Part shown: piece by piece, positions 1 through 36,683 of the stretch
Layout: each line of letters opens with the position of its first letter
How positions within the stretch are numbered: the first letter of the stretch is position 1
IMG/VR virus record: IMGVR_UViG_3300030419_001557
Coordinates: 1-36,683 of that record
Strand: one strand, 5' to 3'
Length of the DNA stretch: 36,683 nucleotides
Source: a virus
Notes under the pieces: generated by a model
Told to the model about the DNA's origin: nothing
Databases searched by the model: none
What the model saw: only the letters and a program-made list of their open reading frames with translations
Program-made: the position numbers and the translations under genes

Positions 1-1194
1 AGTTATTGTAGTTCCTGACACAGATGATGTTAATCCCGAACCACCTGCTACAGTAAAGTCTGCACTACCTGCTGTATCAGAAGCTGTATTAGTATCATCA
101 GCAGTTATAGTAACTCCTGTAATATCTCCTGTTGTAGGAGTTTCCCAAGTAGGAGCAGCTCCTGCTCCACCTGATGTTAGTACATCTCCACTTGATCCGT
201 AGTTAGCTCCACCTACTCCAAGTTCTCCTTGAGAAGTAAATCTAAATTTTTCGGTAGCTGCTTCTGAATGTCCTGTTTTAAATATTAAATCTGTAGCATT
301 AACTGCTGCAGCAAATGTTCCTTGTGCTACTGCTTCAATAGCTGCAGCTACAGCAATAGCATCTGTTCCACCTGCTTCTGAAGGAGCTTGAAACTCAATC
401 TTTCCAAGTACATCGTTTGCATTAACATCTGTAAGAGAAGTAGCAAGTAATAATTTACCTGTACTTGTAGTTGCATCTGCTGATGCTCCCATAATTATAA
501 GTTGATCTGCTGATTCATCCCATAACATATATGCCCCAGCAGATGCTCCAAAGAATTTAACATCATGTCCTGTGTCATTTACACCTACAGTAATAGTACT
601 ATTATATTGACTTGCTGTATCTGTAATAACAGAAGTTACTCCGCCTGTAGTAGTATTCAAAGTAAGAACATCTACTATTGCTCCAGGAGTACCTGCGTCT
701 CCATCGGATACACCAAATCTTAATTGTCCATCTTCGTTTCCATTTGCAGAGTCAACTGTTTCTGCTGTTATACGGGCAAACTCATGGATCTCGTCTGCAG
801 CATTCATCATTTCAAATGATATATATATCTCATCTCCATCTACTCCTGTTCTGCTTCTATTAGCAAAGGTTGCTATTTTATTACTAGCATTGTTAGTGTT
901 ATTTGCTACAAGCAATCCACCTTGAGTGTTTGCTGTGTTATTTCTTATATCTAATTCCATCATTTGAACTCTGTCTTTACCTCTTCGATATCTAACAGAA
1001 GAACCTGAAGTTATTTTTACATCATACCCATTTGCATTTTCTGTGGTTGTAGTTATTGAATAATAACCACTAGAATTAGTTGTTCCAGTAGCTACTGAAG
1101 TAGAAGTGTCAGCTTGTAATACACTTACTGTTGCTCCACTTACAGCAGTTCCGTCATCTTTAAATACATATCCTGCATTTACTATATTTGCCAT
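1..1194 (-). CDS. Fibre-like structural protein, 3' end outside window
   Basis: An open frame of 398 codons begins at ATG 1194 behind a strong AGGAGGAGG ribosome site and is still open at base 1, so the C-terminus lies outside the linear window. Residues about 7-60 (GYVFKDDGTAVSGATV...SSGYYSI) look like a carboxypeptidase-regulatory or Ig-like beta domain. The rest is Thr/Ser/Gly/Ala-rich with DITGVTITADD-type repeats, typical of phage fibre or appendage proteins in environmental phages. It is the last gene of the late block, where receptor-binding proteins usually sit. If the window is circular, the next codon read from base 36683 is TAG followed by TAA, giving a 398-aa protein. Fibre function is inferred from composition and position. 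Confidence 0.82.
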   Translation of the reverse strand, partial: MANIVNAGYVFKDDGTAVSGATVSVLQADTSTSVATGTTNSSGYYSITTTTENANGYDVKITSGSSVRYRRGKDRVQMMELDIRNNTANTQGGLLVANNTNNASNKIATFANRSRTGVDGDEIYISFEMMNAADEIHEFARITAETVDSANGNEDGQLRFGVSDGDAGTPGAIVDVLTLNTTTGGVTSVITDTASQYNSTITVGVNDTGHDVKFFGASAGAYMLWDESADQLIIMGASADATTSTGKLLLATSLTDVNANDVLGKIEFQAPSEAGGTDAIAVAAAIEAVAQGTFAAAVNATDLIFKTGHSEAATEKFRFTSQGELGVGGANYGSSGDVLTSGGAGAAPTWETPTTGDITGVTITADDTNTASDTAGSADFTVAGGSGLTSSVSGTTIT

Positions 1195-1195
1195 T

Positions 1196-1600
1196 TTATC
1201 TTCCTCCTCCTAATCTGGAGTGATCTTTATAATTTAATGCTTCTCTCACATAATAATCAACATCTTCTAACACATCATTTTCGTCAATAAATATTAAATT
1301 TATCCCTTGCCCTGCCATTTGTTGTCTAATTATTATATCATTTTGTATATATGTTGCCCCTAATCCATAGTGATAATACTCTCCTTGCACGTTTATTGCA
1401 AGATCAGGCGGGTCAGTAAACACAAAATCTAAAACAACTCCACCCTTGTCTAATCTTCCTCCCATAAGTGCTGATTGATAAGAAAAATCTACCCCAGGTT
1501 GTTTTCCGTGCCGTTCAATTAATGATCTATATACCATGTACTCTGGTATACTTCCTTCCCAATCTGGAGGAACTGTCATTTGTTGAGATTGCGTTGTCAT
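1196..1600 (-). CDS. Small protein with Vsr/DUF559-like nuclease fold pattern
   Basis: The 134-aa protein starts at ATG 1600, overlapping the upstream stop by one base (TAATG). The spacing of E20, D58 in VVLDFVF, the LAINVQGEYYH segment (68-77), D88, R92 and the IFIDENDV strand near 103-110 follows the Vsr/DUF559 branch of the PD-(D/E)XK nuclease fold, where one normally finds an acidic strand such as IExDG followed by H, then D..R. Here the expected acidic residues are N70 and Q72, so cleavage activity is doubtful. Such a gene between propeller and fibre genes is more likely a virion component or a relic nuclease. The fold assignment is inference from motif spacing only. Confidence 0.72.
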   Translation of the reverse strand: MTTQSQQMTVPPDWEGSIPEYMVYRSLIERHGKQPGVDFSYQSALMGGRLDKGGVVLDFVFTDPPDLAINVQGEYYHYGLGATYIQNDIIIRQQMAGQGINLIFIDENDVLEDVDYYVREALNYKDHSRLGGGR

Positions 1601-3510
1601 TACGGCTCACTTACTAATATAGTTGTTGTTCCTCTTTCGTCAGTTGCTGTATGTTCTAGTCCTTGAGCATTAATTATATCTACATAGTAGTTTCTATTAG
1701 TGGAGCTATCATCTCGATAAGTAAACTCTAATAATGTATTGCTGTCTATATCTGACAAGATATCTGATCTCATATCTTTAGGACTTCTGCCTTTATAAGG
1801 CTTGGTCATGTCTAAATTAACTGACCATCCAAATTTTGTGTCTAATTTTTTCCTGTATATCAATGTTAAATTTAACATGTCTGGAGAAACTGTTTTATCA
1901 TCTGTTGTTAAAGTTATTTTAAATTGAATTGATCTAAATGATATTCCGACTCCACTAGCTAGTGTGTACTCAGTAGGAGTTGTCGAATCTGTAATAGTTC
2001 CTAAAGTATAGTAAGTATCTTCGTTTCCGTCTAAAGCGTATTCCACTTTAATTTTTGCTTCAGGATTTGACGCAGAGCAATTAGCTGTGTCTACTTTAAC
2101 TTTTAGTGCTAGTTTATCTACTTCTATTTGATCTGCATTAAACCAAGGAGTATAAAGCAATCCAGTAGACTCATAATTATAATTAACAATTTGGTTAGGA
2201 TTTATAACGTCTGATTGCAACTGTTGGTAATACAAATCTCCGTCAAACCCCCAATACAATCTGTATGGATTAGTGCTAGCCAAATTTCCTCCTACGTCTG
2301 TGACAAAAGATGATGTTATTTGTTTACCTGCTTCGGTAGCAGTCCATTTAACTTCCCATCCTACTTCGTTCCATCCTAGTATTGCACTAAACCCTGTAGA
2401 GTCTGGGATAACAGGCGATTCCAATGAACCAAACATATCTGCTACTCCAGGTGCTAACGTTCCGTCTACCATTGCTATCAAATCATTGTGAGTTCCAAGT
2501 AATCCTACTATCTTTCCTCTGTTGTCAGAAGGCAATCCGTCATCTCTGTCCGGTCCTACTATTGTAACCACCGCAGAGTTTGTTCCATTAATATATTTAT
2601 ATATTCCTAGACCTGCTGGTATATACACTGAATCTCTCCATCTTACAGAGCCTTTACCATTATCATTATGAAAAGGCAAAGCTAATTGTGTTTCAACCCA
2701 TCTAGCATTAGTTGCATCATGTGCATACAGCCCTTCTTTTGTCATAGCATATAAAATAGGGTCACCACTTGCGTTTCTAGCTACAAATAAATCAGTTACA
2801 TGATTATCAGGCAATGGTAACTTAGCATCATTTGTTTCAGATCCTATAGTACTTGCATACCAAAGTTGTCCTGTACTATCTATTCCCCACAATTTATCTT
2901 GCCAAAAAGCTAGAAACTGCGTATCTTTGGTGTCATCTGTATATGTGTCTCCACTTATTAATACTCCGTCACTTTCTCCTGCTGTAACATAAGTATAGCC
3001 AGTTCCTGTTGCAATTACTAAATACATATTACCTGCCATTCTTACTTGCAAAGCGTCTGTTGCACTAGCTGGTAGTTCGTTTAACGCTGAACTCCACGCA
3101 ACAGAAGCTGTAGCGTCATTACCAGAGTTGTATTTATATATATTTTTGTCTGCATATATGCAATATAATTCTCCTTGATATTCTTGAATTATATCTAATG
3201 ATACATCTACGGGTCCTGGTACTGCTGTTGTTTTAGTTGGTAATACTAAATGTTTTTTATATCTTAATGTACATGTACTCCACCATGCTCTGTCTACATC
3301 TTTAGCCCCTTCCATGTTTTCTATCCCTATACCGCCTCTAAAATCAGACCATGAAATAACACTAGCTCTTGATTGAGAATCTCTTGAAGTGTCTCCAATA
3401 GTAACTTTAGGCGGGTATAAAGAAGTTAAAACTTGTTGAACAGGCTTGTTTATCGGATAATATTTTCCGTCTAAAAATATTTCGTTTTTTTGTATTACTT
3501 TATTAGCCAT
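1600..3510 (-). CDS. Propeller-like tail or adsorption structural protein
   Basis: This 636-aa protein starts at ATG 3510 with a one-base TAATG overlap with the previous gene. Residues about 90-330 contain repeated beta-strand blocks with aromatic and glycine positions (GELYCIYADKNIYKY, DKLWGIDSTGQLWYAS, GLYAHDATNARW), suggesting a beta-propeller. The C-terminal third contains ordinary beta-sandwich-like stretches. Its place after the head-tail adaptor candidate and before the fibre candidate fits a tail-tube-wall, nozzle or adsorption-apparatus component. No catalytic motif is visible. Structural role is likely; the exact position in the virion is not known. Confidence 0.8.
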   Translation of the reverse strand: MANKVIQKNEIFLDGKYYPINKPVQQVLTSLYPPKVTIGDTSRDSQSRASVISWSDFRGGIGIENMEGAKDVDRAWWSTCTLRYKKHLVLPTKTTAVPGPVDVSLDIIQEYQGELYCIYADKNIYKYNSGNDATASVAWSSALNELPASATDALQVRMAGNMYLVIATGTGYTYVTAGESDGVLISGDTYTDDTKDTQFLAFWQDKLWGIDSTGQLWYASTIGSETNDAKLPLPDNHVTDLFVARNASGDPILYAMTKEGLYAHDATNARWVETQLALPFHNDNGKGSVRWRDSVYIPAGLGIYKYINGTNSAVVTIVGPDRDDGLPSDNRGKIVGLLGTHNDLIAMVDGTLAPGVADMFGSLESPVIPDSTGFSAILGWNEVGWEVKWTATEAGKQITSSFVTDVGGNLASTNPYRLYWGFDGDLYYQQLQSDVINPNQIVNYNYESTGLLYTPWFNADQIEVDKLALKVKVDTANCSASNPEAKIKVEYALDGNEDTYYTLGTITDSTTPTEYTLASGVGISFRSIQFKITLTTDDKTVSPDMLNLTLIYRKKLDTKFGWSVNLDMTKPYKGRSPKDMRSDILSDIDSNTLLEFTYRDDSSTNRNYYVDIINAQGLEHTATDERGTTTILVSEP

Positions 3511-4820
3511 TACCTTACTGTTCTTACGTTAGTCAAAAAGGGTAGGGAGTTTCTTGCTTGTTCAGCTTTGTTATGCCAAAATCCTGCAAGTGTTCTCATA
3601 CCATCTGTATCAATGTCATTTCTTGTTGATCCTGCCTGTGCAACCAACGCTGTTGCGTATGCAACCACATATCTTTCTGGGACTTCTGTAATTGTAGTAT
3701 CTAGTGAAAACTCTGTAGGCACATTTCCTCCTACTATTTTAAGTAATCTGTACCCAGCCAATGCTCTTCCTCTGTCTGACAATACTAAGTCAGCAGTGCT
3801 AGCTCCCTGCACAGTACCTTGTTTATCTATTCTCCATGTGTTTCTAGCTAGTTTTTCCCATGCTGCGGTGTCATTCTTAACTGCTTTAATATCATCTAAA
3901 AATATAACACCATCTCCATCATTAATCCCTGAAGTATCTGCAAATTTTAATCCTAAGGATATAATAGCTGTATCAGTCTCAGGATTGTTTAATTGTAACC
4001 TGCAATACTTCCAAACATTTCTTGTTAATTTTGGAATAGTTAAAGTTTCTTTTGGAGAAGCTGCAGCTGCGGAATCAGAAAGTAATATTTGCAACTCTCC
4101 TCCATCAGCAAGTGTTGTAGTTTGTGTTGATTTAATCCAAAATTCTATAAAATCATATTTACTTAAATCAACAGATGTAATAGCTGCAGTCATTAAGATT
4201 CCATCAACGGGAGAACCGCCTGACGCTAATACAAACTTGTTAGCTCCCGATCCTGTTTTATAATCTTCTGTAGTTACAGACACAGTTACGTCATTTCCCG
4301 TGTCTGTAGTTTCTGTAAATGCAGAATTGCAATTATGTAATAATTTTTGTGTAATCTTATCTCTGTAATACACGTCTTGTATCATGGCTAAACCACTAGG
4401 TATTTCCCACCTGGTATTAATTCTATCTGTGTGCACGTCTAGGTTTTCTACCGGATCGTATACTCTTCCTGTTACTTCCCATATAGCTTGATTTATTAAT
4501 TCATCTACTACATCAGGATCAAATCCATCACTCCAAAGCTCGTAAGTGTCGTCACCATCTATAGCTCCGCTTGTTGTAGTTTTAAATGTTAATGTAGTAG
4601 AAGACGAAGTGTAATCAGATATTCTTTGAGTAGTTCCGCTTTTGTTCCCAGAAGTAAAACGCATATAACTTCCAATATACTCATCATCTCCACCAAATAA
4701 AGATGTATCTATAGCCGTGCTAGTAGATCCTCCTGTAGTAGTTCCTGTAATCATTTTACCCAAATTTCTACCAACTGCTTGTCTTAAATCTTTTAATGTT
4801 TTACTTTGTGTTACTGCCAT
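3510..4820 (-). CDS. Head-tail adaptor-like structural protein
   Basis: The 436-aa protein starts at ATG 4820. The first 30 residues (TLKDLRQAVGRNLG) form a helix like that opening phage adaptor proteins, and residues about 95-125 (FDPDVVDELINQAIWEVTGRVYDP) recall the helical core of head-tail connectors. About residues 165-320 form a separate beta-rich segment with HNCNSAFTE, KYDFIEFWIKST and GVIFLDDIKAV, resembling a jelly-roll or carbohydrate-binding-like insert. The C-terminal part returns to helix (ERYVVAYATALVAQAG). An adaptor carrying an inserted beta domain is the best reading; function is inferred from position and pattern. Confidence 0.75.
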   Translation of the reverse strand: MAVTQSKTLKDLRQAVGRNLGKMITGTTTGGSTSTAIDTSLFGGDDEYIGSYMRFTSGNKSGTTQRISDYTSSSTTLTFKTTTSGAIDGDDTYELWSDGFDPDVVDELINQAIWEVTGRVYDPVENLDVHTDRINTRWEIPSGLAMIQDVYYRDKITQKLLHNCNSAFTETTDTGNDVTVSVTTEDYKTGSGANKFVLASGGSPVDGILMTAAITSVDLSKYDFIEFWIKSTQTTTLADGGELQILLSDSAAAASPKETLTIPKLTRNVWKYCRLQLNNPETDTAIISLGLKFADTSGINDGDGVIFLDDIKAVKNDTAAWEKLARNTWRIDKQGTVQGASTADLVLSDRGRALAGYRLLKIVGGNVPTEFSLDTTITEVPERYVVAYATALVAQAGSTRNDIDTDGMRTLAGFWHNKAEQARNSLPFLTNVRTVR

Positions 4821-4823
4821 GTG

Positions 4824-4976
4824 TTACCTCTTCTTAGCTGTTCGTTTAGATTTTCTAAATGCAGCAGCAGTTGGTCTGCCTTTCTGCCCTTTCTTTCGCA
4901 TTTTTTCCCCAGAGCCAGCTTTTATTCTTTTTCTTTTAGCATGTATATTTGCATACAACCCTTTTCTTTTTGCCAT
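4824..4976 (-). CDS. 50-aa basic virion-cluster protein
   Basis: A 50-aa frame runs from ATG 4976 to TAA 4824 and fits exactly between its neighbours. The protein starts MAKRKGLYANIHAKRKRIKAG and continues SGEKMRKKGQKGRPTAAAF with a Lys/Arg-rich tail. Small proteins of this pattern recur in the late regions of uncultured aquatic phages, by recollection of the family. Its extreme basicity suggests nucleic-acid contact or a packaged internal peptide. There is no enzymatic motif. It belongs to the minus-strand late block. Confidence 0.85.
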   Translation of the reverse strand: MAKRKGLYANIHAKRKRIKAGSGEKMRKKGQKGRPTAAAFRKSKRTAKKR

Positions 4977-4980
4977 GTTA

Positions 4981-5259
4981 TTACCACTTCACTTTGTTTG
5001 CCCAATACGCAGCACTCATTTTTCCTTTAGCTATGTTACTTGCGTGTCGAGCTTTAAATGATTTTCTTCTTGCTTTTTGTTTAGCTGTCTTAGGACTTTT
5101 ACCTGCCCCACTAACACCTTGTTGCCCAAATCTAATAGTTTTTACCTGGTCACCTGACTTAGCAACTACTACATGAGATTTGGTTTTGTGATTAGGAGTT
5201 CGTTTAGGTTTGTTAAACCCTGAAACCCCTGCTCTTTTTAATCTTGGATCTCTAGCCAT
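4981..5259 (-). CDS. 92-aa basic conserved phage protein
   Basis: The protein starts at ATG 5259 (MARDPRLKRAGVSGFNKPKR). It contains HKTKSHVVVAKSGDQVKTIRFGQQGVSG and ends KGKMSAAYWANKVKW, with a Lys/Arg-rich middle. I recognise this overall pattern from aquatic phage genomes, where it stays a protein of unknown function beside structural genes. The conserved IRFGQQG and YWANKVKW ends suggest a defined small fold rather than a disordered peptide. It lies four bases upstream of the 50-aa gene and two bases downstream of the 29-aa gene, so the three are surely co-transcribed. Confidence 0.87.
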   Translation of the reverse strand: MARDPRLKRAGVSGFNKPKRTPNHKTKSHVVVAKSGDQVKTIRFGQQGVSGAGKSPKTAKQKARRKSFKARHASNIAKGKMSAAYWANKVKW

Positions 5260-5261
5260 AA

Positions 5262-5351
5262 TTATTTCTTCTTTTTTCTTCGCATAGTTTTTTTCTTTTT
5301 AGGTGGTCGCCCTCTTCGGCTTCCGTATGTACCTTTACCCATTGGTGGCAT
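5262..5351 (-). CDS. 29-aa AT-hook-like micro-protein
   Basis: A 29-codon frame runs from ATG 5351, behind a GGAGG site at a normal distance, to TAA 5262. It reads MPPMGKGTYGSRRGRPPKKK and ends in a poly-basic tail. The RRGRPPKKKK core matches the AT-hook pattern (Arg-Gly-Arg-Pro between basic residues) that binds the minor groove of AT-rich DNA. It overlaps the end of the upstream coiled-coil gene by 17 bases and sits between two other tiny basic genes. A role in DNA condensation or packaging is inference; coding status rests on the start, ribosome site and tight fit. Confidence 0.75.
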   Translation of the reverse strand: MPPMGKGTYGSRRGRPPKKKKTMRRKKKK

Positions 5352-5574
5352 TGCTTTCCTCCTTGATTGCTTTTTTTACTCCCGATTCTCCCATTATTCT
5401 AATTTGTTCTTTTAATTGTTTGTTTTCTCTGGTTAGAGCTTTATTCACAACCTTAAGTCTGAACAATTCATCTTCCCCCATAGCAGATGCTATGTCTTCT
5501 TGTAGTACAACTACATTATCGTTGATTTGCCCTTGCTTTCCGTTTGAATTTTCTATTGAGTTTTTTTCTGTCAA
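5335..5574 (-). CDS. Small acidic coiled-coil protein with TTG start
   Basis: I choose TTG 5574 as start because GGAGG lies eight bases upstream, giving 79 aa. The longer TTG at 5589 has no ribosome site and would make the GGAGG part of the coding region. The protein is Asn/Gln-rich at the front (TEKNSIENSNGKQGQI), then helical with a leucine pattern (FRLKVVNKALTRENKQLKEQIRIM in two overlapping heptad runs) suggesting a short coiled coil. It overlaps the 144-aa gene by 59 bases. It may be a scaffold-like or chaperone-like accessory to virion assembly; function is unknown. Confidence 0.65.
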   Translation of the reverse strand: MTEKNSIENSNGKQGQINDNVVVLQEDIASAMGEDELFRLKVVNKALTRENKQLKEQIRIMGESGVKKAIKEESNATNG

Positions 5575-5950
5575 TCTTTGTTCCTCCAAAATAAATTTTA
5601 CCAGTGCTACTTTCTTGTCTTTTTAATTTATTAGTACGAATTTCGTCTAATACTTTACCTGCATCCTTTCTTTCCTGTACTGTCATCTTTGGTTTCTTCT
5701 TACCTTGTGCTCTTACTTGTGTTAACCATGTTTCATGAGCCTCACCTATCATTGTTTCAATAGCATTGTGAGAATAAGGATCATTAGGAGTAAAAGGCAC
5801 ATTGTGAAGTACCGATCTTCTTTCTGTAACTGTGTCATAGAAACTAAATGACAAGGATTTAATACTACCTGTTCCGAACTCGTTTAAAAGAGTTACTCCG
5901 ACAGGTAGTATTAATCTTCTATCATAAGTTTCTGAACCTACGACCTGCAT
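5516..5950 (-). CDS. 144-aa late protein of unknown function
   Basis: It starts at ATG 5950, three bases after the stop of the decoration-like gene. Residues 1-75 look folded (LPVGVTLLNEFGTGSIKSLSFSFYD in strands, then a helix IETMIGEAHETWLTQV), while 80-144 are strongly basic and helical (KKKPKMTVQERKDAG, ending RKKLNRKFKRKARANQR). The basic C-terminus, like those of the three neighbouring small genes, suggests contact with DNA or with the acidic inside of a portal or head. I do not recognise the family. Confidence 0.8.
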   Translation of the reverse strand: MQVVGSETYDRRLILPVGVTLLNEFGTGSIKSLSFSFYDTVTERRSVLHNVPFTPNDPYSHNAIETMIGEAHETWLTQVRAQGKKKPKMTVQERKDAGKVLDEIRTNKLKRQESSTGKIYFGGTKIDRKKLNRKFKRKARANQR

Positions 5951-5953
5951 AAT

Positions 5954-6745
5954 TTAATTTCTAATATGCAGCATACAGGCTTGACTTTCTCCGCTAGCTG
6001 AGGGGATTCCTATTGCAACCCCTATAGTAGCTAAGTCAGATTCGTCAGAATAGTCAGCTCTTTCTGCCTTTCCATCTTCTCCTGTTTCCTGAGATACAGT
6101 TAAAGCATCTCCGACAACACCGACTTGTGCTCCTAGTAAAACACTAGATATGCCCGCAGTTTGAATCCAACAGTAATAACTTGCTGTTACAGGTATTGTA
6201 GTTACACCTATTACACCTGTTCTACTTGTTAAAGTTCCATCACCATTAACTGCTGCAATTGCATTATATGGACTTTTATAAAGTCCTGCTTCAGAACCTG
6301 TTGTTAAAGCAGTTCTTATTCCATCTTCTTCATCAAGAGTAAATATACAAGTTGCATCAGCAGAGGCATCGTGAGCAGGATGAGATTTAATTCTGTAAAC
6401 TTCACCTTCTCCTGGACCATCATTGAATATCATATATCCATCTGCATACTCGTCTTTTACAAGATCGCCTGATCCACCTGAAGCCTCTGTTATTTCTAAG
6501 CTAATGGTAGTGTCGCCTACTGAATGAGCTGCAGTAGCTGCTTTGTCTAAGTCATGGTCAGCTTCAGAAACAAGCCCATCTACCAATGTTCCTGCTACAG
6601 AAATGTCTGCCCCACTACTATTTTGAGCATAGTAAAATACTCTACCATCAGGAGTCACACCTCTAGTACCAAGTTTGTGTTTTTGGCTAGCAGTTTGTAC
6701 TTTCTCCCAGCCGTAATTTAAATTAATTGTTTTTGGAAAAGCCAT
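5954..6745 (-). CDS. Head decoration-like structural protein
   Basis: The 263-aa protein starts at ATG 6745 behind AGGAGGAAAG. The opening LNYGWEKVQTASQKHKLGTRG followed by VTPDGRVFYYA is a pattern I associate with capsid-associated proteins encoded next to the major capsid gene of aquatic phages. The remainder is beta-rich and acidic (SEADHDLD, GPGEGEVYRIKSHPAHD, IGVAIGIPSASGESQACMLH), compatible with a trimeric head-stabilising protein. It lies two genes downstream of the capsid gene, separated by a hairpin that may reduce read-through. Decoration role is inferred. Confidence 0.78.
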   Translation of the reverse strand: MAFPKTINLNYGWEKVQTASQKHKLGTRGVTPDGRVFYYAQNSSGADISVAGTLVDGLVSEADHDLDKAATAAHSVGDTTISLEITEASGGSGDLVKDEYADGYMIFNDGPGEGEVYRIKSHPAHDASADATCIFTLDEEDGIRTALTTGSEAGLYKSPYNAIAAVNGDGTLTSRTGVIGVTTIPVTASYYCWIQTAGISSVLLGAQVGVVGDALTVSQETGEDGKAERADYSDESDLATIGVAIGIPSASGESQACMLHIRN

Positions 6746-6805
6746 TATACTTTCCTCCTTATTTGTTTCACGGGTATCTTATACACCCCGCCTTCAACCG
6801 ATTGT

Positions 6806-6844
6806 TAAAAAGTCGTATAAGCTCGGTCAAAGATTACACTTATA
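6806..6844 (-). terminator. Possible weak terminator between late genes
   Basis: Read on the minus strand, GTATAAG (6844-6838) and CTTATAC (6820-6814) can form a seven-base stem with a 17-base loop, followed after GAC by five T (6810-6806). The stem is AT-rich and the loop long, so any termination is likely partial. It sits in the only sizeable gap (6746-6859) of the capsid region and could set the ratio of decoration to capsid messages. Confidence 0.3.
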
Positions 6845-6859
6845 CTAAAGAAGGAGAGG

Positions 6860-7222
6860 TTAGATAGAGGATTTCTTCTCTACCTTGACCTCTTCCTTTA
6901 CTTTTTCTTGTTTAGGTTTGCATACACACTTGTCACCTTTAGCTTCAAGTCTGCATTTGCCATCCCATTCTATAGGAAACAAACCAATGTTCCCTCTTCT
7001 TTGCTGTGTAGCTGCATCACTTGGTTGATTTTTATATTCTGATCCACAAGGAACTTCCAATTCGCCTGCAACATTAAATTTAGGAATATGATTATAGTAT
7101 GAAGTTTTACTTTGCCATTCTGGTAGTAATCCTTCAAATGTATCTATACCCATGTTTTTCCTTTTTTTATTAATATCGTTTCTAATTTTCTTTCTGTCAT
7201 GTCCATAATAATGATTAACCAA
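6860..7222 (-). CDS. 120-aa late protein with Cys-rich, charged tail
   Basis: It starts at ATG 7222, fifteen bases after the capsid gene. The first 80 residues mix aromatic and charged residues (YYGHDRKKIRNDINKKRKN, EGLLPEWQSKTSYYNHIP). A cluster C-R-L-E-A-K-G-D-K-C-V-C (about residues 89-101), plus the earlier PCGSEY, could bind a metal. The last 20 residues are a Lys/Glu-alternating tail, probably disordered. I do not recognise the family. Position directly after the major capsid suggests a head-assembly or head-completion role, which is inference. Confidence 0.78.
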   Translation of the reverse strand: MVNHYYGHDRKKIRNDINKKRKNMGIDTFEGLLPEWQSKTSYYNHIPKFNVAGELEVPCGSEYKNQPSDAATQQRRGNIGLFPIEWDGKCRLEAKGDKCVCKPKQEKVKEEVKVEKKSSI

Positions 7223-7237
7223 TTAATGCCTCCATAT

Positions 7238-8122
7238 TTAAGCTGAGTTGTTAGTTGCTAAAGCTGAAGATTTAAACTTGAGACCAGCTCCTTTGCTGTC
7301 ATCTAACTCAAATACACCATAATCTGAGGTAATAACGACCTCAGTGGCTCTCATCGATGCGTCTCGCTGCCTCTCTGTTCTAGTCTCTACAGAATTAAGA
7401 ACTGCCATAGCTGACTTGTCAGCAATAACTCCTGTTGAATCATTTGAAGAATCAATTTCTAAGTTACCATCTTCAAATATAGATACACCATTCATAGGTC
7501 TTAATCCACTATAAAAGTCTTTTAATAAATCGGCAGACCATCCATTTGAAATCTCACCTGCAGCTGCTGTAGAAGCAGTCGTAGCTGATTCTTTTGAAAG
7601 AAAAGCAACTGCATTAGGATGATGCAGGATATAAACCTGACTACCAAACTTATTAGCTTTAGCATATGCTATTGCTCCATGAACATTGTCTGCTCTCATA
7701 TCTATTGTTGTAGCTCCAAGAAGTTCACCGCCATTCAAGGTACTATACAATGAATGAACATCTGTATCTTTCTTTCTTGCCATTGCATCACCTAGCTGTT
7801 TACCAATTATTGTGAATACATTGTTTTGTTGTTCACGAACAAGTTTATCAGTTAAGATAACTTTAGCTCCGACTTCTGCTGCTGTTAAGTCAACAGTTGT
7901 CATTCCAATTTCTTCTTCGTCAACAATGTCTTGACCATCTGTTAGATCAGATACAGTCATTTGCCCTACTTTTGGAACTGTTACTTGTTTAGCTCCACTT
8001 GGAAGGCTAAAGCTCTCTATCAGAGCCATTGCTGGAGCATTATGCTCCTCGGTATATCTAGCTGCTGCAATAATAATCTTGCTCGCATTTTCTAAATTAC
8101 CAGTTGTCGCTGTTTGTGCCAT
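7238..8122 (-). CDS. Major capsid protein
   Basis: The 294-aa protein starts at ATG 8122 behind TAGGAGGAAG. Its features fit an HK97-fold capsid subunit: a helical N-terminus (NASKIIIAAARYTEEHNAP), an early strand block with alternating acid residues (VTVPKVGQMTVSDLTDGQDI), a long central helix near 115-130 and a peripheral domain with YILHHPNAVAFLSK, then TEVVITSDYGVFELDD close to the C-terminus. Length is typical. The scaffold-like gene lies directly upstream. Confidence is high from order and pattern although no single residue is diagnostic. Confidence 0.9.
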   Translation of the reverse strand: MAQTATTGNLENASKIIIAAARYTEEHNAPAMALIESFSLPSGAKQVTVPKVGQMTVSDLTDGQDIVDEEEIGMTTVDLTAAEVGAKVILTDKLVREQQNNVFTIIGKQLGDAMARKKDTDVHSLYSTLNGGELLGATTIDMRADNVHGAIAYAKANKFGSQVYILHHPNAVAFLSKESATTASTAAAGEISNGWSADLLKDFYSGLRPMNGVSIFEDGNLEIDSSNDSTGVIADKSAMAVLNSVETRTERQRDASMRATEVVITSDYGVFELDDSKGAGLKFKSSALATNNSA

Positions 8123-8154
8123 TACGACTTCCTCCTATTTAAAGGTTTATAAAA

Positions 8155-8904
8155 TTACCCAAGACCTGCTGCTCTGCGAGCTGCTGCCTCAGTGTCAGGA
8201 TTACGAACCCCTGCGTTATATTGATCCAATAATCTTGCCTCACTGGAACTGGCTTCTGCTGGAGCTGTGCTATTATCAAAGCTCTGTGCAGGAACTTGTT
8301 GCTTCTTTAACTTAGCGTTTTCCTCTTTGAGTGACCTAAGTTCGGCTTGATGCCGTGCTGCAACTTCCATTTCTTGAGGGGTCTTGAACTTAATCAACTG
8401 TTCTGGATCAACATTGTACTGCTTTCCATAATGCAAGGAAGCCTTGTACTGACCTTCTATAAACTCTTTTTCCTGTGCAAACTTTTGTTGCTGTTGCACA
8501 GTTTGGTTTTGCTGATGATAATACTGTGATGCCATAGATTGTGCTTGGTCGCTACTATACCCTTGTTGCAATAACTGATCTCTGTATTGTTCAGCTTGCT
8601 GTCTTACCTGTTCAACTTGCCTTTCTCCTTCTAGTTGAGCAATCCTAGTTTGTTGTTCTTGTAATTGCTTTTCTAAATTGTTTTCTGGCTCTGCTGTTGC
8701 AGGATACGTGCCTAAATCAGTTTCTTCTTTTGTAGTTTCTGTTGTCGCAGTAGATGGTTCTGCTGTAACTTCAGTCCCTTCAGTAGAAGTTTCTTCAGAC
8801 GGCACTTCCGTAGGAGCTTCTGTTGGAGCTTCTGTAGTAGGCGTAGTATCTGTAACCAAATTTAACTCTGGCTGTGTATCAGATGTATTATTTTCATTTA
8901 CCAT
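8155..8904 (-). CDS. Capsid scaffold protein
   Basis: The 249-aa product starts at ATG 8904 (TTTCCTCC read in reverse gives AGGAGGAAA). Residues 1-75 are a Thr/Glu/Pro-rich low-complexity segment, residues 76-215 are Gln/Glu-rich long helices (EKQLQEQQTRIAQLEGERQV and similar) with coiled-coil character, and the tail is short and basic (TEAAARRAAGLG). Acidic N-terminus, helical body and basic capsid-binding tail is the standard scaffold layout, and the gene sits immediately before the major capsid gene. Confidence 0.88.
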   Translation of the reverse strand: MVNENNTSDTQPELNLVTDTTPTTEAPTEAPTEVPSEETSTEGTEVTAEPSTATTETTKEETDLGTYPATAEPENNLEKQLQEQQTRIAQLEGERQVEQVRQQAEQYRDQLLQQGYSSDQAQSMASQYYHQQNQTVQQQQKFAQEKEFIEGQYKASLHYGKQYNVDPEQLIKFKTPQEMEVAARHQAELRSLKEENAKLKKQQVPAQSFDNSTAPAEASSSEARLLDQYNAGVRNPDTEAAARRAAGLG

Positions 8905-8945
8905 ATTTCCTCCTATATATAAAATATAACTTTGTTAATAAATTG

Positions 8946-11900
8946 TCAATCTATAATAAAACGTTCTAATTCTTTTTCTGCCAAATCGTTCCTTCCCATA
9001 TCAATAAAAAATTGTCTTCTTAAATTTAAACTTATCATTATTTCTCTGTATTGATCTGGTCTTGCTATTCTCATTCTTTGCAAAACTATTCTAGGAAGAG
9101 GAGTTTTATTTCTGTTTCTGTAAATAGCTTGTATTTGTTCTCTTGACAATGTAGCTATTAATTTATTAAAAGCCGGTTCAAATGCACCTGGTATTTCATA
9201 ACCATTTTCATCTCTTAACTCGTCAAACATTTTGCTGTATTTTGCTAATGCAACAAGGTTAGGGTTCGAATCTTCTTCGTCTCTTTCTCCCCAATCAATG
9301 TCTTGTCCAGCGTTGCGTTTAAGTGCTCTTAATTCTATTTCTTCTTTTTCGTATTGACGCATAAAGTTTCTGTGTCCTTCTGGGGTAAAAGGGTACGCCC
9401 TTCTGTTTTCAGCATATATTCTTAGTTGGTTTTGAAAGTCAGCTTCTAATTTGTCTGATTCATTAAAATACATAGAAATTGGAGTTGTTTTTCTTTTTCT
9501 TTGTTGTTCTTCTAATGGTTCTATTCTTTCTTTTAACAATTCTTTTAACATATCTTTTTCAAATCCTTCTAAACTATCAAAGTCTTTCTCTAATATATCC
9601 CACGATGCTTCTCTAAGTATTTGACCTATGCCCATAGGGTTTGTTCTTAATCCAAAAAATTCTCCGCTAGCTCTTTGTGCTCTGCCCTGAATGTCATTTA
9701 AAGACCATTTGTCTTCATTAGAACTTTCCGCAAGAGATTGTGCCCATATAGGTATAAAATTATCGGCTGCCCATCTTCCTCCTAAATTCTCAATTGTTTC
9801 TACGCTAAAAAATTCACCTCCTGGTCTCCATGCAGGCTCTCCTAAAAAGTCTTCTCCACTAAACACTTCCCACGCTGTTTTGGGAGCTAATGATTGTTGT
9901 CCCTTTATCCAAGTTATTACAGGGTTATCTGATGTTGCCATAAAATCATTCCATGGTTCTACAGATTCTCCGTCTGCTTCTTTCCCTATTTGGTTTACAG
10001 CTTTAGCCAAAATTTTAAAATCACTTCTGAACTTAGAGCCTATTCCCATTCTTTGCCCGTCTACATTTACAGTTAAAAAATCACTTGAAGTAGGATCAAA
10101 CATTTTATCTATTTTTTTCTCTAATTCTTCTTCCGTTTGACCTTCTTGTGATGAAACTAATATTTGCAATGCTAAAGTAGACATAGCTGCTCCTGCTGCC
10201 AAACTAATCAAAGACTTTCTTGCCAACTCTCCAGCCAATCCTCCTTGTAATGCCTGAACATACAATGCTGCAGTTGCTCTTCTGTATCTTGGAGCTAATA
10301 AAACTGCTGATTCTATTGCTCTTTGTTTAGGCGATATACCTTTTTGTGCAGAGTTACTTAATCCTCTAATATTATTTACATAGTTTTCTATTATTCTTCT
10401 GTTTGCTCTGGTGTTAGCAGCTCCTGCAATTAACGGGTCTAGTGCTTTAGCCATTTCTACTGCTGCAAAATCTTGTGCTGTAATAAAAGCATCTTGAAAA
10501 TAAGACAATCGTTTTTTTGCTTGTTTACCTACAGTGCTTAGTATAGGAATTTTGTTATCAAATATTCCTCCTTGTTGTAATGCTTCAAAAAGCTCACTGT
10601 TATCAGATGTCTGGAGTCCAGGGTATTTGTCTAATACAGCTCTGTTTTTTTTCATAAAATTAGCTTTCCATTCTATTACCGCCTGTTTATTTTTCATTGA
10701 TCTGAAAAGTGTTGCCCCAAAAGTCAACCCTGTTTTACCAAATATAATTGGATGTGTCATTGGCAAAGCTATTAACTGAATTGCAAATATGCTAGCGTCA
10801 CCTGCTAATGCAAACAATCTTTGTACAGAATTAAATTTGTTTACATTAGTCCAAAATTTAGTGACATTAAATTTCTCATTCATTCTTGTCCATTCTTTTT
10901 GAAATTCTGTAACTGCTTCTTTAACTTCAGGGTCTACAATTTCATCTACTCTTAATGCTCTTCCTCTTAACCCAGGTGTGTCAAAAAAATCAAACTCCCA
11001 TGGTTTTTTGCCTGCAGCCAATTTGGCTTCTTTCATAATATTATTAGCATCTTCTAGTTTTACATCCATCTTTCTTTTGTAATCACCCAAGGTAGTTGTA
11101 AGCTCAGAAATCTCATCTTCATTTAAAGCACTCTTTAAGTCTTTGTTGTAGTAATTATCTATTCTTCCGTTTATAATATTTTGAGTTTTCATAGATATTT
11201 CTTTATTAGTAAACAGTTCTGCTCCACCTATGAAATCATCTTTAGTCAAAGGGTTGTTTTCTATTTGTTTTCCGTAATTTTTTGCAAGCCAATCGTAAGT
11301 TTCATCAAGTTCTTCTTTTGAAATTTTGTCCCATCCTTCATTTCCTGCTTTTGTTTGCAGTTGCCTTATTTTCAATGTTTTTAAAGGAGCACTTTTGTTT
11401 CCCGTAACACGCATTATTTGAGCTATCCTTGTAGTTATTGCAAAACTTTTCCAATTTCCATAATTGTTTAATTCTTCTTTTACAAATGGGTCTAGTCTGT
11501 TTAATATTTTTTCTAATCCAGACGGAGATCCTTTTGTTACTTCTGGGTTAAAGACATCGTCTTTAATTTCTTGTATTTTCTTTAATATTGGTTTGCCTCC
11601 AACTATTTCATTTAATTGGTACAAATCTTTTTTACTTAGCCTTAACACATCTCCAACAGTAGTTATGTTTTTATTTATTTTTTCACTTAAATTTCCTGCT
11701 ACGTTTGCTAAACGAGTAAATCCTATTATTGCTTCATGTGTATTAGGGTGTCCTGCTTTGCCTAATTGATATGATATTTCTTCTGCGTTTGTTGTAAGCC
11801 TAACCCCATTAAATTCGTCTGGTATTCTAACTTTTAGCCAATCTAATAATTCTTGGTCATATGCTTTTTTCAATCTTGATTTTAAATTTACTATAACTGC

Positions 11901-13484
11901 TTGATCTGATGGCAAGTATCTCCATCCTTCTTTTTCAGCGTCTCTAACTGTTTCCCATGATCTTCGTTTTTGTGATGATATTCTGTTTCCTAGTTGATAC
12001 AACTTTCCGCCTGTTCCCATAACAGCCTTTCCTTCTATTTGACCTGTATTGTCAAACTTAACAAAAACTTTTCTTCCAGAATATGACCATGCTTTTTTAA
12101 TATCTTCTTTAACTGTTTCGTCTAAACTGTCTGAGTTTTCTAACAAGTCATCTATTGATTTCTCATCTAACAACGATCCTGGTGAATCTACGTCATCAGG
12201 GTCAAAATTAGTTTTTCTATATTTAACGCCTGCGTCTAACATTCTTTTTTCACCAAGTGTTTCAAGTTCTTGTGCACGCTTTAACCATTCTTTTTGTTGG
12301 TCTGTTAAAAAGTCATCCCATATACCCCATTCGTTTTTTGCAGGGTTTACTTCATCTCTAATTCTTGCAAGAGATATGCCTTCATCTGTGCCAATAATTT
12401 GCTTGTATAACTCTGGTCTTTTTTTAGCCAGCTCTTGTAATTCTGGAGAGTCTTTTGCAAACCTGCCTTCTGTGAAAAAAGACAACATAGGGTTAGTTTG
12501 ATCTTCTTCTATTTTCCCAAACAACGTTCTTGCTGTTCCGTTTTCGTTTAAATAATCTTCCATTCTAACTGCAGCCATATCAGCATTATATTCTCCCATA
12601 ACTCTTAACGCTTGTGTTTGTTCTGGAATAGATTTTGCTACTGCTGCTGGATCAACATATTGAACAAATCGTCTTGCAGCGTTAGGTATAGTGCTTAACA
12701 CTCCATATTTTTCAGCAAGTTTTGGCAATTTTAATTTTTTTGCAAATTTAACATACCATGTATTATTAAACTGATCCTGTACAGAACCAAATTCTTTTTG
12801 AACACTTGCCAATGTTGTTCGTCTCATCACTTGATCTTTGTTAAATGATTTAGTTTTTTTAGTTATTTCTGCTAAAGAATCTCCTGGCGTTAATCCTGCT
12901 CTTCTACCAGCTCTTGTAATAACTTTGTATCCTCCTATACCTGCTGCTAATCCTCCAATTACAGCACCGGGAGTTCCTCCTATTTCTCCTCCTATTGCTT
13001 GCCCTCCTGCGGACAATCCTACTAGTCCTACTTCAGAGCCAATTCTAGTTGCTACTTTGCCTGCCATAGAACCTCTTGGGGCATCTAATATTGGAGTTGA
13101 AAAAGTACGTGCCAAATTTCTTCCTAACTGCACGCCTTTTGGTGCGGCTGCTCTAGCGGCTGCTCTAGCTGCTGTTCTAGCTGCTAACGCCGGTCCTGTA
13201 ACAGGTCCTGCTGCACCTCCTGTAAATATTGTAGCTCCTACTAATCCCAATGTTATAGGGTCTGTTAAATATTCAGCAGCAAATCTTGCAACAGGGTCTA
13301 ATACAGTTCCTGGCATTAATTTTTCTGCCCTTTCTTGTGAGACTAAAGGTGTTATTGGAAATTTAGCTGCGGTTTTTAAAGCTGTGCCAAAACCCAAAGG
13401 TTGTTTATTGTCTCTTTTAATAGGTAGTTCTGAATCTGGTCTTGGAGGACTCGGAACGAATGCACTAGTAGATGGAGTTGTCAT
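8946..13484 (-). CDS. 1512-aa internal virion / DNA ejection protein
   Basis: The largest gene starts at ATG 13484. Near the N-terminus there are two Gly/Ala-rich hydrophobic segments, about residues 76-115 and 150-190, the second full of GxxxG-like steps (GQAIGGEIGGTPGAVIGGLA). Two further hydrophobic stretches lie near residues 890-928 and 1091-1112. Between them are long charged helical regions. Giant, mostly helical proteins with hidden membrane segments beside the portal are typical of internal core proteins of short-tailed phages, which leave the head at infection and build a channel through the cell envelope. I see no clear lysozyme or transglycosylase motif. Role is inferred from size, composition and position. 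Confidence 0.82.
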   Translation of the reverse strand: MTTPSTSAFVPSPPRPDSELPIKRDNKQPLGFGTALKTAAKFPITPLVSQERAEKLMPGTVLDPVARFAAEYLTDPITLGLVGATIFTGGAAGPVTGPALAARTAARAAARAAAPKGVQLGRNLARTFSTPILDAPRGSMAGKVATRIGSEVGLVGLSAGGQAIGGEIGGTPGAVIGGLAAGIGGYKVITRAGRRAGLTPGDSLAEITKKTKSFNKDQVMRRTTLASVQKEFGSVQDQFNNTWYVKFAKKLKLPKLAEKYGVLSTIPNAARRFVQYVDPAAVAKSIPEQTQALRVMGEYNADMAAVRMEDYLNENGTARTLFGKIEEDQTNPMLSFFTEGRFAKDSPELQELAKKRPELYKQIIGTDEGISLARIRDEVNPAKNEWGIWDDFLTDQQKEWLKRAQELETLGEKRMLDAGVKYRKTNFDPDDVDSPGSLLDEKSIDDLLENSDSLDETVKEDIKKAWSYSGRKVFVKFDNTGQIEGKAVMGTGGKLYQLGNRISSQKRRSWETVRDAEKEGWRYLPSDQAVIVNLKSRLKKAYDQELLDWLKVRIPDEFNGVRLTTNAEEISYQLGKAGHPNTHEAIIGFTRLANVAGNLSEKINKNITTVGDVLRLSKKDLYQLNEIVGGKPILKKIQEIKDDVFNPEVTKGSPSGLEKILNRLDPFVKEELNNYGNWKSFAITTRIAQIMRVTGNKSAPLKTLKIRQLQTKAGNEGWDKISKEELDETYDWLAKNYGKQIENNPLTKDDFIGGAELFTNKEISMKTQNIINGRIDNYYNKDLKSALNEDEISELTTTLGDYKRKMDVKLEDANNIMKEAKLAAGKKPWEFDFFDTPGLRGRALRVDEIVDPEVKEAVTEFQKEWTRMNEKFNVTKFWTNVNKFNSVQRLFALAGDASIFAIQLIALPMTHPIIFGKTGLTFGATLFRSMKNKQAVIEWKANFMKKNRAVLDKYPGLQTSDNSELFEALQQGGIFDNKIPILSTVGKQAKKRLSYFQDAFITAQDFAAVEMAKALDPLIAGAANTRANRRIIENYVNNIRGLSNSAQKGISPKQRAIESAVLLAPRYRRATAALYVQALQGGLAGELARKSLISLAAGAAMSTLALQILVSSQEGQTEEELEKKIDKMFDPTSSDFLTVNVDGQRMGIGSKFRSDFKILAKAVNQIGKEADGESVEPWNDFMATSDNPVITWIKGQQSLAPKTAWEVFSGEDFLGEPAWRPGGEFFSVETIENLGGRWAADNFIPIWAQSLAESSNEDKWSLNDIQGRAQRASGEFFGLRTNPMGIGQILREASWDILEKDFDSLEGFEKDMLKELLKERIEPLEEQQRKRKTTPISMYFNESDKLEADFQNQLRIYAENRRAYPFTPEGHRNFMRQYEKEEIELRALKRNAGQDIDWGERDEEDSNPNLVALAKYSKMFDELRDENGYEIPGAFEPAFNKLIATLSREQIQAIYRNRNKTPLPRIVLQRMRIARPDQYREIMISLNLRRQFFIDMGRNDLAEKELERFIID

Positions 13485-13494
13485 TTAAAAACCT

Positions 13495-14064
13495 TTAATA
13501 ATATATTTGCCTTGTTCTAGGAGCATATGCTTGAGTAGACCCTCCAAAGTATGATCTTTCCGAAGGACTCATAGCTGAATATCTTTGACTCAACGGATCA
13601 GTCCCTTGTATTGGTTGTCCTGTAGTAGGATCAATGTCACCTCTTAAGTATTCTGTAAATGCTAATGATGGCATTTGACCAGCTCTTGCTATTTCTCCAA
13701 GCCTGCCTAAATATCCTTGGTATATGTCTTGAAAACTTTGTTGGTAAAATCTTTCTTTTGACGGAGTTCTACCACGCATAGCTCCGCCTACTTCTGTAGA
13801 CTCTCTGCCTGTAATTCCTTCTCTGGTAAATGCTTCTGCTGTAGGAGAACTTAAATATGCAATTTGTGGATTGTCTGTTAAAAATTGTTCTCCAAAATTT
13901 GAGTATATATTTGTAGGGTCGTAACCAAAAGGTAAAAAATCTGCAAACGGGTTTGTCGGTCTAGTTCTTTCTCTAGCTAACCTTCCTTGCAACCCAGTTC
14001 CGTAGGCATATCTGTTTCTTCCTGCTAAGTCTTTTTTTGAAAATCCTTCTATTATATCTACCAT
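13495..14064 (-). CDS. 189-aa virion-associated protein
   Basis: It starts at ATG 14064 with a one-base TAATG overlap with the 908-aa gene and ends eleven bases before the giant internal protein. The sequence is Arg/Tyr/Gly/Pro-rich with little hydrophobic core (NRYAYGTGLQGRLARERTRP, FADFLPFGYDP, RSYFGGSTQAYAPRTRQIYY). It looks extended or disordered, as in small internal head proteins that accompany ejection proteins. I do not recognise the family; virion association is inferred from being enclosed by two internal-virion candidates. Confidence 0.78.
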   Translation of the reverse strand: MVDIIEGFSKKDLAGRNRYAYGTGLQGRLARERTRPTNPFADFLPFGYDPTNIYSNFGEQFLTDNPQIAYLSSPTAEAFTREGITGRESTEVGGAMRGRTPSKERFYQQSFQDIYQGYLGRLGEIARAGQMPSLAFTEYLRGDIDPTTGQPIQGTDPLSQRYSAMSPSERSYFGGSTQAYAPRTRQIYY

Positions 14065-16790
14065 TACATTGCTCCTCTGCCGCCATCATAGCTGCCGCCC
14101 ATCATTGCTAATAATTCATCTAATTCGTCTTCTGCTCGTTTCCTTGCCGTTACTCTTGGATCTATAACACGACCCCATGGTTCAAGGGTTTTGGGTCGGA
14201 CTTCAGGAGATTGAACAGGAATTGGTGGTGGCAACATATCATAAGTATTACGTTCGTCTTGCGGTGCACCTGTAGGTATTTTGTAAGGAGGGAGTCCTAT
14301 AGATTTCATGCCTGATACTACACCTTTTCCTAGTTGTCTTGCTACATTTCCTGCTGCTGTAATTGGAGTAAGAGCAGCTTTCGCTACATTTCCTGCTACA
14401 CCTCCTACATCAATAGGATCTCCGACAGGAGGAGCACCCATTCCTATTTCTGTTCCTCCGCTTGTCGGAGTAAACGATTGTGACACTTCACCAGTGACTG
14501 GCGGTCTGTCAAAAAACGGCAACAAATTGCCTTCAGCGTCTGTTCTTTGTACTAAGCCTTGATCTAGTCTTTGTTGATTTGTGAAATTTTGAAACGCTTG
14601 GTTTGCCATAGTATTAGCTGCGTCAACACTCATGCCTTGTTTTATATAAGTTTCTGGTCTAAACCTTGGATCATAATAGGTGGTAGGGTCAATAAACGTA
14701 CCTCCTGCTATTTGAGTTGCGTCTTGCGGGGAAGGAGTAAGTTTAGCAGAAGATAGTTGTCCTCCTCCCATCATTCCTGCTCCTACTTCTGGGTTAGCTT
14801 GACTCATACTTCCTAATGCCAAACTAGCAGGACCTCCGCTTGAACCACTCATTGCTGTTTTCAAAGCGGTCATACTATCCGTTGTATCTGTTGGGGCTGC
14901 TGCTAACAAACTCTGTTCATCAGGACCTTGTCCTCCTACATCTCCCGGTTGAAAACTTTTTGTTTTTAATAGTTCGTATTGTTGAACTTGCTCGGGTGTT
15001 GACCCTGTATTGTTTCCTAAAGTATTACTTTTATCATTGCCTGAAACAGTATTGTCTTGATTAACCAAGTCTGGTTTATCTGCAAACGTGTCTGAATAAA
15101 AACCTGGTTGTGTTATTGCTAACGGATTTGTTAATCTTGATCGATTATATTTATCTAAATATGCTTGGTCTATAGAATCTCGTAACCATTTAGGTTTTCC
15201 AAACCCTGCTATAGACATTCTAGTTTTTAATTCTATTTCTGGGTTTTGAACAAATCCTGTGTACAAATCACCTATACTACCTGAAAGCAAAGCAGGATTG
15301 TATTGGTCTTTCATAGCTATTTCTTTAACTTCTTCTAATTTTTTTAAAGAATCTGCAATTTGTGCTTTCAAAACTTCTGGTTTTTGTGATATAAATTTAG
15401 CAAAAGCTCTAGGGTCGTCTGCTGCTCCAAACATTCCTGCTAAATCAGCAGTGCCAAACAATCCTGGCATAGCTGTGCCCACTAATTTAAAAGCGTCTGA
15501 TAAATTATTTAAAATTCCTCCGTAAGTAGCTCGGGCAAAAGGGCTTGTTCCGCCGGGTAACAATGAAGGTAATCCTGCAGCAACTGAAGCTGGTGACGTT
15601 CCTAATTCCGCAGCTCTTTCTCCTGTTAACCCTGGTAATTCAGTAACCGCACTAGGCGTAAAACTAGGAGTGCTTTTAATATCTGATTGTTGTTTAACTT
15701 CACCTGTTTTTGCTTTTGTATCTGCGTCTTGCCCTGCGGGTGGTTGCCCACCTGCGGGTGGTGTAGTAGTGTCATCATCTTTTTTTTCTTTTTTATCTAT
15801 TACTTTTTTCACAGGAGTTTTGTCTATATATTCTTTAGCGTCTCCCTCAGAAAATTCTTTTCGAACTATGTTTTTGTTTTCTTCTGTGGGATTCATCCAT
15901 CCTAAAACTTTATCCCATATAAAACCTTCATCTATTCTTTTTCTGTATTCAGATTGCGTAACACCAGTGTCGAGCCAGTTTTTATTACTGTCTGGTGCAT
16001 AGTTTTTTAAGTTTCTAGCTATTCTGTCTCTTTCTGATTGTGCAGCTTCTGCTGCTGCTAGCCTGTCACTAAAAGTTCCTGTTGCAGTTAATGTAGTATC
16101 TTCTGAAGTAGAACCTGGTATAAACAATTTTCCACTTAATGTCTGATCTATTGCTCCTGCATCTGGACCAAACATTCCATATTTAGCTTTGTGCTTGTCT
16201 AAGTGATCTACTAATACAAGAGTATAAGCATCTTCATAACTAACTTTCCCATCAATGAAATCTTTTTCAATTTTATTGTAGGTGTAACTTTCTCCGTTTG
16301 GAAGTGTGACTGTTACTGTTTCATCAGAAGATGGTACAACGTCATAAATAGGACCTAAATTATCAGGGTCTACATAATTACCAATTTTTTCATCCCATAA
16401 TAGTTTGTATTCTTTTGCTTGTCCTGTTACGGGGTCAGTGCCTGTAACAAATTTTACAGGAGCAGGAGTTTTTTTCCCAGTTATAAATGTTCTTTTCCAA
16501 AATTCTTTAGTAAAAAATCCTTGTAAAGCAGAAGTTCTTTGTAAATCTTCGTAAGTAAGCTCTTCATTTCTAAGCACTTCGCTGTCCCAAATAGGCTCGC
16601 TAGTTGCATCGGCTCCAGACACTAATTGTAATTGTATATAAATTTCGTCTACTAATGCTTGGGCTGCCCATTTAGCATCTTTAGGTGTTTCGTATATATC
16701 TTGTTCTACAAAACTAGCTGTTGCTCTTTTTGCAACTTCTTCTTTTGACAATCCAGATATTAAAAGTGCTAAAACGTCATTTTTATTCAT
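14064..16790 (-). CDS. 908-aa virion protein, candidate second internal protein
   Basis: It starts at ATG 16790, two bases after the portal stop. Residues 1-130 are helical and acidic with a regulator-like opening (DVLALLISGLSKEEVAKRA). A strand-rich piece around 135-180 reads TGTDPVTGQAKEYKLLWDEK. From about 325 onward the protein is long, low-complexity Gly/Pro/Thr/Gln-rich sequence with short ordered islands (ERAAELGTSPASVAAGLPSL). The length, disorder and position between portal and the 1512-aa protein fit a second component of the ejected internal complex. No enzyme motif found. Confidence 0.77.
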   Translation of the reverse strand: MNKNDVLALLISGLSKEEVAKRATASFVEQDIYETPKDAKWAAQALVDEIYIQLQLVSGADATSEPIWDSEVLRNEELTYEDLQRTSALQGFFTKEFWKRTFITGKKTPAPVKFVTGTDPVTGQAKEYKLLWDEKIGNYVDPDNLGPIYDVVPSSDETVTVTLPNGESYTYNKIEKDFIDGKVSYEDAYTLVLVDHLDKHKAKYGMFGPDAGAIDQTLSGKLFIPGSTSEDTTLTATGTFSDRLAAAEAAQSERDRIARNLKNYAPDSNKNWLDTGVTQSEYRKRIDEGFIWDKVLGWMNPTEENKNIVRKEFSEGDAKEYIDKTPVKKVIDKKEKKDDDTTTPPAGGQPPAGQDADTKAKTGEVKQQSDIKSTPSFTPSAVTELPGLTGERAAELGTSPASVAAGLPSLLPGGTSPFARATYGGILNNLSDAFKLVGTAMPGLFGTADLAGMFGAADDPRAFAKFISQKPEVLKAQIADSLKKLEEVKEIAMKDQYNPALLSGSIGDLYTGFVQNPEIELKTRMSIAGFGKPKWLRDSIDQAYLDKYNRSRLTNPLAITQPGFYSDTFADKPDLVNQDNTVSGNDKSNTLGNNTGSTPEQVQQYELLKTKSFQPGDVGGQGPDEQSLLAAAPTDTTDSMTALKTAMSGSSGGPASLALGSMSQANPEVGAGMMGGGQLSSAKLTPSPQDATQIAGGTFIDPTTYYDPRFRPETYIKQGMSVDAANTMANQAFQNFTNQQRLDQGLVQRTDAEGNLLPFFDRPPVTGEVSQSFTPTSGGTEIGMGAPPVGDPIDVGGVAGNVAKAALTPITAAGNVARQLGKGVVSGMKSIGLPPYKIPTGAPQDERNTYDMLPPPIPVQSPEVRPKTLEPWGRVIDPRVTARKRAEDELDELLAMMGGSYDGGRGAM

Positions 16791-16791
16791 A

Positions 16792-18606
16792 TTATATTTC
16801 TCCTTCAGGTCCTAAGCCTTCTCTGGCTAATCTTTCTTCTTCTGTTTGTGCTCCTGGTCTAGGAGTTCCTGGCGGTACAAATGCAGCTGCCTGTGGATTA
16901 GGAGTTGGCGGTGGTACTCCACGCATAGCGTTAGGTTGAACTTGCGGAGGTACTCCTGTTTCACCTATGTTTCCCTGCTGTGCTTGTTGTTGCATTTGCA
17001 TATCTATTTGTTGCCTTTCTAAATTTTTAGTATTTAATGTGTGTATCAACTCGCCATAATAAAACTGTGCCAAGTCATCTCTACCTCTTTCTTCTGCAGC
17101 AACAAGTAATGTCCATAGTGCTGCTTCGGGTAATATTCTTTCTGCTTGTTGTTCGTTAATTGCATCTTCCATATTGTCTGTGTCTTGTAATCCAAGAATT
17201 TTATCTCTAATAAATATGTCTGGTAGCAATGGTGTTTGACCTTCTCTGGCTATTTGAGCCATGCTCATCTTTGTCATATCGTCTTGTGGTAGCTGACCAA
17301 CAAACGTGATTTCAATATCGCCAGCTTGTTTAATAGCTTGTGGTGATATTTGTTCTTTGAAGTAACTTCTATTCATGTCTCTTCCTGAAAGTTCCATAAC
17401 ATCAAAAGACTCTGTAATGTATTGATCGTTTATTAACATGCACATTTCAGTGTATGCTGATTCAAGTGCGTCTATTCTAGGTTGTAATATACTGTCTATA
17501 CCTTGTCTTAAAGTATTAATTGCAAATCCTGACAATTGAAATTGAATGTCCCCATACAAACTATGCGGAATCGATCCTCTTTGCATTTCTCCAGACACAA
17601 GTCCCATGTATGCACCGGTTTCTCTGGCTGCTTCTAGTAATCCTAATGGCTCTACATTTTCTCCTTGAGCCAAAGATATTTCTGTGCCTTCTTTGTAAGG
17701 GTCTTCGTCTAGTGTTTTCATTCCATCTCTTGATGTAATTTTGAGACCTTGTTTTCTTGATCTTGCTGTTAGTTCCAGCATAACACTCATCATAAAGTTA
17801 TGATTTTCGTAGCTATCTCTGTTATGTTTAAATACAGATTCTCCATGATCTGCTATAGTGTCGTCTATTGGAACATGGTCGTTTAATGCTTGTATCATTG
17901 GTGTTGCTCCGACAGGTCCTAGAAAAACAGGAACTCTTGGAGAGCCGTGTGGTGTAGCTTTTTTTACCACTCTTCCGTTAGATAAAACCACCATGTTAAT
18001 TTCTTTGTCATAGTAATCGTACACATCTAACCAGTCTTCATAGTTATCGTTTTTGGTTAATTTAACGTTGTATTCTGATTCTATAACATCTTTAGATTTT
18101 TTTACTTTATGACACGCCCACATTAATCCGTCATCTCCCGTTCCCCAATATGTGTGCATTGGGTCCCATGGGGAAATGTCCACGTAACTTTGGTCGTCTT
18201 TTTTCATTATCAGAGCACGACCAGCATACCATCCACGAAGTGATATAAACCATGACAATTGTGCTTTAATTGATGGTTTTAGTTGTTTCGTTAATCTTTC
18301 GTTTGCTTGTCTTAGTGAGCCTAAGAAGAATCTTTCTTTAGTGTTATTGGCTTCTCTGGCTTCTCTTTCTTCGCTAACATTTGGTATCCTGACTATCATT
18401 TCAGACGAAGTTAAAAAAGATATTATTTTATCTGCGTAAGTTGATGGTTCGTTGGATGTATATGAGTGATATCCGTCACCTGCGTCATACGGGTCTAATC
18501 TGTACAGTGAATAATCTGTTTCCATTCTGGAACGCAAAGGTTCTGTGGAATCATAATGTGTTTCAACTTTGTTAATTATATCTTCAGCTTTTATTCTTTT
18601 TGCCAA
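16792..18606 (-). CDS. Portal protein
   Basis: This 604-aa product starts at ATG 18606, two bases after the large terminase stop. The N-terminal 100 residues (LRSRMETDYSLYRLDPYD, then SNEPSTYADKIISFLTSSEM) match the usual helical entry of podovirus-type portals, followed by DISPWDPMHTYWGTGDDG and the long stem and crown helices (QFQLSGFAINTLRQGIDSIL). The C-terminal 100 residues are Gln/Pro-rich (QQIDMQMQQQAQQG), like the barrel tail of many portals. Length and position directly after TerL support the call. Confidence 0.9.
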   Translation of the reverse strand: MAKRIKAEDIINKVETHYDSTEPLRSRMETDYSLYRLDPYDAGDGYHSYTSNEPSTYADKIISFLTSSEMIVRIPNVSEEREAREANNTKERFFLGSLRQANERLTKQLKPSIKAQLSWFISLRGWYAGRALIMKKDDQSYVDISPWDPMHTYWGTGDDGLMWACHKVKKSKDVIESEYNVKLTKNDNYEDWLDVYDYYDKEINMVVLSNGRVVKKATPHGSPRVPVFLGPVGATPMIQALNDHVPIDDTIADHGESVFKHNRDSYENHNFMMSVMLELTARSRKQGLKITSRDGMKTLDEDPYKEGTEISLAQGENVEPLGLLEAARETGAYMGLVSGEMQRGSIPHSLYGDIQFQLSGFAINTLRQGIDSILQPRIDALESAYTEMCMLINDQYITESFDVMELSGRDMNRSYFKEQISPQAIKQAGDIEITFVGQLPQDDMTKMSMAQIAREGQTPLLPDIFIRDKILGLQDTDNMEDAINEQQAERILPEAALWTLLVAAEERGRDDLAQFYYGELIHTLNTKNLERQQIDMQMQQQAQQGNIGETGVPPQVQPNAMRGVPPPTPNPQAAAFVPPGTPRPGAQTEEERLAREGLGPEGEI

Positions 18607-18607
18607 G

Positions 18608-19948
18608 TTACCACCTCTTTACCTTAATTCGATCCATATTTTCTATGTGACTGTACCCAAATCTATCAATCAACCCGTATATTAAGGCTTTAATTCCATG
18701 ATTATACTTATCTTCTGGCTGATTGCCAACTATGTTTCCGTCTCGATCTGTTTTCCATTTATAAACTCTTGTCTGCCCGTCAAACGGATTTGGAGCTGCC
18801 CCAAACTCTGACAACAGCCCTTTACATTTAGGGTTAACTACTAACTTGGGTCTATGGTGTTTAGGGTCTACTTTTAACATAGACTTTAATCTTTCTGTTC
18901 CGTCATTAATTTTTACTTTTTGTGATGCCATATACAATCCAGCTTTGTCTAACCATACTTCTGCGGGAGCAGACATGGCTTGATGCTGATACCCTGCTAC
19001 ATCAATTACACCAAAGCGGACATCTTTCCACCATGGTTTATCCATTGCCATGTCTACAATTTCTTCTGTTATAAGACTTTTTTCATATATTTCATCAACG
19101 ACACATATTTGGTCGTCAATAATCTGGACAACTTCAACTGCGTATCCGCCTGCATACCCGGGATCAATCCACAAATGAACTGGCTCATTCGGTATATATT
19201 CGACTTCTCTAACATGGTAATCTGCTCTAAACTCATGGAATACGAGCCCGCGTGGAGGGCTAGGGATTCCCATGATTCTTTCTTTGAAGAAATCGTCTGA
19301 CGAGTCTTTTTCCAATCTTTTAATTTCTGGGTCATCTTCTCCTCCAGGGTAAAAATGTATGTTGGTATATGACGGCAAAGAGTATGCTTTTTCTACGTCT
19401 GTTCCGTGTTGCCATGCTAAAAATAGCTGTGGATACCACCCTAATGAGCCTTCAAAAGTGCCGCCTAGAAACATCCATGCTTTTTTTGGAGCACATCTAC
19501 CACGTAATCTGTAAAATGTTTCTAAATCTAACTGTGATGCTTCACAGCCTATAATACCATCTGGTGCTCTCATAGCTAAAGTTCTTGGGTCTTTAGCTGA
19601 TTTTGTCTCAATAACAGTGCCATCTGCAAGTTCTATCCTGCCAGGATCTACACGTTTGGATGCTTTTTTTAGTATTCCAAGTGTTGCAAAATCGTCTACT
19701 AAGTACATAAATTCTGCTCTGGATCTTTCGTAATCGGCTGCAACCAACCAAAACAACGCAGGACCTTTAGTTTCTGTCCATTTAGACAATAAAAACTTGC
19801 TGGCTACCAAACTTTTACCTGCTTGTTCACCGCCAGCTACCAAAACAAACCTTTTATCTGAATAAACTATAGGTTCTTGTGCTTCTGTAGGCTTGTAACC
19901 TACCTTTTCAAACACAAATTTAGTCGCTGTAGTCGATTCTGTGCTCAT
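18608..19948 (-). CDS. terL: Terminase large subunit
   Basis: The 446-aa protein starts at ATG 19948, overlapping TerS by four bases (ATGA). Walker A is GGEQAGKS at residues 39-46, with the preceding Q-motif region YKPTEAQEPI. A Walker B-like strand IIGCEASQ (132-139) supplies E136, although the residue before it is Cys rather than Asp. The coupling motif is GGTFEG (162-167). The RNase H-like nuclease has D262 in LWIDPGYAGG and D316 in GVIDVAGY, with a third metal site likely in EDKYNHGIKAL near the end. It packages DNA into the prohead using ATP and cuts the concatemer. Confidence 0.93.
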   Translation of the reverse strand: MSTESTTATKFVFEKVGYKPTEAQEPIVYSDKRFVLVAGGEQAGKSLVASKFLLSKWTETKGPALFWLVAADYERSRAEFMYLVDDFATLGILKKASKRVDPGRIELADGTVIETKSAKDPRTLAMRAPDGIIGCEASQLDLETFYRLRGRCAPKKAWMFLGGTFEGSLGWYPQLFLAWQHGTDVEKAYSLPSYTNIHFYPGGEDDPEIKRLEKDSSDDFFKERIMGIPSPPRGLVFHEFRADYHVREVEYIPNEPVHLWIDPGYAGGYAVEVVQIIDDQICVVDEIYEKSLITEEIVDMAMDKPWWKDVRFGVIDVAGYQHQAMSAPAEVWLDKAGLYMASQKVKINDGTERLKSMLKVDPKHHRPKLVVNPKCKGLLSEFGAAPNPFDGQTRVYKWKTDRDGNIVGNQPEDKYNHGIKALIYGLIDRFGYSHIENMDRIKVKRW

Positions 19949-20424
19949 TCGCTGACGCCTTTATCTTTTAAAATCCTATTTGCTTCGTTAATAGCTACGT
20001 TCATTTTACTAGGGACAGAGGGTTTCTTTTTTTTCTTTTTTTCTTCTACTGCAAAGGTTTTTAGTTCATCTATGAGTTTCATTGCAGTGGTATCTTGCTG
20101 TACATGTTCTTGATATTTGTTAGGTTTTGCTCCTTTTAACAAAAATATTAACAATGCTGGGTTAGATTTGTAATCTTTTTCCTTAAATTGCTCCCCAATT
20201 AGTGCAAATGCCTCACTTTCCATCTTATCAGACCATCTTTCCATGGCTGTTTCCCATGAAAGTCTAAATTTTTCATCAGATTCTCTGTAATAATACAAAG
20301 TTGGAGTAGAAACTTTTGCACTTTTTGCTGATAAAGTGATGTTACCAGACTCTTCAAGTAACTTTATAAAGGTTTCCATCTTTTTTACAGGTTTTACTTT
20401 AGGAATATACTCTTTTTTTGCCAT
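19945..20424 (-). CDS. terS: Terminase small subunit
   Basis: The 159-aa protein starts at ATG 20424. Residues 24-48 (EESGNITLSAKSAKVSTPTL) form a helix-turn-helix of the kind that recognises the packaging site. Residues 50-110 are helical oligomerisation material (AMERWSDKMESEAFALIG). A poly-Lys stretch (EEKKKKKKPS) precedes a final helix that may bind TerL. It is the first gene of the minus-strand late block and borders the gene-free region, so its packaging target could lie in 20425-21453; that is inference. Confidence 0.88.
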   Translation of the reverse strand: MAKKEYIPKVKPVKKMETFIKLLEESGNITLSAKSAKVSTPTLYYYRESDEKFRLSWETAMERWSDKMESEAFALIGEQFKEKDYKSNPALLIFLLKGAKPNKYQEHVQQDTTAMKLIDELKTFAVEEKKKKKKPSVPSKMNVAINEANRILKDKGVSE

Positions 20425-20466
20425 TTTTTATTAAAAACCTTGCAAAATATTAATAATAGTATTAAT

Positions 20467-20494
20467 ATATTACTACAAATTTGCTAATAAGCAA
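20467..20494 (-). promoter_or_regulatory. Candidate late promoter for the terminase block
   Basis: On the minus strand TTGCTT (20494-20489) and TAATAT (20472-20467) are spaced by 16 bases, placing transcription start near 20460, about 36 bases before the TerS start. The perfect inverted repeat ATTTGCT-aata-AGCAAAT at 20479-20496 covers the -35 hexamer and could be an operator that keeps late genes silent early. The region is AT-rich, so chance matches are likely. Confidence 0.35.
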
Positions 20495-20496
20495 AT

Positions 20497-20523
20497 GTCA
20501 GACCTCCATTGCGTATGTCTGAC
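20497..20523. repeat. GTCAGAC/GTCTGAC inverted repeat
   Basis: GTCAGAC (20497-20503) and GTCTGAC (20517-20523) are perfect seven-base arms around a 13-base loop, directly behind the late promoter candidate. The same heptamer GTCTGAC returns inside the loop of the larger inverted repeat at 20851-20857, suggesting a recognised word. Could be an operator half-site pair. Confidence 0.5.
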
Positions 20524-20691
20524 TTACCAAAAACTGCGTGAAGTATTTAATAAAAAACGTAGCGGGGCAAGATAGATATTGCGAAACTTAGGCTACAGAA
20601 TACAGAACATAAGTGGAATCTGGACTCGTTAAACTGGCAAAGGGTAACTTGAAATCTCATTCAGAAGGGGCAACTATCTTTAAAAGAATAC

Positions 20692-20729
20692 TTTTTATCC
20701 CACACGAAAATCCGTGGGGGGTAGGGGGG
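20692..20729. repeat. Hairpin followed by double G6 tract
   Basis: A CCCACACG arm around 20699-20706 can pair with CGTGGGGG, with one A-G mismatch and a six-base loop. Two runs of six G (20716-20721 and 20724-20729) are separated only by TA. Such G-tracts are conspicuous in this AT-rich sequence. Only two runs exist, so a full intramolecular quadruplex would need each run to serve twice; protein binding or a replication pause are other options. Confidence 0.4.
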
Positions 20730-20820
20730 ACTTTTTAAAAGAATAGTAACGGAGAGAATCTCTTTTAAAACGCTCCCCAGAACGCTTTACTTCTACACCT
20801 TCACAAATTATACTATTAAC

Positions 20821-20878
20821 GGGACTTGTAAATATTTTCATAATAAAAAGGTCTGACAACTGTTTTTATGCAAGTCCC
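20821..20878. repeat. Long inverted repeat with nested stem
   Basis: GGGACTTG (20821-20828) and CAAGTCCC (20871-20878) are perfect eight-base arms. Inside, ATAAAAA faces TTTTTAT, and the loop carries GTCTGAC. No T-run follows on either strand at terminator distance, so this is more likely a cruciform, protein site or RNA fold than a terminator. Confidence 0.5.
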
Positions 20879-21029
20879 ACAAAACTCACACAAGCTACTC
20901 TGGGAAACGCCTTTTTGTAAAAAAATTCTGTCAAGGGTATACATTACCCACATACCATTCCCCCAAGCCATGCACCCGATATCACTAACGGCATCGACTG
21001 CATGGGAAATCAAGACGGGCGAACGGGCG

Positions 21030-21140
21030 ATTCAATTTTTATTCAAATCTTTTCAAATTCTTTTCAAATTCTTTTCAAATCTATTCAACGTTTATTCAAA
21101 AGTATTCAAAATTTATTCAATTTTATTCAAATTTATTCAA
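21030..21140. repeat. Eleven TTCAA repeats phased at 10.5 bp
   Basis: The core (A/T)TTCAA begins at 21030, 21041, 21051, 21062, 21073, 21083, 21094, 21104, 21115, 21125 and 21135. Steps alternate 10 and 11, averaging exactly 10.5 bases, the helical repeat of B-DNA. Every core therefore faces the same side of the helix and the T- and A-runs around it would add up to intrinsic curvature. The array is 313 bases upstream of the orphan 425-aa gene. Iteron, centromere-like and bent-DNA functions are all possible; none is shown. Confidence 0.85.
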
Positions 21141-21280
21141 CGCATTATTTTAATAGTATTTAATAGTGATTCTTTTTTTTAGTAATTTATCGCTTTTATT
21201 TTTTTATTTTTAACGCTGTATTTTTCAAGCCTTTAAAATTCCAGGCTACCCTTCATAAAACACGCTAAAAAATAGCCTTT

Positions 21281-21302
21281 TGTCGTGAGTCCATTCACGA
21301 CA
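21281..21302. repeat. 22-bp palindrome, left copy
   Basis: Arms TGTCGTGAGT and ATTCACGACA surround CC, with one mismatch in the arms. It differs from the right copy (22834-22855) at a single base. It sits eleven bases upstream of the -35 box of the candidate promoter for the 425-aa gene, a normal place for an operator. Confidence 0.75.
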
Positions 21303-21312
21303 ATTTCAAAAC

Positions 21313-21341
21313 TAGACTCAACGTCATATGTCATATATAAT
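21313..21341 (+). promoter_or_regulatory. Candidate promoter of the orphan 425-aa gene
   Basis: TAGACT (21313-21318) and a perfect TATAAT (21336-21341) are 17 bases apart, putting the start near 21348 and leaving a leader of about 105 bases. That leader contains TTGTTCTTTA and the left arm of the 20-bp inverted repeat. The upstream palindrome suggests control by a dimeric regulator, perhaps the gene product itself. Confidence 0.55.
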
Positions 21342-21391
21342 GGATTCATAGTCATTTATTGACTTGTACAAATAATATTTGTTCTTTAAAA

Positions 21392-21411
21392 ATTGAATAT
21401 TGAAATTTACC
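21392..21411 (+). repeat. 20-bp inverted repeat, left arm
   Basis: ATTGAATATTGAAATTTACC lies 42 bases before the start codon of the 425-aa gene. Its exact reverse complement occurs at 22761-22780 after the gene. A neighbouring ten-mer, TTGTTCTTTA at 21379-21388, also has an exact reverse complement at 22740-22749. Confidence 0.85.
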
Positions 21412-21453
21412 CAAAATTTAAAATTATAAAAGTTTAAAATAAAGGGTAAAAAC

Positions 21454-22731
21454 ATGAAACTACAAGAGTTAACAGAGTTAAAAAAGGTAAATGTAGGATT
21501 ATCAACAAAAGGTATAGAGAACCTAGAAGATCATAAACTAATGAAATCTAAAATGGAATATTTCAAAAATTTGAATGATTCATACAGTAAAAGTTTTCAA
21601 GGTTTTGTACTAGGTTTTCAAAATTCCATGAATGGTAATTCCTTGTACTACACACTAAGTACAAAAGGGTATAAAAACGATAAAAAAATTACTAGTGATG
21701 AGTTAGTTAATTTAGGAATCGTTGACAAATCCGTTTTTGGTTATAATTTAGAGTCATATGGTATTGAGTCCGTTAATGTTAGTTTTCAAGCGAATTCTAA
21801 CTATAACGATTCAATCGGTAGCACTATAAATAACATGACCAAACAGTACAAAAAAGGAATCAAAAATCTAATTATGAACATTCCGTTAACGTTATTTTCA
21901 GATATGGATTATTCGTTAGAAAAACTTGATTTAATTATTAAGATTTTCGAATATCAATTATCTAGTAATAATGAAGTGGTAGGACTTAACAACGGATTAA
22001 AAGCCAATTTGATACCATTACTTGAAAAATTTGGTTATCAAGCAACGAAATTAAGCCGTCAAGAAATGAAAAATAATTCTGATTCATACATTGAATTTTC
22101 AAAAGAAAAATTTACAGTGAAAAAAGAATTATCAGACATTTTAAAACCATTTAAGACAGAACTTCTAAAATACAAAGCTGAAATTGAAAAACTAAATACA
22201 AAATTTGGTTATGAAGATTCAGCCGATACTAAAGAGAATCCTGGCAGTAAAAATGGTCAAAATAATCCTTATAATTATGTGTACATATTAGAACATATAA
22301 ATATAAACGAAATGGATAAACAAACGGCTATAACTAAGACTTCAACAAGTGGTAACTATAAAAGGCTAAATAGTATTGAGTTTAACGACTACATACATTC
22401 AAACCATATTGATTTAACCAAAACAACAAAAGGTAAAATCAAAAAGGATAATACATATTTGTATTATTTGAAGTTTGAACCAAGTGGAAAGTTTAATTTC
22501 AATATCTATTCCGTTAAGGTTCCAAGTGGTGTAAATATTACTACTATAAACAAACTAAGAAACGATAATATGAAACCACTAAACAAAAACAAAAAAGATT
22601 CTTTAACTGAAAGCGAACAAAAAGCTAGAAAATCAGTTGATAAATCAAACGCTAAAAAGGTTACAAAAAAGGCTAAAGAAAATGAATCAATAGTTTATGA
22701 AGATTCATTTTTCAAAATTCCCAAAAAGTAA
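21454..22731 (+). CDS. Orphan lysine-rich 425-aa protein
   Basis: The protein starts at ATG 21454 with AAAGGG seven bases upstream. I do not recognise the family. Visible layout: mixed region 1-130; helical block 130-250 with amphipathic segments (SLEKLDLIIKIFEYQLSS; ELSDILKPFKTELLKYKAEI); Asn/Gly-rich linker 253-273; beta-rich part 274-360 (NYVYILEHININ, NTYLYYLKFEPSG, FNFNIYSVKVPSG); strongly basic linker 372-410 and an acidic-aromatic end. It looks nucleic-acid-binding. It is monocistronic, with its own promoter and terminator, bracketed by inverted repeats and two palindromes and next to the phased array. In a genome without recognisable replication enzymes, a replication initiator is an attractive guess; a regulator or a mobile cassette gene are alternatives. 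Confidence 0.85.
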   Translation: MKLQELTELKKVNVGLSTKGIENLEDHKLMKSKMEYFKNLNDSYSKSFQGFVLGFQNSMNGNSLYYTLSTKGYKNDKKITSDELVNLGIVDKSVFGYNLESYGIESVNVSFQANSNYNDSIGSTINNMTKQYKKGIKNLIMNIPLTLFSDMDYSLEKLDLIIKIFEYQLSSNNEVVGLNNGLKANLIPLLEKFGYQATKLSRQEMKNNSDSYIEFSKEKFTVKKELSDILKPFKTELLKYKAEIEKLNTKFGYEDSADTKENPGSKNGQNNPYNYVYILEHININEMDKQTAITKTSTSGNYKRLNSIEFNDYIHSNHIDLTKTTKGKIKKDNTYLYYLKFEPSGKFNFNIYSVKVPSGVNITTINKLRNDNMKPLNKNKKDSLTESEQKARKSVDKSNAKKVTKKAKENESIVYEDSFFKIPKK

Positions 22732-22760
22732 CTACGAAATAAAGAACAATTATTCATAGT

Positions 22761-22780
22761 GGTAAATTTCAATATTCAAT
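22761..22780 (-). repeat. 20-bp inverted repeat, right arm
   Basis: Exact reverse complement of 21392-21411, located 30 bases after the stop of the orphan gene. It continues into a cluster of TTTCAA, ATTCAA, ATTCAC and ATTCAA words (22767-22794) spaced 7-8 bases, the same word as in the phased array but at different spacing. In the mRNA the two arms could pair and bring 5' and 3' ends together. Confidence 0.85.
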
Positions 22781-22794
22781 TATTCACAATTCAA

Positions 22795-22831
22795 CACGAA
22801 ATAAAATTTATTGTTTCGTGCGTCTTTTTTT
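22795..22831 (+). terminator. Rho-independent terminator of the 425-aa gene
   Basis: CACGAAA (22795-22801) pairs with TTTCGTG (22814-22820) around a 12-base loop, and seven T follow at 22825-22831. It lies 64 bases after the stop codon and closes the orphan gene as a one-gene transcription unit. Confidence 0.7.
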
Positions 22832-22833
22832 AA

Positions 22834-22855
22834 TGTCGTGAGTCCACTCACGACA
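22834..22855. repeat. 22-bp palindrome, right copy
   Basis: Perfect ten-base arms TGTCGTGAGT and ACTCACGACA around CC, starting two bases after the terminator T-run. With the left copy it brackets the 425-aa unit (1.57 kb). A TATTAT box starts 17 bases after GTCGTG, so the site may also overlie a promoter for the following region, though the -35 is poor. Confidence 0.8.
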
Positions 22856-22882
22856 CGTATTATTATATTAAAGGTATTAAAC

Positions 22883-22996
22883 ATGAAATATAAAATTATT
22901 GGTTACAAATCCTGGAATACAACAACAATGTATTTTGTCATGGGTAAGATAAAATTGAAGATAAAAAAATTAAAAATTAAATCAGCCCTTTTATAG
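22883..22996 (+). CDS. Possible 37-aa basic peptide
   Basis: A short frame from ATG 22883 reads MKYKIIGYKSWNTTTMYFVM and ends in a Lys/Ile/Leu-rich helix. AAAGG lies nine bases upstream. The frame can be extended upstream to 22811, but that would run through the terminator and palindrome, so the short form is preferred. It might be a small membrane-active or nucleic-acid-binding peptide, or chance. Confidence 0.35.
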   Translation: MKYKIIGYKSWNTTTMYFVMGKIKLKIKKLKIKSALL

Positions 22997-23000
22997 TTAC

Positions 23001-23031
23001 TTATCCTGGCTTGAAAGAAAAACCAGGATAA
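23001..23031. repeat. Hairpin after the 37-aa peptide
   Basis: TTATCCTGG (23001-23009) pairs perfectly with CCAGGATAA (23023-23031) around a 13-base loop. No T-run follows closely on either strand. It stands next to a larger hairpin at 23050-23093; together they fill the leader of the early gene block. Confidence 0.6.
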
Positions 23032-23049
23032 AATGATTTAATTTTTATA

Positions 23050-23093
23050 AGTACATGGGTAGGTTATTTCTTTCTGTTTCCTACCCGTGTACT
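23050..23093. repeat. 14-bp stem hairpin in front of the early genes
   Basis: AGTACATGGGTAGG (23050-23063) pairs with CCTACCCGTGTACT (23080-23093); the single difference is a G-T pair. The 16-base loop is pyrimidine-rich. Only 38 bases separate the stem from the first early gene. It could be an RNA processing or stability element of the early message, or a protein-binding dyad. Confidence 0.7.
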
Positions 23094-23131
23094 GTTTATA
23101 AAAAAAAGAGAGAGACTAGATAGGAGATAGC

Positions 23132-23434
23132 ATGGATTTAGAATTACAGATACAAATGAAAAACGATCCTGTTGATATCAATATTGTAACTGCAAAAAAC
23201 AGTAAAGATTTGCAAGAGATAGTAGATCAGTTAGTGCAAGATTGTAAACACATAGAAAATGTTAAGATAAGCGACATGGAAGAGTTTGCAACATCACTTC
23301 GTGGAAAGTTTGTAATGAATGAAGTAATCCAATACGGATTGACTGTCATGGAGAGTTTGCCAGACAGAGAGAGACCCGACTCAGATATTCAAGATATCAA
23401 AAGGATAAGAGATACGATTTTTAAATGGAAATAG
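23132..23434 (+). CDS. 100-aa early protein, first of the block
   Basis: It starts at ATG 23132 behind TAGGAGATAG. The acidic protein opens with strands (MDLELQIQMKNDPVDINIVT) followed by helices (SKDLQEIVDQLVQDCKHIEN; DIQDIKRIRDTIFKWK). I do not recognise a family. As the first gene after the hairpin pair it probably has the earliest and strongest expression. Small acidic early proteins often take over host functions; no specific target is visible. Confidence 0.8.
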   Translation: MDLELQIQMKNDPVDINIVTAKNSKDLQEIVDQLVQDCKHIENVKISDMEEFATSLRGKFVMNEVIQYGLTVMESLPDRERPDSDIQDIKRIRDTIFKWK

Positions 23435-23438
23435 AAGG

Positions 23439-23465
23439 GAGGTTCGGTAGCAATCAAAGTTAAAA
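23439..23465 (+). repeat. Intergenic repeat A, copy 1
   Basis: GAGGTTCGGTAG followed by CAATCAAAGTTAAAA. Copy 2 at 23692-23718 matches at 26 of 27 positions, and a shortened form GAGGTTTGGTAG is at 26895-26906. Each copy lies between an early stop codon and the next ribosome site. Confidence 0.75.
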
Positions 23466-23475
23466 AGGAGAAGAT

Positions 23476-23682
23476 ATGACACTTCAAGAGAAAAGCTATG
23501 ATGTTTGTGATGATTGTCTTATGCCTGCGTATGATTTTCTTTCAAGAACAATGAGAGGAGAAGATCCTGGCGATTATGACTTACAAGCTAAAGTAATGGC
23601 TGAAGTAGGAGATAGCATGGAAGATCACATGTGTATCACTATTGAAATCGAAGATAGCAAGTGCGATTGTGCATGTAGATAG
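23476..23682 (+). CDS. 68-aa acidic Cys-containing early protein
   Basis: ATG 23476 follows AAAAAGGAGAAGAT. The protein has VCDDCLMPAYDFLSRTMRGE near the front and ends SKCDCACR, so CxxC and CxCxC groups could hold a zinc ion. It is otherwise very acidic with methionine-rich helices (VMAEVGDSMEDHM). It might be a small zinc-binding adaptor. The family is unknown to me. Confidence 0.78.
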   Translation: MTLQEKSYDVCDDCLMPAYDFLSRTMRGEDPGDYDLQAKVMAEVGDSMEDHMCITIEIEDSKCDCACR

Positions 23683-23691
23683 ATAAGATGA

Positions 23692-23718
23692 GAGGTTCGG
23701 TAGTAATCAAAGTTAAAA
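23692..23718 (+). repeat. Intergenic repeat A, copy 2
   Basis: Second near-identical copy of the 27-base element at 23439-23465, differing only C to T in the middle. It is followed by AATAAAGGGGGTGAGATAA, linking repeat A to the extended ribosome site used by many early genes. Confidence 0.75.
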
Positions 23719-23741
23719 CAATAAAGGGGGTGAGATAAGTT

Positions 23742-24047
23742 ATGATGTTACTCACAAAAGAGTTAGAAAAAGAGTTCGAGAAACAAGGCGATACTTCAGA
23801 AAAAGAGTTAGAAGACACGAGAGTTATTGCTAAGTTTTTCTTTCCACCAACAGGATGGACATGGTATGCGTTTGAATACGATCCGACAACCAAAATATTC
23901 TTCGGCTGCGTTCATGGGATAGAAACAGAACTAGGGTCTTTTTCTTTAGAAGAATTGAAAGAAATAAGAGACCCGGTATTCGGATTAGGCGTAGAAAGAG
24001 ATATGTATTTCTATGGCGAACCTGCAATAAATCACAAACATTATTAA
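23742..24047 (+). CDS. 101-aa early protein, DUF2958-like pattern
   Basis: It starts at ATG 23742 behind AAAGGGGGTGAGA. The segment AKFFFPPTGWTWYAFEYDP then FFGCVHGIETELGSFSLEEL resembles the DUF2958 family found in plasmid and phage genomes, where KFF.P...WTWY.tE and E.G.fsl.EL are the conserved parts. Length of about 100 aa fits. Family function is unknown. Recognition is by pattern memory only. Confidence 0.82.
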   Translation: MMLLTKELEKEFEKQGDTSEKELEDTRVIAKFFFPPTGWTWYAFEYDPTTKIFFGCVHGIETELGSFSLEELKEIRDPVFGLGVERDMYFYGEPAINHKHY

Positions 24048-24098
24048 CAAGTACATTTTAATTTGTACTAGATTCAATAAATAAAGGGGGTGAGATAA

Positions 24099-24647
24099 AT
24101 GGAAAGTTCTTTCAACATTGGAAGTGGTAAAGTGGTTCCTGGATTTAAATACGATAACTTGAATCAAGCGAGAATATACTGCCCAATACTGACAAAAGGT
24201 GATGGAAACGTAGCGATACGTTATCTGGATTGGGATTGTAAAGGGATGGGTAGAGCTATTTATGGTAACTTTGAACAACTTAAAGATAAGAATTACGACA
24301 ATATCTTTGATTGTTACTATGAGATAGGCACGATTGACAGCCCTAACCTAGGCTTCATAGACGATAACACAATTTTATTGTGGCTTGAGAAAGTTTATAG
24401 AGCTATGCAAGGAGAAAACTGGAATCCTCATGCAGAAGCGTCAGAACTTATAGAAAATCTAGGTAAAAAGTTAGACATAACACCTAAAACTTCTATGAGT
24501 GTTGGTGATATTATCCTTGTAAAAGCAAGTGAAGAGCAGTACAAAAGTAAAACAGACAGATACTTTATTGTTGCTAACACAGGCTTTGAAGAGATAGTAG
24601 AAAATAAAGACGGCTCTTTGAAAGCAGTAAAGTTTTTACAAGAATGA
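24099..24647 (+). CDS. 182-aa early protein of unknown function
   Basis: ATG 24099 follows ATAAAGGGGGTGAGATAA. The protein has an N-terminal mixed region with RIYCPILTKGDGNVAIRYLD, a central acidic part (DCYYEIGTIDSPNLGFIDDN), a helix LLWLEKVYRAMQGENWNP and a C-terminal beta piece MSVGDIILVKASEEQ with DRYFIVANTGFEEIV. The last part, ending with a short FLQE tail, resembles a small beta-barrel module seen in many phage early proteins. I do not recognise the whole protein. Confidence 0.8.
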   Translation: MESSFNIGSGKVVPGFKYDNLNQARIYCPILTKGDGNVAIRYLDWDCKGMGRAIYGNFEQLKDKNYDNIFDCYYEIGTIDSPNLGFIDDNTILLWLEKVYRAMQGENWNPHAEASELIENLGKKLDITPKTSMSVGDIILVKASEEQYKSKTDRYFIVANTGFEEIVENKDGSLKAVKFLQE

Positions 24648-24658
24648 ATTATTATTAA

Positions 24659-24707
24659 ACGACAAATAATTTTATCAACCCAAATTCATAGATTAAAGGG
24701 GGTGAGA
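24659..24707 (+). repeat. Intergenic leader repeat B, copy 1
   Basis: A 49-base stretch from ACGACAAATAATTTTATCAA to AAAGGGGGTGAGA matches 26281-26329 at all but one base (G versus A in the ribosome site). Related forms are at 25189, 26531 and 27381. In this copy the ACGACAAATAA start is non-coding, whereas in copy 2 it is the end of a gene, so copy 1 looks like a recombination scar. Confidence 0.85.
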
Positions 24708-24712
24708 TAGAC

Positions 24713-25195
24713 ATGGGAAACAGAGCTGTAATATCTAACCGAGAAAAGTGGAGAGATGTGGCAATTTATGTCCATTGGAATGGCGGCAGACCTTCAATAG
24801 AAGCGTTTCTAAAGTATGCTAGAGACAAGAAACTTAGAGATGATGACTACGGATTAGCAAGGCTAACTCAAATCATCTGTAATTACTTCGGTGGATCGCT
24901 GTCAGTCGGTGTAGGTAACATAGACAGACTAGACACAAGTAGCGATCATGGTGTTTACGAGATCTACAATTGGGAAATAGTAGGCAGAAGAAACAATGGT
25001 TATGCTGAAGAAACAGACCCGTCTGGCGAGTACTGCGAAGGTGTTTACAACGGAGTCGCAGAAGCTAACGATGAGTTTTTTAGCAGAGGACTAAATGACA
25101 TACCTGTTATAGAGTTACCAATGCCTGATGTTGAAAATCTTGCTAAAAAAACTGCTAAGAAAATGTGGGATGAAATACAAGAAAGAAATAAATAA
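24713..25195 (+). CDS. 160-aa conserved phage protein, MGNRAVI family
   Basis: It starts at ATG 24713 behind AAAGGGGGTGAGA. The opening MGNRAVISNREKW with VAIYVHWNGGRPSIEAFLKY, followed by YGLARLTQIICNYFGGSLSVG, is a widespread early or accessory phage protein pattern; YEIYNWEIVGR later forms a conserved strand. The function is unknown. The C-terminal 30 residues are a Lys/Glu-rich helix. Confidence 0.87.
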   Translation: MGNRAVISNREKWRDVAIYVHWNGGRPSIEAFLKYARDKKLRDDDYGLARLTQIICNYFGGSLSVGVGNIDRLDTSSDHGVYEIYNWEIVGRRNNGYAEETDPSGEYCEGVYNGVAEANDEFFSRGLNDIPVIELPMPDVENLAKKTAKKMWDEIQERNK

Positions 25196-25230
25196 TTTAT
25201 CAATCCAAGTTCACAGAATAAAAGGGGGTG
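25189..25230 (+). repeat. Intergenic leader repeat B, divergent copy
   Basis: AATAATTTATCAATCCAAGT followed by TCACAGAATAAAAGGGGGTG repeats the leader B pattern with several changes and starts in the last codons of the 160-aa gene. It ends in the ribosome site for the Api92-like gene. Confidence 0.65.
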
Positions 25231-25236
25231 AGAATT

Positions 25237-25791
25237 ATGCCAAATTGGTGTGACAACACTGTGTACTTTTCTGTAGACCCAAAGTCTAATGACGAGTTGG
25301 GACAGATAGTAGACGCAGTGCGAAAAGATGACAACAAGTTTAGTCTTGACGCAGTTATTCCAATGCCTGAAGTACTTAAAAAGGTAAGTAGAGGCAGTGC
25401 GGAAACAATTTACGGAGACAAAACAGACTTGTGGTGGAATCAAGATGTAGCGGTGAAGGAGAACTCAATAGATCCGTTTCCTGACGATGGCGTAGTGCCA
25501 GTGCCAATACAGATGAGAGAAGAGTGGAAAGAAAAATATGGGGCAGACAATTGGTACGATTGGGCTTACGAAAATTGGGACACTAAATGGAACACTGATC
25601 CTAAAGAAGTACATGCTGAAGTAGACAGACTAAAAGGTCACAGACCTACAAGTATAACCTATTGGTTTAGAACAGCTTGGGGTCCGCCATATCCTGTTTA
25701 CAAGAAACTTAAGAAGATGTTTCCATATGTAGACATAAAATGGTATGTGTCTATTGAAGGCGGACATGAAGGCGAAGGTTGGCTAGAGTAA
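25237..25791 (+). CDS. Api92-like ferredoxin-fold protein
   Basis: I choose ATG 25237, giving 184 aa starting MPNWCDNTVYFSVDP. An in-frame GTG at 25228 is part of the ribosome site AAAGGGGGTGA and is not a credible start. MPNWCxN at the N-terminus, FSLDAVIPMPEVL and the WFRTAWGPPYPVYKKL region are the signature of the Api92/YubB-like family found in phages and conjugative plasmids, which has a ferredoxin-like fold. Its molecular function is unknown; association with anti-host functions has been proposed from context. Confidence 0.88.
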   Translation: MPNWCDNTVYFSVDPKSNDELGQIVDAVRKDDNKFSLDAVIPMPEVLKKVSRGSAETIYGDKTDLWWNQDVAVKENSIDPFPDDGVVPVPIQMREEWKEKYGADNWYDWAYENWDTKWNTDPKEVHAEVDRLKGHRPTSITYWFRTAWGPPYPVYKKLKKMFPYVDIKWYVSIEGGHEGEGWLE

Positions 25792-25843
25792 ATTGACAAC
25801 CAGTTTATAATTAAAGCAGAGAAAAAATTAAAGGAGACAAGTT

Positions 25844-26077
25844 ATGCAGTTCATTGTATCGCAAGATTCACCAATAAATGGAAGAATGGTTGCGTTAGTT
25901 GATGGGGCAGATCCTACGTGTTGGAAAGATGATGAATTGATAAAGTTTAGCAGCGTTGAATTAGCTGTTGAATTTTTAGAAGAGAATGAAGTTGACCCAT
26001 CCGTATGGAATGTTCACATTACAGACGTAGACAATCAAGACAGTTGTAAGTATTGTAAGCACGAACAAGAAGAATAA
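25844..26077 (+). CDS. 77-aa acidic early protein
   Basis: ATG 25844 follows AAAGGAGACAAGTT. The protein has a beta-rich start (MQFIVSQDSPINGRMVALVD), a helix SSVELAVEFLEENEVDP, a strand VWNVHITDVD and a C-terminal SCKYCKHEQEE with a CxxC pair. It might bind a metal through Cys and His at its end. Small single-domain proteins of this layout are common in phage early blocks. No family recognised. Confidence 0.78.
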   Translation: MQFIVSQDSPINGRMVALVDGADPTCWKDDELIKFSSVELAVEFLEENEVDPSVWNVHITDVDNQDSCKYCKHEQEE

Positions 26078-26099
26078 ATTATTATTAATAGGAGATAAC

Positions 26100-26291
26100 A
26101 TGTTAAGTTTTAAAGAATTATCAGAACACATGTATCATAAGGTGGAGATAGTAGGGTATGCAGCTCCAGATGACGACTCTAAGTTAGAAATAATAGCATT
26201 AGAGTGCAAGTCTAAAGACTGTAATATCAAAACTATATATGAAGTAGACAGGGGAGATATGGTATGGGGTGAATCTGTTCACGACAAATAA
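26100..26291 (+). CDS. 63-aa early protein with Cys pair
   Basis: It starts at ATG 26100 behind ATAGGAGATAAC. It contains a beta-rich segment HKVEIVGYAAPDDDSKLEII, then ALECKSKDCNIKTIYEVDR. CKSKDC could be half of a zinc site. Its last codons (HDK, TAA) fall inside leader repeat B, which also occurs without this gene at 24659. No family recognised. Confidence 0.75.
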   Translation: MLSFKELSEHMYHKVEIVGYAAPDDDSKLEIIALECKSKDCNIKTIYEVDRGDMVWGESVHDK

Positions 26292-26329
26292 TTTTATCAA
26301 CCCAAATTCATAGATTAAAGGAGGTGAGA
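26281..26329 (+). repeat. Intergenic leader repeat B, copy 2
   Basis: Matches 24659-24707 at 48 of 49 positions. It begins in the last codons of the 63-aa gene and ends in the ribosome site AAAGGAGGTGAGA of the next gene. AAAGGAGGTGA complements the 16S 3' end over 11 bases. Confidence 0.85.
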
Positions 26330-26335
26330 CAAGTT

Positions 26336-26539
26336 ATGACTGATGACGAGATTTTGTTGGGGATAAGGGGGATAAGCAGAATAACAAATGCTATTAAAGG
26401 TCTTACTAGAAAAACTGATGAGAGGTTACTTGATATAGCAAATCAAATTAATAACCTAGACAAAAGCTACCTAACAGTAGACATGGCAAATTCTCTGAAA
26501 GATATAGCAGATAGTTTGAAAAAATTAGAAAACAAATAA
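26336..26539 (+). CDS. 67-aa helical early protein
   Basis: ATG 26336 is chosen. GTG 26324, four codons earlier, lies inside the ribosome site AAAGGAGGTGAGA. The 67-aa protein is almost entirely helical with leucine and isoleucine in heptad-like spacing (ERLLDIANQINNLDKSYL, then MANSLKDIADSLKKLENK), so a small coiled-coil oligomer is likely. It could bind and inhibit a host protein. No family recognised. Confidence 0.78.
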   Translation: MTDDEILLGIRGISRITNAIKGLTRKTDERLLDIANQINNLDKSYLTVDMANSLKDIADSLKKLENK

Positions 26540-26575
26540 TTTTATCAACCCAAGTTCAAATTAAAGGAGGTGAGA
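26531..26575 (+). repeat. Intergenic leader repeat B, shortened copy
   Basis: AACAAATAATTTTATCAACC continues CAAGTTCA and AATTAAAGGAGGTGAGA. It is the same leader as 26281-26329 with a short internal deletion, and again begins in the last codons (AAC AAA TAA) of the upstream gene. Confidence 0.75.
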
Positions 26576-26578
26576 TAA

Positions 26579-26890
26579 ATGAGTTTAACTGATAAACAGA
26601 TAGACGAAGAATTTAAAAAAGGTAATGTAGTTCCATATTGGGACAAGAAAATACACGAAGAGTTAGTAGGTTTTACTATTATTGGGGCAAGATACTTGGC
26701 TGAAGAAGAAAAGGAAGGATTGGGATGGTATAGTAAAGCTCCAATACTAGAATTGAGAAAACCTGGATCAAAGCACAAGTATTACTTGATGGCACAGATA
26801 GATGATGAAGGGAATGATGCGGGAGCATTTGCATACGGATGTTATGACCCAGAAGTAGAAGTAAGTAATGACGTATTTCCAGTTATTTAG
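26579..26890 (+). CDS. 103-aa early protein of unknown function
   Basis: It starts at ATG 26579 behind AAAGGAGGTGAGATAA and a shortened leader repeat B (26531 onward). The protein is acidic with an N-terminal helix (TDKQIDEEFKKGNVVPYWD) and a beta-rich part including GFTIIGARYLAEEE, YYLMAQIDDEG and GAFAYGCYDPEVE. No known motif seen. Confidence 0.78.
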   Translation: MSLTDKQIDEEFKKGNVVPYWDKKIHEELVGFTIIGARYLAEEEKEGLGWYSKAPILELRKPGSKHKYYLMAQIDDEGNDAGAFAYGCYDPEVEVSNDVFPVI

Positions 26891-26894
26891 ATGC

Positions 26895-26906
26895 GAGGTT
26901 TGGTAG
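26895..26906 (+). repeat. Intergenic repeat A, degenerate copy
   Basis: GAGGTTTGGTAG, one base different from the first twelve bases of repeat A, overlapping no gene. It is followed by ATTCAATAAATAAAGGGGGT, which also appears before the gene at 24099, so leaders are mosaics of shared pieces. Confidence 0.55.
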
Positions 26907-26943
26907 AAACACACATTCAATAAATAAAGGGGGTGAGGAAAAC

Positions 26944-27384
26944 ATGGCAACAGAAATTGTACTACACGGAAACTTTACAAGACAAACAAGCGAGCTGATA
27001 GCAGCAGAAGACATAGAGTCAGTAGACAGAGCTCAGTTTATATTACATAACATGGGCTTTGAAGACTCAAAGCATTTTGCAGAGTCAGGAGAAAATATGA
27101 TATCTCCATGGGCAGTTGCAAGTTTGTACAATAAAGCATGGGGATTGTTAATAGTCTTGAGAGATCAAGATGCTGACAATAGTTATGCTCCAGAATGGTT
27201 CATGCTCTACGTACAAGTAGGCAAATCATGGAAGAAATACAGAGTTTCTAATAGCTTAGTAGAGATAGCACAAATTGCGATTTACCTAATGTCAGAAGGG
27301 GCTAAAGACAAGCACGGGAAAAGGATAGATGATGTGACAGTTGATATGGTGAAATGGCATTGGCAATTTTACGAGCAAGATTAA
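26944..27384 (+). CDS. 146-aa early protein of unknown function
   Basis: ATG 26944 follows AAAGGGGGTGAGGAAAAC. The protein opens with strands (ATEIVLHGNFTRQTSEL), a helix VDRAQFILHNMGFEDSKHF, then VASLYNKAWGLLIVLRDQDA, EWFMLYVQVGKSWKKYRV and a C-terminal segment with DDVTVDMVKWHWQFYEQD. It seems to be one compact alpha/beta domain. I do not recognise it. Confidence 0.8.
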   Translation: MATEIVLHGNFTRQTSELIAAEDIESVDRAQFILHNMGFEDSKHFAESGENMISPWAVASLYNKAWGLLIVLRDQDADNSYAPEWFMLYVQVGKSWKKYRVSNSLVEIAQIAIYLMSEGAKDKHGKRIDDVTVDMVKWHWQFYEQD

Positions 27385-27418
27385 TTTATTAACTTAAGTT
27401 CAAATTAAAGGGGGTAAA
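27381..27418 (+). repeat. Intergenic leader repeat B, divergent copy
   Basis: AATTTATTAACTTAAGTTCA followed by AATTAAAGGGGGTAAAA preserves the leader B pattern, including the TTCAAATTAAAGG end of the shortened copy. It precedes the 119-aa gene. Confidence 0.6.
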
Positions 27419-27422
27419 AAAG

Positions 27423-27782
27423 ATGAACAACGTAACACCTGCATTAAGTAATGACGTATCATACGATAGTTTGATGGAAGGATTAGACTATAAGTATGTT
27501 TTTGGTCGTGCAAAAGGAGAAATTTACAGCCAGTATTTTAAACTTTTAGAGAAAGGAGACTTCAAGTTAGTCGGCTCATATAAAGTTTTAAAAGAAGCAA
27601 GAAAAGTTCAAGCTAGGCTGCGTAGTCACATGTATTCAAGAAACTTAACAGAAGATTTCCATGTGGCAATACAAGACGTAGAAAGAAATAACAAAGTTGT
27701 TTTTGTTCTAGGAGTTTGTAAACTTACAGACAAGGACAAAGCTGTAAAGAAAGAAAGAATTAAACATTTACAAAGAAGGTAA
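27423..27782 (+). CDS. 119-aa early protein of unknown function
   Basis: ATG 27423 follows AAAGGGGGTAAAAAAG. After a Ser/Asn-rich start the protein has a strand-helix pattern (YKYVFGRAKGEIYSQYFKLL; LVGSYKVLKEARKVQARLRS), a strand DFHVAIQDVERNNKVVFVLG and a basic tail DKAVKKERIKHLQRR. Overall basic, unlike most neighbours. It could contact nucleic acid. One base separates it from the next gene. Confidence 0.8.
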   Translation: MNNVTPALSNDVSYDSLMEGLDYKYVFGRAKGEIYSQYFKLLEKGDFKLVGSYKVLKEARKVQARLRSHMYSRNLTEDFHVAIQDVERNNKVVFVLGVCKLTDKDKAVKKERIKHLQRR

Positions 27783-27783
27783 C

Positions 27784-27978
27784 ATGACTGTAGAAAACTT
27801 AATAAAAGAACTTCAAAAAATTGAAGACAAAAGCCTACCTGTTATATTGCCTCATTGTTTTGAAGACGGAGAGTGCGTAGATGATGGGAACTTGTTTGCG
27901 ATAGGAGTAGACATTTACCCTACAGGCTCATCTGGTTACGAAGAAACAGGGTGTGTTTATATAACAGGAAGTTACTAG
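27784..27978 (+). CDS. 64-aa conserved-type phage early protein
   Basis: ATG 27784 is preceded by AGAAGGTAAC at the end of the previous gene. The pattern MTVENLIKELQKIEDKSLPV followed by acidic middle and GVDIYPTG resembles a common small phage protein starting with TVxELIxxL and a PV strand. Its function is unknown. It is translationally coupled to its upstream neighbour. Confidence 0.8.
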   Translation: MTVENLIKELQKIEDKSLPVILPHCFEDGECVDDGNLFAIGVDIYPTGSSGYEETGCVYITGSY

Positions 27979-27986
27979 GAGGCAAC

Positions 27987-28310
27987 ATGGCTAAAATAAA
28001 TCAAGGCTATGTATACGAAATTCATTCTCCTATGTGGTTAGGAAGAGAAGGTGAAGAGTCGATAGGGATAGCTGAGTGGAGAGCAAAGAAGTATGGACTA
28101 CTACACGTACATGTAACATACAAAAATGCTAACGGGGACAAGCCTTTTCCTGGCTGTTATATAGTGAAAGGGAATGACGTAATGTTTAGCCAACAAAAAC
28201 AAAAGTTGAGTGGGGGCATAGTGTTAGGTATACTAAAGATAAAAGACTTACCAGACATGAGCAAAAAAGGTAAACCCTGCAAAAAACGTAATAAAACGTA
28301 TAGGGATTAA
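27987..28310 (+). CDS. 107-aa basic early protein
   Basis: ATG 27987 is preceded by TAGGAGGCAAC, so it is chosen over an in-frame ATG at 27951, which lies inside the upstream gene without a ribosome site. The protein reads MAKINQGYVYEIHSPMWLG and has beta-rich stretches (GLLHVHVTYKNANG, CYIVKGNDVMFSQ) and a basic end (KKGKPCKKRNKTYRD). The stop codon lies in the loop of an eight-base hairpin. No family recognised. Confidence 0.8.
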   Translation: MAKINQGYVYEIHSPMWLGREGEESIGIAEWRAKKYGLLHVHVTYKNANGDKPFPGCYIVKGNDVMFSQQKQKLSGGIVLGILKIKDLPDMSKKGKPCKKRNKTYRD

Positions 28311-28322
28311 CTCACCCTATAC
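28298..28322. repeat. Hairpin around a stop codon
   Basis: GTATAGGG (28298-28305) and CCCTATAC (28315-28322) are perfect eight-base arms and the TAA of the 107-aa gene is in the loop. Followed eleven bases later by a full terminator. Confidence 0.6.
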
Positions 28323-28332
28323 CCTTTATTGT

Positions 28333-28371
28333 AGAGAGGAGGCTGTACCTTTGTCCTCCTCTCTGTTTTTT
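28333..28371 (+). terminator. Strong Rho-independent terminator inside the early block
   Basis: AGAGAGGAGG (28333-28342) pairs perfectly with CCTCCTCTCT (28355-28364) around a 12-base loop, then G and six T (28366-28371). It separates the early block into two transcription sections; genes from 28394 on need read-through, antitermination or a promoter I cannot see. Confidence 0.82.
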
Positions 28372-28393
28372 ATTAAAGGAGGTGAGAAAAATT

Positions 28394-28657
28394 ATGGGCA
28401 AGATATATGGACCATACAGTTTTATGAAGAAAGTTAATTGGTATGACGAAGAGCTTGAAGGAGACAACAACGGACTCATACATGGCTTGTACTTTATGAA
28501 ATCTTACGACAAACCAACATTAATTAAAGACAAAATAAACGGAGGATTTAATTATCAAGAGAATGGTTATACCGAAGTTGAAGATGCAATGTGGTTTGCA
28601 ACAGAAAAAGAAAGAGGAGATTACGTAATAGATAGTATAGAAAGCGAAATTGTTTAA
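28394..28657 (+). CDS. 87-aa early protein after the terminator
   Basis: ATG 28394 is chosen; GTG 28382 is inside the ribosome site AAAGGAGGTGAGA. The protein starts MGKIYGPYSFMKKVNWYDEE and is acidic and aromatic, with GLIHGLYFMKSYDKP, VEDAMWFATEKERGDYVID. The region suggests one alpha/beta domain. Family unknown. Confidence 0.78.
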   Translation: MGKIYGPYSFMKKVNWYDEELEGDNNGLIHGLYFMKSYDKPTLIKDKINGGFNYQENGYTEVEDAMWFATEKERGDYVIDSIESEIV

Positions 28658-28666
28658 GGAGGAATA

Positions 28667-28912
28667 GTGAGATATAGAAAGAAAGAAGTGCCGAGACTTT
28701 CGTTTGGCAGAAAAAGAAATCCAAAGTATCGTGTGTCTAATTTAGTAGATACAGACACGCTGGTATATTTTATTGCTGCGATTATAAAAGGAGCAATAAA
28801 AGCAGAAGGGATAGGTTGGCTAAACACAGATGGCGGAAAGTATTACATGAGCAGAAATGCTTTAAGCAAAAGTCATTTGATAAAAAAGTCAAAAGATAAA
28901 TACGGATGGTAA
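28667..28912 (+). CDS. 81-aa basic early protein with GTG start
   Basis: GTG 28667 follows AAGGAGGAATA at ideal spacing and no ATG competes. The protein is basic at the start (RYRKKEVPRLSFGRKRNPKY), has a hydrophobic stretch DTLVYFIAAIIKGAIKAEG and a basic end (SKSHLIKKSKDKYGW). The hydrophobic part could be a short membrane helix or a helical core. Family unknown. Confidence 0.75.
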   Translation: MRYRKKEVPRLSFGRKRNPKYRVSNLVDTDTLVYFIAAIIKGAIKAEGIGWLNTDGGKYYMSRNALSKSHLIKKSKDKYGW

Positions 28913-28949
28913 ACAAAAACAGAGAGAGAAAAATTAAAGGAGGAAACCT

Positions 28950-29219
28950 ATGTATAAAGAATTTGTAGATTATGTATGGGGTTTTTATGGCAAAGACGGG
29001 ATTTATGAAAGTTTCTTTAGGGGAAATCCTATAACTAAATCATATCTTGTTAAAGTAATAGAAAGATATGCTGTGATTAACCCAAATTTTCAAGGTGATT
29101 CAGCCGACAGAGAAACCATTAGGGAAATAATGGCTTTAGAACGAGGTGTTTATAACGGAATGTACATAGATCATTTAAGAATGGCATCACATGGCTTGCC
29201 GGTAAAATTCGAAAATTAA
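28950..29219 (+). CDS. 89-aa early protein of unknown function
   Basis: ATG 28950 follows AAAGGAGGAAACCT. It is largely helical and aromatic: MYKEFVDYVWGFYGKDGIYE, YLVKVIERYAVINPNF, RETIREIMALERGVYNGMYI. No metal site or known motif is visible. It lies in the second part of the early block beyond the terminator. Confidence 0.78.
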   Translation: MYKEFVDYVWGFYGKDGIYESFFRGNPITKSYLVKVIERYAVINPNFQGDSADRETIREIMALERGVYNGMYIDHLRMASHGLPVKFEN

Positions 29220-29230
29220 AGGAGGAATGA

Positions 29231-29440
29231 ATGAGTCAATATTTAAGTCAAATATTAGATGATGAAAAATATTTTGTTTGTTGCAGATGTGGTGTGTCTA
29301 CTAATCTTAAAGATAGTGGTATCACTATTGATGATGTTATCTTCAGTTGGGATTTTGACACAGATGAAGAAGCAAATAAATATTTAAAAGCAAATGAATA
29401 TCAAAGACATATTAATTGTGATTTATATAAGGAGGAATGA
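29231..29440 (+). CDS. 69-aa zinc-finger-like early protein
   Basis: ATG 29231 follows AAAGGAGGAATGA. The segment FVCCRCGVSTNLKDSGITID carries CCxxC near the front and the end has HINCDLYKEE, so Cys and His residues at both ends could bind one zinc. The middle is acidic (DDVIFSWDFDTDEE). Its stop TGA abuts the start of the C5 methyltransferase, whose ribosome site is within this gene, so the two are coupled. Confidence 0.78.
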   Translation: MSQYLSQILDDEKYFVCCRCGVSTNLKDSGITIDDVIFSWDFDTDEEANKYLKANEYQRHINCDLYKEE

Positions 29441-30847
29441 ATGCAGATAGGAGATGTGTTTAGTGCGTTTGATGGATTGTCTGGTACGCAAGTAGCTCTT
29501 AACCAAGCAGGAATTAAGTATGGAACTTATTATTCTAGCGAAGTTGACAAGTATGCGATACAGATAGCCCAAAAGAACTACCCAAAAACAGTCCAATTAG
29601 GCGATATAAGGAACATAAAAGGTAAAGACCTAGGTAACATACACCTGATGGTCGGGGGCTCGCCTTGTCAAGGATTTTCTTTTGCTACTAATGGCAGATT
29701 AAATTTTGATCACCCTCAATCCGTGTTGTTCTTTGAGTTTGTCCGTTTGTTGAAAGAAGTTAAGCCACGATATTTCTTATTAGAAAATGTCAGGATGGCA
29801 AACAAACATAAGAAAATAATATCTGATTATTTAGGAGTTGAGTCAATTGAAATTAATAGTTCTCTTCTAAGTGCTCAGAGTCGTAAGAGACTTTATTGGA
29901 CAAATATACCAGGAGTTAAGCAGCCTGAAGATTTAGGCGTAATATTAGCAGACATACTAGAAAATGACGCAACAGAACCAATGTACTCTAATATATACGG
30001 GGGATTCAAAGAAAAAGAACCACGGGAACATTACAATAAATCAGTCACTATTAGGACCGCATCTGGCGGGGGACATATTCCTTCAGTTACTAAGAAAATA
30101 CATAGAAGGATAGAAAAACAAACAGTTAAAGTACGAAAACACAAACTAGACAAACAATTTGTATTGCTGTTAAGAGATTGTAGATCAATGGCAAAGTTAA
30201 GTAAGGGAATAACAACAAGAGATATTGCAAAGCATTGTGGTGTTCCACTTACACAAGCAGAACACTGGTTTAGAAAAGACAGCTCGTTTTCTATTCCACC
30301 TTCAGAGATATGGAACAAGTTAAAAGAGATATTAAATGCAGAAATTATGTTAAAAGAGTATGACAAATTCATCACAGAGTTTGAAGAAAAAGAAGGGGTG
30401 TTTGAAATGGCAGAAAGAATAACTTTGCCAGACGGAAAACACCCTACTCTTACAGCTAGCACAAGTGGAAGTAAAATAGATACTAAGTATTGGATGACTG
30501 AGAAACAAAAAGAGTTTTTGTGTGACGAGACAAGGTTGAAGAAAAAATACACAGCCATAGACGGAAACAAAGCGTTAACTATGACAGGGGCTTATGCTAG
30601 GTGGCAAGGCACGCATATACAAACAGATAAAAAACCTTTTAATAAAAGTGATGTACGCAAGCTAACACCAAAAGAAGCAGAACGCTTGCAAACATTACCA
30701 GATAATTACACAGAGGGGGTGAGTGATACACAAAGATACAAAATGATTGGCAACGGGTTCACTAGCTTGGTAATAGCTCATATATTAAGTTATATGAAAG
30801 ACAACCCAAAGCCACTTAAATTTCAAAGACAAATAAAATTGTTATAG
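29441..30847 (+). CDS. C5-cytosine DNA methyltransferase
   Basis: The 468-aa enzyme starts at ATG 29441. Motif I is FSAFDGLSGT (7-16); motif IV GGSPCQG has catalytic Cys76; ENVR (115-118) is motif VI; QSRKRLYW (146-153) is motif VIII; the C-terminal RKLTPKEAERLQTLP (406-420) and MIGNGF (435-440) are motifs IX and X. It transfers a methyl group from S-adenosylmethionine to cytosine in DNA. Residues about 230-300 form an inserted helix-turn-helix-like block (ITTRDIAKHCGVPLTQAEHW) followed by SIPPSEIWNKLKEIL, likely part of target recognition. No cognate restriction enzyme gene is nearby, so protection against host restriction or epigenetic marking is likely. Confidence 0.93.
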   Translation: MQIGDVFSAFDGLSGTQVALNQAGIKYGTYYSSEVDKYAIQIAQKNYPKTVQLGDIRNIKGKDLGNIHLMVGGSPCQGFSFATNGRLNFDHPQSVLFFEFVRLLKEVKPRYFLLENVRMANKHKKIISDYLGVESIEINSSLLSAQSRKRLYWTNIPGVKQPEDLGVILADILENDATEPMYSNIYGGFKEKEPREHYNKSVTIRTASGGGHIPSVTKKIHRRIEKQTVKVRKHKLDKQFVLLLRDCRSMAKLSKGITTRDIAKHCGVPLTQAEHWFRKDSSFSIPPSEIWNKLKEILNAEIMLKEYDKFITEFEEKEGVFEMAERITLPDGKHPTLTASTSGSKIDTKYWMTEKQKEFLCDETRLKKKYTAIDGNKALTMTGAYARWQGTHIQTDKKPFNKSDVRKLTPKEAERLQTLPDNYTEGVSDTQRYKMIGNGFTSLVIAHILSYMKDNPKPLKFQRQIKLL

Positions 30848-30848
30848 C

Positions 30849-30877
30849 TTGACACAAATGATAATATATGATATTAT
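30849..30877 (+). promoter_or_regulatory. Strong sigma-70-type promoter
   Basis: TTGACA (30849-30854), 17 bases, then TATTAT (30872-30877). This is the best promoter in the window. It starts transcription near 30884, directly ahead of a structured leader and the gene set 31044-34343. It begins two bases after the stop of the methyltransferase. Confidence 0.8.
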
Positions 30878-30883
30878 ATGTAT

Positions 30884-31043
30884 AGAACAAATAAAAATGT
30901 GATAACAAAGTAGCTTAGTAACTTTAGTTATAAGGTTTGTATAATTAAATATAGGGAAAGTTACTTTAATGTACCCCGAGCCTGTTCTTTGTTGTCACTA
31001 AATAAAACAAATAAAACAGAAAGAAAAAAATAAAGGAGACGTT
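30884..31043 (+). ncRNA. Structured leader RNA with predicted pseudoknot
   Basis: The 160-base leader between the strong promoter and the 70-aa gene folds by eye into an outer stem of 12 pairs, GTGATAACAAAG (30899-30910) with CTTTGTTGTCAC (30987-30998), one of them G-U. Inside is a nine-pair stem AGTAACTTT (30917-30925) with AAAGTTACT (30957-30965). Loop bases AGGTTTG (30933-30939) can pair with CGAGCCT (30977-30983), forming a pseudoknot. A competing local hairpin, CTTA-TAACT with AGTTATAAG (30914-30934), would break the inner stem. It could be a riboswitch, a protein-binding leader or a small RNA. The class is not one I recognise. Confidence 0.6.
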
Positions 31044-31256
31044 ATGGTAGTACAAAAAACAGCCCCACAAGTTGTAAGTTCAGTTGTAACTAGTTCTGGA
31101 GACCGCATAAGAATCAATGTTTCTACATCAGTAAAAGGTGTAAAGACATATGATTGTACTGTGGAAAGTCAGCACGGAATGGATTATGCTTTTGACTTAC
31201 ACAGACAGCTGGTAGCAAAACTTGACAGTGAATACCCAAACAGCGTACAGGTATAA
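31044..31256 (+). CDS. 70-aa protein downstream of the structured leader
   Basis: ATG 31044 follows AAAGGAGACGTT. The protein is Val/Ser-rich with a beta pattern (SSVVTSSGDRIRINVSTSVK, KTYDCTVES) and a C-terminal helix HRQLVAKLDSEYPNS. It begins the second plus-strand transcription unit and so would be directly controlled by the leader. No family recognised. Confidence 0.8.
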   Translation: MVVQKTAPQVVSSVVTSSGDRIRINVSTSVKGVKTYDCTVESQHGMDYAFDLHRQLVAKLDSEYPNSVQV

Positions 31257-31258
31257 CA

Positions 31259-31489
31259 ATGTCATTGTTTGATTTTTTACCAGAAAAACAAGGCAAAGAA
31301 GAACATTTGCATGTTATAAAAGTCTTTGATTGCGACAAAGACGCTTTCTTAATAGAAAGAGAAATGTCTGCTGTTACAGAGTTTCAAAATAACCAAGGGT
31401 ATATTTTAGACAAAGTAGTAGCTACAGACAATCGCATAGCTTTGTTTTTTACAAAGCTACACTTTTACATAAAACTATCCAACAATTAG
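31259..31489 (+). CDS. 76-aa protein of unknown function
   Basis: ATG 31259 comes two bases after the previous stop, without its own strong ribosome site, so translational coupling is likely. The protein begins MSLFDFLPEKQGKEEHLHVI and alternates strands and short helices (KDAFLIEREMSAVTEF, YILDKVVATDNRIALFF). No known family. Confidence 0.78.
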   Translation: MSLFDFLPEKQGKEEHLHVIKVFDCDKDAFLIEREMSAVTEFQNNQGYILDKVVATDNRIALFFTKLHFYIKLSNN

Positions 31490-31497
31490 GAGGATTT

Positions 31498-31704
31498 ATG
31501 ACTCAATCAAATAAATTATTCCTAACGATAGAAGAAGTAGCAGACATGCTGCGATGTACTGTTCTTACAATTAGAAGATGGAAGGCTGATGACAGCCATC
31601 CATTTTCTAAAGTAGGAGCTTACAAGCCTGGCAAAGGCAAAAACAGCAGGCAGCTATTTTCTTTAGAAGAAGTTATGGAATTTATAAAAAACACGGAGGA
31701 ATAA
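31498..31704 (+). CDS. Excisionase/MerR-type helix-turn-helix protein
   Basis: ATG 31498 follows AGGAGGATTT. The 68-aa protein reads LTIEEVADMLRCTVLTIRRW in its first half, the winged helix-turn-helix seen in MerR-like and excisionase-type DNA-binding domains; GKGKNSRQLFSLEEVMEFIK is the wing and last helix. It would bind DNA as a small regulator. No integrase is visible, so excision itself is unlikely. It could act on the palindromes or operators of this phage; that is inference. Confidence 0.85.
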   Translation: MTQSNKLFLTIEEVADMLRCTVLTIRRWKADDSHPFSKVGAYKPGKGKNSRQLFSLEEVMEFIKNTEE

Positions 31705-31705
31705 A

Positions 31706-32395
31706 ATGGCTAAAATAAAAGCTAAAGTTATTGGGTACGATGTACCTGAAAGAGGTCCAATGTTGAAACTACAAATTAAAGAACCGGCAAACAGCCAACC
31801 TTTTGTAGTAGACTCAAGAGGGCAACCAGCAAAAGTTGATGTTTGGAACGAAGCAGCAATAGATAAATTCTTAAATCATAACGATTTTGCAGCAATAGTT
31901 TCTGACACATCAGATGCTGAACAGTTTGGATCACTATTGGTCACACATGTAGACTATATAGAGTTTCACACTGAAAGAAAAACAGTAGAGAAAGATGAAA
32001 ATGTTTATCATAACTATGCTGTTCAAGAAGTTAGTAATATTGTTATGAAAGGAGAACCTTCTCAAGAAAAGGTAGTGAGTGTATCTAAAGAAAGAGATAA
32101 TGCTTACAACAATAGAGCAAGTATAGGGCAAGCAATAAACCTTGCCTTTCAACGAGCTCAAGTTCAAGAATCAGTAGACATATCAAACAAATCACAAGAT
32201 GATATTCCGTTTACAGATTATTTAGAAAAGGCGTATAACGAAATAATGCCTTGGATATTTGAGAAGCAAGGACTTGAATTACCTGAATCACCAGAATCAG
32301 AAGAAAAGGCAGAAGAAAAGTCCGACCCTATGCCATGGGATAAAACAGACGAAGACGATTCGTCTGGGCTAGTTAGCCAAGAAGACATATGGTAG
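31706..32395 (+). CDS. Candidate single-stranded DNA-binding protein
   Basis: ATG 31706 follows ACGGAGGAATAAA. The first 115 residues are strand-rich (KIKAKVIGYDVPERGPMLKL, DYIEFHTERKTVE), compatible with an OB fold; 130-155 is a helix (NNRASIGQAINLAFQRAQ); 165-169 is DDIPF, like the protein-interaction tip of bacterial SSB proteins; the C-terminal 40 residues are highly acidic and end SQEDIW. It overlaps the RusA-like gene by seven bases. Location with an HTH protein and a resolvase supports a DNA replication or recombination role. The SSB call is inference. Confidence 0.7.
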   Translation: MAKIKAKVIGYDVPERGPMLKLQIKEPANSQPFVVDSRGQPAKVDVWNEAAIDKFLNHNDFAAIVSDTSDAEQFGSLLVTHVDYIEFHTERKTVEKDENVYHNYAVQEVSNIVMKGEPSQEKVVSVSKERDNAYNNRASIGQAINLAFQRAQVQESVDISNKSQDDIPFTDYLEKAYNEIMPWIFEKQGLELPESPESEEKAEEKSDPMPWDKTDEDDSSGLVSQEDIW

Positions 32396-32760
32396 AAATA
32401 ATACTATACGATATACCACCGGCTCAGATACGAGGTAACTCTAAGTCTAAGCCAGTGGTAAAACGTATTTTTAATAGAAGCCGTAGAGAAGTTGCATACG
32501 CATTAGGATTGGAAGCTAAACAAAACAATCCTTCTGCGTTGCAAGGTGAGCTTGAAGTCTATTACAAATTTTATCATTGGCGTAAAGTTGACATTGATAA
32601 TTGTTTAATAGGAATGAAAAGCACATTAGACGGCATCGTAGATTCTGGTGTCATTGAAGACGACAACCCTACCTTTGTAGCACGCATTGTAGGAGAGTTT
32701 GAACAGTGCAAAAAAGGTGATTCGAAAACCATAATTAAAATAAAGGAGATGGACAAATGA
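32389..32760 (+). CDS. rusA: RusA-like Holliday junction resolvase
   Basis: It starts at ATG 32389, overlapping the upstream gene. RusA residues are present: D68, D70 and N71 in KVDIDNCLIG, D81 in STLDGIVDSG and the D91-D92 pair in GVIEDDNP. The 123-aa length is normal. It is a dimeric metal-dependent endonuclease that cuts four-way DNA junctions, in phages helping to resolve branched DNA before packaging. The N-terminus (EIILYDIPPAQIRGNSK) matches the usual first strand. It is the clearest DNA-metabolism enzyme in the window apart from the methyltransferases. Confidence 0.9.
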   Translation: MVEIILYDIPPAQIRGNSKSKPVVKRIFNRSRREVAYALGLEAKQNNPSALQGELEVYYKFYHWRKVDIDNCLIGMKSTLDGIVDSGVIEDDNPTFVARIVGEFEQCKKGDSKTIIKIKEMDK

Positions 32761-32885
32761 AATGCGATAGATGTCATGAAAGATTAGGGGATTCATTTTT
32801 AGAAACAGATGGTTATTATTTATGTAACGAATGTGCAAAAGAATTATTAATGGATTCAGAATCAGCAAGAGAAGGAGATGAATAA
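32757..32885 (+). CDS. 42-aa zinc-ribbon micro-protein
   Basis: ATG 32757 overlaps the RusA stop (ATGA) and follows AAAGGAGATGGACA. It reads MKCDRCHERLGDSF then DGYYLCNECAKELL with an acidic tail. The two CxxC pairs, 20 residues apart, form a one-zinc ribbon. Such micro-proteins often bind nucleic acid or a protein partner. Tight fit between two genes supports coding. Confidence 0.82.
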   Translation: MKCDRCHERLGDSFLETDGYYLCNECAKELLMDSESAREGDE

Positions 32886-33065
32886 ATGAATGAGCACGCA
32901 AAGACACAGACAATTACTTTGTTTGGAAGAATGTATATGTTTGACCAATCTAAAGTTAGCAGGATCAGGTTGACTGAAATACTTACAGATTTAAACAAAC
33001 ATGAATGGAAAGACAAAAAAGATAAGGAATATGCCATAGGTTTAATATCTAGGGCTATATTATAA
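32886..33065 (+). CDS. 59-aa basic early protein
   Basis: ATG 32886 directly follows the stop of the zinc-ribbon gene; GAAGGAGATGAATAA supplies the ribosome site. The protein reads MNEHAKTQTITLFGRMYMFD and continues with helices (KVSRIRLTEILTDLNKHEW; KDKEYAIGLISRAIL). It is largely alpha-helical and lysine-rich. No family recognised. Confidence 0.78.
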   Translation: MNEHAKTQTITLFGRMYMFDQSKVSRIRLTEILTDLNKHEWKDKKDKEYAIGLISRAIL

Positions 33066-33075
33066 GGAGAATTAA

Positions 33076-33159
33076 ATGGGACCAAGACTAGCATTATGGA
33101 TTTTAGCAATCATATGGATATCTTGGGTGTTGTATCAAGTATACATAGAATTAAATTAA
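33076..33159 (+). CDS. 27-aa single-span membrane peptide
   Basis: ATG 33076 follows TAAGGAGAATTAA. The peptide MGPRLALWILAIIWISWVLY and its short end are one hydrophobic helix of about 19 residues with a basic Arg near the front, so it should insert in the membrane. It might be a pinholin-like or regulatory peptide. Position among early or middle genes argues against lysis; function unknown. Confidence 0.7.
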   Translation: MGPRLALWILAIIWISWVLYQVYIELN

Positions 33160-33169
33160 AGGAGGTAGT

Positions 33170-33397
33170 ATGAGCTGCGGAGAACCAAGTAAACATCCAG
33201 AGTTGTTTGAAGAAGAGATATCTAAAAACGAAATGTTAAAGATATTTTTAAAGGCTGTAGATATAACGCCTACTAACATGATTATGCAAAACGGAGTTAT
33301 ATCTAAGACAGACAAGAACTGGTACGGCAATAAAGTTAGACATAATTTTATTATTTTAAAAGAAATATGGGAGACATTAGAAGATGAAACTTTATGA
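33170..33397 (+). CDS. 75-aa protein overlapping the N4/N6 methyltransferase
   Basis: ATG 33170 follows AAAGGAGGTAGT. The protein is acidic and helical at the front (SKHPELFEEEISKNEMLKIF), has DITPTNMIMQNGVISKTD in the middle, and ends LKEIWETLEDETL. Its last 14 bases overlap the start of the methyltransferase, so translation of the two is coupled. No family recognised. Confidence 0.8.
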   Translation: MSCGEPSKHPELFEEEISKNEMLKIFLKAVDITPTNMIMQNGVISKTDKNWYGNKVRHNFIILKEIWETLEDETL

Positions 33398-34343
33398 ACA
33401 ATCAAATAATTTAAGTTTATATCATGGAAATAATATAGACGTATTAAAACAAATGGAATCAGAATCAGTTGACTGCGTTGTAACATCTCCGCCTTATTGG
33501 GGGCTGAGAGACTACGGAACAAGTGAGCAGCTTGGGCTTGAACCTACTCCAGAAGAGTATGTTGCTAACATGTCTAAAGTGTTTCAAGAAATACACAGAG
33601 TGTTAAAATCTTCAGGAACTGTTTGGCTTAATCTAGGCGACAGTTATGCAGGATCTAATTCTGACAAATATTCAGCCCCAAATAAAAATACTTTGTCTGC
33701 AAAAATGGGACAAACTTACGGAGGAATAGAAAAATCTATCAAAGCAAAAGTCCCTGGGTTAAAACCAAAAGATTTAATTGGTATTCCTTGGCGTGTTGCA
33801 TTTGCACTACAAGCAGACGGATGGTATTTAAGATCAGATATTATATGGCAAAAACCTAATCCTATGCCTGAGTCTGTTAAAGATAGACCTACCAAATCAC
33901 ATGAATATATATTCCTGTTAACTAAATCAAGAAAATATTATTATGATGCAGACGCTATTAAAGAGCCTACTGTTTCTCAAGACAAGTACAAACGAGACAG
34001 AGATAATCCTGATTACAAATTTAACAACACTCCTGGAAGAACTAAAATGTCTGGATTAAAAGACAACAAATACAAACACAGAAACAAAAGAGATGTATGG
34101 AGTATTAATACCAAGCCATACAAAGAAGCACACTTTGCTGTGTTTCCAGAAGAGATCCCAATGAATTGTATTAAAGCTGGCAGCCCTAAAGACGGAGTCG
34201 TTTTAGACCCTTTTGCTGGTAGCGGAACAACGTTAAAAGTAGCACTAGGACTAGGCAGAAAAGCAATAGGAATAGATATCAATACAGAGTATCTTGATCT
34301 CTGTATTAAACGCTGTAACGAAATTCAGAATATTCTTATTTAA
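33384..34343 (+). CDS. N4-cytosine/N6-adenine DNA methyltransferase
   Basis: The 319-aa enzyme starts at ATG 33384. The catalytic motif IV TSPPYWGLRDYG lies near the N-terminus (34-45) and the S-adenosylmethionine site DPFAGSGTT near the C-terminus (275-283), the order of the beta class. SPPYW is more often seen with N4-cytosine enzymes, but the base cannot be decided from sequence. Residues 190-240 (KYKRDRDNPDYKFNN) are a charged, probably target-recognising segment. It methylates phage DNA, probably against restriction. It is the last plus-strand gene and overlaps the end of a convergent minus gene by eight bases. Confidence 0.92.
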   Translation: MKLYEQSNNLSLYHGNNIDVLKQMESESVDCVVTSPPYWGLRDYGTSEQLGLEPTPEEYVANMSKVFQEIHRVLKSSGTVWLNLGDSYAGSNSDKYSAPNKNTLSAKMGQTYGGIEKSIKAKVPGLKPKDLIGIPWRVAFALQADGWYLRSDIIWQKPNPMPESVKDRPTKSHEYIFLLTKSRKYYYDADAIKEPTVSQDKYKRDRDNPDYKFNNTPGRTKMSGLKDNKYKHRNKRDVWSINTKPYKEAHFAVFPEEIPMNCIKAGSPKDGVVLDPFAGSGTTLKVALGLGRKAIGIDINTEYLDLCIKRCNEIQNILI

Positions 34344-34521
34344 GATTTTTCTTGACTGTATTTACAATTTGCCATAGCTTTTTCATTATCTTACTTCGTT
34401 CTTGTTTAGTAAGTTTTTTATCCTTCCCACTTTCTTCCACTATCACCAAAAGCTCTACAACCATGCCTATAACATGACCATATTTCTTAACTAAATTGTA
34501 AGCCTGCATGAGATTTTTCAT
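34336..34521 (-). CDS. 61-aa basic helical protein at the convergent end
   Basis: ATG 34521 overlaps the stop of the nuclease-like gene by four bases (ATGA). The protein has a moderately hydrophobic helix YGHVIGMVVELLVIVEES and a basic helical end (KLTKQERSKIMKKLWQIVNT). It could be a peripheral membrane or antiholin-like protein. Its stop overlaps the methyltransferase stop region from the other strand. No family recognised. Confidence 0.75.
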   Translation of the reverse strand: MKNLMQAYNLVKKYGHVIGMVVELLVIVEESGKDKKLTKQERSKIMKKLWQIVNTVKKNLK

Positions 34522-34871
34522 CTTCTTTTACCTCCAAAGTATTCTACTGCATGACCTTCTTTAATAAGCTGTTTATTTACACTTACCCATTCTTCTCCTC
34601 GTTCAACGAGTATTTCTCCAAGGACTCTTCCGTATTTTCCTTTATCATGGCTAACAAGGCGTAGGTTTTTTTCTCTGACAAGTTCGCCAAATCTAGCTTT
34701 TGCTTGAAGACCCCTATACTTTTCTTCTTTATCTCTGGTTCTTGACTCAGGGGTATTGATCCCGTAAAGCCGAACACGTGCCATATGAAAGATTTTAAAT
34801 CCCAAATCAATTTTAACATCGCATGTATCTCCATCAACTATATAAGTAACTTCACAATTATAAGTAAACAT
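34518..34871 (-). CDS. Staphylococcal-nuclease-like (SNase) protein
   Basis: The 117-aa protein starts at ATG 34871. IVDGDTCDVKID (11-22), RVRLYGINTPES (32-43), DKGKYGRVLGEI (76-87) and NKQLIKEGHAVEYFGG (99-114) are the four SNase blocks. Catalytic R34, E42 and R82 correspond to Arg35, Glu43 and Arg87 of the staphylococcal enzyme. The calcium ligand Asp40 is replaced by N39, so activity or metal choice may differ. No signal peptide is visible. In the late direction, beside membrane proteins, it could degrade host DNA or act in virion entry. Confidence 0.88.
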   Translation of the reverse strand: MFTYNCEVTYIVDGDTCDVKIDLGFKIFHMARVRLYGINTPESRTRDKEEKYRGLQAKARFGELVREKNLRLVSHDKGKYGRVLGEILVERGEEWVSVNKQLIKEGHAVEYFGGKRR

Positions 34872-35029
34872 TAATCTGCCTCTAATACTTTCATGCCTAA
34901 AGCAATCAATCCACCTATAGTAGCAGTTGCCACTTCTACATGACCTACTTTAAGAGCATATAAAGATATAGCTCCTAATATAACTATAGCCAGGAATATC
35001 TGTGGTCTAATTTTTGCAATCCAATTCAT
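34871..35029 (-). CDS. 52-aa two-span membrane protein, holin candidate
   Basis: The 52-aa frame begins at ATG 35029 and its stop overlaps the nuclease start by one base (TAATG). Sequence MNWIAKIRPQIFLAIVILGA then a second hydrophobic stretch VATATIGGLIALGMKVL gives two membrane helices. It lies beside another small membrane protein in the late direction, the usual setting for holin and antiholin genes. No endolysin gene is recognisable nearby, so lysis function remains inference. Confidence 0.8.
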   Translation of the reverse strand: MNWIAKIRPQIFLAIVILGAISLYALKVGHVEVATATIGGLIALGMKVLEAD

Positions 35030-35181
35030 TACTTACCTCCTTTGAATATGTCTTTGATATCATCTAGTTTGTTAAGTGTCTTATCTTCTAGTCCACTATG
35101 TTTAAACCAATGCTGTACGAGATAACTTACTGTGGTAGTAAGTATTATTGTGCTTAATGCTATTTTAAATTTCTTTTTCAT
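35029..35181 (-). CDS. 50-aa single-span membrane protein
   Basis: The frame begins at ATG 35181 and its stop overlaps the next gene by one base (TAATG). The N-terminus is MKKKFKIALSTIILTTTVSY, a basic start followed by one membrane helix, with a soluble charged end (GLEDKTLNKLDDIKDIFKGG). It resembles a small anchored spanin- or holin-regulator-like protein. The ribosome site (AGAAAG) is weak, and a hairpin lies just upstream, so expression may be limited. Tandem TAATG overlaps with the following two genes support coding. Confidence 0.78.
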   Translation of the reverse strand: MKKKFKIALSTIILTTTVSYLVQHWFKHSGLEDKTLNKLDDIKDIFKGGK

Positions 35182-35197
35182 TTTCTTTCTAAATTTA

Positions 35198-35242
35198 AGA
35201 TAGGAGGGTACTTTAAAGGAGACAACCTCCTATCTTTTTTTT
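35198..35242 (+). terminator. Hairpin and T-run, plus orientation
   Basis: AGATAGGAGG (35198-35207) pairs perfectly with CCTCCTATCT (35226-35235) around an 18-base loop, with eight T at 35235-35242. In the plus direction this is a good terminator that would stop transcripts reading out of the methyltransferase through the convergent genes. On the minus strand the same stem precedes the 50-aa gene but lacks a proper T-run. Confidence 0.7.
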
Positions 35243-35326
35243 ATCAGGGAGAGGTAAAATTTTCTAGTAAGTTAGAACGACTATCAACTTCAAAAGGAAT
35301 GAACAAAAAACCCTCTCCCATTATTT

Positions 35327-36631
35327 TTATTGTGTAGCTGGTTCTGCTATATATACCTCCACATTACCTGTAACATTCCATACTGCTGCTGTAACAGTAG
35401 TAGCTACAGTAAATTCTTTAGAGTCAAAGCCATTGCCCTGCCCTACTTCATTTAATTGTATAGTAAGTGTACCTATGTCCATTTGTCTTAGGGTACAACT
35501 TCCTCCTTTTGTCCAAAGGTTAGATAGTATAAGTTTATCTACCTTTCCATTTACTCCACTATTAGGAGCATCAATCCATATCCTGTCGTATAATCCACCT
35601 TTAGTTACCATAGCCTGTGCTTGATGATGTCCACCACCTATTGCTCTCATTCGTGCAGTACCTGCTGTTTGAGAAATAGATTGTCCATCACTAGCATTGC
35701 CAATAATATTAATTGTGTGTGCATTTATATCTGAAAAGTCTAAGGATTTACATCTGGACTTCTCAAATATTAATTCACCAATCTCTAGCCTAGTAGCCGT
35801 ACCACCAGACACATCTGTTCCTTCAACTAATACTGCTTCAGTCTTACCACTAGGTAAAGTAGATGATGTATATGCTGTACCTATAGTAACATCATAGATT
35901 CCTATCTCAGATACAGGAGTACTTGCTAGAACAATTCGTAAAGTATTATCTTCTTTGTTTTCTTTTCTAAACATCATAGCTGACTCAAGAGTTTCTGAAG
36001 GTATATTGTGTGGAGCTGCATATATTCCAGCATCTCCATTTTCAAATGTTCTGTCTTTAAGTACAGTTTCATTTACCACTACACCGCCACCAACAGAACC
36101 ACCAATTGTTAGTAAACCGAGAGCCATTTGTGGACTAAAGCCTAATGCTCTAAGTAAAGTATAAGGAGATTTGGCTATATTAAAAGCTGTTCTCCACTTC
36201 TTACTTTCGCTGTTAAGATACTCTACTTTATCAAATATCCAATCCCTCCCGGCTCTTAGCTTTCTGTATGTATTTACAGGAGCATTTAGTATAGCCCTTG
36301 GACTAGATTTAATTGCACGGATTAATTTACCTATACTTCTTATGTGTATAGCTAACCCTAGAACAATCATCCCTCCAGATACAGACCATGCTATATAACC
36401 TTGTTCTTGCCACCACTTAACATCTTTGTAAAGGGTTTCCAAAGTATAACCACCTAACTGTAACTGAGGAAAATACTCTGCTATGTATAACGCTGGATTA
36501 ATGTAACTAGCAAATGCTAATGTACCACCACCAATGATAGTAACCACTGTAAAGGTGTTTAAGATAGATTTCCCAATACTTTTTAAGATTTTTTTTATAT
36601 TAGGTTTTTTAAATTTTATTCTCATGTTCAT
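35327..36631 (-). CDS. 434-aa membrane-anchored beta-rich protein
   Basis: The frame starts at ATG 36631, with a second ATG at 36625. No ribosome site precedes either. Residues about 22-50, 79-98 and 166-187 are hydrophobic (TFTVVTIIGGGTLAFAS; AWSVSGGMIVLGLAIHI; GLLTIGGSVGGGVVV) with basic loops. From about 210 the protein is beta-strand-rich with regular Gly and Asn (TATRLEIGELIFEKS, ARMRAIGGGHHQAQAMV, DRIWIDAPNSGVNGKVDKLI), reminiscent of a parallel beta-helix. It might be an envelope-associated or virion protein. On a circular map it directly follows the fibre-like gene. Function is unknown. Confidence 0.8.
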   Translation of the reverse strand: MNMRIKFKKPNIKKILKSIGKSILNTFTVVTIIGGGTLAFASYINPALYIAEYFPQLQLGGYTLETLYKDVKWWQEQGYIAWSVSGGMIVLGLAIHIRSIGKLIRAIKSSPRAILNAPVNTYRKLRAGRDWIFDKVEYLNSESKKWRTAFNIAKSPYTLLRALGFSPQMALGLLTIGGSVGGGVVVNETVLKDRTFENGDAGIYAAPHNIPSETLESAMMFRKENKEDNTLRIVLASTPVSEIGIYDVTIGTAYTSSTLPSGKTEAVLVEGTDVSGGTATRLEIGELIFEKSRCKSLDFSDINAHTINIIGNASDGQSISQTAGTARMRAIGGGHHQAQAMVTKGGLYDRIWIDAPNSGVNGKVDKLILSNLWTKGGSCTLRQMDIGTLTIQLNEVGQGNGFDSKEFTVATTVTAAVWNVTGNVEVYIAEPATQ

Positions 36632-36662
36632 ATTATATACCCTATTATTGAAATAATTGCAA
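36632..36662 (-). promoter_or_regulatory. Candidate promoter of the 434-aa gene
   Basis: On the minus strand TTGCAA (36662-36657) is followed, 17 bases later, by TATATA (36639-36634), or 19 bases later by TATAAT (36637-36632). The -10 box directly abuts the first ATG, so transcription would start about at the second ATG (36625). This suggests a leaderless message or a start further inside. Confidence 0.45.
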
Positions 36663-36683
36663 GTATTAAAGTGAGTATTACTA

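Follow-up and report, generated by a model that had tools for sequence, protein, structure and literature searches.

Phased direct repeats as a possible terminase recognition site

Direct repeats that serve as platforms for proteins are already known from origins (PMC6316719), centromeres (PMC5016525) and operators (PMC4832192). OmpR/PhoB-type regulators read direct repeats of 11-bp pitch, each comprising a 7-bp motif and a 4-bp spacer (PMC4832192). The known rings of small terminase subunits (TerS) have 8 to 12 subunits, and the HK97 TerS reads DNA emerging from the ring channel, with no wrapping (PMC11331095). A nucleosome-like model of TerS was judged weakly supported in a review (PMC9611059), and whether TerS reads DNA by wrapping or by threading is an acknowledged open question (PMC9611059, PMC11331095).

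The window analyzed here is the whole 36,683-nucleotide IMG/VR record IMGVR_UViG_3300030419_001557, a virus contig without end repeats from an uncultured, probably marine phage. It carries eleven copies of a short word, one per helical turn, beside terS, an arrangement for which a limited literature survey found no precedent.

Architecture of the TTCAA array

The word (A/T)TTCAA occurs eleven times on the plus strand of positions 21030 to 21140, starting at 21030, 21041, 21051, 21062, 21073, 21083, 21094, 21104, 21115, 21125 and 21135. The steps are 11, 10, 11, 11, 10, 11, 10, 11, 10 and 10 (mean, 10.5). Every position and step of the eleven-word array reported in the preliminary description was recovered, and the drift from a 10.5-bp ruler is at most 1 bp throughout 105 bp. 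The phase had also been called exact. Eleven words at 10/11-bp steps are strong evidence of order, but if steps are restricted to 10 or 11, the probability of keeping within 1 bp of phase is 0.09, and the mean of 10.5 is therefore modest evidence on top of the steps themselves. The record as a whole is not enriched in WTTCAA (99 observed versus 110 expected), and the striking features are thus the clustering and the pitch. Base-position spectral power at 10.5 bp was 7.1 for the array versus a shuffle mean of 1.3 (sd, 0.7; maximum, 4.6) and was matched by none of 2000 dinucleotide shuffles; the array ranks first in the 36.7 kb for 10-11-bp periodicity (7.8; runner-up, 3.7). TRF also describes the array as tandemly repeated, with an imperfect unit of 21 bp (matches, 75%; indels, 9%), and growth by duplication may therefore have contributed to it.

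Curvature predicted with a wedge model gave a ratio of 1.48 for the array versus 1.12 (sd, 0.08) for shuffles, none of 500 of which reached it, and only 4 of 1829 windows across the record scored higher. The corresponding slots of the relatives L132, L130, L134 and L141 are not curved above shuffles. Curvature was consequently rejected as a conserved property, and of the earlier suggestion of a curved origin segment, the bend survives as a prediction for this array but is not kept in relatives. Curvature may aid DNA wrapping.

Genomic context of the array

The array lies in a noncoding gap of ~1.03 kb between a leftward TerS-TerL pair and a rightward early operon. From left to right, a sigma70-like rightward promoter, an RNA-folding block, CCTTTTTGTAAAAAAATTCTGTCAAGGGTA and an inverted repeat are followed by an 8-bp duplication rich in GC, then by the array, and finally by an A/T-rich tract. 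These and the flanking genes are listed here.

18608..19948, minus strand: TerL, large terminase subunit (phrog_2 family)
19945..20424, minus strand: TerS, small terminase subunit with predicted N-terminal HTH (phrog_4044; predicted fold nearest Sf6 TerS)
20474..20919, plus strand: block conserved in relatives on the upstream side of TerS, probably encoding a structured RNA; it neighbors the array and is separate from it
20910..20939, no strand: CCTTTTTGTAAAAAAATTCTGTCAAGGGTA, whose conservation extends to distant TerL relatives that have another TerS
20968..21005, no strand: inverted repeat CCATGC...GCATGG, left of the array (from sequence and relatives)
21015..21030, no strand: two copies of ACGGGCGA, the GC-rich left border of the array
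21141..21235, no strand: AT-rich tract directly right of the array, 13-20% GC, resembling an unwinding element
21454..22731, plus strand: 425-aa orphan ORF opening the rightward operon; its family evolves fast and occupies this position in relatives too (20-43% identity)

The identity of TerS as a small terminase is supported by its match to phrog_4044 (E, 2e-16) and by Sf6 TerS as the top Foldseek match to its predicted structure (probability 0.99 but E 0.16); the N-terminal helices (residues 13-49), a predicted HTH, are modeled confidently. The array is ~600 bp 5' of terS, at 570-600 bp or so from the promoter region of that gene, and about 200 bp from a likely early promoter (TATAAT at 21336). 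Few stretches of the record are as poor in GC as the right half of the array and the adjoining tract. Cumulative GC skew has its minimum at 21-23 kb, where gene orientation also flips.

RusA-like, methyltransferase and endonuclease genes were recognized in the record, but none of the ORFs searched could be assigned to a polymerase, primase, helicase, initiator or partition family. The gap contains no DnaA boxes, and no similar DNA was found in annotated phages. Relatives share no contig end within the gap, their end distances varying widely; this is a weak observation that gives no pointer to a cos site.

Several other elements of the region were observed. The block at 20474-20919 is about 450 nt long, noncoding and conserved in at least eight relatives, and its promoter (20440-20468) is sigma70-like, with TTGCAA (20440) and TAATAT (20463) separated by 17 bp. 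The block has 71 consensus pairs, 11 of them with changes on both sides, its 5' and 3' ends pair (ACAAA...AGGGGC with GCCTTTTTGT), and a search of Rfam returned no match above threshold. It has the look of a large phage RNA of a new structured type. Ahead of the early operon, TTGTTCTTTAAAAATTGAA (21379-21396) is conserved in L055 and L047; we take it to resemble an rRNA-type boxA antitermination element. An intergenic element of ~47 bp (ATAATTTTATCAACCCAAATTCA..TAAAGGGGGTGAGA) is repeated at 24659, 25184, 26281, 26529 and 27380 and bears the ribosome-binding site ahead of several early genes.

Conservation among relatives

Searches with TerS and TerL found 6 and 72 related loci, respectively. 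All eleven words are present in a near-identical contig (L004/L028; 97.6%). At the same place, L055 (TerS 73% identical) has 8 words with steps of 9, 11, 11, 10, 11, 11 and 10, and L047 (TerS 71% identical) also has 8, namely, TTCTA and TTCAG in phase followed by six intact words. The spacers of both differ from those of the window and their copy numbers are off by whole turns, which indicates that the cores and their phase are the conserved part. Of the options in the preliminary description, a platform on one face of the DNA gains support from this persistence of words and phase.

Two further relatives, L130 and L132 (TerS 75-78% identical), keep the conserved block, the CCTTTTTGTAAAAAAATTCTGTCAAGGGTA motif and the A/T tract, together with an altered form of the inverted repeat, and their slot lacks a TTCAA array. 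The slot of L132 instead contains CGATC words 20, 21, 29 and 12 bp apart, and that of L130 contains GCAA words, which follow one another every 5/6 bp. ACAA words, often 5/6 or 11 bp apart, fill the slot of a group that is further removed (TerL about 72%) and has another TerS. Half-turn phasing of CAA (5.25 bp) at the slot was matched by 0 to 4 of 500 shuffles in L130, L144, L171 and L170 and by 47 of 500 in L152; for three of four members of the distant TerL group, few shuffles attained such periodicity. The half-turn phasing is suggestive in L130, L144, L171 and L170 but weak in L152, and we do not take it as proof. The idea that every relative carries the array at its slot was rejected, since strong 10.5-bp power occurs only in the window, L004/L028 and L055, with a weaker signal in L047. 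Absence from close relatives that retain the rest of the region had been named in advance as evidence against the phased array; that absence is found in L130 and L132, but L055 and L047 keep both words and phase. Presence does not strictly follow TerS similarity, the array being kept at 71-73% TerS identity and missing at 75-78%.

The slot begins about 105-125 bp right of CCTTTTTGTAAAAAAATTCTGTCAAGGGTA. The inverted-repeat arms covary in relatives (CCTTGC/GCAAGG in L055 and L047, CCCTA/TAGGG in L130), GGGCG/GTGCG elements like ACGGGCGA stand before the slot in L047, L055 and L132, and an AT-rich tract similar to 21141..21235 is retained in L055, L047, L132 and L130.

Other phased words and a possible host context were noted among the loci collected. 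In L152 and L170, the gap upstream of TerS holds clusters of TGTACATAAAC with a maximum of four copies, each exactly 11 bp from the next, and in the unrelated phage L087, the terS gap (about 5186-5216) holds three AATACATAARC-like words at 11 bp. Three TerL relatives (L209, L210 and L211; 54-56%) lie within Dehalococcoidia/Chloroflexota MAGs, a location that hints at the host of this phage group.

Two products of the region could read the word. The putative recognition-helix residues of TerS are STPTLYY in the window and in L132, which lacks the array, and SYKTVYY in the array-bearing L047 and L055, so the word does not strictly track TerS. The 425-aa ORF has no PHROG or Pfam match and no usable predicted fold (pLDDT 37). 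The members of its family in the window and L047 are about 20% identical and yet share the TTCAA word, whereas those of L047 and L132 are 43% identical and only L047 has the array. The family thus fails to follow the word, and the 425-aa protein, suggested for footprinting in the preliminary description, is not favored as the reader. TerS is easier to accept in that role: a single loss on each of the L132 and L130 lines would be enough, and the HTH regions of array-bearing TerS proteins are about 70% identical.

Recurrence in viral contigs

Two strict scans of the 2.9 million viral contigs of IMG/VR for five phased TTCAA words gave 8 contigs each, together representing seven independent phage groups. 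Four have the array beside terminase genes, two inside replication-initiator-like genes and one beside an integrase, as listed here.

Window group: array beside terS-terL, found by the five-word scan
L087: nine words; the next gene, 12 bp downstream, encodes a 217-aa winged-HTH protein and is followed by TerL
L075: seven to eight words; a run of 323-aa ORF, TerL and portal lies about 590 bp downstream
L077/L099/L213: array about 0.9 kb past TerL
L107: array inside a DnaD/O-like gene
L016: array inside an initiator-like gene with a weak DUF1376 match, below the Pfam cut-off
L212: tandem array near an integrase

The control word TATCA, of the same composition and with the spacing of the second pattern, gave 0 contigs in 2.9 million. 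Word orientation relative to terS-terL is the same in all three upstream arrays, and word counts beside the terminase are 11 and 8 in the window group, 9 in L087 and 7-8 in L075. In L213 (2490-2660) and L077 (2862-3000), the region about 0.9 kb past TerL contains very long arrays of TCAA words at 5- and 10/11-bp steps.

Among the matches listed, L017 and L006 have four-word arrays inside a gene, which is followed by DnaB in L017. The exact 10-bp step runs through all codon frames in both, which indicates that the constraint acts on the DNA. The genes that contain these arrays match no family and are, by their position, presumably replication-initiator-like; the phased arrays inside the initiator-like genes of the unrelated phages L006, L017, L107 and L016 are candidate origins.

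Independent nontandem arrays with at least four words lie outside ORFs of at least 90 aa in 38 of 46 cases among the matches listed, a count that takes the L016 array as inside its open-ended gene, considers ATG-started ORFs only and so misses short genes, and disregards two spurious ORFs (104 and 90 aa) overlapping the window-group and L077 arrays. Among ORFs within 1.5 kb of these 46 listed arrays, TerL (phrog_2) accounts for 8 of 134, a primase/helicase family (phrog_239) for 6 and a DnaB-like family (phrog_19) for 4; beyond 3 kb, phrog_2 accounts for at most 1 of 101. Terminase enrichment near four-word arrays is modest after allowing for TerL gene size and window, and given the low counts and the greater frequency of noncoding gaps around terS, the association is suggestive and unproven. 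Arrays therefore turn up repeatedly in two settings, near packaging genes and near or within replication genes, and phased TTCAA arrays look like a recurring class of one-face protein-binding platform.

Possible functions of the array

The reading ranked first is that the array is all or part of the pac site and is contacted by several HTHs of a TerS ring, a tentative proposal and the best of the candidates. It ranks first because arrays adjoin terminase genes here and in three unrelated groups, share a common orientation in the three upstream cases, number 7 to 11 words compared with rings of 8 to 12, and are kept with two of four diverged TerS proteins. A pac site is expected at or near terS/terL, and the array is indeed about 600 bp 5' of terS; the word counts beside terminase genes (11, 8, 9 and 7-8) are within or near the number of TerS ring subunits. 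Eleven equivalent words, one per helical turn, would allow an oligomeric DNA-binding protein to grip one face of about 110 bp, and the phage's own TerS would be the most likely such protein. Successive HTHs of the ring would contact successive TTCAA words, with the A/T-rich, curved DNA running along the outside of the ring, and TerL would then cut nearby and package. The array, its phase, its place 5' of terS, its persistence with 8-11 copies in diverged relatives and the recurrence of such arrays beside terminase genes of unrelated phages are observed; binding by protein, TerS as the binder and packaging initiation as the outcome are inferred.

Several points count against a TerS-read pac site. 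The slot without TTCAA words beside TerS proteins 75-78% identical to that of the window (L130/L132) argues against it, as do the helix residues, which L132 shares with the window and array-bearing L047 and L055 do not. HK97 TerS threads DNA instead of wrapping it, and the nucleosome-like model has been judged weakly supported. Two groups have arrays inside replication-initiator genes, and large noncoding gaps are common beside terS and could bias an association built on few groups. The broader proposal, that several unrelated phage groups built pac sites as one-per-turn TTCAA strings with word numbers near ring stoichiometry and that the DNA wraps the TerS exterior, is unlikely. If true, it would describe a terminase complex of nucleosome-like form that is encoded in the sequence, each word engaging one HTH, alongside HK97 threading. 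With one word per turn, word numbers near TerS ring sizes and a place next to terS in phages of several unrelated groups, such arrays lend themselves to deciding whether wrapping occurs.

The array could instead consist of replication-origin iterons, with an initiator binding the phased words and melting the adjoining A/T-rich tract, a reading ranked second, close behind the first. One of the most GC-poor stretches of the record takes in part of the array and the DNA just beyond it, giving direct repeats next to an AT-rich unwinding element in a layout like that described for SPP1 oriL/oriR, with direct repeats plus an AT-rich DUE (PMC6316719). TTCAA arrays of 10-11-bp pitch also occur inside the initiator-like genes of L107, L016, L017 and L006, primase/helicase families are common near the four-word arrays listed, and GC skew is lowest here, although confounded by gene direction. 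An iteron origin calls for a cognate initiator, however, and no initiator, helicase or primase was recognized among the record ORFs searched, the 425-aa ORF family does not covary with the word and has no usable fold, and the gap is free of DnaA boxes. If the array is an origin, it marks the replication start in an uncultured phage group without recognizable replication genes. The position between divergent transcription units would also suit an extended operator. A phage or host regulator would polymerize along the words, in the manner of ribbon-helix-helix or OmpR/PhoB-type proteins on direct repeats of 10-11 bp, and would govern both the late promoter (terS) and the divergent early one (425-aa ORF). 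In L087, an RHH protein (Pfam RHH_1) is encoded across the array gap. The distances from the array to the early promoter and the terS promoter region, and the lack of a recognizable RHH regulator among the early ORFs tested in the window, make this improbable.

A tandem repeat that is neutral or shape only, expanded from an A/T-rich motif with no dedicated reader, would account for the 21-bp TRF repeat, the predicted curvature and the two close relatives without an array. Spacers are diverse, yet cores are in phase across relatives, the control word yields no such arrays in 2.9 million contigs, and 38 of 46 independent four-word arrays among the matches listed avoid ORFs of at least 90 aa; such a repeat is still more improbable than an operator. 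The partition site offered in the preliminary description has the least to recommend it. A parC/tubC-like centromere of a phage-plasmid would find parallels in pSK41 ParR, which wraps DNA with clustered contacts on 10-bp repeats, and in tubC, a set of direct repeats (PMC5016525), but the adjacent adaptor and motor genes of such systems were not recognized (ParM, ParA, TubZ, ParR and TubR among the ORFs searched), and this explanation is very improbable.

Comparison with known systems

Under either the packaging or the origin reading, phage genomes can be searched for TTCAA arrays in helical phase as a mark of a noncoding control locus. The array resembles parC/ParR and tubC/TubR in its contiguous direct repeats and in the proposed DNA-wrapping oligomer, pSK41 ParR having a contact period of about 10 bp (PMC5016525), but no partition genes were recognized here among the ORFs searched, and neither the TTCAA word nor terminase adjacency is a parC feature. 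Operator arrays of the OmpR/PhoB type likewise have direct repeats of 11-bp period read by winged-helix proteins on one face (PMC4832192), whereas this locus has eleven repeats with a mean of 10.5, and the closest likely promoter is about 200 bp away.

Phage origin iterons (SPP1 oriL/oriR, lambda O-type) share direct repeats adjoining an AT-rich tract, and the TTCAA word and its pitch also occur inside initiator-like genes of other phages. Unlike those origins, the present array has no recognizable initiator, is intergenic beside terS and combines 10/11 steps with variable spacers. The SPP1 pac site differs in overlapping gene 1 itself and its promoters, but SPP1/SF6 pac and its “nucleosome model” correspond to the locus described here in a site beside or overlapping terS, with a TerS ring bearing HTHs, here putative, and a proposed wrapping of DNA on the outside (PMC9611059, PMC6316719).

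Follow-up and report, generated by a model that had tools for sequence, protein, structure and literature searches.

Layout of the locus

The window analyzed here is the whole 36,683-base record of an uncultured virus, and the element under study lies in it between a C5 cytosine methyltransferase gene and a gene for a 70-aa protein (Table 1). An earlier note on this DNA had described a strong, near-consensus promoter at this position, and this claim was borne out: the −35 (TTGACA, 30849-30854) and −10 boxes (TATTAT, 30872-30877, preceded by TG) are separated by a 17-nt spacer and match 11 of 12 consensus positions. In the closest relative of the window, referred to here as the sister phage (contig 3300030109_002494, L004/L041), a promoter matching all 12 positions (TTGACA-18-TATAAT; L041:9789-9818) is kept at the equivalent position despite an altered spacer and altered surroundings.

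Approximately 15 nt past the expected transcription start begins a structured element, which we call module I, and no + strand ORF of at least 20 aa overlaps it. We found no + strand terminator between position 30998 and the 70-aa gene, and the ribosome-binding site of that gene lies approximately 35 nt beyond the end of the element, largely unpaired and not sequestered by the fold. The downstream genes had been read as an operon of DNA-binding, recombination, and methyltransferase genes, which agrees with the weak HTH_17 match, RusA-like nuclease, and N6/N4 DNA methylase that we found there. The C5 cytosine methyltransferase on the other side of the promoter carries an HTH-like stretch inserted between conserved motifs.

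Table 1. Features at the module I locus and module order in the arrays of related phages
Feature	Position	Strand	Remark
C5 cytosine methyltransferase	29441-30847		ends 1 bp before promoter
Sigma-70-type promoter, TTGACA-17-TATTAT	30849-30877	+	start expected near 30884
Module I (structured RNA), 100 nt, bounded by closing stem P1	30899-30998	+	also in L041, L011, L012, L014
P1, 5' strand, GUGAUAACAAAG	30899-30910	+	
P2, 5' strand, AGUAACUUU	30917-30925	+	
Competing hairpin, GUAAC-UUUA-GUUAU	30918-30931	+	excludes P2
Pseudoknot, 5' strand, AGGUUUG	30933-30939	+	2/7 pairs broken in sister phage
Pseudoknot helix extension, 5' strand, UAU	30940-30942	+	30942 covaries with 30971
P2, 3' strand, AAAGUUACU	30957-30965	+	
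Pseudoknot helix extension, 3' strand, GUA	30971-30973	+	
Pseudoknot, 3' strand, CGAGCCU	30977-30983	+	
P1, 3' strand, CUUUGUUGUCAC	30987-30998	+	
Unstructured, A/U-rich linker; Shine-Dalgarno AAAGGAG of 70-aa gene	30999-31043	+	without terminator
Gene of 70-aa protein family (RINVSTSVKGxKTYD)	31044-31256	+	array-phage homologues downstream of another structured element
N6/N4 DNA methylase	33384-34343		
Array order, L011			A-L2-I-J
Array order, L012			A2-W-F-I-J
Array order, L014			A-B-C-D-E-F-G-H-I-J
Array order, L016			A-B-A2-K-Q-J
Array order, L021			T-U-J plus A-B-K-L
Array order, L024			T-U-J plus A-B-E-M-L-F-H
Array order, L025			A-B-C-D-G-R-A2-S-J
Array order, L035			A3-X-N-O-K-L-J
Array order, L038			A-K-A2-J

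Fold of module I

The four pairings that had been proposed for the leader are all present in the sequence: a 12-pair outer stem (P1, with one U-G), a 9-pair inner stem (P2), an optional 7-pair pseudoknot helix (with two U-G pairs), and a competing hairpin that pairs 30918-30922 with 30927-30931. When the 195-nt region was dinucleotide-shuffled, 2 of 400 sequences contained a stem as long as P1, and the fold of the whole element had a z score of −3.1. Of 4,000 shuffles of the 76-nt core, 37 contained a 9-pair helix crossed by a 7-pair helix and 3,891 contained some 7-pair helix with at most three G-U pairs, so the pseudoknot taken alone is no evidence. With pseudoknots disallowed, the fold of lowest energy (−25.3 kcal/mol) contains P1 and the competing hairpin, with the 7-pair helix in nested form, and P1 and P2 alone give −17.5 kcal/mol. 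The pseudoknot-free energy model thus prefers the hairpin and nested helix, but either inner conformation may be the one adopted. The pairs of P2 and of the crossing helix can both form, and a pseudoknot in module I, possibly of the H type, is plausible.

Distribution of module I

Using three differently placed sequence patterns, we found true copies of module I only in the sister phage, L011, L012, and L014, each record holding a single copy; these scans relied on exact patterns, with which diverged copies may be missed. The approximately 100-nt element recurs at 95-97% identity in L011, L012, and L014, and the similarity stops at the closing stem, with unrelated flanks on either side. Module I lies upstream of the 70-aa gene in two phages, and in the other three it lies within arrays of further modules, before other modules and genes. 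A search with a covariance model of the fold, as suggested in the earlier note, recovered all five copies at 126-138 bits, with the next best hit in 309 kb of related loci at 17.6 bits. Pattern matches in L015, L017-L020, L022, L023, L026-L029, L031, and L032, as well as in L033, L034, L036, L039, and L040, were due to chance, and the module is absent from these records.

Patterns for module I and for module J, described below, matched nothing in 84,980 prokaryote genomes. Among cultured phages, the leader DNA gave weak matches only, module I alone matched at chance level, and the L014 array had no match. The best E-value for the leader DNA (3e-4) belonged to MT835498, which shares the promoter-like A/T sequence only and does not contain the fold. 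The terminases of the window and L014 are 72% identical, which indicates that the two phages are related, and terminase relatives in cultured phages, mostly actinophages, are only approximately 25% identical and too distant to name a host.

Rfam 15, whose families include riboswitches, 6S, GOLLD, ROOL, and abiF RNA, yielded no match at the gathering threshold over the window, none up to E = 5 within 30700-31300, and none in seven array or neighbor loci; the L014 array returned sub-threshold eukaryotic families only. ARAGORN reported no tRNA or tmRNA gene in the window and eight loci. Our literature searches, which covered open-access papers, turned up no description of such arrays, and by comparison with these papers and Rfam 15 they appear to be new.

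A small RNA ending before position 31000, possibly 6S-like, had been offered as an alternative to a leader. The discrete RNA fits the wider evidence better than a leader does, but its 6S-like form does not. 6S RNA is approximately 180 nt long and forms a single long hairpin interrupted by a central bubble. Module I would share with it the discrete RNA and the long closing stem, but it has neither an Rfam match to 6S nor a central-bubble hairpin; its stem closes off a folded core, at 100 nt in all. We regard a 6S-like function, in binding the RNA polymerase of the host, as highly improbable.

Conservation and covariation across the five copies

The five copies (window, sister phage, L011, L012, and L014) are 93% identical. 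Every pair of P1 and P2 is kept in all of them, each stem showing a single substitution that yields a G-U wobble, and one pair in the 3-pair extension of the pseudoknot helix (30942/30971) truly covaries, being C-G in two copies, U-A in two, and U-G in one. On the other hand, two of the seven pseudoknot pairs are lost in the sister phage, with a 3-nt insertion ahead of that strand, and overall covariation in the five copies was not above that in shuffles (131/500). Because the copies are so similar, the compensatory changes anticipated for all three stems are mostly missing, and the covariation case for module I by itself is weak. The case for a functional sequence rests on conservation that starts and stops sharply at the closing stem while the sequence around it is unrelated, and the high identity of the copies may reflect recent transfer instead of constraint.

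The pairings of P2 and of the competing hairpin are mutually exclusive and both survive in five of five copies, and module I contains invariant single-stranded stretches. These features would suit a ligand-sensing riboswitch leader that switches between P2 and the local hairpin, for which a nucleotide or S-adenosylmethionine had been suggested as the signal. However, such a leader is unlikely, and clearly so, because an expression platform is absent, with no terminator and an unmasked ribosome-binding site, and because the element also occurs apart from this operon, in three phages within arrays that have different downstream genes. The lack of an Rfam match up to E = 5 also speaks against it.

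Arrays of stem-closed modules

L011, L012, and L014 carry module I within arrays whose modules are each closed by a stem, measure 40-105 nt, and are separated by short A/U-rich linkers, and scans for its companion module and for the array start added L016, L021, L024, L025, L035, and L038 (Table 1). Module letters are seed-based labels for at least 20 families, with I being the window element, and seed matches far from arrays were ignored. Each array contains 3-10 different modules and lies between genes on the same strand. Module A is usually first and module J usually last, and the inner modules are gained or lost in a largely collinear order; the module that precedes module I differs in each array. 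The L014 array (7640-8490) fills approximately 850 nt of intergenic sequence with ten unlike modules, and we found neither strong promoter-like nor terminator-like sites in its interior, nor any promoter-like site just upstream of its module I. Across eight arrays, non-overlapping stems with 9 or more pairs numbered 33, ten times the 3.4 in shuffles (maximum of 8), and the closing stems of the modules have 9-16 pairs. No other module family was found at meaningful similarity in the window or sister phage.

Module J covaries clearly, with 6 pairs changed on both sides, a number that none of 500 shuffles reached. The changes fall in a hypervariable, covarying hairpin, and one falls in a proposed pseudoknot helix (UUCCUGU/ACAGGAA vs UUCCCGU/GCGGGAA); the second pseudoknot helix is invariant within J. 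Module D, which is shorter and related to J, has different complementary strands in both pseudoknot helices. J (L014:8383-8482) and D (L014:7911-7970) have in common AACAGCUUAAYG and a proposed H-type pseudoknot with compensated helix differences. In two modules that are otherwise unrelated, the same short hairpin, GATTTGTAATC, can be present or absent as an addition at the tip (module L, L021:11957-12028 vs L024:175-236; and the J hairpin of L011).

Since the boundaries of module I are sharp, coincide with inverted repeats, and go along with movement between genomes, the element could act as a hairpin at the DNA level, be it a hairpin-type mobile element or a site for recombination, replication, or packaging, and the RNA fold would be incidental. 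The closing-stem sequence that several modules have in common (AGAGAGTA.../...TACTCTCT) could then serve as recombination homology. However, a promoter immediately precedes the element in two phages, and neither a target-site duplication nor a recombinase partner was seen. The one-sided changes within P1 and P2 both give G-U on the + strand and never A-C, which fits an RNA of + sense; a further stem set agrees, though it was partly chosen with G-U allowed. Module J, moreover, covaries in a fold with an asymmetric pseudoknot. Together, these findings make a DNA-level hairpin an unlikely explanation.

The 70-aa gene and element V

The 70-aa gene family is common to the window and the array phages; the proteins are only about 45% identical, in contrast to the 72% of the terminases. 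The predicted structure of the protein is beta-beta-beta-alpha (pLDDT 70), and a fold search with it returned no significant match; a role for it as a partner of the leader RNA is conceivable. In array phages, the homologue lies downstream of a different structured element, V (L012:5869-5949, L014:10545-10630, and L053:9878-9959), which is stem-closed and has two inner hairpins (UUGGYU loop). The closing stems of V are compensated (GAGGGAGUGG/CCACUCCCUC, GAGGAAGUGG/CCACUUCCUC, and GGGGGAGUGG/CCAUUCCCCC). In the window lineage, the position held by V is occupied by module I with its own promoter, and structured modules thus appear to be exchangeable between array and leader positions.

This position also suits a cis-acting role, the main rival reading, in which the fold would change elongation by RNA polymerase, as HK022 put RNA does, or set the cleavage or stability of the operon mRNA, as a T7 RNase III site does. 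Antitermination by put acts through the zinc-binding domain of the RNA polymerase beta' subunit. Module I lies directly behind the operon promoter, as putL lies directly behind an early promoter in HK022 (PMC9378689), and the window operon is likewise inferred to be early. In addition, all modules are upstream of co-oriented genes, and V takes the same place before the 70-aa gene. On the other hand, the put RNAs (putL/putR) are two stem-loops in approximately 70 nt with common sequence that act in cis on RNA polymerase, whereas in module I a single P1 encloses the entire internal fold and the element also occurs in arrays. A single cis function would hardly account for ten successive modules that differ from each other, and the L014 array has no strong promoter-like or terminator-like sites inside. 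We regard a cis role as a possibility to be taken seriously, though one that is probably not correct.

Module I as a candidate exchangeable RNA cassette

With the promoter, the stems, the conservation bounded by the closing stem, and the two different contexts established, the reading we prefer, and to which we give about an even chance, is that module I constitutes a discrete cassette of structured RNA that is exchanged horizontally in a family of uncultured tailed phages, would be cut from early transcripts, and is predicted to act in trans. In the window and sister phage, the module stands alone as the first segment of the operon transcript, and in related phages it is one of several in an array. 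A host ribonuclease, RNase E for instance, would cleave the A/U-rich single-stranded flanks and thereby release the core, which is stem-closed and probably pseudoknotted, or leave it protected. The freed RNA would bind a host protein in trans, most likely as a decoy against a defense or RNA-handling protein. The various modules would then be directed at different hosts or targets, and this would account for their gain and loss. Sharp ends at closing stems, A/U-rich single-stranded flanks, and modules that are unlike each other would be expected of small, trans-acting RNAs excised from a polycistronic transcript. Phages are known to block defense with RNAs that imitate those of the host, such as pseudo-ToxI (PMC3475682) and the RNA anti-CRISPR Racr (PMC10651486), so a decoy role for module I is a reasonable prediction by analogy.

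Several known systems resemble such a cassette in part. ToxI, the type III toxin-antitoxin RNA, and phage pseudo-ToxI are small, intergenic, phage-borne RNAs, plausible as decoys, with a pseudoknot of a kind that may also form in module I, but ToxI consists of tandem repeats of approximately 36 nt beside toxN. The modules described here are unlike each other, module I is present once per record, and we recognized no toxin or defense gene of a known RNA-antitoxin system among the neighbors scanned. Racrs are likewise solitary small phage RNAs that act as mimics of host RNAs; they mimic CRISPR repeats and are short, whereas module I is approximately 100 nt long. Phage tRNA arrays and stable-RNA clusters are likewise tandem structured RNAs between genes that are separately gained or lost; however, the window and array loci scanned contain no tRNA or tmRNA, and the modules have long closing stems. 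The AbiF-associated RNA (Rfam RF03085) is also a phage-borne structured RNA, one that acts on a toxin protein, but module I has no Rfam match and no Abi_2 gene was recognized beside it.

More tentatively, the arrays as a whole could be sets of interchangeable, partly pseudoknotted RNA cassettes from at least 20 families, each an effector against a different host protein, with the window element being a cassette that has its own strong promoter; we think this broader proposal is less likely to hold than the one for module I. If true, the arrays would be the RNA counterpart of the anti-defense protein islands of other phages. To our knowledge, few phage-encoded RNAs have a known function (put RNA, pseudo-ToxI, RNA anti-CRISPRs, and pRNA), and an array system through which a single phage family exchanges at least 20 structured RNAs that are unlike each other would add a large, new set of functional RNAs. 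As a lone module behind a strong promoter, the window element offers a good handle, being expressible and testable by itself.

Other repeats in the window and related records

Elsewhere in the window, an exact 21-nt inverted repeat (21391-21411/22761-22781) surrounds an unassigned 425-aa ORF (21454-22731), and near-identical palindromes, GTCGTGAGTCCAYTCACGAC, lie outside it at 21282-21301 and 22835-22854. Iteron-like TTATTCAAA repeats occur in a divergent intergenic region (21040-21150), which may be a replication origin. Outside the arrays, a conserved 115-nt inverted-repeat element (TGAAGGGAAAATAGGGTC...CCCTTCA) is present in L012 (8902-9016) and L007 (5355-5469).
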